A DNA stretch of 64,000 bases from contig NZ_CP074149.1 in the NCBI RefSeq assembly GCF_019968765.1, positions 2,480,001 through 2,544,000 of the forward strand. The letters run 5' to 3'. Position numbers and translations under genes: made by a program. Shown piece by piece: positions 1 through 64,000 of the stretch. Below the pieces are notes generated by a model. That model was not told the DNA's origin and ran no database searches. It was given only the letters and a program-made list of their open reading frames with translations. Position 1 is the stretch's first letter, and every line of letters starts with the position of its first letter. This DNA is from Enterobacter sp. JBIWA008 (lineage in GTDB: Bacteria; Pseudomonadota; Gammaproteobacteria; Enterobacterales; Enterobacteriaceae).

Positions 1-763
1 CCGGGTTCATCAATGCCGCGACGGATCCAACCTCCGGAAGAAACGCGTCAAACCAGGCCGGGAAGTCCTCCGCCACCTTGCTCATCAGCAGCGCTTCCGT
101 CAGCGCCCCGGAAATGTACTCATCACCGCCGGGTTCGTAGTGCGCCGGATAGCGCGTGTCGGCGAGATAAAACCGCTCCGCCGCCGTCACAATCGCCTGC
201 TCAAGCGCGCTATCTTCTACGGCTCGGGCGTAGTCCAGCCCCAGCGCGAGGGCAAACGCCGTGTTGTAGTGCGTCCCGACGCGGATCGGATAGGTGAGCT
301 TACCGAGGTAATCCATCAGCCGGTTACGAATATCCCGGGTTAACGGCTCAAGCGTCCGGTACCAGCCTGCGGCCTGCGGCAGCGACGACTGTTTTAGCTC
401 CTGGGCCAGCGCCAGCAGCCAGCCGTAGCCATACGGGCGCTCAAACGAGGCGCGGAACGGCGCGGTGAAATAGGCCAGCTCCTTCGCCACGTTCTCTTCC
501 GTCAGGTGCTCGTCGAAAAGCGCGACGATCGCGTCCCGGCCCGGCAGTTCCGGATAGAGCCGCACGCAGCGCAGCAGCAGCCAGTAGCCATGCACCGCCG
601 AGTGCCAGTCGAAACAGCCGTAGAAAATCGGGTGCAGTTCGCGCGGCGGCAGCACGTCGCCATCATCATTCAGCAGGTGCATGATGTGGTTCGGGTATTC
701 CTGGCGCAAATAGGTCAACGGCATGCGAGCAAACGCGTCAGCCTGATGTTGCGTTAATTCCAT
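1..763 (-). CDS. DUF2891 family protein (3' end outside the window)
   Basis: An open frame runs on the minus strand from ATG at 763 to the window edge, 254 codons without a stop, so the C-terminus is missing. The product begins MELTQHQADAFARMPLTYLR and has the aromatic-rich helical character of the DUF2891 family (about 340 residues), for instance IFYGCFDWHSAVHGYW near residue 48 and ERPYGYGWLLALAQELK near residue 110. No signal peptide or membrane segment is visible, so it is probably cytoplasmic. It starts 9 bases after the DUF979 stop and is read as the third gene of a DUF969–DUF979–DUF2891 operon, preceded by AGGAGCTGTT. The biochemical function is unknown; its company suggests that it acts on whatever the two membrane proteins transport. 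Confidence 0.85.
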   Translation of the reverse strand, partial: MELTQHQADAFARMPLTYLRQEYPNHIMHLLNDDGDVLPPRELHPIFYGCFDWHSAVHGYWLLLRCVRLYPELPGRDAIVALFDEHLTEENVAKELAYFTAPFRASFERPYGYGWLLALAQELKQSSLPQAAGWYRTLEPLTRDIRNRLMDYLGKLTYPIRVGTHYNTAFALALGLDYARAVEDSALEQAIVTAAERFYLADTRYPAHYEPGGDEYISGALTEALLMSKVAEDFPAWFDAFLPEVGSVAALMNP

Positions 764-772
764 AACAGCTCC

Positions 773-1759
773 TTAGCGAAACACGAGGAAATACATGAGG
801 AACACGTTCACCAACAGCAGGGTTAACGCGGTCGGGATCTGGATCTTGATCACCTGATATTTGTCTTTCAGCTCCAGCAGCGCGGCAGGAACAATGTTGA
901 AGTTCGCGGCCATCGGCGTCATCAGCGTGCCGCAATAGCCCGCGTACATGCCAATCGCCAGCAGCGGCGCCGGGTTCCCGTGATGCACGTTGATCAGGAA
1001 CGGCAACGCGATCCCCGCGCTCAGCACCGGGAAGGCCGCAAACGCATTCCCCATGATCATGGTAAACAGCGCCATCCCCACGCAGTAAATCACCACCAGC
1101 ATAAAGCGGTTATCCGGGTTAACGAACAGGCTCACCACCTTCTGCACCGAATCACCGGTGTTGGCCGCCACGAACACGCCGCCAAGCATCGCCAGCATCT
1201 GCGGCAGGATCACAGCCCAGCCGATGGTATCGACAAGACGACGAGACTGACGAATAGCGTGCAGCGGCGTGCCTTTGGTGAGCCACCATCCGGTGAGGAT
1301 CGCCGCGACGCAGGCCACGCACAGCGCCGCCAGGGTAAGCTGTTTCTGATCGAGCAGGAACACGCCGCCAACCGACACGCCCTTCAGGAACAGGGTGCCG
1401 ATAACCGTCACCACCGGGATCATCAGCGCGGGCAGGAATAGCCAGTTTTTAAGGCGGTTTGACGAGGCGAGACGTTCGTCTTCGGTGGACATTTTATAGT
1501 GCCCTTTACCGACCAGACCAAAACCCGCCAGCAGCGCGATAGCGATGACGCCGCCGCCGATTATCCGGTACGCCAGCGATTTCCCCAGCCCCTGCACCAT
1601 CAGGTCCCCAAACAGGAAGATCCCGCCGAATAAAAACCAGAACAGCGCCGTAGTAAAACGCTTCGGATTGGCGCGATCGCGCAGGGTCATCACAACCAGC
1701 AGCATCACGACAAAGCCGATCAGGTAGTACACGCGGTTAATGGTGATAAGCGTCATCAT
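773..1759 (-). CDS. DUF979 family inner-membrane protein
   Basis: The 328-residue product begins MMTLITINRVYYLIGFVVML and has roughly ten hydrophobic segments over its whole length, so it is an integral inner-membrane protein. It matches the DUF979 family, which is nearly always encoded next to DUF969. The ATG at 1759 overlaps the TGA of the DUF969 gene by four bases (ATGA), which points to translational coupling and sets the start; an upstream in-frame start at 1885 would lie deep inside DUF969 and is rejected. From comparative genomics, DUF969/DUF979 pairs have been noted near pyrrolidone-carboxylate peptidase and 5-oxoprolinase genes, so a two-part organic-acid or oxoproline permease is a reasonable guess. 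Those genes are not in this window. Confidence 0.88.
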   Translation of the reverse strand: MMTLITINRVYYLIGFVVMLLVVMTLRDRANPKRFTTALFWFLFGGIFLFGDLMVQGLGKSLAYRIIGGGVIAIALLAGFGLVGKGHYKMSTEDERLASSNRLKNWLFLPALMIPVVTVIGTLFLKGVSVGGVFLLDQKQLTLAALCVACVAAILTGWWLTKGTPLHAIRQSRRLVDTIGWAVILPQMLAMLGGVFVAANTGDSVQKVVSLFVNPDNRFMLVVIYCVGMALFTMIMGNAFAAFPVLSAGIALPFLINVHHGNPAPLLAIGMYAGYCGTLMTPMAANFNIVPAALLELKDKYQVIKIQIPTALTLLLVNVFLMYFLVFR

Positions 1760-2478
1760 TGCGCGGCCCCCTGCGTGCCCTGCTCTGCACGCCAGGCCAT
1801 CACGTCGCGACGGATGCTGGCATCCAGACGCAGCAGGCGCGTCATATGAATAATTAATGCCGCAATGGCGGTTGGGATAGCCCACAGGCCGATATGCAGC
1901 GGTTCAATGCCCGGAATACCGTTCTCTTTCAGGAACGCGTCGATCAGCAGCACCGCGCCAAAGGCAATAAAGATATCCTCCCCAAAGAAGACCGCGATAT
2001 TGTCACACGCGGCGGCATGGGCTTTGATTTTGTCGCGGATGTGCTGCGGCAGCTCGCCGTATTCGTTCAGCGCCGCCCCTTCGGCCATCGGCGCCAGCAG
2101 CGGGCGAACCGTCTGGGCATGGCCGCCCAGCGACATCAGCCCCAGCGCGGCGGTGCCTTCACGGGCGACAAAATAGAGCATCAGAATACGCGCCGAGGTG
2201 GCGCTGGCGATCTTCGCCACCCAGGCCTGGGCACGCTCCTTTAGCCCGTAATATTCCAGCAGACCAATCACGGGCAGGATCAGAATGAATGTCGCCAGCG
2301 ATCGGCTATTCACAAACTTTTCGCCAAAGGTCTCCAGCAGCATGCCGAAATCCATACCGACCAGCAGACCCGTCGCCAGCCCCGCCACCACGACCACCAG
2401 CAGCGGGTTGAAGCGCAGTGCAAAACCAATAACCACGATCGGTATCCCGATCAGCGGCAACAGCGTAGTACCGTCCAT
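1756..2478 (-). CDS. DUF969 family inner-membrane protein
   Basis: First gene of the DUF969–DUF979–DUF2891 operon, 240 residues from ATG 2478. The start is chosen because AGGG lies eight bases upstream; a TTG six codons earlier (2496) is in frame but has no better ribosome site. The protein begins with two hydrophobic segments (LLPLIGIPIVVIGFALRF and LLVVVVAGLATGLLVGM), then a region containing YFVAREGTAALGLMSLGGHA, and ends in a charged cytoplasmic tail. The family is uncharacterised; with DUF979 it probably forms a transporter. The divergent winged-helix gene at 2678 and the inverted repeat at 2610–2658 suggest local control. Confidence 0.88.
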   Translation of the reverse strand: MDGTTLLPLIGIPIVVIGFALRFNPLLVVVVAGLATGLLVGMDFGMLLETFGEKFVNSRSLATFILILPVIGLLEYYGLKERAQAWVAKIASATSARILMLYFVAREGTAALGLMSLGGHAQTVRPLLAPMAEGAALNEYGELPQHIRDKIKAHAAACDNIAVFFGEDIFIAFGAVLLIDAFLKENGIPGIEPLHIGLWAIPTAIAALIIHMTRLLRLDASIRRDVMAWRAEQGTQGAAQ

Positions 2479-2609
2479 AACGTTTACCCTATCCAAAGTG
2501 AGCGTTGCGCGCCGACGGCTATTTTTTTATTTTGCGGCGAGCGATGTTGTGTTTTTCGTCAGGCTTCGCAAAACCTGCGCTAAAAAGCTATATCTGAACC
2601 TCAAAAACA

Positions 2610-2658
2610 TGTAAACAAATTATCAATAAAATGTTCTTATTTTATCGATGAGTTTACA
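2610..2658. promoter_or_regulatory. Imperfect inverted repeat, candidate operator between divergent genes
   Basis: TGTAAAC at 2610–2616 and GTTTACA at 2652–2658 are perfect reverse complements. The inner parts also match with a small gap: ATCAATAAAAT at 2622–2632 against ATCGATAAAAT read on the other strand from 2649 to 2639. The dyad is centred near 2634, 19 bases before the ATG of the regulator at 2678 and about 130 bases before the DUF969 start. It is the obvious candidate for autoregulation and operon control by that winged-helix protein; binding is inference. Confidence 0.5.
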
Positions 2659-2677
2659 TTTCTGGTTAAGGAACGTT

Positions 2678-3223
2678 ATGACCTCCAAAAAGAGTGCTTC
2701 ACCCGATCGCGACGATATTAACGACGGTCGGATCGTCTCTTCACGCCATCTGGTATCCGAGCGCTGCGCGGAACTGTCAGAGCTGGAGTACGCGCTGATC
2801 ATGACCAGCAACGCGTTCAATAAATGGATGGTGCGCTGCATGGCCGCAGCCGGTGAACCGGATATGGGCGCATTTGACGTGTCGCTGCTGCATCATGTGA
2901 ACCACCGCGACCGCAAGAAAAAGCTGGCCGATATCTGTTTCGTTCTCAATGTGGAAGATACCCACGTGGTGACCTATGCCCTGAAAAAGCTGGTCAAAGC
3001 GGGCTACGTGACGAGCGAGAAAGCGGGCAAAGAACTCTTTTTCTCCACCACCGAGGAAGGGAAAGCGCTGTGCATGAAATACCGGGACGTGCGGGAGGCG
3101 TGTCTGATCGCAATCCACGCGGAGAGCGGCATTGCCGGGAAATCGATTGGCGAGACCGCGCAGCTGTTACGCACGATCTCCTCCCTGTATGACACCGCCG
3201 CCCGCGCGGCGGCATCACTCTAG
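2678..3223 (+). CDS. Winged-helix (MarR-like) transcriptional regulator
   Basis: The 181-residue product begins MTSKKSASPDRDD. The start is ATG 2678, five bases after AAGGA; an in-frame ATG at 2648 has no such site. The centre, DVSLLHHVNHRDRKKKLADI and the following LNVEDTHVVTYALKKLVKAG, reads as the helix-turn-helix and recognition helix of a MarR-type winged helix, with a wing at GYVTSEKAGKELFFSTTEEG. The C-terminal helices would form the dimer interface. It is divergent from the DUF969 operon across a 199-base gap holding an inverted repeat, so it is probably that operon's regulator. The ligand is unknown. It converges on glgX with only two bases between the stops. Confidence 0.8.
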   Translation: MTSKKSASPDRDDINDGRIVSSRHLVSERCAELSELEYALIMTSNAFNKWMVRCMAAAGEPDMGAFDVSLLHHVNHRDRKKKLADICFVLNVEDTHVVTYALKKLVKAGYVTSEKAGKELFFSTTEEGKALCMKYRDVREACLIAIHAESGIAGKSIGETAQLLRTISSLYDTAARAAASL

Positions 3224-3225
3224 GG

Positions 3226-5301
3226 TTAAGGACGTCGGAACAGCGTAATACTGCGTCCGGCCAGTTCATACTCTACGGCGTCGGTGATCGCCGTCCCGGC
3301 GGCAGCGTCATCTGCCGTAGACAGCTCCAGCACCCATCCCCCTTCGCCAAACTGCGGGATCTGGAACGGCACGGTGCCTTCAAACGGGTTGAACAGCATC
3401 AGCACGTCGTGCCAGATGCCGTCCTCCTGCCTGAGATCAGGCCTGCTGATGGAGACCCCGAGCGTTGAACCTTCATCCCACTGCTCGGCCTGCTGCGCGC
3501 CGCCTCCGGCATTGAACCAGCGGATCTCCAGCCCGTCGCGCCAGCTTTCACGGCGCAATAAAGGCTGCTGCGCGCGAAGGGCAATGAGCCGTTGGGTAAA
3601 CTCGCGCAGCGCGGCGTCGTTTTCGGTTATCCCGTTCCAGTCGATCCACGAGATCTCGCTGTCCTGGCAGTAGCCGTTGTTGTTGCCCTTCTGCGTGCGG
3701 CCAAACTCGTCCCCGGCCAGCAGCATCGGCGTGCCGTGGGAAAACAGCAGCGTGGTCAGGAAATTACGTTTCTGCCGTTCGCGGGTAGCAATAATATCCG
3801 GGTTCTCCGTCGGCCCTTCTTCGCCATAGTTGTACGAACGGTTATCGTTATGCCCGTCGTTATTATCCTCGCCGTTGTCGGCGTTATGCTTTTCGTTGTA
3901 CGACACCAGGTCATTCAGCGTAAAGCCGTCGTGGGCGGTGATGAAGTTGACGCTGGCCCACGGACGACGCCCGCGCTGGTCGTACAGATCGCCGGAGCCG
4001 AGCAGACGCGCGGCAAAATCGGTAGAGACGTTATCGCCCTTCCAGTACTCGCGGACGGTATCGCGGTATTTGTCGTTCCACTCCCCCCAGCCGGGCGGGA
4101 ATCCGCCCACCTGATAGCCGCCGGGACCGATATCCCAGGGTTCACCAATCAGCTTCAGTCGGGATAAGACCGGATCCTGAGTCATGGCGTCAAAAAAACC
4201 GCCGCGCGGGTCAAACCCTTCGGGCTCGCGGCCCAGGATCGTCCCGAGGTCGAAACGAAAACCGTCAATATGCATTGATTCCGCCCAGTAGCGCAGAGAG
4301 TCCATCACCATCTGCAGCACGCGCGGGTGCGAGGTGTTGACCGTATTTCCCGTCCCGGTGTCGTTGATGTAATACCGGTGCTGGTCCGGGAGCGTGCGGT
4401 AATAGCTGTAGTTATCAATCCCCTTAAACGAGAGCGTGGGGCCAAGCTCATTTCCTTCCGCCGTGTGGTTGTACACCACGTCCAGAATCACATCGATGCC
4501 CGCATCATGATACGCGCGCACCATGTCGCGAAAGCCCTGGATACCCGCCGGGCCGTAGTAGCGCGACGCCGGAGCAAAAAAGCCGAGGGTGTTATAGCCC
4601 CAGAAGTTCTTCAGGCCGCGGTCGAGCAGATGCTGGTCGTCCGGGAACCAGTGAACCGGCAGCAGCTCCACCGAGGTAATGCCCAGGCTCTTGATGTAGT
4701 CCACCGAGGCTTTGTGGCCCATCCCCTCAAACGTGCCGCGCAGCTCGGGCGGAATGGCCGGGTTCATCTGGGTAAAGCCCTTCACGTGGCTTTCATAAAC
4801 GACGGCGTGCGGCCAGGGAACGTTTGGCCGGTTAGTGTCCTGCCAGTCGAAGGCGTTCGGGTCGATAACCCTGCATTTTGGCGTGAACGGCGCGCTGTCG
4901 CGGGTATCAAAACTGAGATCCCGTTCATCATGCCCCAGCTCATAGCCGAAATGGGCGTCGTTCCAGTCGATATCGCCCACCAGTTCTCGGGCGTAGGGGT
5001 CGATAAGCAGCTTGTGCGGGTTAAAGCGGTGACCGTTTTCCGGATCGTAAGGGCCGTAGACGCGATAGCCGTACAGCGCGCCGGGCTTCAGGTCGGGCAC
5101 ATAGCCGTGCCAGACCTCATGGGTATATTCCGGCAGCGTCAGCCGGGCGATTTCCGTTTTTCCTGACGGGTCAAACAGGCAGAGTTCCACCCGCTCGGCG
5201 TGAGCGGAGAACAGCGCGAAGTTGACCCCTTTTCCGTCATAATTCGCCCCCAACTGCTGGCCATGACCGGCCCGAATTTCAAACGTAGTTTCCTTTGCCA
5301 T
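3226..5301 (-). CDS. glgX: Glycogen debranching enzyme GlgX/TreX type
   Basis: A 691-residue isoamylase-type debranching enzyme that hydrolyses alpha-1,6 branches in glycogen, supplying linear maltodextrins to TreY. An N-terminal CBM48-like domain (FEIRAGHGQQLGANYDGKGV) precedes the GH13 barrel. Catalytic residues are visible: nucleophile D351 in GFRFDLGT, acid/base E387 in LIGEPWD, and D458 in ITAHDGFTLND. DVVYNHTAEG near residue 274 is GH13 region I. It is the third gene of treZ–treY–glgX, 15 bases after the treY stop, so TreX would describe its role as well as GlgX. A second glgX with the glg operon elsewhere is likely but cannot be checked here. Confidence 0.93.
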   Translation of the reverse strand: MAKETTFEIRAGHGQQLGANYDGKGVNFALFSAHAERVELCLFDPSGKTEIARLTLPEYTHEVWHGYVPDLKPGALYGYRVYGPYDPENGHRFNPHKLLIDPYARELVGDIDWNDAHFGYELGHDERDLSFDTRDSAPFTPKCRVIDPNAFDWQDTNRPNVPWPHAVVYESHVKGFTQMNPAIPPELRGTFEGMGHKASVDYIKSLGITSVELLPVHWFPDDQHLLDRGLKNFWGYNTLGFFAPASRYYGPAGIQGFRDMVRAYHDAGIDVILDVVYNHTAEGNELGPTLSFKGIDNYSYYRTLPDQHRYYINDTGTGNTVNTSHPRVLQMVMDSLRYWAESMHIDGFRFDLGTILGREPEGFDPRGGFFDAMTQDPVLSRLKLIGEPWDIGPGGYQVGGFPPGWGEWNDKYRDTVREYWKGDNVSTDFAARLLGSGDLYDQRGRRPWASVNFITAHDGFTLNDLVSYNEKHNADNGEDNNDGHNDNRSYNYGEEGPTENPDIIATRERQKRNFLTTLLFSHGTPMLLAGDEFGRTQKGNNNGYCQDSEISWIDWNGITENDAALREFTQRLIALRAQQPLLRRESWRDGLEIRWFNAGGGAQQAEQWDEGSTLGVSISRPDLRQEDGIWHDVLMLFNPFEGTVPFQIPQFGEGGWVLELSTADDAAAGTAITDAVEYELAGRSITLFRRP

Positions 5302-5316
5302 TTTCGTTCTCCACGA

Positions 5317-7785
5317 TTATTCGCAGGTAAGCAGAACCAGTACACATCCCTTTTCTGACGTTAAATCCAGCGTCTCTTGCAGAGTGCGGCTTTCACCGCT
5401 GAACAGATCCCGATAGCGTTTCCCCGCCAGCTCCTCGGGTATCGCCACGGTGGTATTGCCCCACAGCTGATGATTATCGGTGACATCAAAAACCAGACGC
5501 GGCACGGCGACAATCAGCGCCTCCTCGTCCTTAACGCGCGCATAGACAATCAGGTTCTCCTCGCGCTCGCCGCTGACCTTAAGCGGCAGCCAGTCGCCAT
5601 AGCGGAAAAGCGCGGCGTAATGCGGTCGAAGCCGCAGCAGCGTGGCGGTGACGAACTGCTTAACGCGCCCGTCTCGCCAGCAGGCCGGGTTGTCAAACAC
5701 CGTGGCATCCGCCGCGCTGAGGTTGTGCACCAGCGTCGGGAAGTCCGGCTCACGTCGGTTATCCGGATCGACGAGGCTAAAGTTAAGCGCCTCGCTGCCC
5801 TGGTAGATATCCGGCACGCCGGGAGCCGTCAGCTTGATCACCGTCTGGCTGAGGCTGTTCATCAGCCCGGCACGGATAAAGGGCCGCATCGCCTCGCTAA
5901 AGTCATGCAGGAACAGGGTGTTGTCCGGCGAAAGCAGGTGCTGTGCATAGCTCAGCACCACGCTCTCATAGCTCTCGTTGCTGTCTATCCAGTCGGTGCG
6001 CTGTTTTGCCTCGCGCAGCGCTTTCTCGAGGAAGCCAATGAAACGCGCTTCGAGTGATTTAAGCCCTTCGGCGTCGCCCGGAGACTGCGTGGCGGGCCAG
6101 ACGCCCGCCAGCGCCTGATAGATCATCCAGGTATCGGCGGCGTTCGGCGCGGTACCGTCATTGAGAAAACGCACCTGGGTCTGGTTCATCTGCCGCCAGC
6201 GGGCCAGATTCTCTCCCCACCGTTCCGGCGCCTCCGTCAGGGTGTAAAGACGCGCCCGGGCGTCTTCTCCGCGCTTGGTATCGTGCGTGGAGGTGCCCAG
6301 CAGCGCGTCGGGCTGACGGGCCAGGCGAATGCGCATCTCCTGGTGGAAGCGGGATAATGAAAACGCGCGCGGCGTCGGGTCGGCGCCCACTTCATTGAGC
6401 GCCAGCTCCAGGTTGTGGCGGAAGAACAGCGTGTCCTCCACAGACTTCGCCATCAGCGGCCCGGTAAGCTGCTGGAAGCGGGTTCTGAAAAGCGCGGCGG
6501 ACTCGCGGCACGCTTGCGGAAGGTCGCCGGTAAGAATGCGTACAATCAGGCTCAGCGCCGCTTCAGACGTCTCCACGCTGGCGACCACGCGGTTAAGCAG
6601 CGCCACGTCCGGCGGGGTTAATCCCTCCCGGGTGCCGTAGGTGCGGTAGACCGGAAAGGCGATAAGCAGCTCGCGCAGCGCGTGGCGGATCTCCTCGCGC
6701 GGCAGCGCAACCTCATTGTGGCGGGCCAGATCGTCTGCAAGGTTTAGCAGCGTGGTGAATTCACCCTCAAAATTGCGATCGGTCATCAGGCCCTTGGCAT
6801 CGCGCAGTTCCGCATGGCGATCGACCGTTATTCCAGGCGTCTCGTCGTGGATTTTCTCCAGGCGCGGCAGGCTATAGTCGTCGACCAGCACTTCGGCCAG
6901 CGAGGCGATAAACTCGTAGCCGGTGGTGCCGGATACCGGCCAGTCTGCTGGGAGCTGTTCTCCCTTCGCGAGAATTTTTTCAACCGTGATGTAGCAGTCG
7001 GGTCCGGTTTTCTGCCGCAGGCGCTGCAGATAGCCCAGCGGATCCGCCAGGCCGTCTACGTGGTCGATTCGCAAACCATCAACCACGCCCGCGTGGACCA
7101 GCTCCAGGCTCAGCCGGTGCGAATCGTCGAAGACCGCGTCGTCTTCAACCCGAACGCCGACCAGCCCGGTGATTTCAAAGAAGCGCCGCCACGAGAGCTG
7201 CTTCGGCGCCTCCCGCCAGGACATCAGCCGCCAGCTTTGCGCCTCATGCAGTTCAGCAATGCTCTTATCCTCGCTGTACGTGCCCGGGTTGAGCGGATAC
7301 GCCGCGTCGTAATAGACCAGAGAGGCTTTTCCCGTGACAGTGTCACGATGAATGCTCAGCGCACCCTTCTCCAGCTCCGCCTCAAAGGTGTCGCCGAGGA
7401 ACGGCAGCGTCAGCGGGCGCGACCCGTCGATATCGAAATAGCGGAAATAGCGGCTCTGCTGACCGTATTCAATAACGTCCCGCCACCAGGGGTTTTCCAG
7501 CGAGGTCGACATATGGTTAGGGACAATATCCAGAATCAGCCCCATACCGGCCTGCTTTAGCGCCTCGGCCATGCGGTCGAAACCTGCTCGTCCGCCAATC
7601 GCGGGGTCGATTTCATTCGGGTTGGTCACGTCATAGCCGTGGGTAGATTCTTTTGTGGCGGTAAACACCGGCGAGGCGTAGAGGTGGCTGATGCCGAGAT
7701 CTTTCAGATACGGTACCAGCGCCGCAACGCGGTCGAAGGTCATGCCATTACGGAACTGAATACGGTACGTGGCGGAAGGGATCAT
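5317..7785 (-). CDS. treY: Maltooligosyl trehalose synthase TreY
   Basis: An 822-residue GH13 enzyme that isomerises the reducing-end alpha-1,4 bond of maltooligosaccharides to the alpha,alpha-1,1 bond, giving maltooligosyl trehalose in the cytoplasm. The N-terminus TYRIQFRNGMTFDRVAALVP is typical of TreY. The GH13 signatures are present: DIVPNHMS near residue 86, nucleophile D241 in GLRIDHVDGL, acid/base E269 in YITVEKIL, and D502 in STHDTKRGEDAR. The ATG at 7785 overlaps the treZ TGA by four bases, indicating coupled translation. Length is in the usual range for the family. Confidence 0.95.
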   Translation of the reverse strand: MIPSATYRIQFRNGMTFDRVAALVPYLKDLGISHLYASPVFTATKESTHGYDVTNPNEIDPAIGGRAGFDRMAEALKQAGMGLILDIVPNHMSTSLENPWWRDVIEYGQQSRYFRYFDIDGSRPLTLPFLGDTFEAELEKGALSIHRDTVTGKASLVYYDAAYPLNPGTYSEDKSIAELHEAQSWRLMSWREAPKQLSWRRFFEITGLVGVRVEDDAVFDDSHRLSLELVHAGVVDGLRIDHVDGLADPLGYLQRLRQKTGPDCYITVEKILAKGEQLPADWPVSGTTGYEFIASLAEVLVDDYSLPRLEKIHDETPGITVDRHAELRDAKGLMTDRNFEGEFTTLLNLADDLARHNEVALPREEIRHALRELLIAFPVYRTYGTREGLTPPDVALLNRVVASVETSEAALSLIVRILTGDLPQACRESAALFRTRFQQLTGPLMAKSVEDTLFFRHNLELALNEVGADPTPRAFSLSRFHQEMRIRLARQPDALLGTSTHDTKRGEDARARLYTLTEAPERWGENLARWRQMNQTQVRFLNDGTAPNAADTWMIYQALAGVWPATQSPGDAEGLKSLEARFIGFLEKALREAKQRTDWIDSNESYESVVLSYAQHLLSPDNTLFLHDFSEAMRPFIRAGLMNSLSQTVIKLTAPGVPDIYQGSEALNFSLVDPDNRREPDFPTLVHNLSAADATVFDNPACWRDGRVKQFVTATLLRLRPHYAALFRYGDWLPLKVSGEREENLIVYARVKDEEALIVAVPRLVFDVTDNHQLWGNTTVAIPEELAGKRYRDLFSGESRTLQETLDLTSEKGCVLVLLTCE

Positions 7786-9569
7786 AACGATGCTTCTCCA
7801 TCAGCAAAGCGAACGACAATACCGTTCGGCGGTAAAACGTCAGTGACATCCGGCCAGGCAAAGCGCGTCTCACCCGCGAGATCGGGCAGCGCGACGGCCT
7901 TATTACCGATATTTAGCGCCAGAGAGAGCGTCCCCGACGGGAAGCGCCAGCTCACCGCCACCATGCCGGGCGCAGTGCCGATCACCTTGCCCCCAGCGGC
8001 GCCGCCATGACGCAGAAGCGGAACGATATGGCGATGGCGCAGCGTCAGCAGGTGGCGCGTGAAGCGCAGCCACGTTTTGCCTTCGTCGGTGGCAATCTTG
8101 TTCCAGTCGAGCTTTGAGCGAACAAAGGTGTTCACGTCGTTCGGGTCCGGGACGGCTTCATCGTGGCCGGCGTGGCCGGTAAACTCTTTCGCGCGCCCTT
8201 CCCGCACCGCCTTAGCCAGATCGCCGTGAAAATCGGTGAAGAACAGGAACGGGTGCGTTTCCCCAAACTCCTCGCCCATAAACAGCAGCGGGATATGGGG
8301 GGAAAGCAGCAGCGCGGCAAGCAGCACCCGCGTCTTATCGACCCCCGCCAGGGTGATAAGCCGCTCGCCCTGGGCGCGATTCCCGGTCTGATCGTGGTTC
8401 TGAATAAAATCGACGAAGAACTGCGGCGGCTGCGTGCGGCATTCTACCCCGCGGGATTCGCCGGTTTGCAGCGACACTTCGCCCTGGTAGACAAAGCCTT
8501 CCGCCAGCGCCCGGGCGAACTTTTTCTCCGGCTCAAAGGCAAAATCCTGGTAGTAGGCGTGCGTTTCGCCGGTGGCAAACACGTGGGCGGCGTTGTGGAA
8601 GTCATCATTCCACTCGGCGGTGAACAGCGGCGTGTTGCCCTGTTCATCGCGCGGATGCAGGAAAATCACGTTGCGGCTGTCTTCCGTCGTCAGGTGAACG
8701 TGGCGGTGCGGGATCGCCTTGCGGATCCTCTCTGCGATTTCCTCAAGAATATGTGTCCCGGAGGTGTCTTTAATCTGGTCAATAGCATCAAAGCGCAGGC
8801 CATCCAGACGATACTCCGTCAGCCAGAAGAGCGGCGCATCGGTAATGTACTGCCTCACCGGCTCGCGCTCGTAAGCGATGCCGTTGCCCCACGGCGTCAT
8901 CCGCTGTGCATCGAAAAACGCGGGCGACAGCAGAGGCAGATAGTTCCCCTCCGGGCCGAAGTGGTTGAGCACGATATCCAGCACCACGGAAAGCCCCAGC
9001 CCGTGCGCGGCGTCGATAAACGCGTGGAAATCCTCCGGCGTACCGTAGGCAGAGTGCGGGGCATACAGCAGCACGCCGTCATATCCCCAGCCGCGGGCTC
9101 CGCCAAACTGGGAGACGGGCATCACTTCAAGCTGGGTAATACCGAGCTCTGCCAGATACGGAAGCCTGTCGATGGCTGCCCGGAAGGTGCCCTCCGGGGT
9201 AAAGGTGCCGATGTGCAGCTCGTAGACGATCGTCTCTTCCCACGGCCGCCCTGACCAGTCCCGGTTGACCGGCTGGTAACGCTGGGGATCGATAACGACG
9301 GATGGGCCGTTAACGTCGACCTTTTGCGCCTGCGAGGCGGGATCGGGCACCGCCATGCCGTCCTGAAGCACAAACTGATATTCTGCACCGTGCCTGACGC
9401 CGGGAACATCCGCCTGGAACCAGCCGTCCCCGGTTGCCGTCATCGGCACGTTGGCGGCCGCCAGACGTAGCGTAAGTTCTTTCTGTCCTTCTGCCCAGAC
9501 GCGAAAACGTACAACGTCATCGGAAATAAACTCAGCACCCCACTGCTTTTGAAATGTCCTGAATTCCAT
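7782..9569 (-). CDS. treZ: Maltooligosyltrehalose trehalohydrolase TreZ
   Basis: A 595-residue GH13 enzyme that releases free trehalose from maltooligosyl trehalose, completing the TreY/TreZ route to this osmoprotectant. An N-terminal E-set domain (residues about 10–95) is followed by the barrel with D261 (GLRFDAIDQI), E296 (LTTEDSRN) and D393 (IQNHDQTGNRA), the three GH13 catalytic carboxylates. The start at 9569 has GAGGA seven bases upstream. It is the first gene of the operon; the 132 bases before it are shared with the divergent acetyltransferase at 9702. I see no clear promoter match there, though osmotic or stationary-phase control would be expected for the pathway. Confidence 0.94.
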   Translation of the reverse strand: MEFRTFQKQWGAEFISDDVVRFRVWAEGQKELTLRLAAANVPMTATGDGWFQADVPGVRHGAEYQFVLQDGMAVPDPASQAQKVDVNGPSVVIDPQRYQPVNRDWSGRPWEETIVYELHIGTFTPEGTFRAAIDRLPYLAELGITQLEVMPVSQFGGARGWGYDGVLLYAPHSAYGTPEDFHAFIDAAHGLGLSVVLDIVLNHFGPEGNYLPLLSPAFFDAQRMTPWGNGIAYEREPVRQYITDAPLFWLTEYRLDGLRFDAIDQIKDTSGTHILEEIAERIRKAIPHRHVHLTTEDSRNVIFLHPRDEQGNTPLFTAEWNDDFHNAAHVFATGETHAYYQDFAFEPEKKFARALAEGFVYQGEVSLQTGESRGVECRTQPPQFFVDFIQNHDQTGNRAQGERLITLAGVDKTRVLLAALLLSPHIPLLFMGEEFGETHPFLFFTDFHGDLAKAVREGRAKEFTGHAGHDEAVPDPNDVNTFVRSKLDWNKIATDEGKTWLRFTRHLLTLRHRHIVPLLRHGGAAGGKVIGTAPGMVAVSWRFPSGTLSLALNIGNKAVALPDLAGETRFAWPDVTDVLPPNGIVVRFADGEASL

Positions 9570-9701
9570 TCATTGTCCTCGAATGACCCACATTTTACGC
9601 GGAACGAAGTACAAGCTTAGTTCAGGATTAAAAGTGTGTTAGCCCAGCGGATTTAACCGCTTCGTCTATTCTTTATGAAATAACTTACTACCGGGAAAAT
9701 T

Positions 9702-10229
9702 ATGCAGATTCGAAAAGGATTAAATACCGACCTCGCTCGCCTTGAATGTTGTGACTTTTCTTTCACCGTTACCCACATTGCGCGAGAACCCTTTATCCAC
9801 TGTGATTTGCATATCGAAGCCGTCGCCGAACCCTGGACAAAAATCTACGAGCTCGACATCCAAACACTTGAAAACCATTGCGTTAATCCGGACGCCATAT
9901 TTCTTATCGCCGAAACGGATGACGGGGAAATTGCGGGATTTATTACCGCGTCAATTAGCTGGAATAAGTTTATCTCGGTGGATTACATTGCCGTAGAGCG
10001 CACGAAACGCAGAACCGGCGCCGCGCAAAAATTAATGGCCGCTGCCCACGTGTGGGCCCGAAGCGTAAACGCGCCGGGATTACGGCTTGAAACCCAAAAC
10101 GTGAACGTGTCTGCCTGTCTGTTTTACCGTCACTACGGGTTTACCCTCGGTGGATACGATCGTTTTCTTTACAACGCCCTACCGGAAAAGGACGAAGTCG
10201 CCCTGTTCTGGTATTACATGCTGGTCTAG
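9702..10229 (+). CDS. GNAT-family N-acetyltransferase
   Basis: A 175-residue protein with the GNAT fold. The beta-strand ISVDYIAVERTKRRTGAAQ holds the acetyl-CoA pyrophosphate loop (R/Q-x-x-G-x-A, here RRTGAA), followed by the helix KLMAAAHVWARS and by LETQNVNVSACLFYRHYGF, the usual C-terminal beta–alpha pattern. The overall layout (YELDIQTLEN near residue 49 and the YRHYGFTLGGYDRFLY ending) resembles streptothricin acetyltransferases, but this resemblance comes from memory only and does not establish the substrate. The gene stands alone, divergent from treZ. The ribosome site is weak (GGGAAAATT before ATG). Confidence 0.82.
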   Translation: MQIRKGLNTDLARLECCDFSFTVTHIAREPFIHCDLHIEAVAEPWTKIYELDIQTLENHCVNPDAIFLIAETDDGEIAGFITASISWNKFISVDYIAVERTKRRTGAAQKLMAAAHVWARSVNAPGLRLETQNVNVSACLFYRHYGFTLGGYDRFLYNALPEKDEVALFWYYMLV

Positions 10230-10306
10230 CGACGCGGCCTTCATATTTCTGTCACTGAATTTCATTACGCTTTCGGGATTTTAACCACGGTGTTGAGGAA
10301 AGAAGT

Positions 10307-11059
10307 GTGAATTCAATGGCTAAGGCATTACTGCTGGCATTACCTGTTTTGAGTGCAGCGGCGACGGCCGCCGGGCGAGACCTGTGTGAACCGAAAGCGT
10401 ACGAAATGGCGCTGCGCTATCAGCAGAAATCGGCAGAGATCATGGCTCTTCAGCTGCAGACGTATCGGTTTGCCACCGAGCGTTTCAACGAAAAGTTAAA
10501 AGATCTGAAAACGCCCGAAAACTACGCCGTGGTGATGGACCTCGATGAAACGGTACTGGATAACACCCCTCTGCTGGTGCGCGACACGGAGCAGTGTCAC
10601 GACTATACACAATGGGACACCTGGAGCGACTGGGAGAAACAGGGTAAACCCGGTTTAATTGCGGGTGCGAAGGCGTTTCTTGACCATGTGAACCAAAGCA
10701 AGGTCCGTATCTATTATGTCTCGGACCGCATGCAGGAAAATAAAGCCGATACGCTCAGAACGTTAAAAGCCCTCGGACTTCCGCAGGTGTCCGATGAAAG
10801 CGTGCTTCTGGACACGGTCAGCAAGGAAGAGCGTCGCCAGAGCATCCTCAAAAAGCAGCAGATCGTGATGCTGTTTGGCGACAGCCTGCCGGATTTCGCC
10901 GTGCAGTTTAAAAATAAAAAGCCGAGCGAGCAGCAGCGTGAGCTGGTTGAGGCCAGCGCGGAACACTTCGGCAACGACTGGATTGTACTGCCTAATACCG
11001 CTTATGGCTCCTGGTCCAAAGCCACGCCTGACAGCTGGAACGCACCGCTGAAAAAATAA
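10307..11059 (+). CDS. Periplasmic HAD acid phosphatase, class C (OlpA/P4-like)
   Basis: A 250-residue secreted phosphatase. The start is GTG 10307, supported by GAGGA about seven bases upstream; the ATG at 10316 would be too far from it. The signal peptide MNSMAKALLLALPVLSAAATAA is followed by GRDLC. HAD motif I is D78-L-D80-E-T-V-L-D-N, the class C form; motif II lies in IYYVSDRM; motif IV is GDSLPDF near residue 190. Such enzymes are magnesium-dependent and dephosphorylate small phosphomonoesters such as nucleotides in the periplasm. The Cys after the signal is not in a clear lipobox. The gene is single and followed by a hairpin with a T-run. Confidence 0.87.
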   Translation: MNSMAKALLLALPVLSAAATAAGRDLCEPKAYEMALRYQQKSAEIMALQLQTYRFATERFNEKLKDLKTPENYAVVMDLDETVLDNTPLLVRDTEQCHDYTQWDTWSDWEKQGKPGLIAGAKAFLDHVNQSKVRIYYVSDRMQENKADTLRTLKALGLPQVSDESVLLDTVSKEERRQSILKKQQIVMLFGDSLPDFAVQFKNKKPSEQQRELVEASAEHFGNDWIVLPNTAYGSWSKATPDSWNAPLKK

Positions 11060-11069
11060 GGTCTTACTG

Positions 11070-11103
11070 GCCGGGAAAGGCATCATCTCCCACCCGGCTT
11101 TTT
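11070..11103 (+). terminator. Probable Rho-independent terminator of the acid phosphatase gene
   Basis: GCCGGG at 11070–11075 pairs with CCCGGC at 11093–11098, followed by TTTTT. The loop is long (17 bases), so it is a moderate candidate, starting 11 bases after the stop codon. Confidence 0.55.
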
Positions 11104-11332
11104 CACATCGTCATTGTTTCTTTACCAACTGGTATTACAAGACTTTCTGAGGCCGTTAATGATCTGCCTTTTTTACACGGTATTTACTCAGCGGCACGGC
11201 CAGATAAAGTGCGATGCCTGTAAAGAACTTCGCTCAAAACACGCAGGCAACACGAGATTCCTGAATTTTGTCTCAACGGGAGCGAAATATAACATTTTAC
11301 AAAACGAGCGGGGTGCTGAAGTTAAAGATGTA
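11104..11332. other. Non-coding interval, nothing certain
   Basis: Between the acid phosphatase (stop 11059) and the immunity gene (stop 11395) there are 335 bases without a convincing gene. Apart from the hairpins at each end the stretch is AT-richer than the phosphatase gene. An 89-codon plus-strand frame (11114–11383) has no ribosome site, runs through the terminal hairpin and shows no recognisable domain; I do not call it. Confidence 0.4.
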
Positions 11333-11360
11333 AAAAAGGATCTCAAGAAGATCCTTTTGT
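11333..11360. terminator. Bidirectional terminator hairpin resembling the one beside the ColE1 origin
   Basis: AAGGATCT (11336–11343) and AGATCCTT (11349–11356) form an eight-base-pair stem with a CAAGA loop. On the minus strand the stem is followed by a run of six T and lies 35–62 bases after the stop of the immunity gene, so it is that operon's terminator. On the plus strand it ends in TTTTGTTT. Read on the minus strand, 26 bases around it match, as I remember it, the hairpin just upstream of the RNA II start in ColE1/pMB1 replicons. Confidence 0.75.
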
Positions 11361-11394
11361 TTCATCAGGCTGCACCACTCTAAGTGATTAAATA

Positions 11395-12003
11395 TCAATC
11401 AACCGAACATCCTTGGTTATCCTCAAACACTTTAGAAAATTGGTTATTTTTCAAAATGTAGTAAGTCGTATTACATAGATAAGTTATCGGGATACCATTT
11501 TCATCATGCTCAATTTTTTGTGGGATCGCTTGGCCGGTTAATATCATTAGATAGCTACTCTTCTGTGTAACGATCCTGAAATCCTCACCAACAGGAGTAC
11601 CATTATCAGCAACTTGCTGATAAACATTAGTTCCAGCAACAGCAGGAAGTTGTGACACAACCTTCCCTGATAACTTATCTATAACCCAACCACACACACC
11701 ACCTTGATGGTCGAGACATTCATTTCCACTGCTCTTATCATCAGTGTATATGCGATAATGCCCTCCGAAATTTACTGATTCTTTCAATTCACTGCTAGTT
11801 ATTTTCTTCCAGTGACTGGAGTATTTCGCCTGTTCACTAGAAAGATCTAACCTGGTGGCAAATGGGCCTTTGCTTATATCAGCCGGATAATCTTTAAATT
11901 CAGGTATGCCTTTAACATGTAACTCAGCCGCATGAATAAAGGGGAGCATCAGACATGCTGCTCCACTAAGTAAGTAGGGGAAGATTCTGCTAGTTCGCGC
12001 CAT
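11395..12003 (-). CDS. Secreted protein, probable immunity protein of the adjacent effector
   Basis: A 202-residue protein with signal peptide MARTSRIFPYLLSGAACLML...IHAA and a mature region of about 175 residues with no transmembrane segment, so it is periplasmic. Cysteines in GNECLDHQGGVCGWVID, YLCNTTYYIL and NQGCSVD suggest disulfides. I do not recognise a named domain. Its start lies 14 bases inside the end of the upstream effector gene, and both share low GC and one terminator. A small exported protein immediately downstream of a peptidoglycan-degrading effector is the usual layout of effector/immunity pairs, so immunity against the lysozyme-like domain is inferred. Confidence 0.65.
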   Translation of the reverse strand: MARTSRIFPYLLSGAACLMLPFIHAAELHVKGIPEFKDYPADISKGPFATRLDLSSEQAKYSSHWKKITSSELKESVNFGGHYRIYTDDKSSGNECLDHQGGVCGWVIDKLSGKVVSQLPAVAGTNVYQQVADNGTPVGEDFRIVTQKSSYLMILTGQAIPQKIEHDENGIPITYLCNTTYYILKNNQFSKVFEDNQGCSVD

Positions 12004-14224
12004 TTTTTGACTCTCTCAATATATTAACCATCTGATTAGGTGACAGATGTGCATGATTAAGACCATCACCAGAGTAATAAGAAACACCTTCTTCTTGCGC
12101 AATCCCCCCTTTACTAATAGTATTCCCCTTGCGAACTCCAGCGGAAGCAAACTCTTTAGCCCAGTCATATATTGCGTCTTCAACGCTCCCATTACCTTCC
12201 AAATAGGCAATAATCGCAGGCCGTTTGACCTTAATAAGGTACTCTTCAAAAATCCGATCCTGTGTGGCCTCATCATACAAGGAGTTAACATCAAGATTGA
12301 GTGTTCTTACCGCATCTATTAACGTTCCCGGTATGATCTGAAAACGACCAGTAGCAAACATCACATTCGTATGCAGCTGACTTTCCATAATTTGTTTAAT
12401 AGTCATAGATGTTAGGTTTGTATGATATTTCGCTACCGTTCGCTTAGGATTTTGGTGAATTTGGTTGTACGCCGTGTAGTCATTTTTTGACTCAACGCTT
12501 CCCAGCAACTCAGCAAACTGACTGTGCGCCCATCCTTGTTTCTTTGCTTCACGCAGCGCATCCAGAAAAACCAGCGGATGCATATGCCATGGATTTTCCA
12601 CCATCCCTGCAACACGGTGCATCCAGCGCAGGTCAATCAGGAACTTCTCGCTATAGGCGTACCATTCCGGCTCCTCCTTCTTCTTCTGCGGTGTAAAGAA
12701 CGTTTTCCACACCGGTGATTCCGACGAGTAGTACCAGTCGCTGGGGTGCTTTACGCACATCCGGTACAGATGGTCGCGCATTGCCGGGTTCTGGACCGCG
12801 CGCCGGTATTGTTCCGGGTTATAGTGGGGGGATTTCGCGTCGTCAATCCTGTCCAGCAACTGCCGGTAGTTGAACGCATCCCCTTTGCTCCAGGGCTTCC
12901 CGTCATTGTCCGCCACGCTGAAAAACCGTTCAAAAATCGTCTTCACCAGCCCTTTCGGCTGCGTCTTCCCGTCGAGATGGTCAAAGCTCACCGGGCTGTC
13001 TTCTGTCGTCTCAAAACCCCGACCAGCCAGGTCATACCGGGACAGCAGCTGCACATCCGACTCCGCCAGCAGCCCGCGCGACGTCCCGTCCGGCCAGTAG
13101 CGTTTTCCTTCTTTGTCCATCACCGCCTGACCGGACAGCGCCATCACCGTTTCGGTATGCGTGGTTATCAGTCCCTTCTGTATTTCCCCGCCGCTGAATT
13201 GCAGGTACACCGGAATGTCCTTCGGGCAGCGGGCAAAGGCGGGCGTGTCACGACCCGTGCCTTCCGGGTTGCTCAGAAAATGCGGCAGGTCTTCCGTCGT
13301 CAGACATTCGATATGCACCTGATAGCGTTTTTCATGCCCGTCTTCACTGGGTATCTGAAACCAGCCCAGATGCCCCACTGGGTCCCCGGCCTTAATCGGA
13401 TAAGGGGTCGGACACACCACCGTATCGAACTGCACGGTTTCGCGTGATGGCGGCAGGAACGGCGACCACCACGCCGGACGGGTGGCGCTGTCACGGGCTG
13501 GAACCAGATTCCCTTTGTCGCACACCGTCCACACCCGATCCCCGGCGTTCAGGCTCATGCTGCCCGCGACCGGCTCTTCCAGCGTGACGTGCGCATACTG
13601 CCGCCCGTTGCTCCCGGTCATCGTGTCGGTGCTGACCGCCTTATTCCATGTTACCCGCGTGCCGGACGGCAGCTCCGCCGCCACCCACTGCCGGGACGCG
13701 TCCACATACGCATTCAGGCGCTGGCCGTCTGCCACTTTGAACGCCGTGCTGTCCTGCTCCGGGTAGGCCAGCCAGGGCGCAAGGTGCATATACAGGGTGT
13801 AAAAGGTCAGCCCGCTCTCTGCCGTTTTCCCCGGCTGAACACGGTGCCGAACCAGCACAAAAGATCCGGAGTAGCGTAAATCCCCCCAGTACCACGGCAC
13901 GCTGAGGTAATCCCGGTTAATCCGGTACGCCACTACTTCACCATCCGCCATGCAGCGCACGGCCTGTTCCCCCTTAAACGGCACCGGAAAATCCACCGCC
14001 TCATTCATCGCCTGACCGCTGAGCGCACACCACGGTGTGGTGGTGTCGGTGATGTGAATACCGCCGTGCCACATGCCATTACGGCCAATCAGCCAGTGCC
14101 CGCTAGCTTCCCCCTCCAGATGCGCAAGCATTTCTTCGAGATTACTGAACTCTCCGCCCCGGTTGTTTTTTGGCACCGGCCAGCGGATGGCCGGGAGCTG
14201 CGGGCTATTTTCCGGTTGTGACAT
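11990..14224 (-). CDS. Peptidoglycan-hydrolase effector: M23-like N-terminus, lysozyme-like C-terminus
   Basis: A 744-residue protein without a signal peptide. Residues about 40–330 resemble the M23/LytM fold: WHGGIHITD (H53, H57), the glycine-rich GEVVAYRIN strand, YMHLAPW (H147) and a later VHIE. The zinc motif is not canonical (HxGxD is replaced by HGGIHI), so this part may bind rather than cut peptidoglycan. Residues about 575–744 look like a lysozyme or transglycosylase fold: putative catalytic E578 in SVESKNDYTAYN, then FATGRFQIIPGTL. No signal peptide plus a downstream exported partner suggests delivery by type VI secretion, but no vgrG, hcp or paar gene is in the window. GC content falls sharply near 12490, at the start of the lysozyme-like part. 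Confidence 0.72.
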   Translation of the reverse strand: MSQPENSPQLPAIRWPVPKNNRGGEFSNLEEMLAHLEGEASGHWLIGRNGMWHGGIHITDTTTPWCALSGQAMNEAVDFPVPFKGEQAVRCMADGEVVAYRINRDYLSVPWYWGDLRYSGSFVLVRHRVQPGKTAESGLTFYTLYMHLAPWLAYPEQDSTAFKVADGQRLNAYVDASRQWVAAELPSGTRVTWNKAVSTDTMTGSNGRQYAHVTLEEPVAGSMSLNAGDRVWTVCDKGNLVPARDSATRPAWWSPFLPPSRETVQFDTVVCPTPYPIKAGDPVGHLGWFQIPSEDGHEKRYQVHIECLTTEDLPHFLSNPEGTGRDTPAFARCPKDIPVYLQFSGGEIQKGLITTHTETVMALSGQAVMDKEGKRYWPDGTSRGLLAESDVQLLSRYDLAGRGFETTEDSPVSFDHLDGKTQPKGLVKTIFERFFSVADNDGKPWSKGDAFNYRQLLDRIDDAKSPHYNPEQYRRAVQNPAMRDHLYRMCVKHPSDWYYSSESPVWKTFFTPQKKKEEPEWYAYSEKFLIDLRWMHRVAGMVENPWHMHPLVFLDALREAKKQGWAHSQFAELLGSVESKNDYTAYNQIHQNPKRTVAKYHTNLTSMTIKQIMESQLHTNVMFATGRFQIIPGTLIDAVRTLNLDVNSLYDEATQDRIFEEYLIKVKRPAIIAYLEGNGSVEDAIYDWAKEFASAGVRKGNTISKGGIAQEEGVSYYSGDGLNHAHLSPNQMVNILRESKNGAN

Positions 14225-14498
14225 ATAAAATCCCTTTATTTAATATGGTTAAATGCCAGGCCATCATACACCTGCTCCTCCCTAACCAAAACTTCACGTT
14301 TCTGCGTGTCAGCACAGCAACTGGATGAGGTATAGCTGAGAGGGAATTAGCCGCCGCTTCACGAATACTCAGTTTCTAGACATGCCAGTAATAATATCGT
14401 CCATTTCCTATACACAGCCCTTATAGGTCCTATCATTTCTGGGCAGGTTCTTATAATTTTACGAAGAAGTAAGATGTGTGCTTTCAAAGGAGACTCGT

Positions 14499-15485
14499 AT
14501 GCTTACCGTGAAAAAACTTGCTCTTTCCACGCTGATTTCCAGTTCATTGCTTTTCTACCCCGCGCTGCAGGCGTCGGCAGAAACGCCTCAGCACGTCGTT
14601 AAACAACCGGCGGGTGGATACAGCGTTCAGGTCGGCGACGTTCTGGTCACCTCGTTCACGGACGGGACCGTCGCGCAGGATCTGCACAAGCTGCTGCGCC
14701 GGACAACGCCGCAAAAAATTGATGCGCTGCTCGCGAAAAACGTCCAGACCAACCCGGCTGAGGTCTCTATCAACGCGTTCCTGATTGCGATACCTGGACA
14801 TAAAATCCTGGTGGATACCGGCTCGGGCCAGCTCTTTGGTCCTGATACCGGCGGACGTCTGGTTGAAAGCCTCGCCACGCAGGGGATTAAACCCGAGGAC
14901 ATCACTGAAGTCCTGCTGACCCACGCCCACTCCGATCACGCGGGCGGTCTGGTGAAAGACGGCAAGGCGGTATTCAGCAACGCGCGCGTTTTCGTTGGCA
15001 AACCGGACATCGACTTTTTCTTTAACGACGACAACCAGAAGAAAACAGGCTACGGCAAGAACTACTTCGACGTCGCGCAGAAGACCTTAAAGCCCTATCT
15101 TGACGCGGGGAAAGTGGTGCCGTTTAGCGGCACATCGGAGATTCTTCCGGGGCTGACCGGCACGGTTCATCCCGGACACACGCCGGGTTCAGCCTTCTAC
15201 ACGCTGACGAGCAAAGGCGAGAAGATCACCTTTGTCGGCGACATCATTCATGCCGCGGCGGTTCAGTTCCCGCAGCCGGACGTGACCATTACCTACGATG
15301 AAGATCAGAACAAAGCGGCAAGCGTTCGCGAGCATGCGTTTGCGGACTTTGTGAAAAATAAAGACCTGGTTGCCGCCCCGCACCTGCCTTTCCCGGGCAT
15401 CGGTTATGTCACCAAAGGCGAAAACGGCGGCTATGCATGGGTCCCTGTCACTTATACCAACCGGGACACCAGCGTCGCGAAATAG
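14499..15485 (+). CDS. Periplasmic MBL-fold metallo-hydrolase
   Basis: A 328-residue exported protein of the metallo-beta-lactamase superfamily. The start is ATG 14499, six bases after AAGGAG; a GTG at 14478 is in frame but lies upstream of this site. The signal peptide MLTVKKLALSTLISSSLLFY...ASA is clear. The zinc motif THAHSDHAGG near residue 147 is complete, with further ligands likely in VHPGHTPGS, FVGDIIH and APHLPFPG. The family includes lactonase-like and other hydrolases; the substrate cannot be read from the sequence. It is followed on the other strand by a LysR gene 53 bases away. A 274-base gap precedes it in which I see no gene. Confidence 0.85.
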   Translation: MLTVKKLALSTLISSSLLFYPALQASAETPQHVVKQPAGGYSVQVGDVLVTSFTDGTVAQDLHKLLRRTTPQKIDALLAKNVQTNPAEVSINAFLIAIPGHKILVDTGSGQLFGPDTGGRLVESLATQGIKPEDITEVLLTHAHSDHAGGLVKDGKAVFSNARVFVGKPDIDFFFNDDNQKKTGYGKNYFDVAQKTLKPYLDAGKVVPFSGTSEILPGLTGTVHPGHTPGSAFYTLTSKGEKITFVGDIIHAAAVQFPQPDVTITYDEDQNKAASVREHAFADFVKNKDLVAAPHLPFPGIGYVTKGENGGYAWVPVTYTNRDTSVAK

Positions 15486-15538
15486 AGAAATTCGGCGAAT
15501 ACCTGGCTGCGCGAGCTGCTGCTGCAGGCCGCCGGGCG

Positions 15539-16423
15539 TCAGGTGTGATCGAGGGTAATCAGGAATTTTTTAAGCACTTCTGAGCGAATAATCCGGTGGC
15601 AAACCAGCGTCAGCTCGCTTTCCCGCAGCCGGTCGAGGATGTCCACGTAAACCACATTCTCGACGCTCACCGCCTTTGCCGAGGCGGGCAGCAGCGCCAG
15701 CCCAAACCCCGCCGAGACCAGGCTTATCACCGTGGGCACGTCGGTCGCGTTTTGCACCACGTCCGGCTGAAAACCCGCCCCGCTACAGGCGTCATAGAAG
15801 TACTGTTCCAGCCCCATTCCCTCCGGGTCGCGCAGGGAGATCCACTTTTCGTCTTTCACCGACGAAAGCGTCAGGGCGGAAGATCCCGCCAGCGGATGCT
15901 GACGATACAGCGCCAGCACCGTTTTCTCTGCCGTGAACGGGCGGCTTTGCAGATCGTCAGGCAGCGACGGCAGCGGCGCGCGGATGATGGCCACATCGAG
16001 CTGGTTGCTCTGCACGGCCGCGAAGAGCGTCTGCACATTTCCCGTCACCAGCGACATGGTAATGGCCGGCCAGCGCGTATGCATCTGGCGCAGTACGGCG
16101 GGCAGCCTGCCGTCGAACATCGCGCTCGACACGCACCCCAGGTTTAATACCCCCTGCTCGCCCCTTGCCGTTTGCCTGGCGTCCAGAACCGCCTGCTCGG
16201 TCAGGGAGATGGCGAGCCTGGCTTTCACCAGAAACGCTTCACCCGCGGGCGTCAGGGTTAATCGGCGGTTCGCCCGGCTAAAAAGCGTTACGCCTAAACG
16301 TTCTTCCAGCGCCTTTATCTGCTGGCTCAGCGCCGGTTGCGCTATGTTCAGACGCTCAGCGGCCCGGTGCATGTGGAGCTCTTCGGCAACGACGATGAAA
16401 TGGCGCATCTGACGAAACTGCAC
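15539..16423 (-). CDS. LysR-family regulator divergent from aroY
   Basis: A 294-residue LysR-type regulator. The start is GTG 16423, placed by AAGGAG six bases upstream and by alignment of VQFRQMRHFIVVAEELHMHR with the usual LysR N-terminus; the frame can be extended to 16519 but only through poor AT-rich sequence. The helix-turn-helix covers about residues 18–37 (AAERLNIAQPALSQQIKALE), followed by the periplasmic-binding-like effector domain with PLPSLPDDLQSRPF and GFGLALLPAS. It is divergent from aroY, with a dyad in the 111-base gap. It probably activates aroY in response to an aromatic acid; this is inference from layout. Confidence 0.88.
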   Translation of the reverse strand: MQFRQMRHFIVVAEELHMHRAAERLNIAQPALSQQIKALEERLGVTLFSRANRRLTLTPAGEAFLVKARLAISLTEQAVLDARQTARGEQGVLNLGCVSSAMFDGRLPAVLRQMHTRWPAITMSLVTGNVQTLFAAVQSNQLDVAIIRAPLPSLPDDLQSRPFTAEKTVLALYRQHPLAGSSALTLSSVKDEKWISLRDPEGMGLEQYFYDACSGAGFQPDVVQNATDVPTVISLVSAGFGLALLPASAKAVSVENVVYVDILDRLRESELTLVCHRIIRSEVLKKFLITLDHT

Positions 16424-16461
16424 GGAACACTCCTTTTTTGATATTAATTTACTTATCAATT

Positions 16462-16487
16462 TAGCATTAATGATGCAATTGATGCTA
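16462..16487. promoter_or_regulatory. Candidate LysR operator upstream of aroY
   Basis: TAGCAT at 16462–16467 and ATGCTA at 16482–16487 are perfect reverse complements separated by 14 bases, and a smaller dyad GCAT-N5-ATGC lies at the left end. The site is in the middle of the LysR/aroY intergenic region, as expected for a LysR binding site. No binding evidence. Confidence 0.4.
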
Positions 16488-16534
16488 TTGGTCATTGCCA
16501 TGAAAATGGAGGTATTCAAACCAGGGAGGAAAAT

Positions 16535-18019
16535 ATGGAAAACCAGATCAACGATCTCCGCAGCGCCATCGCCCTACTTCAGCGCCACGAAGGGCAGTAT
16601 CTTGAAACCGATCATCCGGTCGATCCCAACGCGGAGCTGGCGGGGGTCTATCGCCATATCGGCGCGGGTGGCACGGTAAAACGTCCAACCCGTACGGGCC
16701 CGGCCATGATGTTCAACAGCGTGAAGGGCTATCCGGGCTCCCGCATCCTGGTGGGCATGCACGCCAGCCGCGATCGCGCGGCGCTCCTTCTGGGATGCGA
16801 GCCCTCTGAACTGGCAAAACACGTCGGCCAGGCGGTGAAAAAGCCGGTGGCACCCGTTGTCGTCCCGGCCTCGCAGGCCCCCTGTCAGGAACAGGTCTTC
16901 TTCGCAGACGATCCTGACTTCGACCTGCGCAAGCTGCTTCCGGCACCCACCAACACGCCGATTGATGCCGGCCCGTTCTTCTGTCTGGGGCTGGTACTGG
17001 CAAGCGATCCGGAAGACAGCTCGCTGACGGACGTCACCATTCACCGCCTCTGCGTTCAGGAGCGCGACGAGCTTTCGATGTTCCTTGCCGCCGGTCGGCA
17101 TATCGAAGTTTTCCGCAAAAAGGCGGAAGAAGCCGGAAAACCGCTGCCGGTGACGATCAACATGGGTCTCGACCCCGCCATCTATATCGGTGCGTGCTTT
17201 GAGGCCCCCACCACGCCGTTTGGCTATCACGAGCTGGGCGTCGCCGGTGCGCTGCGCCAGCAGCCGGTCGAGCTGGTACAGGGCGTGGCGGTAAAAGAGA
17301 AAGCGATCGCGCGGGCGGAAATCATCATCGAGGGCGAACTGCTCCCGGGCGTGCGCGTGAGAGAAGATCAGCATACCAACACCGGCCACGCGATGCCGGA
17401 GTTCCCGGGCTACTGCGGTGAGGCGAACCCGTCCCTTCCGGTGATCAAAGTGAAAGCGGTGACCATGCGAAACCACGCGATCCTGCAAACGCTGGTGGGA
17501 CCGGGAGAAGAACATACCACGCTGGCCGGTTTGCCGACCGAGGCCAGCATCCGCAATGCCGTAGAAGAGGCGATTCCCGGCTTCCTGCAAAACGTCTATG
17601 CCCATACCGCGGGCGGCGGTAAGTTCCTCGGGATATTGCAGGTGAAAAAACGCCAGCCATCAGACGAAGGACGCCAGGGCCAGGCTGCGCTCATCGCCTT
17701 AGCCACCTATTCGGAGCTGAAAAACATTATTCTTGTCGACGAAGACGTGGATATTTTCGACAGCGACGACATCCTGTGGGCGATGACCACCCGCATGCAG
17801 GGCGATGTCAGCATCACCAATATCCCGGGGATCCGCGGCCACCAGCTGGATCCGTCCCAGTCGCCGGATTACAGCACCTCGATTCGCGGCAACGGCATTT
17901 CCTGCAAGACCATCTTCGACTGCACGGTGCCGTGGGCGCTGAAGGACCGCTTCGAGCGCGCGCCGTTTATGGAGGTAGATCCGCGTCCATGGGCGCCGGG
18001 ATTATTTGGCGGGAACTAA
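16535..18019 (+). CDS. aroY: Protocatechuate/gallate decarboxylase AroY, UbiD family
   Basis: A 494-residue UbiD-family decarboxylase that needs prenylated FMN. From memory the sequence is nearly the same as Enterobacter cloacae/Klebsiella AroY (MENQINDLRSAIALLQRH, then ETDHPVDPNAELAGVYRHIG), which converts protocatechuate to catechol non-oxidatively. The region GVRVREDQHTNTGHAMPEFP and PGYCGEANPSLP contains the conserved acidic and metal/flavin-binding positions of the family. The ribosome site is AGGGAGGA. Neither the usual partner genes of hydroxyarylic acid decarboxylase operons (B and D subunits) nor a ubiX-type flavin prenyltransferase lie alongside; cellular UbiX would have to supply the cofactor. 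A perfect palindromic terminator follows. Confidence 0.9.
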   Translation: MENQINDLRSAIALLQRHEGQYLETDHPVDPNAELAGVYRHIGAGGTVKRPTRTGPAMMFNSVKGYPGSRILVGMHASRDRAALLLGCEPSELAKHVGQAVKKPVAPVVVPASQAPCQEQVFFADDPDFDLRKLLPAPTNTPIDAGPFFCLGLVLASDPEDSSLTDVTIHRLCVQERDELSMFLAAGRHIEVFRKKAEEAGKPLPVTINMGLDPAIYIGACFEAPTTPFGYHELGVAGALRQQPVELVQGVAVKEKAIARAEIIIEGELLPGVRVREDQHTNTGHAMPEFPGYCGEANPSLPVIKVKAVTMRNHAILQTLVGPGEEHTTLAGLPTEASIRNAVEEAIPGFLQNVYAHTAGGGKFLGILQVKKRQPSDEGRQGQAALIALATYSELKNIILVDEDVDIFDSDDILWAMTTRMQGDVSITNIPGIRGHQLDPSQSPDYSTSIRGNGISCKTIFDCTVPWALKDRFERAPFMEVDPRPWAPGLFGGN

Positions 18020-18024
18020 TCACT

Positions 18025-18048
18025 AAAGGCCACGTTAACGTGGCCTTT
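18025..18048. terminator. Perfect palindromic terminator of aroY
   Basis: The 24 bases from AAAGGCCACGTT to AACGTGGCCTTT are a perfect palindrome lying six bases after the aroY stop and before the convergent gene at 18070. With A-rich and T-rich ends it can act in both directions. Confidence 0.8.
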
Positions 18049-18069
18049 ATCGTTATCCTCCTGGTGATT

Positions 18070-19512
18070 TTAGCGTTTCATCCGAGGTTTTTTCCGTTTA
18101 ATGCTCTGCGCCAGTGTCCAGGGGTCGTCATAGCCTGGTAATGGTGCTTTACGAGTTAAACCACCCCATGGTGAACGGTGTTCCTTTATCGTTTCCGGTA
18201 AATCATTAACTAACCGCTTCTCTTCCTCTAGAATTTTTTTTGTTAGTTTTGGAAGTCCTAAATATTGCGATAATGCATTAAAGTAATCGCCATAATTCTT
18301 ATAGGATATTTTGCGGAACATAAAAGGACTTAATGCGTCGATCACTCTGCGCTGTTTAACTGAAGAAGGAAGTAATGCAGCGAGTTTTTCATTAACTTCT
18401 GTAACGTTTACAGCATCTATATTCTTTGAAAGATTAAGATCAATTACCTCCTTGATTAAAAGGTATACTCCAAGCCTTAATTTTAATTTATCCTTAAAAC
18501 CCAGGTACATCTCTGGAATACCATAATGGACATCATCATATTCAGGTGCGCCCACAAATATCCAGTCATCCATTCCGGGTATCTTTTGTATACGGCTTGT
18601 TTTGATGGCAGACAGCGCATCGAAAAGACTGATTAACGTTAGTTTCGAGAGAAGGACGCAAACGTCGGGATTGATAATAATGGGCTGCACGAGATCCGGG
18701 ACCGGATCAACGACGTTGATGACAATATCCTTGTCTGCATCGATCGACGTATGAGTACAGACAAAGGTCCCGATCTTTTCAGGCGTTCCATTGTTACGAA
18801 CAATATGAGTCACACTATCTAATTGTGCCACCGCCTCCTCTATTCTCTGCCATCGGGGGGTATGCTCGCCCCCTTTACTCTCAAATACATGCCATTCACC
18901 CGCCTGGGTCTCAATAAGATAATCAGGCGTTTTTCGCTTGTGCTTATCCGGGTAAAATTGCAAAGACGCTTTATTAATCAGCCCGGCGTGAATAAAATGT
19001 TGTATCTGCTCATGTCTGGACCTGAGCCAGTAAACTGCCGACTGGAAGCAAAAAAAACCGCCGAGAATAAACGAGATAGTGGATTTTTCAGAAGTCTCAA
19101 TGCACTTATAAAATTTTCGCATTTTAAACGCCTTGCCCTGACTTATTTCAACGCATGATCCGGCAAGTTTTAATCTGGAGCGTGCATACCAGCCAATCCA
19201 TTTGTAAACTTTTTCATCTAAAATGCCGTCAGCCGTCCAGTCTATACACTGCGAATATCCGCATTCCAGTGCACCAGGGGTTGCAAGCAAGGACGTTTCA
19301 GCTACAAGCCTGTTCTCAGGCGGGGCCATGTCATTTTGTGGGACATAAGTAATGCAGGCAATTTCGTAGGAGGGATAAAGGATCCTTTTGTTAATCCCTT
19401 TTTTCTTATTGCTTAATTTTATTTCGTCAACTTCTACTTTTTTTTGATTCCATGCAGCCACGGACTCCGTTGAAACCTCCCAGTATTCAAAAACGTTCCC
19501 ACTGTTTTTCAT
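18070..19512 (-). CDS. Orphan protein with a PD-(D/E)XK nuclease-like motif
   Basis: A 480-residue protein I cannot assign to a named family. The centre carries TPDYLIETQAGEWHVFESKG: D197 after P196 and E211-x-K213 on the next strand, the spacing of the PD-(D/E)XK nuclease core, followed by a helix QRIEEAVAQLD. The N-terminal 140 residues are beta-rich with VPQNDMAPPENRLVAETSLL; the C-terminal 200 residues are helical and end in a basic tail (KRKKPRMKR). No signal peptide or membrane span is visible. The gene is much richer in AT than its neighbours, stands alone on the minus strand and separates aroY from the VF530–digH pair, which suggests acquisition. It may be a defence nuclease or a transposon-type endonuclease, but that is inference. 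Confidence 0.7.
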   Translation of the reverse strand: MKNSGNVFEYWEVSTESVAAWNQKKVEVDEIKLSNKKKGINKRILYPSYEIACITYVPQNDMAPPENRLVAETSLLATPGALECGYSQCIDWTADGILDEKVYKWIGWYARSRLKLAGSCVEISQGKAFKMRKFYKCIETSEKSTISFILGGFFCFQSAVYWLRSRHEQIQHFIHAGLINKASLQFYPDKHKRKTPDYLIETQAGEWHVFESKGGEHTPRWQRIEEAVAQLDSVTHIVRNNGTPEKIGTFVCTHTSIDADKDIVINVVDPVPDLVQPIIINPDVCVLLSKLTLISLFDALSAIKTSRIQKIPGMDDWIFVGAPEYDDVHYGIPEMYLGFKDKLKLRLGVYLLIKEVIDLNLSKNIDAVNVTEVNEKLAALLPSSVKQRRVIDALSPFMFRKISYKNYGDYFNALSQYLGLPKLTKKILEEEKRLVNDLPETIKEHRSPWGGLTRKAPLPGYDDPWTLAQSIKRKKPRMKR

Positions 19513-19684
19513 ATTCTGTTTTTTCCTGAGCGCTAATTGCAGGTTATTGAGCCACCATTATTATACCGTTTTGGGTAAAATTCATGACGCTCAAATAAGG
19601 TAGGTTTGTTGCCGCTTCCCCCACTTTCTTGTACCCTTTCACCGGTAACCCTGCCCCCACAAACATTGAGACATCCGGACACCT

Positions 19685-19972
19685 ATGACTGCACATATTT
19701 CCAAAGATCCTTTGCATGGCGTAACGCTGGAGATGATGGTCAACGCCCTGGTGGCGAAATATGGCTGGAGCGAGCTGGGTGACCGCATAAAAATTAACTG
19801 TTTCAGAAAAGACCCCAGCGTTAAATCGAGCCTGAAATTTCTGCGCCGCACCCCGTGGGCGCGCGCGGAGGTTGAAGCCCTGTATCTGGACTCCCTCAAC
19901 GATGAGGTAAGCACCGAACAGGCGGCGCCCGCCTTTAATCCCTGGGCCAACAGTCGGATTATCAAGAGCTAA
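19685..19972 (+). CDS. VF530 family (DUF2132) DNA-binding protein
   Basis: A 95-residue protein beginning [20 protein letters not shown]. The pattern [10 protein letters not shown]...[19 protein letters not shown] and [21 protein letters not shown] (here [10 protein letters not shown]) is diagnostic for the VF530 family, small SAP-like helical proteins thought to bind DNA. It lies seven bases before digH on the same strand and is probably co-transcribed with it. The 172 bases upstream hold no other gene that I can support. Confidence 0.88.
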
Positions 19973-19979
19973 TACGCAC

Positions 19980-21272
19980 ATGACGCGACACGTAAAACGG
20001 ATTGGTGCGCTGGCTGCCTGCGCGCTTTTACTTGTGAGCTGCTCCTCCAAACCACCCAAATCACTGGTTACCCCTCTTCCCAGCGTCAGTAAACCGACGC
20101 AGCAGGCAAACGAGCCAATGCGCGGGATCTGGCTGGCGACCGTCTCGCGTCTCGACTGGCCGCCGGTGGCCTCGGTGAATGGCCGCAGCGCGGACCAGCG
20201 CATCGCGATGCAAAAGCAGGCCCTGATAGCAAAGCTCGACAACCTTAAGCAGCTCGGCATCAACACGGTCTTTTTCCAGGTGAAGCCGGACAGCACGGCC
20301 CTCTGGTCATCCAAAATTTTACCGTGGTCGGATATGCTGACCGGCAACATCGGCGAGTATCCTGGATACGATCCGCTGCAGTTTATGCTGGATGAAGCGC
20401 ACAAGCGCGGCATGAAGGTCCATGCCTGGTTTAACCCCTATCGCGTGTCGACCAACACGAAGCCGTCCACCATCGCCGCGCTGAACCGGACCGCCTATCA
20501 GGCTCCGTCCAGCGTCTATGTCCAGCATCCGGAGTGGGTGCGCATCTCAGGCGACCGCTTTGTGCTCGATCCGGGCATTCCCGACGTGCGGGACTGGATA
20601 ACCAAAGTAGTTACCGAAGTGGTGGCGAACTACCCGGTAGACGGCGTGCAGTTTGATGATTACTTCTATGCCGAATCGCCGGGCTCCGCGCTCAATGATT
20701 CGCAGACCTGGCGGCAGTACGGCCAGGGATTTGCCTCAAAGGCCGACTGGCGAAGACACAACACGCAGCAGCTGATCGTCCAGGTCTCCCGGGCGATTAA
20801 ACAGACCAGGCCCGACGTGGAGTTTGGCGTCAGCCCGGCGGGCGTGTGGCGTAACCGCTCCTTTGACCCGGCAGGTTCGGACACCCGCGGCGCCGCGGCC
20901 TACGATGAATCCTACGCCGATACGCGTCAGTGGGTGCAGCAGGGCCTGCTGGACTACATCGCTCCGCAGATTTACTGGCCCTTCGCCCGGGATGCCGCGC
21001 GCTACGACGTGCTGACCAAATGGTGGGCCGACGTGGTAAAGCCGACCCACACTCGCCTGTATATCGGCATTGCGTTCTACAAGGTGGGCGAGCCGTCGAG
21101 AAACGAGCCGGACTGGACGGTTCAGGGCGGCGTGCCGGAGCTGAAAAAGCAGCTCGATCTCAACGATTCGCTGCCCAACGTCAACGGCACCATCCTGTTC
21201 CGGGAAGATTACCTGAACCAGCCGCAGACGCAGCAGGCGGTGAACTACCTGAAAGGACGCTGGGGAAGCTAA
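19980..21272 (+). CDS. digH: Divisome-localised glycosyl hydrolase lipoprotein DigH
   Basis: A 430-residue outer-membrane lipoprotein, clearly the counterpart of E. coli DigH (YddW). The lipobox is LLVSC near residue 21 followed by SSKPPKS, and the GHL10 catalytic domain starts at MRGIWLATVSRLDWPP. Conserved stretches include FFQVKPD, HAWFNPYRVS, DGVQFDDYFY and YIAPQIYWPF. DigH cleaves denuded glycan strands of septal peptidoglycan during division. No strong Shine-Dalgarno precedes the ATG, so translation may be coupled to the VF530 gene seven bases upstream. A strong terminator follows. Confidence 0.94.
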   Translation: MTRHVKRIGALAACALLLVSCSSKPPKSLVTPLPSVSKPTQQANEPMRGIWLATVSRLDWPPVASVNGRSADQRIAMQKQALIAKLDNLKQLGINTVFFQVKPDSTALWSSKILPWSDMLTGNIGEYPGYDPLQFMLDEAHKRGMKVHAWFNPYRVSTNTKPSTIAALNRTAYQAPSSVYVQHPEWVRISGDRFVLDPGIPDVRDWITKVVTEVVANYPVDGVQFDDYFYAESPGSALNDSQTWRQYGQGFASKADWRRHNTQQLIVQVSRAIKQTRPDVEFGVSPAGVWRNRSFDPAGSDTRGAAAYDESYADTRQWVQQGLLDYIAPQIYWPFARDAARYDVLTKWWADVVKPTHTRLYIGIAFYKVGEPSRNEPDWTVQGGVPELKKQLDLNDSLPNVNGTILFREDYLNQPQTQQAVNYLKGRWGS

Positions 21273-21280
21273 GTAACTAC

Positions 21281-21313
21281 CAGGCAGAAACGCCCGTTTC
21301 TGCCTGTTTTTTT
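21281..21313 (+). terminator. Rho-independent terminator of digH
   Basis: CAGGCAGAAACG pairs with CGTTTCTGCCTG around a two-base loop (21281–21306) and is followed by seven T. The T-run touches the stop codon of the convergent dsbG gene. Confidence 0.88.
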
Positions 21314-22070
21314 ACGGCTTCGGCCCGAACATCGCCTCAAGCTGCTGCGCATCCGGCATACCGACCACCTGCTGCAGCTCATTTTCCGCATTCAGATAGT
21401 AAATGGCCGGCGTGGCGTTAGCGCCCAGGCTGTCCATCAGCGTCTGGTGCTTCTGCAGGATCTCTACCGTTTCACGCGAAGCGTCCCCTTCTGGCTTGGG
21501 TAACTTTTTCCCACCGGAAAGCTCGTATTCGCGCCAGGCCGAAACAGGATCTTTCGCATTCATAATCGCTGAGGCGTTACGCCCGCTGTTGGGGTTGAGA
21601 AACGCCACCAGCAGCGTGTTGAGCTGAACCTTGCCCGCCTTCACCCACGGCTGCGCTTCGGCCCAGAACTGCTTGCAGTACGGACAGAACGGATCGGCGA
21701 AGACAAAGACTTTACGCGGAGCGTTTTCAGCACCTTCCTTCAGGGAATGTGTCGCGTTGAGCTTTTTCCACATCTCGCGCCCTATTGGGGCGTAGATCTC
21801 TTTCTGGAAATAGCCCTCGCTAAGGTTCTTCCCTTTGTCATCATAAAGATAGCCCGAGATCACGTGCTTGCCGTCCGGGGTTAAAAAGAGCGTCACGCCC
21901 ATATCCTGATACTGCCCCAGCCAGGCGGGCGCGCCGCCGGGCGCATCCAGCCTCTTGATGATTTTAATGTCCTGCTGCTCGCTGAAGTGCTTCACCACGT
22001 CCGGTATGGCATCAGCCGCCTGTACCAGCCCTGACGTCGCCAGCGCCGAAAGTAACAGTAATTTTTTCAT
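21312..22070 (-). CDS. dsbG: DsbG-like periplasmic thiol:disulfide isomerase/sulfenic acid reductase
   Basis: A 252-residue exported thioredoxin-fold protein with signal peptide MKKLLLLSALATSGLVQA. An N-terminal dimerisation domain (IPDVVKHFSEQQDIKIIKRL) is followed by the redox domain with active site FADPFCPYCKQF and the cis-proline loop NATPAIYYL. In E. coli DsbG rescues sulfenylated cysteines and is kept reduced by DsbD. Here it lies 41 bases after scsC at the end of an scsABC-dsbG array, in the place where Salmonella has scsD, so ScsB is a likely electron donor. A GC hairpin between scsC and dsbG may reduce read-through. Confidence 0.9.
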   Translation of the reverse strand: MKKLLLLSALATSGLVQAADAIPDVVKHFSEQQDIKIIKRLDAPGGAPAWLGQYQDMGVTLFLTPDGKHVISGYLYDDKGKNLSEGYFQKEIYAPIGREMWKKLNATHSLKEGAENAPRKVFVFADPFCPYCKQFWAEAQPWVKAGKVQLNTLLVAFLNPNSGRNASAIMNAKDPVSAWREYELSGGKKLPKPEGDASRETVEILQKHQTLMDSLGANATPAIYYLNAENELQQVVGMPDAQQLEAMFGPKP

Positions 22071-22088
22071 TTCCCTCTCCGGTTTGTC

Positions 22089-22105
22089 GGGGGCATTCCG
22101 CCCCC
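22089..22105 (-). terminator. GC hairpin between scsC and dsbG, possible attenuator
   Basis: GGGGGC (22089–22094) pairs with GCCCCC (22100–22105) across a five-base loop. On the coding (minus) strand no T-run follows, so it is more likely an mRNA-stabilising or partial termination element than a full terminator. Confidence 0.45.
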
Positions 22106-22111
22106 TTCAGG

Positions 22112-22723
22112 TTAGCGGTTTTTCAGTGCGTCACTGACCATTTCGTCGAACTGTTCAAAAGGCACCCAGCCGGGCAGCAATCCCTCGCCGATGAGCGTGG
22201 CGGGCGTGCCCTGAATACCCATTTTTTCCGCGACGATCAGGCTGCGCTTAATCGTCATCAGACTCTCGTCATCCGGCATCGCGACGCTCACGCCCGCCCG
22301 CTTCTGCGCCTCCTGAATGCTGGCGTCATCGTGGTAACCTTTTTTGGCCATCAGGGTATGGTTCAGCTTCATAAACTGCCCGGGCTCCTGACGCCAGAGC
22401 GTTAACGCATCGCGCGCGGCGGTTAGCGAACTTTCCGAGCGGAAAGGCAAAAACTTAAAGACCACCGCGACGTCCGGATGCTTTTCAACAATCTTCTCCA
22501 GGTACGGATCGAATTTTTTACAGTACGGACAGTTGTAGTCGGTAAACACCACCAGGGTGAGCTTTGGGTTTTTCGCGCCGATGCGCGGGGAGTTCGGATC
22601 GTTAAACAGGAAATCAGCGATCGTCTTCTGCGCCCACTGCTCCTGGTCCGGCGTCAGCGGCTGGGCAGAGAACGCCTGAACCGGGGCCAGCAGGAGCAGA
22701 AGCGTAATAAGGAATTTTTTCAT
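22112..22723 (-). CDS. scsC: ScsC, periplasmic DsbA-like copper-tolerance thiol protein
   Basis: A 203-residue exported thioredoxin-fold protein: signal peptide MKKFLITLLLLLAPVQAFSA, active site C65-P-Y-C68 in FTDYNCPYCKKF, helical insertion, and cis-proline loop GTPATLIGEGLLPGW. ScsC proteins bind copper and protect periplasmic thiols from copper-induced misoxidation; ScsB keeps them reduced. An N-terminal stretch LTPDQEQWAQKTIADFLFND before the fold is a possible oligomerisation stalk, shorter than in the trimeric Proteus protein. It starts seven bases after the scsB stop. Confidence 0.9.
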   Translation of the reverse strand: MKKFLITLLLLLAPVQAFSAQPLTPDQEQWAQKTIADFLFNDPNSPRIGAKNPKLTLVVFTDYNCPYCKKFDPYLEKIVEKHPDVAVVFKFLPFRSESSLTAARDALTLWRQEPGQFMKLNHTLMAKKGYHDDASIQEAQKRAGVSVAMPDDESLMTIKRSLIVAEKMGIQGTPATLIGEGLLPGWVPFEQFDEMVSDALKNR

Positions 22724-22730
22724 AACACAG

Positions 22731-24755
22731 TTAGCCTTTTGCGTTGTTCAGGGTGGCGATCAGAGTGCGCTTGTCCAGCAGCGGCGAGAGGATTTCCCCC
22801 CCAGACAGGCCGGGGCCATACACCGCGTTAAACGGAATGGCGTAACGGTTTCGCTTCGCCAGAAAATCCGCGATAAACGCGGACGGCTGGCTCCAGTCTC
22901 CGCGCAGGGCGACCACGTCCGGCTCGCGCAGCGCGGCAATAATGTCCGGCTGATTGAGCACCCGATGCTCGTTAACTTTGCAGGTCACGCACCAGTCCGC
23001 CGAGATATCCACAAACACCCGCTTCCCCTGCGCCAGCGCCTGCTGGATGGCTTCCTCGCTGAGCGGCTGCCACGGGATGGTCTGAGCGGCATTCTGCGCC
23101 ATAGCGTCAGACGGCGCGCTAAGCAGCCCGCGCGCCTGATACCCGCCGAGTGCCGACAGCGCGATCATAACGATCCAAAACAATGGGGAGGATTTTTGCC
23201 CCTTCAGCGCGAACAGCGCCAGCGCGACGGCGATTAGCACCAGCATCACAATCTGGCTGACCGCCTCGCCCAGATGCACGCTTAACAATGTTGCCAGCCA
23301 CAGGCTGGAGGCCAGCATCATCAGGCCAAGAACGACTTTTAGCGTATTCATCCAGCGGCCAGGTTTCGGCAGCAGCGTGGCCGTTTTCGGCACCAGGGCA
23401 ACAAACAGCCACGGCAGGCTCATGCCCACGCCGAGCATCAGGAAGATCAGCCACAGGGAGTGCAGCGGCGCGCCAAGGGCAAAGGCGACCGCCGTACCGA
23501 GGAACGGCGCGGAGCACGGCGTCGCCAGCAGCGTGGCGAACATCCCTTCGCAGAAGCTGCCGCCGATCCCCGCTCCTCCTGCCGTAGCCAGCCGTTCCGT
23601 GGCGGCGGAAGGCAGCAGCATCTCAAACACGCCAAACAGGTTCAGCGCAAACAGGAAGGTGACGGTGACCATCAGGCCGATAAACCACGGGTTCTGGAAC
23701 TGAATGCCCCACCCCAGCGACGCTCCGGCCAGCTTCAGCGCGGTCACCATCCCCGCCAGCAGCATAAAGGAGGTGAGGATCCCGGCGCTGGTGGCCAGAA
23801 AGCGCAGCCTGATCGCGCGCCTGTCCGATCCCGCCTGCAGGATGCCGTTAAGCTTCATGCCCATGACCGGCAGCACGCAGGGCATCAGGTTGAGGATCAG
23901 CCCGCCCAGCAGGGCAAAGAGCACCATTTTTCCCGTCCCTTCAGGCGCAGAAGACGTAGCTGGCGTCGCGCCAACGGTCATGGTGGTTTGCTGCGCATTG
24001 CCGCCACTGGTCAGCACAAACGACAGCCTCTTGCCTTCCAGCGAGGTGGGCTTATCGCCCCATTCGTCGGTCACGGGTACCGTCACCCGAAGGGTATTGC
24101 CGTCATGTTTGATAACCGGCTCGCCGGGAAGAATGTCGCCCTCCAGCGGGTCAAAGTAGATCCCCGGATTATCCCACTTCCCGTCCGTCGTGCCGGTAAT
24201 CACCAGCTTGTCGCCAGAGAGCCAGGCGGTGAGATCCGTGGATACGCCAGTCGTACCGGGCACGGCGCGCATCGCCTGCTTGAACTCACTGCGGAAGCCC
24301 TCATCCACCGGCTGGGTAAAATCGAGGTGCAGCGGGTAGTCCGTCAGCAGGCAGACGTTACTGCACGTCGAGAGCGTGAGCGTTCCGTCGAGCGTATCGC
24401 CCTTCACCCCGTCGAGCGCGATCGGGATAGTGACCTTATCGTGATAGCCCTGCGTGGTCATGCCGGAGATATCGAAGCGCGACGGGACCGGCCAGGACCA
24501 GCTATCCGTTACGCCTTCCGGCCAGCTGATTTTTGGCGCGACGCCGCCCTCGCCCGGCGATCGCCAGTAGGTTTTCCAGCCGGGCTTTAGCTCAACGGTG
24601 AGCAGGCCCTTAATGTGCGTTTGTTCCCTCTCCGCCTGAAAGCGGATGCGGGCGTGATCGTTTTGTGGGGAGACCAGCCAGCCGGTGTCTGCCGCATGGG
24701 CAACGCCGATGCAGAACAGCCACAGGAAGACGAATCCCCTGAAGAGGTTAACCAT
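22731..24755 (-). CDS. scsB: ScsB, DsbD-like membrane thiol reductant transporter
   Basis: A 674-residue three-part protein. Signal peptide to about residue 21; a periplasmic N-terminal domain (to about 265) with LSTCSNVCLLTDYPLHLDF carrying a cysteine pair; about eight membrane helices (about 275–555) with the DsbD-type cysteines in LNLMPCVLPVMG and ATPCSAPFLG; and a C-terminal thioredoxin domain with SADWCVTCKVNE. It moves electrons from cytoplasmic thioredoxin to periplasmic ScsC and probably DsbG. It is the second gene of scsA–scsB–scsC–dsbG; scsA ends 48 bases upstream. Confidence 0.93.
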   Translation of the reverse strand: MVNLFRGFVFLWLFCIGVAHAADTGWLVSPQNDHARIRFQAEREQTHIKGLLTVELKPGWKTYWRSPGEGGVAPKISWPEGVTDSWSWPVPSRFDISGMTTQGYHDKVTIPIALDGVKGDTLDGTLTLSTCSNVCLLTDYPLHLDFTQPVDEGFRSEFKQAMRAVPGTTGVSTDLTAWLSGDKLVITGTTDGKWDNPGIYFDPLEGDILPGEPVIKHDGNTLRVTVPVTDEWGDKPTSLEGKRLSFVLTSGGNAQQTTMTVGATPATSSAPEGTGKMVLFALLGGLILNLMPCVLPVMGMKLNGILQAGSDRRAIRLRFLATSAGILTSFMLLAGMVTALKLAGASLGWGIQFQNPWFIGLMVTVTFLFALNLFGVFEMLLPSAATERLATAGGAGIGGSFCEGMFATLLATPCSAPFLGTAVAFALGAPLHSLWLIFLMLGVGMSLPWLFVALVPKTATLLPKPGRWMNTLKVVLGLMMLASSLWLATLLSVHLGEAVSQIVMLVLIAVALALFALKGQKSSPLFWIVMIALSALGGYQARGLLSAPSDAMAQNAAQTIPWQPLSEEAIQQALAQGKRVFVDISADWCVTCKVNEHRVLNQPDIIAALREPDVVALRGDWSQPSAFIADFLAKRNRYAIPFNAVYGPGLSGGEILSPLLDKRTLIATLNNAKG

Positions 24756-24803
24756 GTTTTACTCCGTGATCAGTGAAAAATTATCGTGTGGAGACGATGG
24801 TTT

Positions 24804-25175
24804 TCATTCACGGAAAACGCAGTTTTTAAGGTGTATTCGGGGAGGCGGTGCCTGAACGGGCTGTTCTGCGGGAGCGAATGCCCGCCCTTGCGTAAACAGC
24901 TGCAGCAGCGCGAAGAAGATAATGATGGCCGGCAGCGCGCCGTCGAAGAACAGCGGCTGGGCACAAAGCAGCGAGTGTGCGCCCAGCTGACAGGGCGACA
25001 GGCCAGGCTCTTCCGTGTTGCTGCTTTGAGCCGGGGCATCAGCACTCAGGGAAATCTGCGGATCCAGTCCCTGTAAAAAATGGTTGAGCATCACAGCACG
25101 CTGCACGAGGCAAAGCGCCATCGCGAGACTGGTGACGATCAAAAGCCATTTTCCGAGGAGCTGACGGTTGCGCAT
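24804..25175 (-). CDS. scsA: ScsA-like copper-sensitivity suppressor membrane protein
   Basis: A 123-residue protein with a membrane segment near each end (LLGKWLLIVTSLAMALCLVQ and LPAIIIFFALLQLF) and a periplasmic loop with cysteines in GLSPCQLGAHSLLCAQPLFF, which could bind copper. Position just before scsB and this layout fit ScsA. The start is taken at ATG 25175 (TGGA upstream); the frame extends to an ATG at 25214 without a better ribosome site. It follows the sigma-factor gene by 87 bases on the same strand, so the scs genes could be read from an upstream promoter or from their own. Confidence 0.75.
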   Translation of the reverse strand: MRNRQLLGKWLLIVTSLAMALCLVQRAVMLNHFLQGLDPQISLSADAPAQSSNTEEPGLSPCQLGAHSLLCAQPLFFDGALPAIIIFFALLQLFTQGRAFAPAEQPVQAPPPRIHLKNCVFRE

Positions 25176-25262
25176 AATATTCCAGAGTGACGAGACGCCC
25201 AGATCATAAACCATAGTGATGAATCTACAAGTGCCGGAAGTGTAAGGTTTTGTCTGTCGCCG

Positions 25263-25832
25263 CTATTCGCCCGTCAGCGCGTCGTAGACGTCCCGCAGCC
25301 GCGTGCGCAGAAACAGAACCGCCTTGTGCTTGCGGGATAGCAGCGCCTGTTCGCTGGCACCGGTTTCCTCTGCCAGCATTTTAATGCTGTAGCCGTGGAG
25401 TTCGGTCTTTTCAAACACCTCCCTCTGCGGCGGCGGCAGTTCAGACAGCGCCTGCCCCAGCTCTTCCCACAGCAGCGTTTTGAGGTACTCCTCTTCCGGC
25501 GTGTGCGGCACGCCGAACAGGGTTTCAGCCAGCTCGTCCTCCGGGAACCCCTCTTCGTCTTCGCCCGTAAAATAGCCGGAGAGCGACACCTCGCGCTTTT
25601 TACGCGCCCGGTCGGTCATCTCGTTACGCGCCGCGCGGAACAGCCAGGCGGCGACGTTTTCGACCGGCTGCTCCACTTTCATCAGCTGATACGTCACTTC
25701 CTGCAAAATGTCGTCGGCATCATCGCGAACGGACGTCCGCCCGCGAATGAAGGCTGTCAGCCGGGCGCGGCAGGCATTGAGCGCCGACATCAGCATGGAT
25801 CCGCCCGCCTCCCCGGCTTTCATCTCGCTCAC
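25263..25832 (-). CDS. ECF-type RNA polymerase sigma factor
   Basis: A 189-residue sigma-70 family factor with only regions 2 and 4. Region 2 is SVRDDADDILQEVTYQLMKV...NVAAWLFRAARNEMTDRARK (about residues 33–78), region 4 is LSELPPPQREVFEKTELHGY and IKMLAEETGASEQALLSRKH (about residues 130–172). The ATG overlaps the stop of the upstream His-rich membrane protein gene by four bases (ATGA), so the two are translationally coupled, the layout of an anti-sigma/sigma pair though with the order membrane protein first. Next on the same strand is scsA, so a role in copper or metal stress is plausible. No target promoter motif was established. Confidence 0.85.
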   Translation of the reverse strand: MSEMKAGEAGGSMLMSALNACRARLTAFIRGRTSVRDDADDILQEVTYQLMKVEQPVENVAAWLFRAARNEMTDRARKKREVSLSGYFTGEDEEGFPEDELAETLFGVPHTPEEEYLKTLLWEELGQALSELPPPQREVFEKTELHGYSIKMLAEETGASEQALLSRKHKAVLFLRTRLRDVYDALTGE

Positions 25833-26248
25833 TCTGCGTCCGGCGCTTTTGGCGTGCTCTCATCGCGCCTATCGTCACGATGACCGTGCCAGCCGCAGTG
25901 GCCGCGACCGTGGCGACCAAACCCTTCGCGGCGCTGCTGAATAAACGCTTCGCGCTGCTCGGGCGTCATGTTCATCCAGCGCTCGTGCATGCGGCGGTGC
26001 GCGCCAAACATCCCCGGGCGGAAACCCAGCCCGCCAAACAGAATGCGGCTCAGCACCAGAATGCCCAGCGCCTGCCAGAATCCGATGGCCTTCACGCCCA
26101 GGATCGCCGGGAGCAAGGCGTTCCACAGGGTCATCACCAGCAGGCCGAGCACGATGAAAATCACCGCGCCAATGACTAAACCCTTACCCATACGGTGGCG
26201 ACCAAACCCGCGCCCGTGACCTCTGCCGTGCATTTCAAAATCTCTCAT
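25829..26248 (-). CDS. His/Gly/Arg-rich small membrane protein, possible metal-sensing anti-sigma factor
   Basis: A 139-residue protein without a recognised family. The N-terminus MRDFEMHGRGHGRGFGRHRM is rich in His, Gly and Arg. Two hydrophobic segments follow (about 24–48 and 52–71, GLVIGAVIFIVLGLLVMTLW and KAIGFWQALGILVLSRILFG). The tail is again His-rich (GRHGRGHCGWHGHRDDR), preceded by MNMTPEQREAFIQQRREGF, which resembles the LTxxQ-type motif of Spy/CpxP/ZraP proteins. His clusters on both ends suggest binding of Cu, Ni or Zn. GAGGT lies upstream of the ATG at 26248. Coupling to the sigma gene suggests that it controls sigma activity; this is inference. Confidence 0.7.
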   Translation of the reverse strand: MRDFEMHGRGHGRGFGRHRMGKGLVIGAVIFIVLGLLVMTLWNALLPAILGVKAIGFWQALGILVLSRILFGGLGFRPGMFGAHRRMHERWMNMTPEQREAFIQQRREGFGRHGRGHCGWHGHRDDRRDESTPKAPDAE

Positions 26249-26364
26249 GGTGTTTACCTCGTTTGCAGTAACTGATTATGGCTTGTGATGAGGTAGACGG
26301 ATGAGGTAGGGAAATATTGCTGGGGTGAATGAAAAATTGTTGAGACGCACATAACCGCTGTTAC

Positions 26365-26435
26365 TGCCCGGCGGCGCTACGCTTGCGCGGGCCTACAAGT
26401 TTCGTAGGCCGGGTAAGCGCCAGCGCCACCCGGCA
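26365..26435. repeat. Pair of inverted REP (BIME-type) elements
   Basis: Two REP-like units face each other: 26365–26396 starts TGCCCGGCGGCGCT and ends GCGCGGGCCTAC; 26404–26435 starts GTAGGCCGGGTAAGCGC and ends CACCCGGCA. They are imperfect inverted copies separated by seven bases, between the chemoreceptor stop (26448) and the His-rich gene (start 26248). Confidence 0.88.
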
Positions 26436-26447
26436 CATGTCAAAGGC

Positions 26448-27998
26448 TTACGCCTGCACCGGCAACCTAAAACTCGAAATACTCCGCGAAAGCTGCTGCG
26501 CCTGCTCTTCCAGCGAGGCCGCTGCCGCGGCGGACTGCTGCACCAGCGCGGCGTTCTGCTGGGTTACGCCATCCATCTCGGTCACCGCCTGGCCGACCTG
26601 GCCGATCCCGCGGCTCTGCTCTTCGGAGGCGACGGAGATCTGCTCCATCAGCGTATTCACTTTATTCACCGATGAAATAATCGAGTCAATCACCTCGCCC
26701 GAGCGGCTCACCAGCTCCGCACCGTTTTTCACGCTGGAAACCGACTGGGCAATCAGGCTCTCGATATCCTTGGCCGCCACCGCGCTTTTCTGCGCCAGGG
26801 TGCGCACTTCGCTGGCCACGACCGCAAAGCCTCGGCCCTGCGTGCCGGCGCGTGCGGCTTCAACCGCCGCGTTCAGCGCCAGGATGTTGGTCTGGAAGGC
26901 GATGCTGTTGATCACGCTGGTAATGTCTTCGATGCGCTTCGAGTTCGCCGCGATGGTATTCATCGTATCGATCACTTCACGGGTCACCGCTTCACCGGTG
27001 TGGGCATTTTTCACCGCGTCCTGCACCAGTTTTCCGGCCTGATACACGTTGTCGGTATTGTTCGCCACCGTCGCGCTCAGCTCCTCCATGCTGGCCGCCG
27101 TCTGGGTTAACGCGGAGGCCTGCTGTTCGGTACGTGAAGCCAGGTCGATATTCCCGGAGGCAATCTCCTGGGCCGCGTGCGTCACGGTATGGCTCGCATC
27201 GCGCACCTGGGCGATGGTCGCCAGCAGCGCCTGACGCATCTGCTCCATTGAGCTCATGAGATGATCGATTTCGTTACTGGAACGTCCCTTGACCGGCACC
27301 GGCACGTCCAGCTTGCCCGCCGCAATCTGGCTGCAGTGCTCGCGCGCCAGGTTTACCGGCGCAAAGACAAAGCGCTTCATCAGCAGGCTGACGGCAACAA
27401 TCACCACCACAAACAGGCAGGCAATAGCGGCAATAATCGCCAGACCGGAGACGAAATTGCTGCTCGCATCCTCGTTCAGGCTTTTGGCGTATTTCTGGTG
27501 GACGGAAAGGACCTGGTCGAGAACGATTTCGTACTGACGGTCAAGACGGGAGACTTCCGGGATCAGCGCGTTGAATTTGGCCACATCGTGCGCCTCGGCA
27601 GCATCGATCAGCGGCGCCAGCCCCTGGTTGCGGTAGTCTTGCCAGGCGTCCTGATAGGCAGTCACCAGCGACGCTTCATCCGTCAGACGCGGCGAAGCCA
27701 TAAAGGCCGCAAAGGCGTGGTCTGCTTTGGTCAGCGCCTCTTTAACGGCGGTTAGCTTTGCAGCTCCGTCTGCCGGGTTACCCGCTTCCACCATCTTCAC
27801 ATACTCCATCACCCGCACGCGCAGCGTACGGCTGTGGTTGATGGGGTCAATAATGGACAGCACAACCTGGATCTCTTTGTTGACGTTATCCAGCGAATTA
27901 TTACTTTTAATGATGAGGCCAACGCTGGTCACAATGCTGACAACAAAGAAGAAAAGCAGTGAGAACAGGACAATCAGGGACGACTTTTTCAACGACAT
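26448..27998 (-). CDS. Methyl-accepting chemotaxis protein
   Basis: A 516-residue transmembrane chemoreceptor. TM1 is [20 protein letters not shown], a periplasmic four-helix ligand-binding domain covers about residues 32–186, TM2 is [20 protein letters not shown], then HAMP and the cytoplasmic signalling coiled coil with the invariant tip [20 protein letters not shown]. Methylation-region sequence [20 protein letters not shown] is present, but the C-terminus ends SSFRLPVQA without the NWETF-type CheR/CheB docking pentapeptide, so it depends on major receptors for adaptation. The start is ATG 27998 (GAGG nine bases upstream). It lies 74 bases from scrR; a sugar or amino-acid ligand cannot be assigned. 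Confidence 0.92.
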
Positions 27999-28087
27999 AA
28001 ACCAATACCTCAAGGAGAATTATTCCTTATGGTTATCGGCCATTCCAAAACTTAAATTAATTAAAGTTATTGAAGTATCGAACCGGG

Positions 28088-29104
28088 CTATTTCGCTGAC
28101 TTATAGCGTCGCTGCAGGGTGGCATCGAGCTTGCGCTGCAACGGCTGCGGCGTCTCCCCTTCGATCAATTTGCTAATCAGATCAAAGCAGTGCCACGCCA
28201 GCTGGCGGTTATCCTGGCGAATGGTATCCACCGGGATCGTCAGCGAATCGTAGAGATAGTGATCGTCAAAACTGGCTAACCTGATATCACTTTGCAGCAG
28301 GTTGTGCTGGCCCATATAGCGCAGCACCCCTTCCAGCAGCCCGCAGGCGGCGGCGAACAGCGCTTTCGGCGGACGCCCCAGGCGTGCGCAGAGTTCAGCA
28401 AACATCTCGTAACCGGAGCTCGGGTGATAGTTGCCGTGAATGATCCACTCGGGGCGCAGTTCCACACCGGCATTACGCAGACCTTGTCTGAACCCTTCCA
28501 GACGGTCGCGCGTGGGGGATAAGCGGGGCTGCCCGCCGAGGAAGTAGAACTCATCAGGATGCTGACGCGCAATGTCGGCCACCAGTTCAGCCGTTGGGGT
28601 GATGGAATCGGTGATAACCAGCGGCAGCGCGCTGTCGTTCATATGGCGGTCAAAAAGCACCACGGGCAGCTGTTCGCTGAGCTTCAGGTAGTCCGCATCG
28701 TTAAGCATGCTGGAGGCCACTATCAGCCCGTCCACCTGACGCGCCGCCATGTTGTTCACCACCACCGTCTCCTGCCCCGGGTTTTCATCGCTGCAGGAGA
28801 TCAGCAGCTGAACGCCCGCCTCGCGGCACAGCGTCTCAAGCTCGTGAGAAAACACGGCAAACCCGTAGTTAGTGATCTCCGGAACCACCAGACCAATGGT
28901 GTGGCTGCGGTTATCGCGCAGCGACCGGGCGTGAATGCTGGGCTGATAGTGGTGCTCTTTTGCAATCGCCAGCACGCGCTCGCGCGTATCTTCCGCCACG
29001 CGAAGCTCTTTGCTGCGCCCGTTCAGGACCAGGCTGGCGGTGGCTTTTGATACGCCCGCCAGCTCCGCGATGTCTTTAATGGTGACGCGTTTTGTTTTTC
29101 TCAC
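28088..29104 (-). CDS. scrR: Sucrose operon repressor ScrR (LacI family)
   Basis: A 338-residue LacI-type repressor. The helix-turn-helix [20 protein letters not shown] is at residues 8–27, the hinge follows, and a periplasmic-binding-like domain holds [20 protein letters not shown] and ILSCSDE-type effector contacts. It matches Klebsiella ScrR closely. Fructose or fructose-1-phosphate relieves repression of scrK and scrYAB in the known system. The start is GTG 29104, 28 bases after the scrB stop; the ribosome site is weak, which fits low repressor levels. Its targets here are the palindromes at 33536, 33596 and 34581. Confidence 0.92.
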
Positions 29105-29132
29105 AACGACTTAGATCCGGCTGCCAAAACCC

Positions 29133-30539
29133 TCATTCTATCATGCAGGCGCGCAGCGACCAGTAGCGTAATGTGATATCGGACGCACCTTCGAATCGCA
29201 CCCGGGCCGGATGGTCAGGAAAATAGCGGCTGCTCATCACCCCTTCACCGTGATTGATGAAAATTTCAACGCTTGAGCGGTCGCACAGAACGCGCAAATG
29301 GCAGACGTCGCCCTGCCAGTAGCGGGTCAGCGTTTCACCGGTTTTCAGGCTCGCGCGTTCAAGACGTATACCCTGCTCATCGACCGTGAGACGCAGCGCG
29401 CCGCCAAAATCGACATTTACCTGCGATGCGCTCAGCTCAAACTCCAGGCGCGTCGCGTCCAGGTCAGGCGCCTCGCTGGCGCGCCCCTGCCAGCGCTGCT
29501 CATCTTCACGCAGCGCCGCCAGCTCGCGCGCCGGTGTCTGCCAGAGCCTGCCGTCGCGATAGCGTAGTTCGCGCGGGCAGGTCATCTGGTGCATCCAGCC
29601 GTGCGCCCGGGTTGGCTGAAGTATCTCTTCCCCGTCCGGTACGCCCATCCAGCCGATCAGAATGCGTCGACCGTCTTCCGCCAGCGTCGTTTGCGGAGCG
29701 TAAAACTCAAAGCCCGCGTCCAGCTCGTGCAGCTCCCCGTGATCGAACGCGGCGCTGGTATAGTCAAACGCCCCGCTCATCCAGGTAGCCGGATAGGTGT
29801 TGAGATAGCGGTGCGGCTCGCGCGCCAGCCCCTGCGGACAGCTTATCAAGACGTGCGTTCCGTCGAGCGCGAACAGGTCCGGACACTCCCACATATACCC
29901 CGCATCCGTCAGGCCGTTAACCCCGTGACCGGCGATTTCCCCGCAGGGCGCCCAGGCGTGCAAATCGGCTGATTTAAACAGCAGCACCTTGCCGCGCTTT
30001 TGCACATCCTGCGCGCCGAGCACCATGTACCACTCCCCGTCGTGCTGCCACACCTTCGGGTCGCGCACGTGGCCGGTGTAGCCTTCCGGCAGCGCCAGCA
30101 CAGGCCCCAGCTTCTTGAAGGTTCCGTCCGGCTGTTCCACCGCCAGACACTGCCAGGCGGTGCGGCTGCCGTCATCAAACTTAACGTTGCCGGTGTAGCA
30201 CAGGGTCAGTACCCCGTGGTTGTCAACGGCGCTACCGGAGTAGCAGCCGTTGCGGTCATACTCTTCATCCGGTATCAGCGCCAGCGGCTCGTGCTGCCAG
30301 TGCACCAGGTCCGCAGAGCTCCAGTGCCCCCAGCATTTAAACCGATGCTCGCAGCCCAGCGGGTTCCACTGATAGAACAGGTGGTAGCGGCCGGCAAACC
30401 AGATAAACCCGTTGGGATCGTTCATCAGCCCCGTCACCGGCGCGGGGTGCCACTGCGGATAGTGGCTATCCGCCAGCGCCCGCGGCTGACCTTTCATAAC
30501 GGCCTGCAGAATCGCAGGCCAGCGGGAAGGTAACGTCAT
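29133..30539 (-). CDS. scrB: Sucrose-6-phosphate hydrolase ScrB (GH32)
   Basis: A 468-residue cytoplasmic invertase that cuts sucrose-6-phosphate, made by ScrA, into glucose-6-phosphate and fructose. GH32 motifs are all present: nucleophile D41 in GLMNDPNGF, RDPKVW near residue 155, and acid/base E in MWECPDLF near residue 215. A C-terminal beta-sandwich domain follows. The ATG (30539) overlaps the scrA stop by one base (TAATG), so translation is coupled. The C-terminus ends shortly before scrR. Confidence 0.94.
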   Translation of the reverse strand: MTLPSRWPAILQAVMKGQPRALADSHYPQWHPAPVTGLMNDPNGFIWFAGRYHLFYQWNPLGCEHRFKCWGHWSSADLVHWQHEPLALIPDEEYDRNGCYSGSAVDNHGVLTLCYTGNVKFDDGSRTAWQCLAVEQPDGTFKKLGPVLALPEGYTGHVRDPKVWQHDGEWYMVLGAQDVQKRGKVLLFKSADLHAWAPCGEIAGHGVNGLTDAGYMWECPDLFALDGTHVLISCPQGLAREPHRYLNTYPATWMSGAFDYTSAAFDHGELHELDAGFEFYAPQTTLAEDGRRILIGWMGVPDGEEILQPTRAHGWMHQMTCPRELRYRDGRLWQTPARELAALREDEQRWQGRASEAPDLDATRLEFELSASQVNVDFGGALRLTVDEQGIRLERASLKTGETLTRYWQGDVCHLRVLCDRSSVEIFINHGEGVMSSRYFPDHPARVRFEGASDITLRYWSLRACMIE

Positions 30540-31909
30540 TATTCAGAGTCCGTTTTATATTTCAGCAGCAGCGAGACGGTAAACGCCACGCCGAAGGCAA
30601 TCACCATGCCGATAATATAGTTGAGCAGCGAGCTGGCCTGCACGATGGCCATCCCCGGAATGGCGGTCAGCCCCACGGCGGTCATATACACATGCACGGA
30701 GACCACCCAGGCTCCACCCACCGCGCCGCCGATCAGCGCGGCGATAAACGGCTTCACGAAGCGCAGGTTGATACCAAAAATGGCCGCTTCGGTGATGCCC
30801 AGCATCGCCGAAAACGCGGACGGTAAGGTAATGGCTTTGATTTTGGCATCTTTGGTTTTGAACCACACCGCCAGACAGGCGCCGCCCTGCGCCACGTTCG
30901 CCATGGCCCAGATCGGCAGCAGGAAGTTAACGCCAATCGACGGGTTACCCAGCAGCCCGGCTTCAATCGCGTGGAAGCTGTGGTGAATACCGGTGATCAC
31001 AATCACCGAGTAAAGCCCACCGAACAGCAGCCCGGCCAGCCAGCCCGCGTGTTCAATTAACGTACTCAGGATAAAGGAGATGCCGTCGCCCAGAGCGCGC
31101 CCCGCCGGGCCGATAATCAGCAAGGCGATAAAGCCGGAGATAACGACGGTGAGGAACGGCGTCAGGATCAGGTCTAAGGCGTCCGGAATCACGCGGCGCA
31201 GGTTTTTCTCCACGATGCTCATGAACCAGACGGCCAGCAGCACCGGAAATACCGTGCCCTGATAGCCAATCATCGCAATCTCAAGGCCGAAGAAGTTCAT
31301 GGTGTGGAAGCCGGAGGCCACGCCCCAGGCGTTGGTCAGCGCCGGGTGGGTCAGGATGCCGCCCAGCGTCGCGCCGAGATACGGGTTACCGCCAAATTCA
31401 CGCGCGGCGGTAAAACCAATCAGAATAGGCAGAATGATAAACGCCGCGGAGCTACACATATCCAGCATGATGTAGATGGCGTTATCCGCATTAACCCAGC
31501 CGTAGGTTTTCACCATGCCAAGCAGGCCCATCAGCAGGCCGGATGCCACAATTGCGGGAATGATCGGGACAAAGATGTTGGAGAGCAGACGGGCAATGCG
31601 CTGGAACGGGTTCAGCTTGCGCGCCGCCAGATCCGCGGCCTCAGATTTACTGGATTCGCCGATCCCCGCCGCCTGAATAAACGCGGCGTATACCTTGTTG
31701 ACCACGCCCGTACCAAAAATCACCTGCATCTGTCCGGCGTTACGAAAACAGCCTTTTACGCCGTCGACCTTGCCGATAGCCTGCTGATCGGCAAGCGCGT
31801 CATCGACCAGCACCAGACGAAGACGCGTTGCGCAGTGCGCCGCGCTGGCGATATTTTCCTTGCCACCGAGCAGCGGAATAAGCTCGCGGGCGATTTGATT
31901 AAAATCCAT
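30539..31909 (-). CDS. scrA: Sucrose PTS permease ScrA (EIIBC)
   Basis: A 456-residue membrane component of the phosphotransferase system that imports and phosphorylates sucrose. The IIB domain is N-terminal with phosphorylated C26 in SAAHCATRLRL. The IIC domain (about residues 105–450) has around ten membrane segments and GITEAAIFGINLRF, the conserved sugar-channel motif. There is no IIA domain; the glucose IIA (Crr) serves in trans in the known system. It starts 66 bases after scrY, past a hairpin at 31948–31968. Confidence 0.94.
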   Translation of the reverse strand: MDFNQIARELIPLLGGKENIASAAHCATRLRLVLVDDALADQQAIGKVDGVKGCFRNAGQMQVIFGTGVVNKVYAAFIQAAGIGESSKSEAADLAARKLNPFQRIARLLSNIFVPIIPAIVASGLLMGLLGMVKTYGWVNADNAIYIMLDMCSSAAFIILPILIGFTAAREFGGNPYLGATLGGILTHPALTNAWGVASGFHTMNFFGLEIAMIGYQGTVFPVLLAVWFMSIVEKNLRRVIPDALDLILTPFLTVVISGFIALLIIGPAGRALGDGISFILSTLIEHAGWLAGLLFGGLYSVIVITGIHHSFHAIEAGLLGNPSIGVNFLLPIWAMANVAQGGACLAVWFKTKDAKIKAITLPSAFSAMLGITEAAIFGINLRFVKPFIAALIGGAVGGAWVVSVHVYMTAVGLTAIPGMAIVQASSLLNYIIGMVIAFGVAFTVSLLLKYKTDSE

Positions 31910-31947
31910 AGATACCTCTGCCTGACTTCTTTTTATGATGTGCGAAA

Positions 31948-31968
31948 CGCTCCCGACTGGCGGGAGCG
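31948..31968 (-). terminator. Hairpin between scrY and scrA, possible partial terminator
   Basis: CGCTCCCG (31948–31955) pairs with CGGGAGCG (31961–31968) around a five-base loop. On the coding strand only three T follow, so it may lower expression of scrAB relative to the porin gene or protect the scrY mRNA end. Confidence 0.5.
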
Positions 31969-31975
31969 TGATGGG

Positions 31976-33505
<1,530 letters not shown>

Positions 33506-33535
33506 CTAAAAGAAGTCATTAAACGTGCTAAATTG

Positions 33536-33549
33536 CTAAACCGGTTTAG
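33536..33549. promoter_or_regulatory. ScrR operator O1 of scrYAB
   Basis: CTAAACCGGTTTAG is a perfect 14-base palindrome of the LacI/GalR type, 43 bases before the scrY ATG and just downstream of the -10 element. Confidence 0.85.
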
Positions 33550-33556
33550 GTTGCTG

Positions 33557-33586
33557 ATACTAAACCTCTGAATTTTGGATCGGCAA
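33557..33586 (-). promoter_or_regulatory. Probable scrY promoter
   Basis: On the minus strand TTGCCG (33586–33581) and TAGTAT (33562–33557) stand 18 bases apart, each four of six to consensus. The pair lies exactly between two ScrR-type operators, supporting the assignment. Confidence 0.5.
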
Positions 33587-33595
33587 TCTTTTTTG

Positions 33596-33609
33596 CTAAA
33601 CCGTTTTAG
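33596..33609. promoter_or_regulatory. ScrR operator O2 of scrYAB, with possible CRP site beside it
   Basis: CTAAACCGTTTTAG is a near-perfect copy of the O1 palindrome, 60 bases away and upstream of the -35. At 33614–33629 TGTGA-N6-CGACA is two mismatches from a CRP site, suiting catabolite activation of sucrose genes. Confidence 0.75.
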
Positions 33610-33634
33610 TAAGTGTGATCGAGGCGACAATTCA

Positions 33635-33652
33635 GGCCGCCGGAAGGCGGCC
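33635..33652 (-). terminator. Hairpin after scrK
   Basis: GGCCGCC (33635–33641) pairs with GGCGGCC (33646–33652) around a four-base loop, 15 bases after the scrK stop and upstream of the scrY promoter. No T-run, so it may be a weak terminator or mRNA end protector. Confidence 0.45.
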
Positions 33653-33666
33653 AGAGAAGGACGGAA

Positions 33667-34557
33667 TTACAGTTCGTGCTGCCAGGGCAATGCGGTCATC
33701 GCCCCCTTGGCCGTGGTGGCTAATGCGCCGCAGCGCTGGGCTAAGGCGATGACCGGCGTCAGGTCCAGCCCGGCGGCCAGGCCGTAGAGCAGCCCGGCGA
33801 CGAAGGCATCGCCCGCGCCGGTAGTATCGACACACTGAACGGGGGTTGCCGGATAGTGCTTCACGGCGCCGTCATGCCAGGCGATGACGCCCTCTTTACC
33901 CATGGTGATCAGCACCAGACGCGCCGGGCAGCGCGCCATCAGCGCATGCAGACCGACGTTTACCTCTGCATCTCCGGTTAAAAACGCCAGCTCCTCGACG
34001 GAGAGTTTCACCACGTCGGCGCTCTGCAGGGCCTGTTCCAGGCAGCGGCGCAGTTCGTTTTCATCCGGCCAGAGATCCGGGCGAATATTGGGATCGAAAC
34101 TGACGCAACCGCCCGCCTCGCGAATGGCAGCCATCGCCTGAAATGTCGCAGAACGGCTCGGCTCGGCGCTTAACGCTATGGAACAAACGTGCAGCCACTC
34201 CCCGGCGCTGAACGTCGGCAGATCGGCGGTTTCCAGAAACAAATCGGCGCTCGGACGCACCATAAAGGTAAACGAGCGTTCGCCGTGCTCGTCGAGATCG
34301 ACCACCACCGTTGAGGTGCGGTGCGCCGGATCAAGGCGCATCCACTTCACGTCGACCCGCTCGTCGGCTAATGTCTTAGACATAAAACGTCCGAAAGGAT
34401 CGTTGCCAACTCTTCCGATAAAGGCGCTCTGGCCGCCCAGCCGGGCAATGCCCACCGCGACGTTTGCCGGTGCGCCGCCGGGACACTGCAGCAATCTGCC
34501 TTCTCCATCGGGCAGCAGATCCACCACCGCATCGCCAAGTACCCAAATTTTCTTCAT
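33667..34557 (-). CDS. scrK: Fructokinase ScrK (PfkB family)
   Basis: A 296-residue sugar kinase that phosphorylates the fructose released by ScrB to fructose-6-phosphate. PfkB signatures are clear: CPGGAPANVAVGIARLGG near residue 25, RTSTVVVDLDEHGERSF, and the C-terminal ATP/catalytic motif VDTTGAGDAFVAGL with the base Asp near residue 235. It has its own operator-containing leader (34558–34600) and is separated from scrY by a 173-base regulatory region, so scrK and scrYAB(R) are two transcription units in the same direction. Confidence 0.93.
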   Translation of the reverse strand: MKKIWVLGDAVVDLLPDGEGRLLQCPGGAPANVAVGIARLGGQSAFIGRVGNDPFGRFMSKTLADERVDVKWMRLDPAHRTSTVVVDLDEHGERSFTFMVRPSADLFLETADLPTFSAGEWLHVCSIALSAEPSRSATFQAMAAIREAGGCVSFDPNIRPDLWPDENELRRCLEQALQSADVVKLSVEELAFLTGDAEVNVGLHALMARCPARLVLITMGKEGVIAWHDGAVKHYPATPVQCVDTTGAGDAFVAGLLYGLAAGLDLTPVIALAQRCGALATTAKGAMTALPWQHEL

Positions 34558-34574
34558 GTAATCCTCTTAGCTAA

Positions 34575-34594
34575 ACTATATTAAACCGTTTTAG
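34575..34594 (-). promoter_or_regulatory. ScrR operator and -10 element of scrK
   Basis: TTAAACCGTTTTAG at 34581–34594 is a third copy of the ScrR-type palindrome. Directly downstream on the minus strand lies TATAGT (34580–34575), 17 bases before the start codon's ribosome site AGAGGA, so the operator overlaps the promoter. The -35 is weak. Confidence 0.7.
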
Positions 34595-34645
34595 CTATTT
34601 AAGCACAGGCAGGACGAAGGGGAAATAACGCGGGAGGAAAATTGG

Positions 34646-35857
34646 CTAACGCACCAGATGCGGCCAGTGAATATCACCGACGCCATTAATCTGCGGACGG
34701 GCAAACAGAAAGCCCTGGAAACGGCGGATACCGGCAGACTCGAGCCAGCACCACTCCTCTATCTTCTCGATCCCTTCGGCCACCAGGGTAATTTCAAGAT
34801 CGGCGCAACAGCTGACGATGGAGCGCACAATCGCCTGCTTCGGGCCGCTGAGGTGGATATCGCTAACTATCTCCCGGTCGATCTTAATTTTGTCCGGCTG
34901 GAACCGGGTCAGCAGCGAAAGACCGGCATAGCCGGAACCAAAATCATCAATCGCCAGACCTACCCCCTCACCGCGAAGCTGTTTAATGGCGCTATTGAAC
35001 TGGTTGAACCCGGATATCATCTCGTTTTCAGTGACTTCAACGACCACCTGCTCCGGCTGAAGACTATGTTGCTTAATCTGATCGACCAGAAATTCCACTG
35101 CGTTGGGGACATTCACCAGCGACATGGGCAGCAGATTGACCGCAATTTTATGGCTGCCAATCCCCAGTTTTTCCGCCAGCACAAATGCATACGCTTTTGT
35201 CTGGAGATCGACTTCGTAGATTTTTTCCGGGTCGAGGGTGCTGAAGAAATGCTCCGGGCTGCCGCCGTCATTGCCGCGAATAAGAGCTTCCAGAGAACTG
35301 ATCTTCCCTTCCGAGGGCTCAACGATGGGCTGGAGCGCAAACTGACAGGTTTGGTTGGCCATCAGCCCCAGACGTTCGCCAAAGGGTAACGCCTCGGGTG
35401 ACAGCGTCCATTTTTCAGGGACGTAGCGTGCGCCCGACACGGCCGGACGTTTGCCCATAATAAAGGTCTGAATAAACTTGAACACCCGATCGTCGGAAGT
35501 CAGATAGCTATCCAGCTTGCTGTAATGCAGGATCGACTGCAGCACCTCTTTCGGCGACTGCGTCTGCAGATCGAACAGCAGCATACCGACGTTTTCAAAG
35601 CGTCTGCGCGGGCCATAGTCCCGCATCAGTTCCACCACTCCAGTGTGCCGCTTATCTTCGCGGATTTTATGGAACAGCTTAACCACGCTCTCTTCCGACC
35701 CTTCCAGGATTTGCAGAACGTCACTCCCTTTAGCAAGGAGTACACCGGTAATATTCAGATTTGCGTTACGGCCTCTGGCGCGCTCCACTAGCTCCCGCAG
35801 CTCGGTGGAGGGCCGGGATAAATTCAACTGGCTTCGGTAAATCAGGGTCGTCAGCAC
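34646..35857 (-). CDS. BLUF-EAL blue-light-regulated c-di-GMP phosphodiesterase (BlrP1-like)
   Basis: A 403-residue photoreceptor. The BLUF domain (about 1–95) has flavin-contacting Y7 (TLIYRSQ), N31 and Q49 (DVLQILEG) at the spacing known from AppA. The EAL domain (about 160–400) keeps all catalytic positions: SLEALIRG, AVNLLPMSL, VEVTENEM, AIDDFGSGYAG, KIDREIV and VAEGIE. It is therefore an active c-di-GMP phosphodiesterase like Klebsiella BlrP1, unlike E. coli BluF whose EAL is degenerate. Blue light would lower c-di-GMP and favour motility. It is single, between scrK and an alpha/beta hydrolase gene, with 90 bases upstream. Confidence 0.92.
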   Translation of the reverse strand: MLTTLIYRSQLNLSRPSTELRELVERARGRNANLNITGVLLAKGSDVLQILEGSEESVVKLFHKIREDKRHTGVVELMRDYGPRRRFENVGMLLFDLQTQSPKEVLQSILHYSKLDSYLTSDDRVFKFIQTFIMGKRPAVSGARYVPEKWTLSPEALPFGERLGLMANQTCQFALQPIVEPSEGKISSLEALIRGNDGGSPEHFFSTLDPEKIYEVDLQTKAYAFVLAEKLGIGSHKIAVNLLPMSLVNVPNAVEFLVDQIKQHSLQPEQVVVEVTENEMISGFNQFNSAIKQLRGEGVGLAIDDFGSGYAGLSLLTRFQPDKIKIDREIVSDIHLSGPKQAIVRSIVSCCADLEITLVAEGIEKIEEWCWLESAGIRRFQGFLFARPQINGVGDIHWPHLVR

Positions 35858-35948
35858 AAAAAGGTATTCCGATGAATGAAAGTGCCTAAAAGCTACTGTT
35901 TAACATATTTAATCAATGCGACCTAACATATTCACGCTACAAGAAACG

Positions 35949-37430
35949 TTACTTTTCCCCGTCCCCGATCCGGCTATCAATCCTCTCCTGCATGTAGTCG
36001 TAGAACGGGTTCGAGGTGACCCGCATCAGCGCCTCTTTTCCGACGCTCAACACGGACGTTTCGCCCCAGAGCGCAATTGTCCCCAGGCTGATGCCGTAGC
36101 GGTTTTTCACCCCTGGCTCACGGCCATAGAGATCGTCATCCGGCGGGAACGGAACCGCAACGTGCGACAGCGAATAGACATCCTGCGGCCAGGCCTGCGC
36201 AAGCGGCACGACAGTCTCCCGGGTGCTGCCTGCCGGGGTGATTTTCGCCACCGTCGAGAAACTGTGTGCGTCCGCATTGGTAATAATCGTGACACCGTAA
36301 CGCCTCTGCTCAACCGGCAGCAGCGCCGAGGTTGCCGTCCACGACGACGGTTTGAACAGCGGACGGAAGCTCGCCGCCTGGTTGATATCAAACACCACCA
36401 GCTCGCTGCCGTTTGCCGGAAGCTGGTCAAACAGGCCGGTCACCACCGCGCGGGTGCTGACCGTGGAGTCCATGACCGACTGAAACGCCAGGATCGGCGG
36501 CAAATTTGCCAGCCTTTGTTCCCGCCCCGTGCGGCCAATCTGCTCCTGCAGGGCCTTCGTCAGCAGCCACGACTGGCGGGCGGCGTTCACCGGGAACGAG
36601 TTGTATTTATACGGATTATATTCCGGAGAGATATTCAGCCAGGCCGCTTTGGCAAACGCCGGCAGCAGCGCCGGTAGCCCGGCGAAACCGGCAAACCGAG
36701 CAAAGGCCGTCACGCCGATCATCGGTGAGAGCAGTATCACCTGCTGCGGTTTACGCAGCGCAGGCGCGTCCAGCGCATCGAGGGCATATTTCATCGCCAG
36801 CGCCCCGCCGTTGGAGTAGCCCACCAGATGCAGAGGCGCAGCCTCGCCCGCCAGACGCGTGGCTTCCCGCACGGCAAGGCGCGTTGCCGCGAGCCACATC
36901 TCCCAGTCAACGTCCGTCAGCGCGCCGGGCGCGGTACCGTGCCCGGGCAGGCGCGGCACCACGGCCACAAAGCCGTGCTGCTGATAGTTCACCGCAAGGC
37001 GCCGGACGCTGTAAGGCGAGTCCGTCAAACCGTGCAGCAGCACTACCGCGCCGCGCGGCTTTCCGACAGGCATCAACACCAAGGAGCGGTTGGCATCAGG
37101 CGTAAACTGTCCCGGCCACACCAGGCTCTGGCGATAATAGCGGTTTAACGGGGTTTGTTCCTCGCCCGCTGTTTTCGCCGTCACCGCGCTATCAAGATCG
37201 GCGAAAATCGCCTTTTCCCGGGCGAGATACCCGGCAAAATCGGCGTTATTCATCTCGCGGACGGACATCTCATCGGCCCGCCAGGTGTGCCAGAGGTGCA
37301 GTTCCGGTCCCTGCTGCGAGAGATAGACCCGAACCGCCAGCAGGACGACCAGGACGATCCCCACGACCATTCCTGTTTTCTTTGCAAGCGCCATCAGGCG
37401 CACGCTGATTCGCCAGGGCAAATTCGCCAT
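35949..37430 (-). CDS. Membrane-anchored alpha/beta hydrolase
   Basis: A 493-residue protein with one N-terminal membrane anchor (GMVVGIVLVVLLAVRVYLS, about 20–38) and a large extracytoplasmic domain. VVLLHGLTDSPYSVRRLA gives the oxyanion loop; the nucleophile elbow is GYSNGG (Ser near residue 215); the acid is probably in QSVMDSTVS and the His in NADAHSFST. The fold is lipase/esterase-like, but the C-terminal 150 residues have no clear counterpart that I know. The substrate is unknown. Convergent features are absent; it is divergent from the rpiR-type gene across 266 bases. Confidence 0.83.
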   Translation of the reverse strand: MANLPWRISVRLMALAKKTGMVVGIVLVVLLAVRVYLSQQGPELHLWHTWRADEMSVREMNNADFAGYLAREKAIFADLDSAVTAKTAGEEQTPLNRYYRQSLVWPGQFTPDANRSLVLMPVGKPRGAVVLLHGLTDSPYSVRRLAVNYQQHGFVAVVPRLPGHGTAPGALTDVDWEMWLAATRLAVREATRLAGEAAPLHLVGYSNGGALAMKYALDALDAPALRKPQQVILLSPMIGVTAFARFAGFAGLPALLPAFAKAAWLNISPEYNPYKYNSFPVNAARQSWLLTKALQEQIGRTGREQRLANLPPILAFQSVMDSTVSTRAVVTGLFDQLPANGSELVVFDINQAASFRPLFKPSSWTATSALLPVEQRRYGVTIITNADAHSFSTVAKITPAGSTRETVVPLAQAWPQDVYSLSHVAVPFPPDDDLYGREPGVKNRYGISLGTIALWGETSVLSVGKEALMRVTSNPFYDYMQERIDSRIGDGEK

Positions 37431-37641
37431 GTAGGGATCCCTTTTATGTTCTCAGTACATCTATCTTATCAAAAATGTGAACAGGCTGACTTATTCACCA
37501 AATTCATACCTGCCGGATCGGCCAGCGCACCAAAAGTGAACTACGCTGCACAAATGTTGATCATTGGTTAAACAAATATTGCATGAAGTTTACCGCGCAG
37601 CGGGTTTCATCCGCCCTGTGAATATGGCACGCGTCATGCAT

Positions 37642-37657
37642 TGTTAACCAGGTAACA
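37642..37657. promoter_or_regulatory. Imperfect palindrome upstream of the rpiR–ddp operon
   Basis: TGTTAACCAGGTAACA is an imperfect dyad 40 bases before the ATG at 37697, in the only long intergenic region of the operon. It could be the operator of the RpiR-type regulator; weak evidence. Confidence 0.3.
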
Positions 37658-37696
37658 CAAATTCGGCTATTGACAGCCTGTTAACAGCGAGGCGGT

Positions 37697-38551
37697 ATGA
37701 CGACGAAACCTGAGATGTTCAGCCGTATCGAAGCGACGTTCAGCCAGCTCACGCCCAGCGAAAAGCGGGTCGGAAGCTGGCTGCTGGCGCACGCCGCGCA
37801 AATCCCGTTTGAAACGGCGGAGAGCGTCGGTCAGGCGAGCGGGACCACCGGAATTACCGTCGGACGCTTCCTGCGCAAGCTGGGGTATCGCAATCTGGAA
37901 GATGCCAAAAAGAGCCTGCGCGATCCGTATCAGCCCTGGGGCATGAACGAGAGGCTGGACTCCTGGCAGCAGCAGCGCCACCTGTCCAGCCGCCTTCAGC
38001 ATGCCCTGTCGCTGGAAGTAGATGCCATCACGCAGGTGTACCAGCTGGCGCAAACGGACGCCTTTCGTCAGGTGGTGCACAACCTGGCCCACGCGGACGC
38101 AGTTTTTGTGCTGGGGATCCAGTCCACGCGCGGGATTGCCAACGCCTTCTTCAGCCACCTCGAGTACCTCCGCCCGCGCGTGAGCTATTCGGAGGGCGCT
38201 TCCGGCAGCTGGGTGGAATCGCTGAACTCGGGGTTTTCGCACCCGTACGTTGTGCTGACCGATACGCGCACCTACTCCTCGATGGCCCGCCAGTACTGCC
38301 GCGTCGCCAGCGAGAAAGGCATTCCGCTGGCTTTAATCACCGATATCTGGTGCCCGTGGGCGCGGGATTACCCGATGGATTTACTGCAGGTGAAAACCGA
38401 TACCGGTCATTTCTGGGATTCACTTGCTCCCGTGAGCTGTCTGTTCAACCTGCTGCTGTCGGGCGTGGTGGAAGCGCTGGGTGATGCGCTCCCGGCGCGC
38501 CTGGCGATAAACCGACAATTACAACAAGAGTTTGGTCAATTCGAACGCTAA
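37697..38551 (+). CDS. MurR/RpiR-family regulator heading the ddp operon
   Basis: A 284-residue regulator with an N-terminal HTH_6 domain (MFSRIEATFSQLTPSEKRVG; recognition part TTGITVGRFLRKLGYRNLED, about 48–70) and a C-terminal SIS domain (AVFVLGIQSTRGIANAFFSH to ALITDIWCPWARDY) that in relatives binds phosphosugars. The start has GAGGCGG upstream. It is 12 bases before ddpX on the same strand, so it belongs to the rpiR–ddpXABCDF operon and probably controls it. From memory E. coli ddpX has no such gene in front. The ligand could be a cell-wall sugar derivative, which is inference. Confidence 0.9.
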   Translation: MTTKPEMFSRIEATFSQLTPSEKRVGSWLLAHAAQIPFETAESVGQASGTTGITVGRFLRKLGYRNLEDAKKSLRDPYQPWGMNERLDSWQQQRHLSSRLQHALSLEVDAITQVYQLAQTDAFRQVVHNLAHADAVFVLGIQSTRGIANAFFSHLEYLRPRVSYSEGASGSWVESLNSGFSHPYVVLTDTRTYSSMARQYCRVASEKGIPLALITDIWCPWARDYPMDLLQVKTDTGHFWDSLAPVSCLFNLLLSGVVEALGDALPARLAINRQLQQEFGQFER

Positions 38552-38563
38552 AGGAGCGGAGCT

Positions 38564-39139
38564 ATGCCCGAAGAGAGTGAACTGATTGATGTGGCGAAGA
38601 CGTTTCCCACGCTGCATATCGATCTGAAATACGCCACCGCAGACAACATTACCGGCCGCCCGATCTATCAGGAGGCGCTGTGCCTGCTGCATACCGACGC
38701 GGCCACCGCGCTGGCAAAAGCCATCAGCATTGCCTCACTGGCCGGGCTGAAGCTCGTGGTCTACGACGCCTATCGTCCGCAGCAGGCGCAGGCACAGCTG
38801 TGGGATGCCTGCCCGAACCCGGAATATGTGGTCGACGTGGCGATTGGCTCCAACCACAGCCGCGGTACGGCCATTGACGTCACCCTGATGGATGAACATA
38901 ACGCCGTGCTGGATATGGGTGCCGGTTTTGACGAAATGCACGACCGCTCGCATCCGTATCACCCCTCCGTGCCGCCGCACGCCCAGCGCAACCGTCTGCT
39001 GTTGAACGCCATCATGTTTGGCGGTGGTTTTGTGGGTATCAGCAGCGAATGGTGGCACTTCGAACTGCCGAACGCCGCCAGCTACCCGCTGCTTGACGAC
39101 CGTTTTGCCTGTTTTTCCCTGACGCACACCCCTCTTTAA
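38564..39139 (+). CDS. ddpX: D-alanyl-D-alanine dipeptidase DdpX
   Basis: A 191-residue VanX-type zinc dipeptidase that splits D-Ala-D-Ala. Zinc ligands H98 and D105 lie in GSNHSRGTAIDV, E162 and H165 in SSEWWHFE, and R71 in VYDAYRPQ stabilises the transition state. No signal peptide, so it is cytoplasmic and acts on dipeptide imported by DdpABCDF. The ribosome site AAGGAGCGG precedes the ATG. In E. coli the gene is induced in stationary phase by sigma-S to use D-Ala from peptidoglycan turnover. Confidence 0.95.
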   Translation: MPEESELIDVAKTFPTLHIDLKYATADNITGRPIYQEALCLLHTDAATALAKAISIASLAGLKLVVYDAYRPQQAQAQLWDACPNPEYVVDVAIGSNHSRGTAIDVTLMDEHNAVLDMGAGFDEMHDRSHPYHPSVPPHAQRNRLLLNAIMFGGGFVGISSEWWHFELPNAASYPLLDDRFACFSLTHTPL

Positions 39140-39154
39140 ACCTGGAGCACTGCC

Positions 39155-40687
39155 ATGAAAACATCGCTTCTCTCGACCGTAATTGCCGCCACGCTGGCCC
39201 TGAGTGCACCGCTGGCGCTGGCTGCCGTCCCGAAAGACATGCTGGCGATCGGTAAAGCCGCCGACCCGCAAACGCTCGATCCTGCCATCACCATTGATAA
39301 CAACGACTGGACCGTCACCTATCCGTCCTACCAGCGTCTGGTCAAGTACAAGCCAGGCTCTACCGAGGTGGAAGGCGATCTGTCGACGGGCTGGAAGGCG
39401 TCCGACGATCAGAAAGAGTGGACCTTTACCCTGGCGGATAACGCAAAATTCTCCGACGGCACGCCGGTCACCGCTGAGGCGGTCAAACTCTCCTTTGAGC
39501 GCCTGCTGAAGCTCGGCCAGGGGCCGTCTGAAGCCTTCCCGAAAGACCTGAAAATTGATGCCGTCGATGACCATACGGTTAAATTCACCCTCAGCCAGCC
39601 GTTCGCGCCTTTCCTGTACACGCTGGCAAACGACGGGGCGTCCATTATTAACCCAGCGGTGCTGAAGGCCAATGCGGCAGACGATGCGCGCGGTTTTCTG
39701 GCGCAAAACACCGCCGGCTCCGGGCCGTTTATGCTGAAAAGCTGGCAGAAAGGCCAGCAGCTGATCCTGGTGCCTAACCCCCACTGGCAGGGTGAGAAGC
39801 CGCACTTCAAGCGCGTATCGGTGAAAATTATCGGTGAGAGCGCCTCGCGCCGATTGCAGCTTTCCCGCGGCGATCTGGACATTGCCGACTCCCTGCCGGT
39901 CGATCAGCTCGCGGCTCTGAAGCAGGAAGGCAAAGTCGCCGTCGCGGAATACCCGTCCCTGCGCGTGACTTACCTCTATCTCAACAACAGCAAAGCGCCG
40001 CTCAATCAGGTGGATTTACGCCGGGCAATCTCCTGGGCGACGGATTACCAGGGGATGGTGAAAGGCATTCTGAGCGGCAACGGCAAGCAGATGCGCGGCC
40101 CGATCCCGGAAGGCATGTGGGGCTATGACGCCACGGCAATGCAGTACAGCTTTGACGAGGCCAAAGCCAAAGCGGCGCTGGACAAGGTCAAAGACAAACC
40201 CGCCAGCCTGACCTTCCTCTACTCGGATAACGACCCGAACTGGGAGCCGATCGCCCTCTCCACTCAGGCCAGCCTCGGCAAGATCGGCATTAGCGTGAAG
40301 CTGGAAAAACTGGCCAATGCCACCATGCGCGACCGCGTTGGAAAAGGCGATTACGACATTGCCATCGGCAACTGGAGCCCGGACTTTGCCGATCCGTACA
40401 TGTTCATGAACTACTGGTTCGAATCAGACAAAAAAGGGCTGCCGGGCAACCGTTCGTTCTATGAGAACAAAGAGGTCGATTCACTGCTGCAGGCGGCGCT
40501 GAAAACCACCGACCAGGCGGAACGCACCAAAGATTACCAGCAGGCGCAAAAGGTGGTTATCGACGAGGCGGCCTACGTTTATCTGTTCCAGAAAAACTAC
40601 CAGCTGGCGATGAACAAAGAGGTCAAAGGCTTCACCTTTAATCCGATGCTCGAGCAGGTGTTCAACATCGCCACCATGAGCAAATAA
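39155..40687 (+). CDS. ddpA: D,D-dipeptide-binding periplasmic protein DdpA
   Basis: A 510-residue SBP_bac_5 family binding protein. Signal peptide MKTSLLSTVIAATLALSAPLALAA; mature part with GKAADPQTLDPAITIDNNDW, the family lobe I motif DNAKFSDGTPVTAEAVKLSF and C-terminal YVYLFQKNYQLAMNKEVKGF. It captures D,D-dipeptides for the DdpBCDF transporter. It begins 15 bases after ddpX with CCTGGAGCACTGCC before ATG. Confidence 0.93.
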   Translation: MKTSLLSTVIAATLALSAPLALAAVPKDMLAIGKAADPQTLDPAITIDNNDWTVTYPSYQRLVKYKPGSTEVEGDLSTGWKASDDQKEWTFTLADNAKFSDGTPVTAEAVKLSFERLLKLGQGPSEAFPKDLKIDAVDDHTVKFTLSQPFAPFLYTLANDGASIINPAVLKANAADDARGFLAQNTAGSGPFMLKSWQKGQQLILVPNPHWQGEKPHFKRVSVKIIGESASRRLQLSRGDLDIADSLPVDQLAALKQEGKVAVAEYPSLRVTYLYLNNSKAPLNQVDLRRAISWATDYQGMVKGILSGNGKQMRGPIPEGMWGYDATAMQYSFDEAKAKAALDKVKDKPASLTFLYSDNDPNWEPIALSTQASLGKIGISVKLEKLANATMRDRVGKGDYDIAIGNWSPDFADPYMFMNYWFESDKKGLPGNRSFYENKEVDSLLQAALKTTDQAERTKDYQQAQKVVIDEAAYVYLFQKNYQLAMNKEVKGFTFNPMLEQVFNIATMSK

Positions 40688-40710
40688 CGGTTCTCGCCGG
40701 GGGAAAGCGT

Positions 40711-41733
40711 ATGACGTTCTGGAGCATAGTGCGCCAGCGCTGCTGGGGGTTAATCCTGGTGGTGGCCGGTGTCTGTATTATCACCTTTATTATTTCACAC
40801 CTGATCCCCGGCGATCCGGCCCGCCTGCTGGCCGGCGATCGTGCCAGCGACGAAATCGTGCAGAACATTCGCCAGCAGCTAGGGCTGGACCAGCCGCTGT
40901 ACGTTCAGTTTGGCCGCTACGTGGACGCCCTGGCCCACGGTGATTTAGGCACGTCCATCCGTACCGGACGCCCGGTCGCGGAGGACCTGAAGGCCTTTTT
41001 CCCCGCCACGCTGGAGCTGGCCTTTTGTTCTCTGCTGCTGGCGCTGGTCATCGGCGTGCCGCTGGGGATTTTGTCGGCGGTGTACCGCAACCGCTGGCTG
41101 GATCACCTGGTGCGTTTAATGGCGATGACCGGGATCTCCACCCCGGCTTTCTGGCTTGGGCTGGGCGTCATTGTCCTGTTCTACGGGCACCTGCAGATCC
41201 TGCCGGGCGGCGGCAGGCTGGACGACTGGCTAGACCCGCCGACGCACGTCACCGGGTTTTATCTGCTGGACGCCCTGCTGGAAGGCAATGGAGAGGTCTT
41301 TTTCAATGCGCTACAGCACCTGATTTTGCCCTCGCTGACGCTGGCGTTTGTGCATCTCGGCATCGTGGCGCGCCAGGTGCGCTCGGCGATGCTGGAGCAG
41401 CTTAGCGAGGACTACATCCGCACGGCCCGCGCCAGCGGCCTGCCCGGCTGGTACATCATCCTGCGCTACGCCCTGCCGAATGCGATGATCCCGTCGATTA
41501 CCGTTCTCGGGCTGGCGCTGGGCGATCTGCTCTACGGCGCCGTGTTGACCGAAACCGTCTTTGCCTGGCCGGGAATGGGCGCGTGGGTGGTGACGTCCAT
41601 TCAGGCGCTCGATTTCCCTGCCGTGATGGGCTTTGCCGTCGTTGTTTCGCTGGCCTACGTGCTGGTTAATCTGGTGGTCGATCTGCTTTATCTGTGGATT
41701 GACCCGCGAATCGGGCGCGGAGGTGCCGAATGA
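40711..41733 (+). CDS. ddpB: D,D-dipeptide ABC permease DdpB
   Basis: A 340-residue DppB-type permease with six membrane helices. The first helix is WGLILVVAGVCIITFIISHL followed by the family LIPGDPARLLAG motif; the EAA loop that docks the ATPase is RTARASGLPGWYIILRYALP. The stop overlaps the ddpC start (ATGA). Confidence 0.93.
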   Translation: MTFWSIVRQRCWGLILVVAGVCIITFIISHLIPGDPARLLAGDRASDEIVQNIRQQLGLDQPLYVQFGRYVDALAHGDLGTSIRTGRPVAEDLKAFFPATLELAFCSLLLALVIGVPLGILSAVYRNRWLDHLVRLMAMTGISTPAFWLGLGVIVLFYGHLQILPGGGRLDDWLDPPTHVTGFYLLDALLEGNGEVFFNALQHLILPSLTLAFVHLGIVARQVRSAMLEQLSEDYIRTARASGLPGWYIILRYALPNAMIPSITVLGLALGDLLYGAVLTETVFAWPGMGAWVVTSIQALDFPAVMGFAVVVSLAYVLVNLVVDLLYLWIDPRIGRGGAE

Positions 41734-42623
41734 TGTTAACGCAGGAAACGACCGTCCCGGTTAAAACCGCCAGACAACGCATCAACTGGGCAAAGCTGCT
41801 CTGGATGCTGCGTCAAAGCCCGCTCACGATCGTTGGCGGCGTCATTATGATTGCGATGCTCTTCCTGATGGTGGCTTCGCCGTGGATCGTGCCCCATGAC
41901 CCGAACGCGCTGGATCTTACCGCCCGGCTGCAGGCGCCGTCCGCGCAACACTGGTTTGGTACCGACGAGGTGGGACGCGACCTGTTCAGCCGCGTGCTGA
42001 CGGGCAGCCAGCAGTCGATTACCGCCGGGCTGGCGGTGGTGGCGATTGCGGGCGGCATTGGCTCACTGCTGGGCTGTTTTTCCGGCGTGCTGGGCGGGCG
42101 CGGCGACGCCATCATCATGCGGGTGATGGACATTATGCTCTCCATTCCCTCCCTGGTGCTGACCATGGCGCTGGCCGCCGCGCTCGGCCCGAGCCTGTTC
42201 AACGCCATGCTGGCGATTGGGATTGTCCGCATCCCGTTTTACGTCCGCCTGGCGCGCGGGCAAACCCTGGTGGTACGCCAGTTTACCTACGTGCAGGCTG
42301 CCCGCACGTTTGGCGCTTCCCGCTGGCATTTGATCCGCTGGCATATCCTGCGCAACGCCCTGCCGCCGCTGATCGTGCAGGCGTCGCTGGATATCGGCAG
42401 CGCCATTCTGATGGCCGCCACGCTGGGGTTTATTGGCCTGGGCGCGCAGCAGCCCACCGCCGAGTGGGGCGCAATGGTGGCCGTTGGCCGGAACTACGTT
42501 CTCGATCAGTGGTGGTATTGCGCCTTTCCCGGTGCGGCGATTTTGATTACCGCCGTGGGCTTTAATTTGTTTGGCGACGGTATCCGCGATCTGCTGGATC
42601 CGAAATCGGGAGGCAAACAGTGA
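41730..42623 (+). CDS. ddpC: D,D-dipeptide ABC permease DdpC
   Basis: A 297-residue DppC-type permease. An N-terminal OppC_N segment (LLWMLRQSPLTIVGGVIMIA) precedes five further helices, with HWFGTDEVGRDLFSRVLTGS typical of the family and the EAA loop QAARTFGASRWHLIRWHILR. It overlaps ddpB by four bases and its TGA overlaps the ddpD start. Confidence 0.93.
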   Translation: MMLTQETTVPVKTARQRINWAKLLWMLRQSPLTIVGGVIMIAMLFLMVASPWIVPHDPNALDLTARLQAPSAQHWFGTDEVGRDLFSRVLTGSQQSITAGLAVVAIAGGIGSLLGCFSGVLGGRGDAIIMRVMDIMLSIPSLVLTMALAAALGPSLFNAMLAIGIVRIPFYVRLARGQTLVVRQFTYVQAARTFGASRWHLIRWHILRNALPPLIVQASLDIGSAILMAATLGFIGLGAQQPTAEWGAMVAVGRNYVLDQWWYCAFPGAAILITAVGFNLFGDGIRDLLDPKSGGKQ

Positions 42624-43609
42624 TGACCGACTCGGTACTCAATATTGAAGACCTGCACCTGAGCTTTCCGATTTTTCGCGGGGAGGTCCACGCGCTTAAC
42701 CACGTCTCGCTGGAAATCAACAGGGGCGAAATTGTCGGCGTGGTGGGCGAGTCGGGGTCGGGTAAATCCGTGACCGCCATGCTCGCCATGCGCCTGCTGC
42801 CGGAAGGGAGCTACCGCATTCATCACGGTCAGGTGAAGTTACTCGGCGAAAACGTCCTGACGGCGTCCGAGAAGCAGCTTCGCCAGTGGCGCGGAGCCAG
42901 AGTGGCGATGATTTTTCAGGAGCCCATGACCGCCCTCAATCCGACGCGGCGGATTGGCAAACAGATGGTGGAGGTGATCCGCCAGCATCAGCAGCTTTCG
43001 CGGCGCGAGGCGCAGCAGAAGACGATTACCCTGCTGGAAGAGATGCAAATCCCGGACGCGAAGCAGGTCATGGAGCGCTATCCGTTTGAACTCTCCGGCG
43101 GCATGCGCCAGCGGGTGATGATCGCCCTTGCCTTCTCCTGTGAGCCGGAGCTGATCATTGCCGACGAACCGACCACCGCGCTGGACGTTACCGTCCAGCT
43201 GCAGGTGCTGCGCCTGCTGAAGCACAAGGCGCGGGCCAGCGGGACCTCGGTGCTGTTTATCAGCCACGATATGGCCGTGGTGTCCCAGCTCTGCGACAGA
43301 ATGTACGTGATGTATGCGGGCAGCGTGATCGAGAGTGGCGCCACGCAAACGCTGATCCACCGCCCTGTACACCCTTATTCCATTGGCCTGCTGCAGTGCG
43401 CGCCGGAACACGGCCAGCCGCGCGCCCCGCTTCCCGCCATCCCCGGGACGGTGCCCAACCTCAGCCAGCTTCCGCAGGGATGCGCGTTTCGCGAGCGCTG
43501 CTTTGCAGCCGGGGCGAAATGCAGCGAAACGCCGCGCTTAGCGCCCACTGGCGCAGAAGGCCAACAGGCCGCCTGCTGGTATCCGCAACGGGAGAAACAC
43601 CATGACTGA
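42623..43609 (+). CDS. ddpD: D,D-dipeptide ABC ATPase DdpD
   Basis: A 328-residue DppD-type ATPase: Walker A GESGSGKSVT, Q-loop IFQEPMTALNP, signature LSGGMRQRVMIALA, Walker B LIIADEPTTALD, H-loop FISHDM, and a C-terminal oligopeptide-transporter extension with the cysteines of GCAFRERCFAAGAKCSE, which in DppD relatives bind an iron-sulfur cluster. ATG 42623 is preferred over GTG 42620 because it matches the E. coli N-terminus; it overlaps the ddpC stop as TGATG. Confidence 0.93.
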   Translation: MTDSVLNIEDLHLSFPIFRGEVHALNHVSLEINRGEIVGVVGESGSGKSVTAMLAMRLLPEGSYRIHHGQVKLLGENVLTASEKQLRQWRGARVAMIFQEPMTALNPTRRIGKQMVEVIRQHQQLSRREAQQKTITLLEEMQIPDAKQVMERYPFELSGGMRQRVMIALAFSCEPELIIADEPTTALDVTVQLQVLRLLKHKARASGTSVLFISHDMAVVSQLCDRMYVMYAGSVIESGATQTLIHRPVHPYSIGLLQCAPEHGQPRAPLPAIPGTVPNLSQLPQGCAFRERCFAAGAKCSETPRLAPTGAEGQQAACWYPQREKHHD

Positions 43610-44531
43610 TGTACTGCTGGAACTGGATAGCGTGCACGTGAACTTTGCGGCGCGCAAAAACTGGCTGGGGCGCGTAACTGAACAGGTCCATGCCCTCAAC
43701 GGGCTCGATCTCCAGATCCATCGGGGGGAAACGCTGGGCATTGTCGGGGAATCCGGCTGCGGGAAAAGCACGCTGGCACAGCTGCTGATGGGCATGCTTA
43801 AACCCAGCACCGGTGCGTGCCAGCGGGCGCACCACGCGGGCGGCATGCAGATGGTGTTTCAGGATCCGCTCTCCTCGCTCGATCCGCGATTGCCGGTCTG
43901 GCGCATCATCACCGAGCCGGTGTGGGTGCAAAAACGTAGCAGCGAGCGCGAGCGCCGCCAGCTGGCGGAGGATCTGGCGCTGCAGGTGGGCATTCGCCCG
44001 GAATATCTCGACAGGCTTCCGCACGCCTTCTCCGGCGGGCAGCGCCAGCGCATCGCCATCGCCCGGGCGCTCTCGTCCGATCCCGATATCATCGTGCTCG
44101 ATGAACCCACCAGCGCGCTGGATATCTCCGTGCAGGCGCAAATCCTCAACCTGCTGGTGACCCTGCAGCAGCAGCGTAATCTGACCTACGTGTTAATCTC
44201 GCATAACGTCTCGGTGGTCAGACACATGAGCGACCGGGTGGCGGTGATGTACCTCGGGCAGATTGTGGAGCTGGGCAGCGCCGCGCAGGTGCTTGGCGAT
44301 CCGCGCCATCCCTACACCCGCCTGTTGCTCGACTCGGTTCCCCGCACCGGTGAACCGCTGGATGAAAATCTGGCGTTACGCAAAACGGACCTTCCCGGCA
44401 ACCGTCATCTACCCGAAGGCTGTTTTTTCCGCGACCGTTGCCCGATGGCAGCGCAGGGGTGTGAACGGCCGCAGCCGCTACAGCCCTCACTCGAGGGCCG
44501 TAACGTCCGCTGCTGGCGCAGTCTGGATTAG
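43602..44531 (+). CDS. ddpF: D,D-dipeptide ABC ATPase DdpF
   Basis: A 309-residue DppF-type ATPase and last gene of the operon: Walker A GESGCGKSTL, Q-loop VFQDPLSSLDP, signature FSGGQRQRIAIARAL, Walker B IIVLDEPTSALD, and the C-terminal CFFRDRCPMAAQGCERP cysteine motif. It overlaps ddpD by eight bases. Its TAG overlaps the stop of the convergent SDR gene, so no terminator fits between them. Confidence 0.93.
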   Translation: MTDVLLELDSVHVNFAARKNWLGRVTEQVHALNGLDLQIHRGETLGIVGESGCGKSTLAQLLMGMLKPSTGACQRAHHAGGMQMVFQDPLSSLDPRLPVWRIITEPVWVQKRSSERERRQLAEDLALQVGIRPEYLDRLPHAFSGGQRQRIAIARALSSDPDIIVLDEPTSALDISVQAQILNLLVTLQQQRNLTYVLISHNVSVVRHMSDRVAVMYLGQIVELGSAAQVLGDPRHPYTRLLLDSVPRTGEPLDENLALRKTDLPGNRHLPEGCFFRDRCPMAAQGCERPQPLQPSLEGRNVRCWRSLD

Positions 44532-45277
44532 ATTTGCGCCATTCCGCCGTCCACAAACAGCTCGGTGGCGTTTATAAAGCTGGCCGCATCGGAGGCCAGA
44601 AATGCCACCGCCTTACCCACCTCGCCCGGCGCGCCTAAACGTCCGAGCGGTACCTGCGCGGCCAGCGCGTCGTACAGCCCCTGACGGTGTTCTTCCGGCA
44701 CCAGATCGCCGAGACCTGGCGTTTTGATCGGGCCCGGGCTCACCACGTTGACGCGGATCCCGCGGCCCTGCAAATCCAGCGCCCAGGAGCGGGCAAAGTT
44801 GCGCACGGCGGCCTTACTGGCGCTGTAGACGCTGAAGTTGGCCGTCCCTTTGATGGAGACCGTCGAGCCGGTAAGAATAATCGACGATCCGGCGGACAGC
44901 AGCGGCAGCGCCTTCTGCACCGTAAACAGCACCCCGCGAACGTTGGTACCAAAAATCCGGTCAAACTGCTCTTCGGTGATCGCGCCCAGCGGCAGCATAT
45001 CGCCGCCACCGGCATTGGCGAACAGGATATCAAGACGGCCTTCTTCTTTGGCTATCCGGGCATAAACCTCATCCAGATCGGCAAGCTTTGAGACATCCGC
45101 GCGAATGCCTGTTGCGGTGGAAGCAATTTCCGCCACCGCCGCGTCCAGCTCGGCCTGGCGACGCCCGGTGATGTAAACCTTCGCGCCCTGCGCCGCCAGC
45201 TCCTGCGCCGTGGCAAGACCAATACCGGTGCTGCCGCCGGTGACCAGTGCGATTTTTCCTGCGAGAGTCGTGTTCAT
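44528..45277 (-). CDS. Short-chain dehydrogenase/reductase (SDR)
   Basis: A 249-residue classical SDR. NAD(P)-binding TGGSTGIGLATA near residue 13, with R in ITGRRQAELD suggesting NADP preference; NAGGGDM; catalytic Ser in LTGSTVSIKG and Tyr-x3-Lys in YSASKAAVRN; ending ELFVDGGMAQI. The start is ATG 45277 (AAAGG upstream) rather than the longer frame from 45328. The substrate is unknown. Divergent from a LysR gene 112 bases away, a common layout in which the LysR protein controls the oxidoreductase. Confidence 0.9.
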   Translation of the reverse strand: MNTTLAGKIALVTGGSTGIGLATAQELAAQGAKVYITGRRQAELDAAVAEIASTATGIRADVSKLADLDEVYARIAKEEGRLDILFANAGGGDMLPLGAITEEQFDRIFGTNVRGVLFTVQKALPLLSAGSSIILTGSTVSIKGTANFSVYSASKAAVRNFARSWALDLQGRGIRVNVVSPGPIKTPGLGDLVPEEHRQGLYDALAAQVPLGRLGAPGEVGKAVAFLASDAASFINATELFVDGGMAQI

Positions 45278-45389
45278 GTCATTTACCTTTTTGTGTTTGC
45301 GTTGGACAAACTTTAGCCCTTGCGGCATTTGTGAAAAACGGGCAAAAATGAAAATGACTATTCACCCACAGAAATAATCAGAGGTCATC

Positions 45390-46295
45390 ATGGACCAGCT
45401 CATGGCGATGCGCGCCTTTACGCGGGTGGTGGAGTCCGGCAGCTTTACCCGCGCGGCGGACTCGCTGAATATGCCGATCGCCACGCTGAGCAAGCTGGTT
45501 AAATCGCTTGAGGCGCACCTGGAGATACGCCTTCTGCACCGCACCACTCGCCGGGTGGTCGCGACGCCTGAAGGGATGGAATACTACGAAAAAGCGCTCA
45601 GGGTCTTGATTGATATCGAAGATATCGACACCTCGTTTCGCGTTTCCCGCGCGACGCCAAAAGGGCATTTGCGGGTTGACGTGGGCGGCTCCACCGCCCG
45701 GGACGTGCTCATCCCCCTGCTTCCGGACTTTATGCGGCGCTACCCGGAGATCCGCATCGACCTTGGCGTGGCCGATCGGCCGGTCGATCTCATCAGCGGT
45801 AACGTAGACTGCGTGATCCGCGGCGGGCCGCTGGACGACTCGACCCTCATTGCCCGCCATCTCGGTAACGCTGAGATGGTCACCTGCGCGACGCCGGGTT
45901 ACCTGAAAAATCACGGCGTTCCGGCCTATCCGCAGGAGCTGTGCAACGGGCACAAGCTTATCAGCTACCTTTCGCCCGTCACCGGACGGCCATTTCCGTT
46001 TCGTTTCCGGCAGAACGGCGAGGCGCTGGAGATCAATATTCCGCACTATCTCGGCGTCAATGAAAGCAATGCCCATCTGGCGGCTGCCGCGGCGGGGCTG
46101 GGGATCGTTCAGACCTTTGAGTATTCGGCAAAGTCGTATTTGCAGGCGGGAGCGCTGGGGGCGATCCTGGGCGACTGGCGCCCTGCCGCGTATCCGTTTC
46201 ATGTGGTTTACCCGCAGAACCGGCATTTGACGCACCGTCTGAAGGTGTTTATTGCGTGGCTGGCGGAGGTGTTCCCCGCCGCGCTGAAGGGGTAG
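45390..46295 (+). CDS. LysR-family regulator divergent from the SDR gene
   Basis: A 301-residue LysR-type regulator: helix-turn-helix FTRAADSLNMPIATLSKLVK (residues 19–38), then the CrgA-like effector domain with LRVDVGGSTARDVLIPLLP and the GLGIVQTFEYSAKSYLQAG region. AGAGG precedes the ATG. Probably controls the divergent SDR gene. A short GC hairpin separates it from the convergent osmC. Confidence 0.9.
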   Translation: MDQLMAMRAFTRVVESGSFTRAADSLNMPIATLSKLVKSLEAHLEIRLLHRTTRRVVATPEGMEYYEKALRVLIDIEDIDTSFRVSRATPKGHLRVDVGGSTARDVLIPLLPDFMRRYPEIRIDLGVADRPVDLISGNVDCVIRGGPLDDSTLIARHLGNAEMVTCATPGYLKNHGVPAYPQELCNGHKLISYLSPVTGRPFPFRFRQNGEALEINIPHYLGVNESNAHLAAAAAGLGIVQTFEYSAKSYLQAGALGAILGDWRPAAYPFHVVYPQNRHLTHRLKVFIAWLAEVFPAALKG

Positions 46296-46312
46296 CCGGG
46301 CGCGAACCCGGC
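46295..46312. terminator. Hairpin between convergent LysR gene and osmC
   Basis: GCCGGG (46295–46300) pairs with CCCGGC (46307–46312); GGTGGTTTAA follows. Short stem and poor T-run, but it fills the 23-base gap between two convergent stops. Confidence 0.5.
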
Positions 46313-46318
46313 GGTGGT

Positions 46319-46747
46319 TTAATTGAGCTTATAGTCCAGCGTAATCTCAGCTTTCAGGAGTTGCGATACCGGGCAGCCCGCTTTTGCTTTCTGAATAATG
46401 CCGTCGAACTGCTGCGGGGCGATGCCGGGAACCGTCACCTTGCTTTTCAGGGCAACCTTAGTGATGGCAAAGCCGCCGTCGGTTTTATCCAGAGAGACGT
46501 CCGCCGTGGTATCAATGGAATCGGCGGTATAGCCCGCTTCCCCGAGCATCAGCGACAGCGCCATCGAGAAGCAGGCCGCATGCGCCGCGCCAATCAGCTC
46601 TTCGGGGTTGGTCCCCTTTTCGCCCTCAAAGCGGGTATTGAAACCATAAGGCTGTTGATTGAGAACGCCGCTCTCGGTGGAAACCGTTCCCTTTCCGCGC
46701 TTAATGTCGCCAGACCAGTGTGCCGAACCGTGCTTATGAATAGTCAT
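46319..46747 (-). CDS. osmC: Osmotically inducible peroxiredoxin OsmC
   Basis: A 142-residue organic-hydroperoxide peroxidase. The two catalytic cysteines sit exactly as in E. coli OsmC: C59 in AAHAACFSMAL and C125 in KAGCPVSQLL. It begins MTIHKHGSAHWSGDIKRGKG. The ribosome site AGGAG lies before the ATG and a sigma-S-like -10 lies 29 bases upstream. Neighbourhood (ddp on one side, bdm–sra–maeA on the other) agrees with E. coli apart from inserted genes. Confidence 0.95.
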   Translation of the reverse strand: MTIHKHGSAHWSGDIKRGKGTVSTESGVLNQQPYGFNTRFEGEKGTNPEELIGAAHAACFSMALSLMLGEAGYTADSIDTTADVSLDKTDGGFAITKVALKSKVTVPGIAPQQFDGIIQKAKAGCPVSQLLKAEITLDYKLN

Positions 46748-46775
46748 TCTTGCTCTCCTTTTGGCTTACAAAGGG

Positions 46776-46785
46776 TTAAGTATAG
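46776..46785 (-). promoter_or_regulatory. Sigma-S-type -10 element of osmC
   Basis: Read on the minus strand, CTATACTTAA (46785–46776) matches the extended sigma-S -10 (CTATACT) and resembles the E. coli osmC promoter. No strong -35 precedes it, as usual for sigma-S promoters. Confidence 0.65.
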
Positions 46786-46822
46786 AAGGCTGTCCGGATT
46801 CTGCGGGGAAGACAGACGAGTC

Positions 46823-47704
46823 TTAGTCACTGAGTAAATGGTGCGCCAGCGCGTCGAGGAACACGCGCAGCGCGGCAGGCTGGTATTCCCGGGACTGATA
46901 AATACCATGGATGGCAAGCGGTTTCGGCTCCAGCGCCTCCAGTATCGGCACCAGTAATCCCTGTTCCAGCGCGGCACGCGCTTCGCGCTCCGGCAGCATG
47001 GCGATACCGCAGTGCTTAATCGCCGCGTCCATCAACAGCGAAGAGATGCTGGCGCTCAGGTTGCCGCTGACGGCCACGCTCAGGCTTTCCCCTTCCGGCG
47101 TCAGAAAGTGCCAGGACTGCCCGGCGAAAAAGCTGTAGTGCAGGCAGTTGTGCTGCGCTAATTCTTCAAGGCTCATGGGGGTACCGTGCTGCGCAAGATA
47201 GTCCGGCGAGGCGCAGAGCACCGACCGACACTCCCCCACCCGGCGGGCAATCATGCCGGGTTCGGGGTTATCGGTAATGCGCACGGCGACATCAATGCGC
47301 TCTCCCACCAGACTGACCGGGTGGTTATTCACGTCCAGCTCGATGCGCAGTTGCGGGTAACGCAAGAGCAGCTCAGGCAGGACCGGCGCAATCAGGTGCA
47401 TGGCGGTAAAGTGCGCGCAGGCGACCCGCAGGGTGCCGGACGGGAGATCTTTTTCCGACTGGCCTTCGATTTCCTGCGAGATCTGCGAGAGCGTCCGCGT
47501 TTTTTGCAGCACCTTCTCCCCTGCCGCGGTCAGCGTCAGCTTGCGCGTGGATCGGTTTACCAGCCGCGTTCCCGCCCACTTCTCCATTTGCTCAAGGTAG
47601 CGGCTCACCATCGGTCTGGAAATGCCCAGCGCGCGGGCCGCCGCGCTCAAGCTTCCCAGCTCGCATATCCGGTTATAGACCTGAGCGGCGATAACGCGAT
47701 CCAT
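46823..47704 (-). CDS. LysR-family regulator divergent from an MBL-fold gene
   Basis: A 293-residue LysR-type regulator starting MDRVIAAQVYNRICELGSLS. ATG 47704 is chosen because GGAG lies five bases upstream; the frame extends to 47791 but that would cross into the intergenic region. Helix-turn-helix SAAARALGISRPMVSRYLEQ (about 20–39), effector domain with HFTAMHLIAPVLPELLLRYP and GIAMLPEREARAAL. The divergent gene at 47815 is the likely target. Confidence 0.9.
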   Translation of the reverse strand: MDRVIAAQVYNRICELGSLSAAARALGISRPMVSRYLEQMEKWAGTRLVNRSTRKLTLTAAGEKVLQKTRTLSQISQEIEGQSEKDLPSGTLRVACAHFTAMHLIAPVLPELLLRYPQLRIELDVNNHPVSLVGERIDVAVRITDNPEPGMIARRVGECRSVLCASPDYLAQHGTPMSLEELAQHNCLHYSFFAGQSWHFLTPEGESLSVAVSGNLSASISSLLMDAAIKHCGIAMLPEREARAALEQGLLVPILEALEPKPLAIHGIYQSREYQPAALRVFLDALAHHLLSD

Positions 47705-47814
47705 ATAAGCTCCATTTGCTCGATTTATGAAACTAAGCATGTCCTGTTTCAGGAATTCTGGCAAATGCAAATATCCGTACAATAGAGGCATTCCTGAACA
47801 ACAGAGACAACAGT

Positions 47815-48666
47815 ATGAAATTTACTCACCTTGCCCTGCTTTCCACCCTCTTCACACCGGCTGTTTTTGCCGCTCCATTGACCATCGATACCTATAACCC
47901 GCAGGAAAAAGGCATTTTCCCGGTCTCCTCCACGCTGGTTTCCGGCCCGAAAGAAGCGGTGCTGTTTGACGCGCAGTTCAGCGTGAAAGATGGGGAAGCG
48001 CTGGTAGAAAAAATTCGCCGCAGCGGTAAGACCCTGAATAAGATTGTGATCACCTCCGGCGATCCGGATTTCTATTTTGGCCTGCAGCCGCTGGTCAAAG
48101 CCTTCCCGAATGCCAAAGTGGTGGCCACACAGCATGTGGTTGACCATATTAAAGCCACCAAAGACGCCAAGCTCGCCTTCTGGGGCCCGCAGATGAAGGA
48201 CGGCGCGCCAACGGAGCTGGTCGTCCCGCAGGTGATTGCCTCCACCACGTTCATGATTGACGGTGAAAAGGTCGATATCGAACAGCCAGACAGCTACGCG
48301 GCCTACGTGTGGATCCCGTCAGCAAAAACAATCCTCGGCGGCACCGGGGTAGCCTGGGGTATTCACGTCTGGACGGCAGACACCCAGACGGCGGCAAGCC
48401 GCAAGCAGTGGCAGGAAACGCTGGAGAATATGGCCGCGCGCAGGCCTGAACGCGTGATCCCGGGCCACTATCTGGGCAACCCACCAGCGGGCACTGGCGC
48501 GATTGATTTTACCCGCGACTATCTGCAGCGCTTTGAAAAGGCCTTATCCGCGCATAAAGATTCCGCAGGCGTCATCAGCACCCTGAAAAAACAGTATCCG
48601 AACCTGGCTGATGATAGCTCGCTGGAATTAAGCGCCAGGGTGAATACCGGCGAAATGAAGTGGTAA
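47815..48666 (+). CDS. Exported MBL-fold protein with altered metal motif
   Basis: A 283-residue exported protein of the metallo-beta-lactamase fold: signal peptide MKFTHLALLSTLFTPAVFA; beta-strand VSSTLVSGPKEAVLFDAQFS that opens the fold; and ERVIPGHYLG late in the protein. The place of the THxHxDH zinc motif reads T80-S-G-D-P-D-F, so three of the four first-site ligands (His, His, His) are Ser, Asp and Phe, with only the Asp kept. It may have lost hydrolase activity or use a different metal site. Similar proteins are annotated as Vmh-like MBL hydrolases. It is divergent from a LysR gene and followed by a 12-bp hairpin. Confidence 0.8.
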   Translation: MKFTHLALLSTLFTPAVFAAPLTIDTYNPQEKGIFPVSSTLVSGPKEAVLFDAQFSVKDGEALVEKIRRSGKTLNKIVITSGDPDFYFGLQPLVKAFPNAKVVATQHVVDHIKATKDAKLAFWGPQMKDGAPTELVVPQVIASTTFMIDGEKVDIEQPDSYAAYVWIPSAKTILGGTGVAWGIHVWTADTQTAASRKQWQETLENMAARRPERVIPGHYLGNPPAGTGAIDFTRDYLQRFEKALSAHKDSAGVISTLKKQYPNLADDSSLELSARVNTGEMKW

Positions 48667-48675
48667 TTTAAAATC

Positions 48676-48708
48676 TGCTCCTGCTATATTTCCGCGATAG
48701 CAGGAGCA
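48676..48708 (+). terminator. Hairpin after the MBL-fold gene
   Basis: TGCTCCTGCTAT (48676–48687) pairs perfectly with ATAGCAGGAGCA (48697–48708), 10 bases after the stop codon. No T-run follows, so efficiency is uncertain. Confidence 0.6.
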
Positions 48709-48795
48709 CCGCCAAAATATCCACGCTGTTACCCTTCGATATATCCACACCTTTTAAAAGCGCATAAAAGCATGCACTTATGTCATTTTTATTTC

Positions 48796-48809
48796 TAAGA
48801 TGAATCTGA
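48796..48809 (+). promoter_or_regulatory. Possible RcsB box upstream of bdm
   Basis: TAAGATGAATCTGA resembles the Rcs box (TAAGAATATTCCTA) at about nine of 14 positions, 89 bases before the bdm ATG. bdm is an RcsB target in E. coli; the match itself is weak. Confidence 0.3.
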
Positions 48810-48897
48810 ACCACAACCGGGGAAATATTTGCCATTCTGTTTATGAATTAAATTTTTGCGAGCCGTACCAATAAACAGACAACGACACGGAGGCAGC

Positions 48898-49113
48898 ATG
48901 TTTACTTATTACCCGGCTAATACCACAGCAGCACAACCCGAACTCGTTAACGCGATTGCGCAGGGTCTTCACGCCGAGCACGGTGCTGTGACTGAAGATG
49001 ACATTTTGATGGAACTGACTAAGTGGGTGGAATCCACAGATAATGACATCCTCAGTGACATCTACCAGCAGACCATTAACTATGTCGTCAGCGGGCAAAA
49101 CGCACCCTTGTAA
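48898..49113 (+). CDS. bdm: Biofilm-dependent modulation protein Bdm
   Basis: A 71-residue protein starting MFTYYPANTTAAQPELVNAI and ending IYQQTINYVVSGQNAPL, nearly the same as E. coli Bdm, an osmo- and Rcs-regulated protein linked to flagella and biofilm and whose mRNA is an RNase III target. ACGGAGGC precedes the ATG; the frame can be extended to 48856 but that lacks a ribosome site. First of bdm–sra–maeA. Confidence 0.95.
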   Translation: MFTYYPANTTAAQPELVNAIAQGLHAEHGAVTEDDILMELTKWVESTDNDILSDIYQQTINYVVSGQNAPL

Positions 49114-49208
49114 AAACCTGCTAAGCTGGATCTGCAACCTAAGGGGTTACATTTCGTTTGCGTAAGCAAACTGGTCCTTAAAACTATCAACAGGATTGAG
49201 GAGTTAAC

Positions 49209-49346
49209 ATGAAATCGAACCGTCAGGCACGCCATATTCTGGGACTGAACTACAAGCTTTCGAATCAGCGTAAAGTGGTGATTGAAGGCGACCATGAAAC
49301 GCAGGTCACTCACGCCACCGGCAGAAAACGCCACGCCGGCAAGTAA
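49209..49346 (+). CDS. sra: Stationary-phase ribosome-associated protein Sra (S22)
   Basis: A 45-residue basic protein, [20 protein letters not shown] followed by [12 protein letters not shown] and ending TGRKRHAGK, clearly the counterpart of E. coli Sra/RpsV, which binds the 30S subunit in stationary phase. GAGGAG lies six bases upstream of the ATG. It follows bdm by 95 bases and has its own strong terminator. Confidence 0.95.
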
Positions 49347-49365
49347 GTTCCAGGCTGAGATCCAG

Positions 49366-49396
49366 AACACCATCGGTAATCCCGATGGTGTTTTTG
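49366..49396 (+). terminator. Rho-independent terminator of sra
   Basis: AACACCATCGG pairs with CCGATGGTGTT around a five-base loop and runs into TTTG and a T-rich stretch, 19 bases after the sra stop. Confidence 0.92.
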
Positions 49397-49430
49397 TTTA
49401 TGTGTTGCGGTAATTAATATTTAGCTCCTT

Positions 49431-49436
49431 TATAAT
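49431..49436 (+). promoter_or_regulatory. -10 element, probable maeA promoter
   Basis: A consensus TATAAT stands 86 bases before the maeA ATG, downstream of the sra terminator. No good -35 at 16–18 bases is seen (TTGCGG lies 20 bases upstream). Confidence 0.4.
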
Positions 49437-49522
49437 ACCGCCTGACCGCACCCCATCGCACAGGCCAGAAAGATGACAAACAGCAGTGTCAGGGACGGAT
49501 CTTCATAAAAAGAGTGAGTGAC

Positions 49523-51220
49523 ATGGACAACAAACTGAAAAAACATCGTTCCTTATACATCCCATACGCCGGACCGGTTTTACTCGAATTCCCCCTGCTC
49601 AACAAAGGCAGCGCCTTCAGCATGGAAGAGCGCAGCAGCTTTAACCTGCTGGGTTTACTGCCCGAAGTGGTTGAAACCATTGAAGAACAGGCGGAGCGCG
49701 CGTGGATCCAGTATCAGGGTTTCAAAACCGAAATCGACAAGCACATCTACCTGCGCAACATTCAGGACACCAATGAAACCCTCTTCTATCGCCTGGTGCA
49801 AAACCATCTCGAAGAGATGATGCCGGTGATATACACCCCGACGGTGGGTGCGGCCTGCGAGCGTTTCTCAGAGATCTACCGTCGTTCACGCGGGGTATTC
49901 ATCTCTTATCAGAACCGTCACAACATGGACGATATTCTGCAGAACGTGCCGAACCACAATATCAAAGTGATTGTGGTGACCGACGGCGAACGTATTCTCG
50001 GCCTCGGCGACAAGGGCATTGGCGGGATGGGGATCCCAATCGGTAAACTCTCACTCTATACTGCCTGCGGCGGCATCAGTCCGGCGTATACTCTGCCGGT
50101 AGTGCTGGACGTCGGCACCAACAACCAGCAGTTGCTCAACGATCCGCTCTATATGGGCTGGCGCCATCCGCGTATTACCGACGACGAGTACTATCAGTTT
50201 GTCGACGACTTCATCCAGGCCGTTAAGCACCGCTGGCCGGACGTTCTGCTGCAGTTTGAAGACTTCGCGCAGAAAAACGCGATGCCGCTGCTGAACCGCT
50301 ATCGCGATGAGATCTGCTCATTTAATGACGACATCCAGGGCACCGCAGCCGTGACCGTGGGTACGCTTATCGCCGCCAGCCGCGCGGCCGGCAGCCAGCT
50401 GAGCTACCAGAAAATCGTCTTCCTGGGCGCAGGCTCTGCGGGCTGTGGTATCGCCGAACAAATTATCGCCCAGACGCAGCGCGAAGGCTTAAGTGAAGAG
50501 CTTGCCCGCTCCCGCGTCTTTATGGTGGACCGTTTCGGCCTGCTGACCGACGCTATGCCGAACCTGCTGCCGTTCCAGAACAAGCTGGTGCAGAAGCGCG
50601 ATAACCTGAAAAACTGGGATACCGACAACGAAGTCCTTTCCCTGCTGGACGTGGTGCGCAACGTGAAGCCGGATATTCTGATCGGCGTTTCCGGGCAAAC
50701 CGGTCTCTTCACCGAAGAGATTATTCGCGAGATGCACAAGCACTGCGAGCGCCCTATCGTGATGCCGCTTTCCAACCCGACCTCCCGCGTGGAAGCGACG
50801 CCACAGGACATCATCGCCTGGACCGAAGGTAACGCGCTGGTTGCCACCGGCAGTCCGTTCGACCCGGTGGTGTGGAAGGATAAAACCTATCCGATTGCCC
50901 AGTGCAACAACTCCTATATCTTCCCGGGCATTGGTTTGGGCGTTATCGCCTCCGGCGCGTCCCGCATTACCGATGAAATGCTGATGTCGGCGAGCGAAAC
51001 TCTCGCGGGCTACTCGCCGCTGGTCAACAACGGTGAAGGACTGGTGCTGCCGGAGCTGAAAGACATTCACAAGGTGTCGCGCGCTATCGCGTTCGCGGTA
51101 GGAAAAATGGCACAGCAGCAGGGCGTGGCGGTGAAAACCTCTGCCGACGCGCTGCAGCAGGCCATCGACGACAACTTCTGGAAGCCTGAATACCGCAGCT
51201 ATCGCCGTACCTCGATTTAA
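49523..51220 (+). CDS. maeA: NAD-dependent malic enzyme MaeA
   Basis: A 565-residue malate dehydrogenase (oxaloacetate-decarboxylating, NAD) that converts malate to pyruvate. It is nearly collinear with E. coli MaeA ([40 protein letters not shown]). The catalytic Tyr is in VIYTPTVG, the Lys in [15 protein letters not shown], metal carboxylates in [10 protein letters not shown] and FNDDIQGTA, and the NAD motif is [16 protein letters not shown] 49523 gives the same length as the E. coli enzyme; an in-frame GTG at 49514 is less likely. Confidence 0.96.
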
Positions 51221-51233
51221 TTCTGCGCTGCGA

Positions 51234-51264
51234 CCTAACCCTCTCCCTGTGGGAGAGGGTTAGG
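51234..51264. repeat. Long perfect hairpin of a dispersed intergenic type
   Basis: CCTAACCCTCTCCC pairs perfectly with GGGAGAGGGTTAGG around TGT, 14 bases after maeA. Flanking GACCT and AGGTC extend the pairing loosely. Hairpins of this CCCTCTCCC/GGGAGAGGG kind recur between genes of enterobacteria. It has no T-run and may serve as the maeA mRNA end. Confidence 0.7.
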
Positions 51265-51298
51265 GTGAGGTCATCAGACCGCACCATCGAATACCCAC

Positions 51299-51327
51299 TA
51301 GCCAAACCCCTTTTCCCCCGCTACACT
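51299..51327 (+). promoter_or_regulatory. Possible promoter of the ABC-F leader transcript
   Basis: TAGCCA (51299–51304) and TACACT (51322–51327) are each four of six to the sigma-70 consensus with exactly 17 bases between. Transcription would start near 51334, giving a 36-base untranslated lead before the leader ORF. Confidence 0.4.
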
Positions 51328-51369
51328 CCTTTCACCCATTTACCTACTGAATATATAAGGAGGCCAATT

Positions 51370-51453
51370 ATGCTGTACTGTGAAATTTTCAATGTTTCAC
51401 ATACATTTGGTGATCGCACCAGCTCAAGCGTTATCGGTATCGTGCTGCGATAA
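51370..51453 (+). CDS. 27-codon regulatory leader peptide upstream of the ABC-F gene
   Basis: ATG 51370 is preceded by AAGGAGG (51357–51363) at a six-base distance, the best ribosome site of the neighbourhood. The peptide is MLYCEIFNVSHTFGDRTSSS plus VIGIVLR. It matches no protein family that I know, has no membrane segment and ends at TAA 51451–51453. Codons 18–23 form the 5' arm, and the last sense codon and the stop the beginning of the 3' arm, of a strong hairpin, so ribosome position on this ORF decides the fold of the RNA. The strong start signal, tiny size and overlap with the structure mark it as a leader peptide; what stalls the ribosome is unknown. Confidence 0.75.
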   Translation: MLYCEIFNVSHTFGDRTSSSVIGIVLR

Positions 51454-51565
51454 CTTCTGCTTGAGCGAAGACACCAACCCCCTGAAATCCCTTCTCTCGG
51501 GCTTACTGAGTTATCGTCAGCGATGTTTGACGAGGCATAAACATGCCTGTAACTCTTGGGTAAGC
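51422..51565 (+). promoter_or_regulatory. Translation attenuator of the ABC-F gene: two competing RNA structures
   Basis: Structure H1: GCTCAAGC (51422–51429) with GCTTGAGC (51459–51466) and GTTATCG (51430–51436) with CGATAAC (51448–51454), 15 pairs with a four-base bulge. Structure P1: GCTTAC and GAGTTA (51501–51513) with TAACTC (51550–51555) and GTAAGC (51560–51565), enclosing TCGTCA/TGACGA (51514–51519, 51528–51533) and GGCAT/ATGCC (51534–51538, 51543–51547). P1 buries the GGGTAAG before the ABC-F start. Alternative: CGATAACT (51448–51455) with AGTTATCG (51509–51516), eight perfect pairs, which excludes both H1 and P1. A ribosome held on codons about 12–20 of the leader would block H1 and so open P1. 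There is no T-run, so control is translational. Confidence 0.72.
51543..51563 (+). CDS. Six-codon second mini-ORF just before the ABC-F start
   Basis: ATG CCT GTA ACT CTT GGG TAA (MPVTLG) with CGAGG seven bases upstream. Its ribosome site lies in the helices enclosed by P1, and its coding part is the 3' arm of P1, so translating it would keep P1 open. Its stop ends six bases before the ABC-F ATG, a distance that allows re-initiation. Two-leader layouts are known from ermA. It may be fortuitous. Confidence 0.4.
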   Translation: MPVTLG

Positions 51566-51569
51566 AACA

Positions 51570-53282
51570 ATGAGCACTTTACTCACTGCACAATCTTTAC
51601 GCGTTGATACGGCGTTTGGCACGCTCTTCGACTCACTCTCCTTTACGCTGAAAAAAGGCGACCGCATTGGCCTGCTGGGCGACAACGGCTGCGGAAAAAG
51701 TACGCTGCTGAAGGTGCTGGACGGCACTGACTCCCCCGCCGCCGGAACGGTCGCGCTGGCCGGGCACTGCCTGATGGCGCGCGTTGAGCAACATCTCCCG
51801 GACGCCATTTTCCCGATGACCATGCTGGATGCCGTGCTCGCACAGCTGCCTTTAGCCGAGCGCGACAGCCTGAGGTGGAAAGCCGAAACGCTGCTGGCAA
51901 GCATGGGCTTCACGCCGCAGGATATGGCGCTGCGCGCGGCCACGCTGAGCGGCGGGCAGCACACCCGCCTGCTGCTGGCGCGGGCGCTGATTCACGAGCC
52001 AGACCTGCTCCTGCTCGATGAGCCCAGCAACCACCTCGATTTGCCGACCATGCTCTGGCTGGAACACTTTCTGCAGAACTGGTCAGGCAGCTTCGTGCTG
52101 GTCTCGCATGACCGACAGCTGCTGGATGCCGTCACTAACGGCAGCTGGATCCTGCGCGATAAAACGCTGCACTACTTCGCCCTTTCCTGCACGGCCGCCC
52201 GCAAGGCGCTTGAAGCAAAGGATGAAAGCGACGCGCAGCGCCATAAGGCGGAGCAAAAGGAGATCGACCGCGTGACCGCCAGCGCGAAGCGGCTGGCGAC
52301 CTGGGGCAAGGTTTACGACAACGAAGATCTGGCCCGCAAAGCCAAACAGATGGAAAAACAGGTCGAACGGCTGAAGGAGAGCCAGACGGCGCTCACGGCA
52401 GGCAGCCAGTGGACGCTAACCCTGCGCGGCGACGCGCTGCGGGCCGACCGTTTGCTGGAAATGGAAAACCTCGACGTGCCTCCTGCGCCTGGCCTGCCGG
52501 CCTTGTTCAGTATCGACGTAGCGCGGCTAAAAAGCGGCGATCGCGTGGCTATTGTCGGTCGTAACGGCTGCGGCAAATCGTCGCTGATGAGGCTTATCTG
52601 GCAACAGTTTGCCGATATGCCCGCAGACAGCGGGTTGAAAATCCATCCGCGCGTCTCGCCGGGCTATTATGACCAGACGCTTCATCAGCTTGCGGACAAC
52701 GCCACGCTGCTCGACGCGCTGGAGCCTTTCGCACCGGATCCGCAAAACCGCAAAATGGCACTGATTAGCGCGGGTTTCCCGTGGTCACGACACGGGCAAA
52801 CGGTCAGCACGCTCAGCGGTGGCGAACGCTCGCGCCTGCTGTTCGTTGGCCTGACGCTTGCCCGCTACAGCCTGCTGATGCTGGATGAACCGACCAACCA
52901 CCTCGACATGGAAGGCAAAGAGGCGCTGGCGCAAACCCTTCAGCAGTTTGAAGGCGGCGTTCTGCTGGTTAGCCATGACCGTCAGTTAATTAGCCAAAGC
53001 TGCAACCGTTTCTGGCTAATTGAAGAGGGGAAGTTGAGCGAGTGGCACGATGCAGAAGCGGTGTTTGAGCGGCTGCGTGAAAGCGCGGGGCTGGTGACAT
53101 CCACCGCGGCAGTCATCGATACTACGGCGGTTCAATCCTCGCCGTATGACGATCTGCTCGAACGGCTGGTCGCGCTGGAAACGCTGCTGGAGGACGATCT
53201 GGCGCGTAAGCCGAAGCATCAAAAGCCGCACCTGCAGGCGCAATGGCGTAAAGAGATTGAGGAGATAGAAGCACTGCTGTAA
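51570..53282 (+). CDS. ABC-F family ATPase, candidate ribosome-protection protein
   Basis: A 570-residue cytosolic protein with two ABC ATPase domains and no membrane part. Domain 1: Walker A LLGDNGCGKST near residue 36, signature LSGGQHTRLLLARAL, Walker B LLLLDEPSNHLDL. Linker of about 80 residues rich in charged helices (AARKALEAKDESDAQRHKAE to ARKAKQMEKQVERLKES), the P-site tRNA interaction motif region. Domain 2: VGRNGCGKSS, LSGGERSRLLFVGLTL, LLMLDEPTNHLDM. A C-terminal coiled extension ends WRKEIEEIEALL. It is distinct in length and linker from EttA, Uup, YheS and YbiT as I know them. E. coli has no gene here between maeA and adhP. The leader attenuator upstream argues for an antibiotic-resistance (ARE) type rather than a housekeeping factor. 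Confidence 0.88.
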   Translation: MSTLLTAQSLRVDTAFGTLFDSLSFTLKKGDRIGLLGDNGCGKSTLLKVLDGTDSPAAGTVALAGHCLMARVEQHLPDAIFPMTMLDAVLAQLPLAERDSLRWKAETLLASMGFTPQDMALRAATLSGGQHTRLLLARALIHEPDLLLLDEPSNHLDLPTMLWLEHFLQNWSGSFVLVSHDRQLLDAVTNGSWILRDKTLHYFALSCTAARKALEAKDESDAQRHKAEQKEIDRVTASAKRLATWGKVYDNEDLARKAKQMEKQVERLKESQTALTAGSQWTLTLRGDALRADRLLEMENLDVPPAPGLPALFSIDVARLKSGDRVAIVGRNGCGKSSLMRLIWQQFADMPADSGLKIHPRVSPGYYDQTLHQLADNATLLDALEPFAPDPQNRKMALISAGFPWSRHGQTVSTLSGGERSRLLFVGLTLARYSLLMLDEPTNHLDMEGKEALAQTLQQFEGGVLLVSHDRQLISQSCNRFWLIEEGKLSEWHDAEAVFERLRESAGLVTSTAAVIDTTAVQSSPYDDLLERLVALETLLEDDLARKPKHQKPHLQAQWRKEIEEIEALL

Positions 53283-53289
53283 GTCTGCG

Positions 53290-53312
53290 CCCGACGAGGT
53301 TCTCGTCGGGCC
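53290..53312 (+). terminator. Terminator hairpin after the ABC-F gene
   Basis: GCCCGACGAG pairs with CTCGTCGGGC around GTT, seven bases after the stop; only a weak T-rich stretch (AGTAGTTT) follows. Confidence 0.7.
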
Positions 53313-53477
53313 AGTAGTTTCCCCCTAAATTATTAGAGGAACACCCTTTTCTTAATCTGAAAACGGATTAATTGATGACATTATGTTGCTGCAGCCTTGC
53401 ATTACCAGGCTAATGTATCAATCCTTAAGGGGTATTACCCTGCTATGCAGATTCTTATCATGAACAAGGAGATACAC

Positions 53478-54488
53478 ATGAAGGCTGCTGTTGTTACTCA
53501 GGATCATCAGGTTAACGTCACCGAAAAGACCTTACGCCCGCTAAAGCACGGGGAAGCCCTGCTGAAGATGGAATGCTGTGGCGTATGCCATACCGATCTC
53601 CACGTGAAGAACGGTGATTTCGGCGATAAAACCGGGGTTATCCTTGGACACGAAGGAATTGGTATCGTAAAAGAAGTCGGCCCTGGCGTGAAATCGCTGA
53701 AAGTCGGCGACCGCGCAAGCGTGGCCTGGTTTTTTGAAGGCTGCGGCCACTGCGAATACTGTAATACCGGCAACGAAACCCTGTGCCGCGACGTGAAAAA
53801 TGCCGGTTACTCCGTTGACGGCGGGATGGCGGAAGAGTGCATCGTCACCGCGGATTACGCGGTAAAAGTGCCGGACGGACTGGATTCGGCTGCGGCCAGC
53901 AGTATTACCTGCGCCGGCGTTACCACCTACAAAGCGGTGAAGGTCTCGGGTATCAAACCGGGCCAGTGGATTGCAATTTATGGTCTGGGCGGGCTGGGCA
54001 ACCTCGCGCTGCAGTACGCCAAAAACGTCTTTAACGCCAAAGTCATCGCCCTTGACGTTAACGACGAACAGCTGAAGCTGGCAGCCAGCATGGGTGCGGA
54101 TTTAACCATCAACTCCCGCAGCGAAGATGCCGCGAAAATTGTGCAGGAGAAAACGGGCGGCGCGCATGCCGCAGTCGTCACTGCCGTCGCAAAAGCAGCA
54201 TTCAACTCAGCCGTTGATGCCGTGCGTGCCGGTGGCCGAGTGGTTGCGGTTGGCCTGCCGCCGGAAGCGATGAGCCTCGACATTCCGCGTCTGGTGCTGG
54301 ACGGCATTCAGGTAGTGGGTTCGCTGGTTGGCACTCGTCAGGATCTGCAGGAAGCCTTCCAGTTCGCCGCTGAAGGTAAGGTCGTGCCGAAAGTCACGAT
54401 GCGCCCAATCGAGGACATCAACGCTATCTTTAAAGAGATGGAACAGGGCCAGATCCGCGGCCGTATGGTGATCGACCTACGTTCATAA
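53478..54488 (+). CDS. adhP: Zinc alcohol dehydrogenase AdhP (ethanol-preferring)
   Basis: A 336-residue NAD-dependent alcohol dehydrogenase starting [14 protein letters not shown], same length as E. coli AdhP. Catalytic zinc ligands are C37 (CGVCHTDLH), H58-E59 (LGHEGIG) and a later Cys ([11 protein letters not shown]); structural zinc ligands are C89, C92, C95 and C103 ([17 protein letters not shown]). The nucleotide motif is [22 protein letters not shown] precedes the ATG; the frame extends upstream to 53397 but that part is not conserved. Confidence 0.95.
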
Positions 54489-54505
54489 TCGTTCATCTTT
54501 CATTA

Positions 54506-54531
54506 CCGCTCCTCGCTGGGGCGGTTTTTTT
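54506..54531 (+). terminator. Rho-independent terminator of adhP
   Basis: CCGCTCC pairs with GGGGCGG (one wobble) around TCGCT, followed by seven T, 17 bases after the stop. Confidence 0.88.
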
Positions 54532-54637
54532 ATAGCCATTTTCCGGCAATCCTTATCTTAATTCCTTTGTTCCCTTGTTTTCCCCCGCGCCCGATGATGA
54601 ATCCGACGCTAACAAGAAGATAACAAAGGAATTCACC

Positions 54638-56257
54638 ATGCAAACCCCATTTCGTCTGCCGCTGCTGACGGCGCTGATCCTGGCGACAACCGCAGCCTGG
54701 GCAGCTGATGCGCCCGTCAAAGGCGGCACGCTGATTTATCTGGAGCAACAGGCGCACACCAACCTCTATCCGCCCGCCGGCGGCTTCTACCCGAACGGCG
54801 GCATTCTGAACCAGATTACCGATAAACTGACGTGGCAGAATCCAAAGACGCTGAAGGTCGAACCCTGGGTGGCCGAAAGCTGGACCACCAACGCCGATAA
54901 AACCGAATACACCTTTAAAATTCGCCCGGGGATCACCTTCTCCGACGGCACGCCGCTCGACGCCAACGCCGTAGCGAAAAACTTTGATACCTACGGCTTA
55001 GGCAACAAAGCACAGCGCCTGCCGGTGTCAGAAACGATCAATAACTACGATCGCAGCGAAGTGGTCGACCCGCTGACCGTGAAGTTCTACTTCAAAAAAC
55101 CGTCGCCGGGGTTCCTGCAGGGCACCGCCACCATTGGCTCGGGTCTGGTTTCGCTCAGCACGCTGAAGCGCAACTTCGAAGAGCTGGGGGATGCCCGCCA
55201 TATCATCGGTTCCGGCCCGTTTGTGGTGAAGGACGAGAAGCTGGGTCGTGAAGTGACGCTCGAAGCGCGCAAAGACTATCAGTGGGGCCCTAAAAATCTG
55301 GCGCAGCAGGGGCCAGCTAATCTTGATGGCATCAAGTTTATCGTGACTCAGGAAGACAGCGTGCGCGTCGGCGCCCTGCTGGCGGGTCAGGCCGACTTTA
55401 TTCGCCAGGTGCAGGCGTATGACGAAAAGCAGGCGACCGATCAGGGCTATAAGATCTACGCCGCCCCGACGCGCGGGGTGAACGACAGCATCAGCTTCCG
55501 CCCGGATAACCCGCTGGTCTCCGATATTCGCGTCCGCCAGGCGCTGCTGCACGCCACGAATGCAAAACAGGTGGTCGAGACCCTCTTCTCGGCCAACTAT
55601 CCGCAGGCGAAGTCGGTGATTGCCGATTCCGCCGCAGGCTTTGTCGATCTCAGCGACAAATTGACCTTTGACCCGGCTAAAGCTAACCAGCTGCTGGACG
55701 AGGCGGGCTGGAAAGCAGGCAGCGACGGGATCCGCGCCAAAGACGGGCAGCGGCTGGCGCTGACGGTGTATGAATCCCTGCCCCAGCCGCAAAACAAAGA
55801 GGTGCTGCAGCTGGTTGCCCAGCAGTGGCGACAGGTGGGCGTGGCGCTGAGCGTCAAAGCCGGTGACGCAGGCAGCCGCACGCTGGATAACCTTGACCCG
55901 CAGAAAACCCCGTTAACCGTCTCCGAAGTTGGCCGCGCCGATCCTGACGTGGTGAAAAGCATGTTCTACCCCACTAACCGCGACGCGCTGCTGCAAAAAG
56001 GCGGATCCAGCGACAAGGTCAAAAACTTCCGTGACGACAGGCTGAATGAACTGCTGGTGAACATTTCGGCTGAGGTCGACCCGCAAAAACGCCTGCAGCT
56101 GACGGGAGACGCCCAGCGCTACCTGCTGGATAACGCCTACGTCATTCCAATTTTCGAGGAGCCGCAGGTCTTTGCCGGTGCGCCGTGGCTGAAAGGCGTC
56201 AATTTTGAAGCGGTAGGCCGCCCGTCGTTCTACGGCGCGTGGATTGAGAAACACTGA
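54638..56257 (+). CDS. ABC transporter substrate-binding protein, KPN_01854-type
   Basis: A 539-residue SBP_bac_5 protein. Signal peptide MQTPFRLPLLTALILATTAAWA; lobe motif YTFKIRPGITFSDGTPLDAN near residue 96; C-terminal YVIPIFEEPQVFAGAPWLKG. The start ATG 54638 has AAAGGA upstream. It belongs to the group known from Klebsiella locus KPN_01854, which is always followed by two permeases, a double ATPase and a luciferase-like monooxygenase. The ligand is unknown; the superfamily binds peptides, nickel chelates or small organic molecules. First gene of a six-gene operon whose genes overlap or nearly touch. Confidence 0.88.
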   Translation: MQTPFRLPLLTALILATTAAWAADAPVKGGTLIYLEQQAHTNLYPPAGGFYPNGGILNQITDKLTWQNPKTLKVEPWVAESWTTNADKTEYTFKIRPGITFSDGTPLDANAVAKNFDTYGLGNKAQRLPVSETINNYDRSEVVDPLTVKFYFKKPSPGFLQGTATIGSGLVSLSTLKRNFEELGDARHIIGSGPFVVKDEKLGREVTLEARKDYQWGPKNLAQQGPANLDGIKFIVTQEDSVRVGALLAGQADFIRQVQAYDEKQATDQGYKIYAAPTRGVNDSISFRPDNPLVSDIRVRQALLHATNAKQVVETLFSANYPQAKSVIADSAAGFVDLSDKLTFDPAKANQLLDEAGWKAGSDGIRAKDGQRLALTVYESLPQPQNKEVLQLVAQQWRQVGVALSVKAGDAGSRTLDNLDPQKTPLTVSEVGRADPDVVKSMFYPTNRDALLQKGGSSDKVKNFRDDRLNELLVNISAEVDPQKRLQLTGDAQRYLLDNAYVIPIFEEPQVFAGAPWLKGVNFEAVGRPSFYGAWIEKH

Positions 56258-56267
56258 GGAGCTGACG

Positions 56268-57212
56268 ATGCGCCACGCACTTCTTCAACGCTTTGGGCAC
56301 GGGCTGCTGGTACTGTGGGCCGCCTTTACCCTCTCGTTCGTGTTGCTCCAGGTGCTGCCGGGCGACGCGGTGCTGATTAAATTTCAGAACCCGGACCTGG
56401 GCTTAAGCCCGGCGCAAATCGAGGAGATGCGCGTGGCCTACGGCGCGGACAGCCCGCTGTGGCAGCAATACGGCCACACGCTGCTGGCGATGCTGCGCGG
56501 GGATTTCGGCTATTCGCTACAGGCCGGCGTGCCGGTCAGCGAGCTGATTGCCAGCAATCTGCCGGATACCCTGAGCCTCGCCCTGCCCGCGTTTGTACTG
56601 GCGGTCCTGCTGGCGTTTGCGCTGGCCTTTGCATCGCGTCTGCCGGGTCTGCGCTGGCTGAGCAATACCCTCCAGTCTCTGCCGGTCCTGTTTATCTCCT
56701 TACCCACATTCTGGCTGGGGATCGCCCTCATCCAGCTCTTTTCTTTTCAGCTGCGGCTGATCCCGGTAATTAACCCGACGCCGCTGCAGGGGCTGATCCT
56801 GCCGATCGTGACCGTCGCGATCCCGATCTCGGCCCCGCTGGCGCAAATTCTGATGCGCAGCCTGGACCAGGTGGCGACGCAGCCGTTTGTCGCCGTCGCC
56901 CGGGCCAAAGGGCTGAGTGAAACCGCCGTCCTGTGGCGTCACGTTACCGGCAACGCCCTGCTGCCGGTCCTGAACATTGCCGGGCTGCTGCTGGGCGAGC
57001 TGATTGCCGGGGCGCTCATCACCGAAACCGTTTTTGGCCGCAGCGGGCTCGGACAGCTGACCCAGCAGGCGGTGAACAACCAGGACATCGCCGTGCTTCA
57101 GGCGGTCGTGATGATTTCCGCCCTCGGTTTTGTCTTAATCAATCTGCTGGTGGATCTGCTGATGCCGGTGCTGGATCCCCGTCTGCAAACCGTTACCGGA
57201 GGTGCATCATGA
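56268..57212 (+). CDS. ABC transporter permease (DppB-type) of the KPN_01854-type operon
   Basis: A 314-residue permease: first helix LLVLWAAFTLSFVLLQVLPG with family motif PGDAVLIKF, five further helices and EAA loop VARAKGLSETAVLWRHVTGN. ATG 56268 has AGGAG six bases upstream. It starts 10 bases after the binding-protein stop and overlaps the next permease by four bases. Confidence 0.9.
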   Translation: MRHALLQRFGHGLLVLWAAFTLSFVLLQVLPGDAVLIKFQNPDLGLSPAQIEEMRVAYGADSPLWQQYGHTLLAMLRGDFGYSLQAGVPVSELIASNLPDTLSLALPAFVLAVLLAFALAFASRLPGLRWLSNTLQSLPVLFISLPTFWLGIALIQLFSFQLRLIPVINPTPLQGLILPIVTVAIPISAPLAQILMRSLDQVATQPFVAVARAKGLSETAVLWRHVTGNALLPVLNIAGLLLGELIAGALITETVFGRSGLGQLTQQAVNNQDIAVLQAVVMISALGFVLINLLVDLLMPVLDPRLQTVTGGAS

Positions 57213-58057
57213 GTCTGGTCGATTACGCTGCCGCCGCGCGAAAACGCGTTCCTGCCTGGCAGGGAGTGGAATGGCAGCCGGGACTGTGGCTGGCATGGGG
57301 GGTGATTATTCTCGCCGCTTTTGCCGCCGTAGCGCCCGGCCTGTTAACCCACTACAGCCCGATTGAGGGCATCGCCGGCGCACAGCGCCTGGCGCCGCAG
57401 GCGGGACACTGGCTCGGGACCGATCAGCTTGGCCGCGATGTTTACACGCGTATCGTTTATGGCGCCTCCCATTCCCTGAGCGCGGCGCTGGCCGCCGTGA
57501 CGATGGGGCTGGTGGTCGGCACCGGCTTAGGGGTGGTTGCCGGGGCGTTCGCCGGACGCGTCGAGTCTCTGCTGATGCGTTTCGTCGACGTGTTGCTCTC
57601 CATCCCGTCTCTGCTGCTCTCGCTGACGGTGATTATTCTGCTCGGGTTTGGCACCGTTAACGCCGCGATTGCCGTCGGCGTGGCCTCTATTGCCAGCTTC
57701 GCCCGCCTCGCGCGCGGTGAAGTCGTGCGCATTCGGCACACGGATTATGTCGAGGCAGCGTTTGGCAGCGGCGGGACGTTTTTCGCCGTGCTGTGGCGAC
57801 ACATCCTCCCCAACGCGTTAACCGCCGTCCTGGCTTTTGCCACGCTGCAGTTTGGTCAGGCCATCCTGGCGCTCTCCACGCTGAGCTTTCTCGGCTACGG
57901 CACCCCGCCGCCCGTGCCGGAATGGGGCTTATTGATTGCCGAAGGCCGTAACTATCTCTCTACCGCCTGGTGGCTCACCACCTTCCCCGGCGTGGTCGTC
58001 ATCGCCGTGGTGCTGGCCACCAACCGCATCAGCCAACAGTTCAGCGGAGGTCGCTAA
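57209..58057 (+). CDS. ABC transporter permease (DppC-type) of the KPN_01854-type operon
   Basis: A 282-residue permease starting MSLVDYAAAARKRVPAWQGV. Motif GHWLGTDQLGRDVYTRIVYG and EAA loop EAAFGSGGTFFAVLWRHILP. The ATG overlaps the previous TGA (ATGA); a longer frame from 56933 runs through the preceding gene and is ignored. The last A of its TAA is the first base of the ATPase start. Confidence 0.9.
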   Translation: MSLVDYAAAARKRVPAWQGVEWQPGLWLAWGVIILAAFAAVAPGLLTHYSPIEGIAGAQRLAPQAGHWLGTDQLGRDVYTRIVYGASHSLSAALAAVTMGLVVGTGLGVVAGAFAGRVESLLMRFVDVLLSIPSLLLSLTVIILLGFGTVNAAIAVGVASIASFARLARGEVVRIRHTDYVEAAFGSGGTFFAVLWRHILPNALTAVLAFATLQFGQAILALSTLSFLGYGTPPPVPEWGLLIAEGRNYLSTAWWLTTFPGVVVIAVVLATNRISQQFSGGR

Positions 58058-59664
58058 TGACCGTTCTCTCAGTGGAAAATTTGACGATTAGCTACCGTAC
58101 CGCGCGCCGGTGGCGAGAGGTGGTGCATAACGTCAGCTTCACGCTCGGGCGAGGGGAAATGCTGGCGTTCGTCGGCGAATCCGGATCCGGCAAGACGACC
58201 ACGGCGCAGGCGATCATTGGCCTGCTGGCCGATAACGCCCGGCGCGATGCGGGAAAAATATCGCTCAACGGCGAGGAGATTAGCCAATGGTCCGCGAAGC
58301 GTCTCGATACCCTTCGCGGGGCGCGAATCAGCCTGGTTCCGCAGGATCCGGGTAATTCACTCAACCCGGTGAAGACGATCGGCGTGCAGGTCGGGGAAAT
58401 TATTCAGCTACACCAGAAGGTGACCCGCGCCGAGCGCGACGAGCAGGTGCTCGCCCTGCTGACAAAGGTCGGCCTGAGCCACCCCGAACAGCGCATGACG
58501 CAGTATCCCCATCAGCTCTCGGGCGGGATGAAACAGCGCGTGCTGATTGCCATCGCCATTGCCCTGCGCCCGGACGTGATTGTTGCCGATGAGCCCACCA
58601 GCGCGCTGGATGTGACGGTGCAAAAACGCATTCTCGATCTGCTGGATATCCTGCGCCGGGAGTCGGGTACCGCCGTTCTGTTTGTCACCCACGATCTGGC
58701 GCTGGCCGCACAGCGCGCGGACAGGCTGCTGGTTTTTCGCGATGGCGAGGTTCAGGAACAGGGCGACACCGCCGATATCGTCCGCACGCCGCAGCACGCC
58801 TACACCCGCCAGCTGCTGAGCGATCTCCAGGGCCAGCGCCTGACCATCGCCCCGGTAGCCGGCCTTCCGCTTGCGTCACCGGCCATTCGCGCCCGCGCCA
58901 TCAGCAAACAATTTTCTCTGGGCAAAGGTCATCAGCTTCAGGCGCTGGATCGGGTGACGTTTGACGTCAGGCGAGGCAGTACGCATGCGCTGGTCGGTGA
59001 ATCCGGCTCCGGGAAAACCACCCTCGCCCGTATTTTGCTCGGTTTTGAACAGGCCGACAGCGGACAGGTCATTATTGATGATATTGATGCCACCGCCCTC
59101 AGCCGCGAGGCTCGCCGTCAGCTGCGGCAGAAGATCCAGTTTGTTTACCAGAACCCGTTCGCCTCTCTCGATCCGCGTCAGACGCTGTTTGACATCATCG
59201 AAGAGCCCCTGAAGAACTTTTCTCGCCTCGCTAAGGCGGAGCGAAAGGCCCGGGTGGAAACCGTGGCGCAGCGGGTTGCCCTGCCGGTCGATATCCTGAC
59301 CCGTACGGCCAGAGAGCTCTCTGGCGGTCAGCGCCAGCGCGTTGCCATCGCCCGGGCGCTGATCCTGGAGCCGACTATTCTGGTGCTGGACGAAGCCACC
59401 TCCGCGCTGGACGTCACCGTACAGGCGCAGATTCTGGCTCTGCTTCAGCAGCTGCAGCAGCAGCTGGGATTAACCTATCTCTTTATCACGCACGATCTGT
59501 CTACCGTTCGGCGGATCGCGCACAGCGTCACGGTGCTGCGCAGCGGTCAGGTAGTCGAACAGGGCGACGTCGGAACCTTATTCGCGTCGCCGCAGAACGA
59601 TTACACCCGCGAGCTCATTGACGCCATCCCTCATTTTTCACCCGCTACGGAGGAGTTCGCATGA
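58057..59664 (+). CDS. Double-domain ABC ATPase of the KPN_01854-type operon
   Basis: A 535-residue protein with two full nucleotide-binding domains in one chain, replacing separate DppD and DppF subunits. Domain 1: GESGSGKTTT near residue 40, VPQDPGNSLNP, LSGGMKQRVLIAIA, VIVADEPTSALD. Domain 2: GESGSGKTTLA near residue 315, VYQNPFASLDP, LSGGQRQRVAIARAL, ILVLDEATSALD. The cysteine-rich C-terminal motif of peptide-type ATPases is missing. Start at 58057 overlaps the permease stop by one base (TAATG). Confidence 0.92.
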   Translation: MTVLSVENLTISYRTARRWREVVHNVSFTLGRGEMLAFVGESGSGKTTTAQAIIGLLADNARRDAGKISLNGEEISQWSAKRLDTLRGARISLVPQDPGNSLNPVKTIGVQVGEIIQLHQKVTRAERDEQVLALLTKVGLSHPEQRMTQYPHQLSGGMKQRVLIAIAIALRPDVIVADEPTSALDVTVQKRILDLLDILRRESGTAVLFVTHDLALAAQRADRLLVFRDGEVQEQGDTADIVRTPQHAYTRQLLSDLQGQRLTIAPVAGLPLASPAIRARAISKQFSLGKGHQLQALDRVTFDVRRGSTHALVGESGSGKTTLARILLGFEQADSGQVIIDDIDATALSREARRQLRQKIQFVYQNPFASLDPRQTLFDIIEEPLKNFSRLAKAERKARVETVAQRVALPVDILTRTARELSGGQRQRVAIARALILEPTILVLDEATSALDVTVQAQILALLQQLQQQLGLTYLFITHDLSTVRRIAHSVTVLRSGQVVEQGDVGTLFASPQNDYTRELIDAIPHFSPATEEFA

Positions 59665-60650
59665 CGCGAAAACGCCTGGGATTTTTCACCCGTCTGCTTG
59701 AAGACGCTACGGCGAAGGAACGCTATCGTCTGGCAACAGAACAGATCCGCCACGCCGAACGCCACGGTTTTGACAGCGCATGGATTGCGCAGCACCATTT
59801 CCACGAAAGTGAAGGCGGCCTGCCGTCGCCGCTGCTGTTCCTGGCGCACGTAGCCGCGCACACCGAAACCATCCGACTGGGCACGGCCATCATTACCCTG
59901 CCGATGGAAAACCCGCTGCGCGTCGCGGAAGATGCCGCCGTGCTCGATTTACTCGCCAATGGTCGTCTTGAGGTGGGTTTTGGTTCGGGAGGTACACCGA
60001 CCTCATTTCTGCCGTTCGGCCTGACGTTTGAGGCGCGCGGCGCGGCGTTTGCTGACCATTTGCATGTGATCCAAAGCGCCTGGCGCGGGGATTCGCTGAC
60101 CCATCCGGATAACCACCTTTACCCGCCAGCGCCACAGCTGGCCGACCGTATCTGGATTGCCACCTTCTCTGTAGACGGTGCCGTTCGCGCCGCCCGGGCC
60201 GGACACGGTTTAATGCTTTCCCGTACGCAGCCGCGCCCGGCAGACAAGTTAGATTTAACGCTCGACGCGATCCAGAACCCGATTGTGGATGCCTACCTTG
60301 AGTCACTGCCCGCCGGTATTGCACCGCGCGTTCTGGCCTCCCGTACCGCGTTCGTCGCCGACAGCGATGACTATGCGCTGAAGGTTGCCACACCGGGCCT
60401 CACCAGGCAGGCCCGGCAGCATCGCGCTGCCGGACACGTGGTTAAAGGTGACACCGTCACAGATTTTCGTCGCCAGTTCGACGCCCACATCGGTTCGCCC
60501 GAGACGGTGCTGCGTTCGCTGCAGGCCGATTCAGTTCTCCGGCGCGCCACGGACATCTCATTCCAGGTCCATTCGGTCGAACCTACGCATCGCGACACGC
60601 TGCGGTCCATCGAACTGATCGCCGAACGTATTGCCCCCCACATACTTTGA
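59661..60650 (+). CDS. Putative FMN-dependent luciferase-like monooxygenase, KPN_01858-type
   Basis: A 329-residue protein of the bacterial-luciferase/F420 superfamily: MTRKRLGFFTRLLEDATAKE, then HAERHGFDSAWIAQHHFHES, IRLGTAIITLPMENPLRVAE and GRLEVGFGSGGTPTSF, the flavin-binding barrel strands. It overlaps the ATPase gene by four bases. Members probably oxidise the imported compound with reduced FMN and oxygen, but no substrate is established. The 363-residue CMD/AhpD protein follows 10 bases later. Confidence 0.88.
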   Translation: MTRKRLGFFTRLLEDATAKERYRLATEQIRHAERHGFDSAWIAQHHFHESEGGLPSPLLFLAHVAAHTETIRLGTAIITLPMENPLRVAEDAAVLDLLANGRLEVGFGSGGTPTSFLPFGLTFEARGAAFADHLHVIQSAWRGDSLTHPDNHLYPPAPQLADRIWIATFSVDGAVRAARAGHGLMLSRTQPRPADKLDLTLDAIQNPIVDAYLESLPAGIAPRVLASRTAFVADSDDYALKVATPGLTRQARQHRAAGHVVKGDTVTDFRRQFDAHIGSPETVLRSLQADSVLRRATDISFQVHSVEPTHRDTLRSIELIAERIAPHIL

Positions 60651-60660
60651 GGAGACACCT

Positions 60661-61752
60661 ATGTCATTAAGTCAGGACATTCTCGCCGAGCTGGCGGAAA
60701 TTAAACCCGGTTCCCCTCTGGCAGAGGCGCGCGCCACGCGTGATGCCGCTACGCGCCACGCCCAGGGCAGCTACGAAATCCTCTTTAGCCAGCAGGATGA
60801 TGATTTTGCACTCGACGAGCGCTTTGCCGTGGCGGCAAAAGTCGCCAGGTGGCACAACGCGGAGGCGCTGGCCGCGCACTATGCAGGGTTTGGCCTGGCA
60901 GACCCGACCTCAGACCGTCTGACCCCGGCGCTTAACTTCGCTCGCCTGCTGACGTTCTCCCCCGTCGAAGCGACGCCGACATCGTTAAAGGCGCTGACCC
61001 TGGCGGGATGGAGCAAGGAAGGCATCGTTACCCTGGCGCAGCTTATTGCGTTTGTCAGCTTCCAGAGCCGGGTCATCGCCGGTCTGCGGCTGCTGAACGA
61101 CAGGCCCGTCGCCAAAAGCGATGCACCGGTGGCGGCAGGCGTCTGGCACACGACCGCAACAACGGTCACCGGGAAGGCGGCCCCCGTCGCGTTTACCCAG
61201 CAGGAGCTGGGATGGGAACCGTGGATAGCGGCCAAACCGCTGGCGGACTTCCGTGACGACGAAGTTGCCATCCTGGCGAAGTTTGGCCATACCGATTCCG
61301 ACTACTTCCGCCTGCTGGGGCGCAACCTGCCGGTGCTTGAACAACGCACGCTAACGGATAAAGGGATTTTTTACACGCCGGGGGGATTGCCGCGCGCCGA
61401 GCGCGAGCTGGCCGCAACGGTAGTCAGTAAAATCAACGGCTGCATTTACTGCGCATCTGTCCATGCGCGTAAAGCCAGCCAGCTGTCAAAGGATGACGCT
61501 GCGGTAGAGGCCCTGCTGGCCGTGAGGCCGGGGAGGTCCCTGAGCGAGGGGCAGCCCGCACGCTGGCAGGCGGAAATCGATTTTGCGGCGGCGCTGTCGG
61601 TCACGCCGCCTGCCGCTACGCCGCTGCACCTGGCCGCGCTGGAAAAAGAGGGGCTGGATACCCTGGCGCAGCTTGATCTGGTGCAGTCCGCGGCGTTCTT
61701 CGCCTGGGCCAACCGCCTGATGCTGGCCCTTGGTGAGCCCTGGCTTGCCTGA
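60661..61752 (+). CDS. Fused CMD-domain / alkylhydroperoxidase (AhpD-like) protein
   Basis: A 363-residue protein with two carboxymuconolactone-decarboxylase-like halves. The N-terminal half (about 1–145; LARLLTFSPVEATPTSLKAL-like region near residue 93) resembles the Avi_7170 CMD family and lacks a CxxC. The C-terminal half (about 180–360) resembles the Avi_7169 AhpD-like family with E247 and the active site C261-I-Y-C264-x3-H268 in KINGCIYCASVHARK. In some bacteria, as I recall, the halves are separate genes. It may remove peroxide or a peroxy intermediate made by the monooxygenase. Start at 60661 after GAGGAG; an upstream ATG-less frame to 60631 is ignored. Confidence 0.85.
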   Translation: MSLSQDILAELAEIKPGSPLAEARATRDAATRHAQGSYEILFSQQDDDFALDERFAVAAKVARWHNAEALAAHYAGFGLADPTSDRLTPALNFARLLTFSPVEATPTSLKALTLAGWSKEGIVTLAQLIAFVSFQSRVIAGLRLLNDRPVAKSDAPVAAGVWHTTATTVTGKAAPVAFTQQELGWEPWIAAKPLADFRDDEVAILAKFGHTDSDYFRLLGRNLPVLEQRTLTDKGIFYTPGGLPRAERELAATVVSKINGCIYCASVHARKASQLSKDDAAVEALLAVRPGRSLSEGQPARWQAEIDFAAALSVTPPAATPLHLAALEKEGLDTLAQLDLVQSAAFFAWANRLMLALGEPWLA

Positions 61753-61758
61753 AACCTG

Positions 61759-62934
61759 TCAGGCTAGCGCGCGAGCGTTAGCCTGAGCCCGTCTGGCCCG
61801 CAGGTGACCGTAGATCAGCAGTGCACTCATGGCCGAGAAAGAGAGTATCGCCGCAGGAAGCGTGACGTAGTTCCAGCTAAAGCCGAGAGTAATCATCATC
61901 CCGCCAAAGTACGCGCCAATCGCGCTGCCGAGATTAAACGCCATCTGCCCGCCCGCGGCCCCCAGCATCTCACCGCCCTTCGCATTTTGCAGAAGCAGAA
62001 TTTGTAGCGGCGCAGAGAGCGCGAACAGCCCGGCACAGCAGATAAAGCCCATGACCAGCGAGGCCGTTTTCAGTTCGCCAAAGGCAAAAAGCAGCAGCAA
62101 TGAAGCGACAATCACCATGTCGGTGGTGGCCGCAATGCGCAGCGGGCTAAAACGCCCAGAGAGCTTACCGCTCAGCAGATTGCCCAACACCATGCCAAGC
62201 CCCATCAGCATCATGATGATGGTCATTACGCCATCCGGGAAGCCCGAAACGTTGACCATAAACGGCTTAACGAAGCTGAACCACGCGAACACCCCGGCGT
62301 TGCCAAACATGGTGGCGGCAAAAATCAGCCAGGGTTCTGGTTTTTTCAGAAAGTGGAACTGCTCGGTCAATTTGATTTCTGATGTGTCTCGTATGTCCGG
62401 CACCCAGAGCAGAACCGAGAGGATCACCAGCGCATCGAACACGGCAATCAGAAAAAAGGTATAGCGCCAGCTGAACTGGTGCCCGAGCCAGGTGCCGAGC
62501 GGGACGCCCACCAGGTTGGCCACGGTCATGCCGGCGATCATCCCGGCCACCGCGACCGTCACCCTACCCGGCGGCGCAATTTTAGACAGGATAATTGCCC
62601 CGACGCCGAAAATAGCCCCGTGCGGAAAGCCGGAAATTAAGCGCCCCGCCGCCAGCCAGAAATACGACGTTGAAAACGTAAACAGGGCGTTCCCAACCGC
62701 GCACATGGCTACCAGAAACAGCAGCGTGGTTTTTAACGAGAACTTGCCTGAGAACAGCGCCACTATCGGGGCGCCTATCACCACGCCGAAGGCATAAAAC
62801 GAGATCATATTCCCGGCGGAGGGAATCGTAATACCGGTGTCGTGCGCCAGCTCGGTGAGCACGCCCATAATGCCAAATTCAGCCATGCCCAGGCCAAATG
62901 TGCCAAGCGCCAACGAAAATATTGTCTTTTTCAT
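61759..62934 (-). CDS. araJ: MFS transporter AraJ
   Basis: A 391-residue twelve-helix major facilitator protein nearly collinear with E. coli AraJ (MKKTIFSLALGTFGLGMAEF, GFPHGAIFGVGAIILSKI, LQILLLQNAKGGEMLGAAGG). It belongs to the sugar-efflux/drug exporter branch. In E. coli araJ is arabinose-inducible though not needed for arabinose growth. It converges on the CMD/AhpD gene with six bases between the stops. Confidence 0.92.
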   Translation of the reverse strand: MKKTIFSLALGTFGLGMAEFGIMGVLTELAHDTGITIPSAGNMISFYAFGVVIGAPIVALFSGKFSLKTTLLFLVAMCAVGNALFTFSTSYFWLAAGRLISGFPHGAIFGVGAIILSKIAPPGRVTVAVAGMIAGMTVANLVGVPLGTWLGHQFSWRYTFFLIAVFDALVILSVLLWVPDIRDTSEIKLTEQFHFLKKPEPWLIFAATMFGNAGVFAWFSFVKPFMVNVSGFPDGVMTIIMMLMGLGMVLGNLLSGKLSGRFSPLRIAATTDMVIVASLLLLFAFGELKTASLVMGFICCAGLFALSAPLQILLLQNAKGGEMLGAAGGQMAFNLGSAIGAYFGGMMITLGFSWNYVTLPAAILSFSAMSALLIYGHLRARRAQANARALA

Positions 62935-63077
62935 ACCTCAACCACGTGTTAATCACTCGCAACGGGCATTATTGGATAATCTTGTATGGTGAGCCAGTTC
63001 AAATCAGCTGGCTGACACGTTAATCCATTAATTCAGGAGTTTTCTCCAATTGCTACGCGGCAGGAATGGCAAATAAA

Positions 63078-63102
63078 AAGCCCCGGCAGGTGTCAGGGGC
63101 TT
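63078..63102 (-). terminator. Rho-independent terminator of the immunity/amidase pair
   Basis: On the minus strand AAGCCCC pairs with GGGGCTT around an 11-base loop and runs into TTTTTATTT, 23 bases after the stop at 63125. Confidence 0.85.
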
Positions 63103-63124
63103 CAAAAGGTTTAAGGTCTAGCTT

Positions 63125-63631
63125 TTACAGTGCGCTTTCTGCCGCTGCTTTGGCGTATGTAATAGCACCAGCATTGAAAATGGGGTGCTCATGATTGTTC
63201 GTTATGTCACGCACGCGGTAGATTTTCCATGCATCACCTTCACGACGAAGAAATACTTCAAGATGTATGCTTCTCCCGTTACCTGCCCCTTCAGTGACCT
63301 GGACTACTTCACCGTTTAAAAATGGCCTGGCGTTTTCCACTCGTAACGCAGGTATCCATTCGCGAGAGTAATCCTGGGTATACGTAAAATAGTCAGACTC
63401 TATTAACTCTTGTTCAGAGATTTCCTGAATGGCATTAATGCGAGCAAGAGTATCTGCAGAAACATATTTACGCAGTTCATCGGCAGGATAAGGCCTGGCT
63501 TCATCGCTACCGTATGCGGAAAGATAGGATTTATAAAATGATTCGGTAGCATCTTGCGCACTATGATCTTGATTGGCAGCAGAACTACAACCCACCAGCA
63601 AAATAACGAATGATAAAAATATCCTTTTCAT
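63125..63631 (-). CDS. DUF3828-type lipoprotein, probable immunity protein
   Basis: A 168-residue lipoprotein: MKRIFLSFVILLVGCSSAAN with lipobox LVGC. The mature part has the pattern ATESFYKSYLSAYGSDEARP, QELIESDYFTYTQDY, EVVQVTEGAGNGRSIHLEVF and WKIYRVRDITN, as in DUF3828/Tai3-like immunity proteins. ATG 63631 overlaps the amidase stop by one base (TGATG) with AGGA seven bases upstream; the TTG one codon earlier is not used. Composition is AT-rich compared with araJ. Role inferred from the adjacent cell-wall amidase. Confidence 0.75.
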   Translation of the reverse strand: MKRIFLSFVILLVGCSSAANQDHSAQDATESFYKSYLSAYGSDEARPYPADELRKYVSADTLARINAIQEISEQELIESDYFTYTQDYSREWIPALRVENARPFLNGEVVQVTEGAGNGRSIHLEVFLRREGDAWKIYRVRDITNNHEHPIFNAGAITYAKAAAESAL

Positions 63632-63999
63632 CAATGCATCCTGTAAATTTTAAAGGACGGTTGCATTTTGCGGTACCCAGGCCCCGGATACATGCTTTTT
63701 TGAACAAAGTCAGAAATCCACTGCGTACCGTCATACATAGTCATGTGACCTATACCATTTCCACCGGGATACGGCTGTATCACAGCCACATCGCCAGAAA
63801 GTAATGTTGAACCGGACGGCAGCTCACTGAATCCAGCGCGTAATAATTCCGCCCCATAATCTTTTGCATAATCTATGTTCGGCACCTTAACACCTCCAGC
63901 CAGAATGGCCAGGCGGGTAAACTTAGCACATTCACTATGAGAGTGCCCCAGAGCGTGTGAACGGAGATACGAAACTGCAGCTTCTTTATTCCAACTCAT
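63631..63999 (-). CDS. CHAP/NlpC-P60-like amidase, candidate type VI (Tae-like) effector
   Basis: 122 residues from ATG 63999 at the window edge; MSWNKEAAVSYLRSHALGHS looks like a natural N-terminus but a longer protein cannot be excluded. Papain-like amidase features: putative nucleophile C24 in SECAKFTRLAI, the strand SGDVAVIQPYPGGNGIGHMT with the catalytic His, and an acidic partner near YDGTQWISDF. No signal peptide. It is about 120 residues, the size of compact CHAP-type Tae effectors, and is followed by a lipoprotein immunity candidate. It would cleave peptidoglycan peptides in a rival's periplasm. No secretion gene is in the window. Confidence 0.72.
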   Translation of the reverse strand: MSWNKEAAVSYLRSHALGHSHSECAKFTRLAILAGGVKVPNIDYAKDYGAELLRAGFSELPSGSTLLSGDVAVIQPYPGGNGIGHMTMYDGTQWISDFVQKSMYPGPGYRKMQPSFKIYRMH

Positions 64000-64000
64000 T

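Follow-up and report, generated by a model that had tools for sequence, protein, structure and literature searches.

A candidate leader-peptide translation attenuator with two mutually exclusive RNA folds in front of a PAF1-like ABC-F gene of Enterobacter

The window analyzed here is a stretch of 64,000 nucleotides from Enterobacter sp. JBIWA008 (contig NZ_CP074149.1, positions 2,480,001 to 2,544,000), and all positions below are counted from its first letter. In it, a gene for an ATPase of the ABC-F type and a short open reading frame preceding it are flanked by maeA on the 5' side (ORF 49514-51220) and by adhP on the 3' side (from ~53472), both named by NCBIfam. The short frame, referred to below as the leader, consists of 27 sense codons, MLYCEIFNVSHTFGDRTSSSVIGIVLR, followed by the stop codon TAA at 51451-51453. 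An original prediction made from the letters alone had placed at this locus a 27-codon leader with the Shine-Dalgarno (SD) sequence AAGGAGG, two structures termed H1 and P1, and a competing 8-nucleotide pairing; direct reading recovered all of these at the predicted positions, and they are collected with the other features in Table 1.

Table 1. Features of the leader and ABC-F region, in positions of the window.
Feature	Position	Strand	Basis or detail
Possible -10 element TACACT, promoter for leader and ABC-F gene	51322..51327	+	weak, inferred
Leader Shine-Dalgarno AAGGAGG	51357..51363	+	direct reading
Leader ORF, 27 codons and TAA	51370..51453	+	direct reading, ATG 51370
Small hairpin H0, within leader	51379..51402	+	z -2.94, 2/200 shuffles as low
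P-site codons 14-21, at which a stalled ribosome is predicted to leave the antisequestor as sole fold	51409..51432	+	masked folding, three sequences
Hairpin H1	51422..51466	+	5' arm 51422-51436, loop 51437-51447, 3' arm 51448-51454 and 51459-51466
Antisequestor (ON) hairpin	51444..51521	+	51444-51456 and 51459-51470 with 51491-51502 and 51508-51521
Switch segment 2, CGATAACT	51448..51455	+	last leader codon, stop and 2 nt; pairs in H1 or with segment 3
Sequestering structure P1, three-way junction	51501..51565	+	z -4.93; pair counts
Switch segment 3, AGTTATCG, part of P1	51509..51516	+	perfect complement of CGATAACT
GGGTAAG, weak ribosome-binding stretch of ABC-F gene	51558..51564	+	3' strand of P1
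ABC-F ATPase gene, 570 aa, fits PAF1	51570..53282	+	ORF, family and fold comparison

The DNA matches of many relatives start at or near the possible -10 element, and a sigma-70 scan of 51200-51700 returned no consensus promoter. A search of the same interval for intrinsic terminators found none. Comparison of 51200-51700 with Rfam (4227 families) left the element unmatched, the sole match being a chance-level one to XIST_intron that lies outside it. This match falls on a palindromic CCCTCTCCCTGTGGGAGAGGG repeat at 51239-51259, between maeA and the leader, which is presumably of a type of dispersed repeat found in enterobacteria.

The ABC-F protein scored below the cut-off of every family among the 25 best NCBIfam families listed. 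The ribosomal-protection model NF000355 gave 323.3 bits against a cut-off of 380, and the Sal, Msr, Vga, Lsa, OptrA and other ARE models among these 25 fell further below their cut-offs. The housekeeping models likewise stayed short of theirs, with 237 of 900 bits for Uup, 216.8 of 806.75 for EttA, 226.5 of 762 for PRK15064 and 223.5 of 917 for PRK10636, of which the last two are taken here to be the YbiT and YheS models. The nearest solved sequence is that of the housekeeping protein YheS. A structure model computed from 33 sequences (pLDDT 88.0, pTM 0.75) has linker helices at residues 207-248 and 252-270 and a tight interdomain loop; an extended interdomain linker loop is described for ARE1-5, but not for OptrA and only slightly for PoxtA, in the available text of PMC6723617. 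Fold searches returned human ABCF1, VmlR2, PoxtA, YheS and EttA at similar scores, and fold comparison was set aside as a classifier of ARE against housekeeping proteins, as it does not separate the two.

PAF1 appears among the predicted novel ARE subfamilies, with members in Vibrio, Enterobacter, Klebsiella, Serratia and Citrobacter (Murina et al. 2019, PMC6723617, available text). The range of the present ABC-F protein covers the same five genera and not Escherichia, where E. coli was searched with the leader DNA only, and it matches that of PAF1. The protein fits PAF1, an identity that is based on the matching taxonomic range and not on a tree. Antibiotic resistance mediated by PAF1 has been predicted in print.

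Leader DNA was found in 59 of the 61 genomes of the genus. The ABC-F protein occurs in 110 of the 392 genomes of the family, as well as in 37 of 197, 4 of 12 and 23 of 75 genomes of three other families, so that the label of an enterobacterial core locus fits the genus and not the wider family, in which presence is patchy. Among 20,395 E. coli records, no match to the leader DNA was obtained, and a class-level search of 369 genomes at E 1e-110 gave no orthologue besides that of the window itself. In Pantoea, Rahnella and Ewingella the gene is also found on large plasmids. In comparisons with plasmid-database records, the protein of an Aeromonas-like family (f25) is 87.5% identical to one from Aeromonas caviae, and an upstream region from a Vibrio-like family (f21) is 89.2% identical to Vibrio campbellii DNA. 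On the Morganella morganii plasmid p48659_1 (50,644 bases; L221), a PAF1-like ABC-F gene with a matching leader lies near genes for an acetyltransferase, ada and alkB.

Every ABC-F upstream region that was read, including those of Enterobacter, Klebsiella, Citrobacter, Serratia, Pantoea, Proteus and Aeromonas, carries such a leader. A leader start with a strong SD sequence at a similar distance was present in 80 of 80 named loci with a close ABC-F relative, these being the ones kept out of 187 that encode such a relative. The same was found in all 30 loci of an order-wide search, in 38 of 38 further loci from the searches of the Vibrio-like and Aeromonas-like families, in all 30 loci obtained family-wide with a Proteus protein as the query (these four sets overlap in part, being drawn from two collections, and their counts are not additive) and in all four named records from Morganella, Proteus, Pantoea and Aeromonas. 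The leader frame was intact in 155 of the 156 sequences examined and is broken at a single locus (L073). The annotated gene tables of two plasmid records carrying the ABC-F gene, which are incomplete, list no leader CDS. Partial second matches in two genomes, G094 and G201, were considered as extra leaders and rejected as decayed leader-start copies near other genes. The decayed copy in G094 (L210, 1959-2049) is found, together with a 136-aa ORF, in the interval from maeA to the ABC-F leader; in G201 (L209, 1736-1796, 2094-5722) a decayed copy of the putative promoter and leader start lies ~4 kb upstream and precedes two proteins that, judged by eye from their cysteine motifs, are radical-SAM-like, together with a short His/Ser-rich ORF.

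In 99 aligned sequences, mostly from Enterobacteriaceae (23 of the 58 loci of one collection were left out because the start pattern was sought on a single strand), each position of the AAGGAGG sequence is at least 97% conserved. The leaders are 26-29 codons long. Among 153 unique leaders, with residues numbered from the C-terminus, Ser19 is present in all (codon TCA in 130 and TCT in 23), as is Leu26, while Arg27 is present in 152; position 14 is Gly in 137, position 13 is Phe, Leu or Tyr in every case, and the stop codon is TAG in 24. Outside this set, among the loci found with the Proteus query and the four named records, some leaders have Pro, Val or Met in place of Leu26, and Arg27 is retained as CGT in the Proteus/Morganella-type sequences L221, L222 and L225-L231.

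Selection was assessed separately for codons 3-17, which lie outside the switch helices. For these, in-frame pN/pS was 0.58, 0.27, 0.55 and 0.54 in four clades, compared with 0.90-2.59 in shifted frames; here, as in the opening-cost and clade-swap tests below, clade labels were assigned by a rule on leader peptide endings and not from a tree. These values argue for amino-acid selection on codons 3-17 in all four clades, and the leader is probably translated. Codon-level conservation, the lack of which had been named in advance as grounds for abandoning the original prediction, is thus found in this part of the leader. For codons 18-27, in-frame pN/pS ranged from 0.79 to 3.93; amino-acid selection is not visible there above the RNA pairing, and constraint on the peptide cannot be told apart from that on the RNA.

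H1 comprises 15 pairs (8 + 7) with a 4-nucleotide bulge at 51455-51458. P1 consists of an outer stem (51501-51506 with 51560-51565), an inner stem (51508-51513 with 51550-51555) and two hairpins, and its 3' strand contains the GGGTAAG stretch just 5' of the ABC-F start codon, ATG 51570. This stretch reads GAGTAAG in 71 and GGGTAAG in 28 of the 99 aligned sequences (column 51559). Compared with dinucleotide shuffles of the window sequence, H1 (-20.1 kcal/mol, z -3.96), P1 (-26.8 kcal/mol, z -4.93) and the antisequestor hairpin (-30.0 kcal/mol, z -5.29) were each more stable than all 200 shuffles, as was the whole of 51370-51572 (z -5.65, 0/200). In six other sequences from different clades, z for the three structures ranged from -5.32 to -1.20, the weakest scores being those of H1 (z -1.64) and P1 (z -1.20) in L160, P1 in L151 (z -1.65) and the antisequestor in L225 (z -1.38); outside the clade of the window, folds of individual sequences do not always improve on shuffled ones. 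The small hairpin H0, formed by GUGAAA and UUUCAC in the first half of the leader, may help to keep codons 4-5 and 10-11 conserved.

The competing pairing had been described as a perfect match of 8 nucleotides. It is real, although it is not the whole pairing but rather the closing part of the hairpin 51444-51521, in which GAGCGAAG (51463-51470) also pairs with CUUCUCUC (51491-51498). When 51441-51522 was folded alone, 51448-51453 paired with 51511-51516 in 150 of 150 sequences, GCUG (51444-51447) with 51518-51521 in 143-147 of them, and GAGCGAAG (51463-51470) with CUUCNCUC (51491-51498) in 102-143. The motifs CGAAG and CUUC, which lie outside both H1 and P1, are near-invariant in the 99 mostly Enterobacteriaceae sequences, presumably because they are paired in the longer antisequestor hairpin.

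Across relatives, 51448-51454 and 51510-51516 form standard pairs in every cell lettered on both sides among 118 aligned sequences. The same helix has one break in a set of 149, and Proteus/Morganella-type sequences carry a mismatch within it. In 58 sequences, the subset of 150 that are under 90% identical, the antisequestor fold (21 pairs) was paired in 95.0% of cells, against at most 47.6% in slid controls, and the combined H1 and P1 fold (38 pairs) in 85.5%, against at most 41.8%; within H1, the outer helix reached 94.4% and the inner helix 79.1%. Double changes were seen at eight pairs and 24 cells of the antisequestor, compared with 3.1 and 4.8 after shuffling (0/500 shuffles reached either), and at 15 pairs and 64 cells of H1 and P1, compared with 10.5 (6/500) and 26.8 (0/500); these shuffles leave relatedness in place. 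RNAalifold, run without a supplied structure, returned the alternative helix alone and neither H1 nor P1. When strands were exchanged between clades, duplex energies favored the clade's own partner in 10 of 12 cases for H1, nine of 12 for the alternative helix, 11 of 12 for the P1 strands and 10 of 12 for the P1a hairpin; in VibA, a Vibrio-type clade, the alternative helix failed against all three other clades. Our own tree-aware covariation test on 149 of the 150 sequences gave no pair with E <0.05, and the best helix pairs ranked 12th, 27th, 30th and 34th (counted from 0) of ~12,000. The compensatory changes that had been anticipated in H1, P1 and the alternative helix are therefore present, but none is significant in the tree-aware test. 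Taken together, the alignments indicate that both mutually exclusive folds are clearly conserved, whereas formal covariation pair by pair is not established. A covariance model, R1, built from 33 sequences found matches in 67 of 147 relatives, with a single match in 66; a weak second match (E 0.003) lies away from the ABC-F locus, at G256:C1:306874-306952.

The effect of a ribosome on these folds was modeled by masking a 30-nucleotide footprint at each leader codon from codon 2 on, in the window sequence, in L092 from K. pneumoniae and in L057 from Citrobacter. In the three sequences, the antisequestor had a probability of 0.97-1.00 with P-site codons 14-20 and 0.81-0.99 with codon 21, fell to at most 0.03 with the ribosome from codon 23 on and was 0.00 with the last leader codon in the P site. 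The ABC-F AUG was unpaired with a probability of 0.79-0.97 for masked codons 18-21, while its SD stretch was mostly still paired in the masked folds. Without a ribosome, H1 was dominant in the K. pneumoniae and Citrobacter sequences (outer helix 0.95 and 0.88), in which the change at codon 14 was sharp. In the window sequence the antisequestor was favored even with no ribosome present (0.87) and equally with one at codons 7-13 (0.78-0.96), so that its OFF state would have to be kinetic and depend on the order of folding. P1 returned after codon 23 in the window and Citrobacter sequences and was weak throughout in that of K. pneumoniae (0.36 without a ribosome).

The cost of opening the ABC-F start region (-16 to +13) was then compared with a ribosome at codon 20 and with none. 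It was 6.0 versus 9.1 kcal/mol in Enterobacteriaceae-type sequences (n = 94; more than 1 kcal/mol lower in 82), 4.9 versus 9.4 in one Vibrio-type group (n = 15; lower by this amount in 13), 5.0 versus 7.6 in another (n = 18; 15) and 11.8 versus 11.7 in Aeromonas-like sequences (n = 23; only seven). Overall, the cost was more than 1 kcal/mol lower in 117 of 150 sequences, with an average drop of ~3 kcal/mol; L092 (K. pneumoniae) and L110 (Serratia) gained nothing. As to the claim that a ribosome held on the leader frees the segment and opens P1, the shift between folds was largely reproduced, whereas the predicted opening of the start that should follow was modest and absent in the Aeromonas-like sequences. 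In these models the fold switch is well supported; its size as a switch of expression is not.

The sequence features point to a conserved, translated leader that contains the 5' arm of H1, to a structure P1 that holds the ABC-F ribosome-binding site and to an antisequestor that excludes both. During ordinary translation of the leader, H1 would re-form behind the ribosome and P1 would form during RNA synthesis, leaving the ABC-F start poorly used. A ribosome stalled with codons 14-21 in its P site would cover the 5' arm of H1 and leave the RNA from 51448 onward free; this would pair with 51491-51521, block P1 and allow translation of ABC-F. A ribosome at codon 23 or beyond would cover segment 2, and the antisequestor would be lost. 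The signal would most likely be an inhibitor of elongation with its site of action in the peptidyl-transferase centre or the tunnel, and the induced ABC-F protein would rescue or protect ribosomes. On this evidence, the ribosome probably operates the element as a translation attenuator of the erm/cat type, which induces a PAF1-type ABC-F protein when an elongation inhibitor stalls translation of the leader.

Like the erm/cat attenuators, such as that of ermC, the element has a leader ORF with a strong SD sequence that overlaps the first of two hairpins, the second of which holds the start site, and ribosome arrest is predicted to free a segment that opens it. It differs from them in controlling an ABC-F gene, in Gram-negative bacteria, and in having a long antisequestor hairpin as its ON state. 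By eye, the leader peptide seems unrelated to those of erm and cat. With the uORFs of Gram-positive ARE-ABCF genes (vmlR, cplR, lsaA, vga(A) and msrD) it shares a position before an ABC-F gene and, by prediction, ribosome stalling as the switch. In the available parts of the sources, which include PMC10201436, those uORFs have 3-6 codons (MIN, MR[I/M], MAGN, MYLIFM), and arrest is either proposed at the start (PMC12121999) or shown at the stop; the leader here has 26-29 codons, and its predicted arrest window is interior. The toiL uORF of E. coli topAI is, in the available text of PMC12121999, likewise a Gram-negative uORF on which stalling by an antibiotic releases a hidden start site. The gene and the peptide differ, however, and toiL pairs with the binding site of its target along its length (PMC12121999, same text), whereas the relay here would run through H1, antisequestor and P1.

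As for the drug that might act on the leader, a phenicol-type compound is the best single guess, because Ser19 is invariant and would stand in the penultimate position when the P site holds codon 20, a codon within the effective window. Chloramphenicol and linezolid halt the elongating ribosome at sites with Ala and, less so, Ser or Thr as the residue before the last (PMC8987054, available part), and the same preference is given for stalling by phenicols and oxazolidinones in the corresponding part of PMC12121999. The conservation of Ser19 is not cleanly a peptide signal, since its codon lies inside H1. Lincosamides and pleuromutilins, which headed the list of drugs in the original prediction, and also streptogramin A are by analogy less likely inducers; the 3-4-codon uORFs of Gram-positive ABC-F genes are thought, in the available parts of PMC10201436 and PMC12121999, to be served by drugs that stall at the start codon, and such drugs are less likely here because a ribosome on the start codon leaves H1 uncovered. 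They retain some probability in view of the Citrobacter sequence, in which masking of codons 2-3 also turns the fold ON. It is conceivable, and offered with some doubt, that one inherited sensor in Enterobacterales, Vibrio and Aeromonas reads elongation drugs, plausibly phenicols in view of Ser19, and so induces a PAF1 protection factor.

The attenuator may also be real and answer to a signal other than a drug, namely a general elongation problem such as amino-acid shortage, a slow codon or nascent-chain arrest, with the ABC-F protein serving as a stress translation factor. This is unlikely in our estimation, even though the nearest solved sequence is the housekeeping YheS, fold comparison leaves ARE and housekeeping proteins unseparated, the scores against the ARE models among the 25 families listed lie below their cut-offs, and the leader DNA is nearly universal in the genus (59/61), as would be expected of a stable chromosomal gene. 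The leader has no run of a single amino acid of the kind typical of amino-acid attenuators, and the patchiness outside the genus (110/392, 37/197, 4/12 and 23/75) resembles that of accessory resistance genes, an argument from patchy presence also made by Murina et al. (PMC6723617, available text). A different site of arrest, either at the leader stop codon after the hydrophobic ending I-V/A-L-R-stop, in the manner of MsrDL, or at the start codon, would replace codons 14-21 as the point of control, and appears distinctly improbable. The published MsrDL arrest sits, in the account available, at the UAA stop codon, and the final Arg (152/153) and the Leu before it (153/153) are almost unchanging in the unique leaders; yet the antisequestor had a probability of 0.00 in all three sequences with the last codon in the P site, some relatives carry another residue (Pro, Val or Met) at the position of Leu26, and 24 of the 153 leaders end in TAG. 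Furthermore, Arg27 and the stop lie within the switch segment, where RNA pairing accounts for much of the conservation. For arrest at the start, masking of codons 2-3, the first positions masked, is instructive: the antisequestor rose to 0.84-0.87 in the Citrobacter sequence and was 0.53-0.74 in that of the window, but in that of K. pneumoniae masking was without effect (0.04-0.10).

Control by transcription attenuation, through an intrinsic terminator or Rho, instead of by blocked translation initiation is very unlikely. MsrD works through a terminator according to the published text available, transcription attenuation is among the layers of VmlR control described in the available part of PMC9226507, and untranslated RNA may open to Rho, as proposed for topAI in that of PMC12121999; at the present locus, 51200-51700 holds no terminator-like site, and P1 is followed by a start codon rather than by a U-run. 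Rho may act as a secondary effect. It is highly improbable that the region is merely a structured 5' segment setting mRNA stability or a constant low level of translation, to which the small ORF is incidental. The strongest conservation is indeed at the RNA level, but the amino-acid selection seen in frame for codons 3-17 of four clades, conservation of at least 97% at each position of the leader SD sequence and the two conserved, mutually exclusive folds all speak against this reading.

The original prediction regarded the element as undescribed, and a literature search found no earlier description of it, nor any account of a leader or of regulation for PAF1 (subscription papers and preprints lay outside this search). 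By name, PAF1 was found in no paper later than the 2019 proposal. The main text of Murina et al. 2019 (PMC6723617) does not describe PAF1 regulation, and the words 'upstream', 'uORF' and 'leader' are absent from it.

If the proposed attenuator is confirmed, it would represent a deeply conserved Gram-negative ABC-F attenuator with an interior arrest site, and its naturally long leader, present in several lineages, would allow the constraints of RNA pairing and of the nascent peptide to be separated. A conserved leader that senses drugs would also be strong circumstantial evidence for a role of PAF1 in resistance. PAF1 would then be silent until induced, so that ordinary expression or MIC screens could miss it, and major Gram-negative pathogens would possess in it an inducible factor for ribosome protection that has gone unrecognised.
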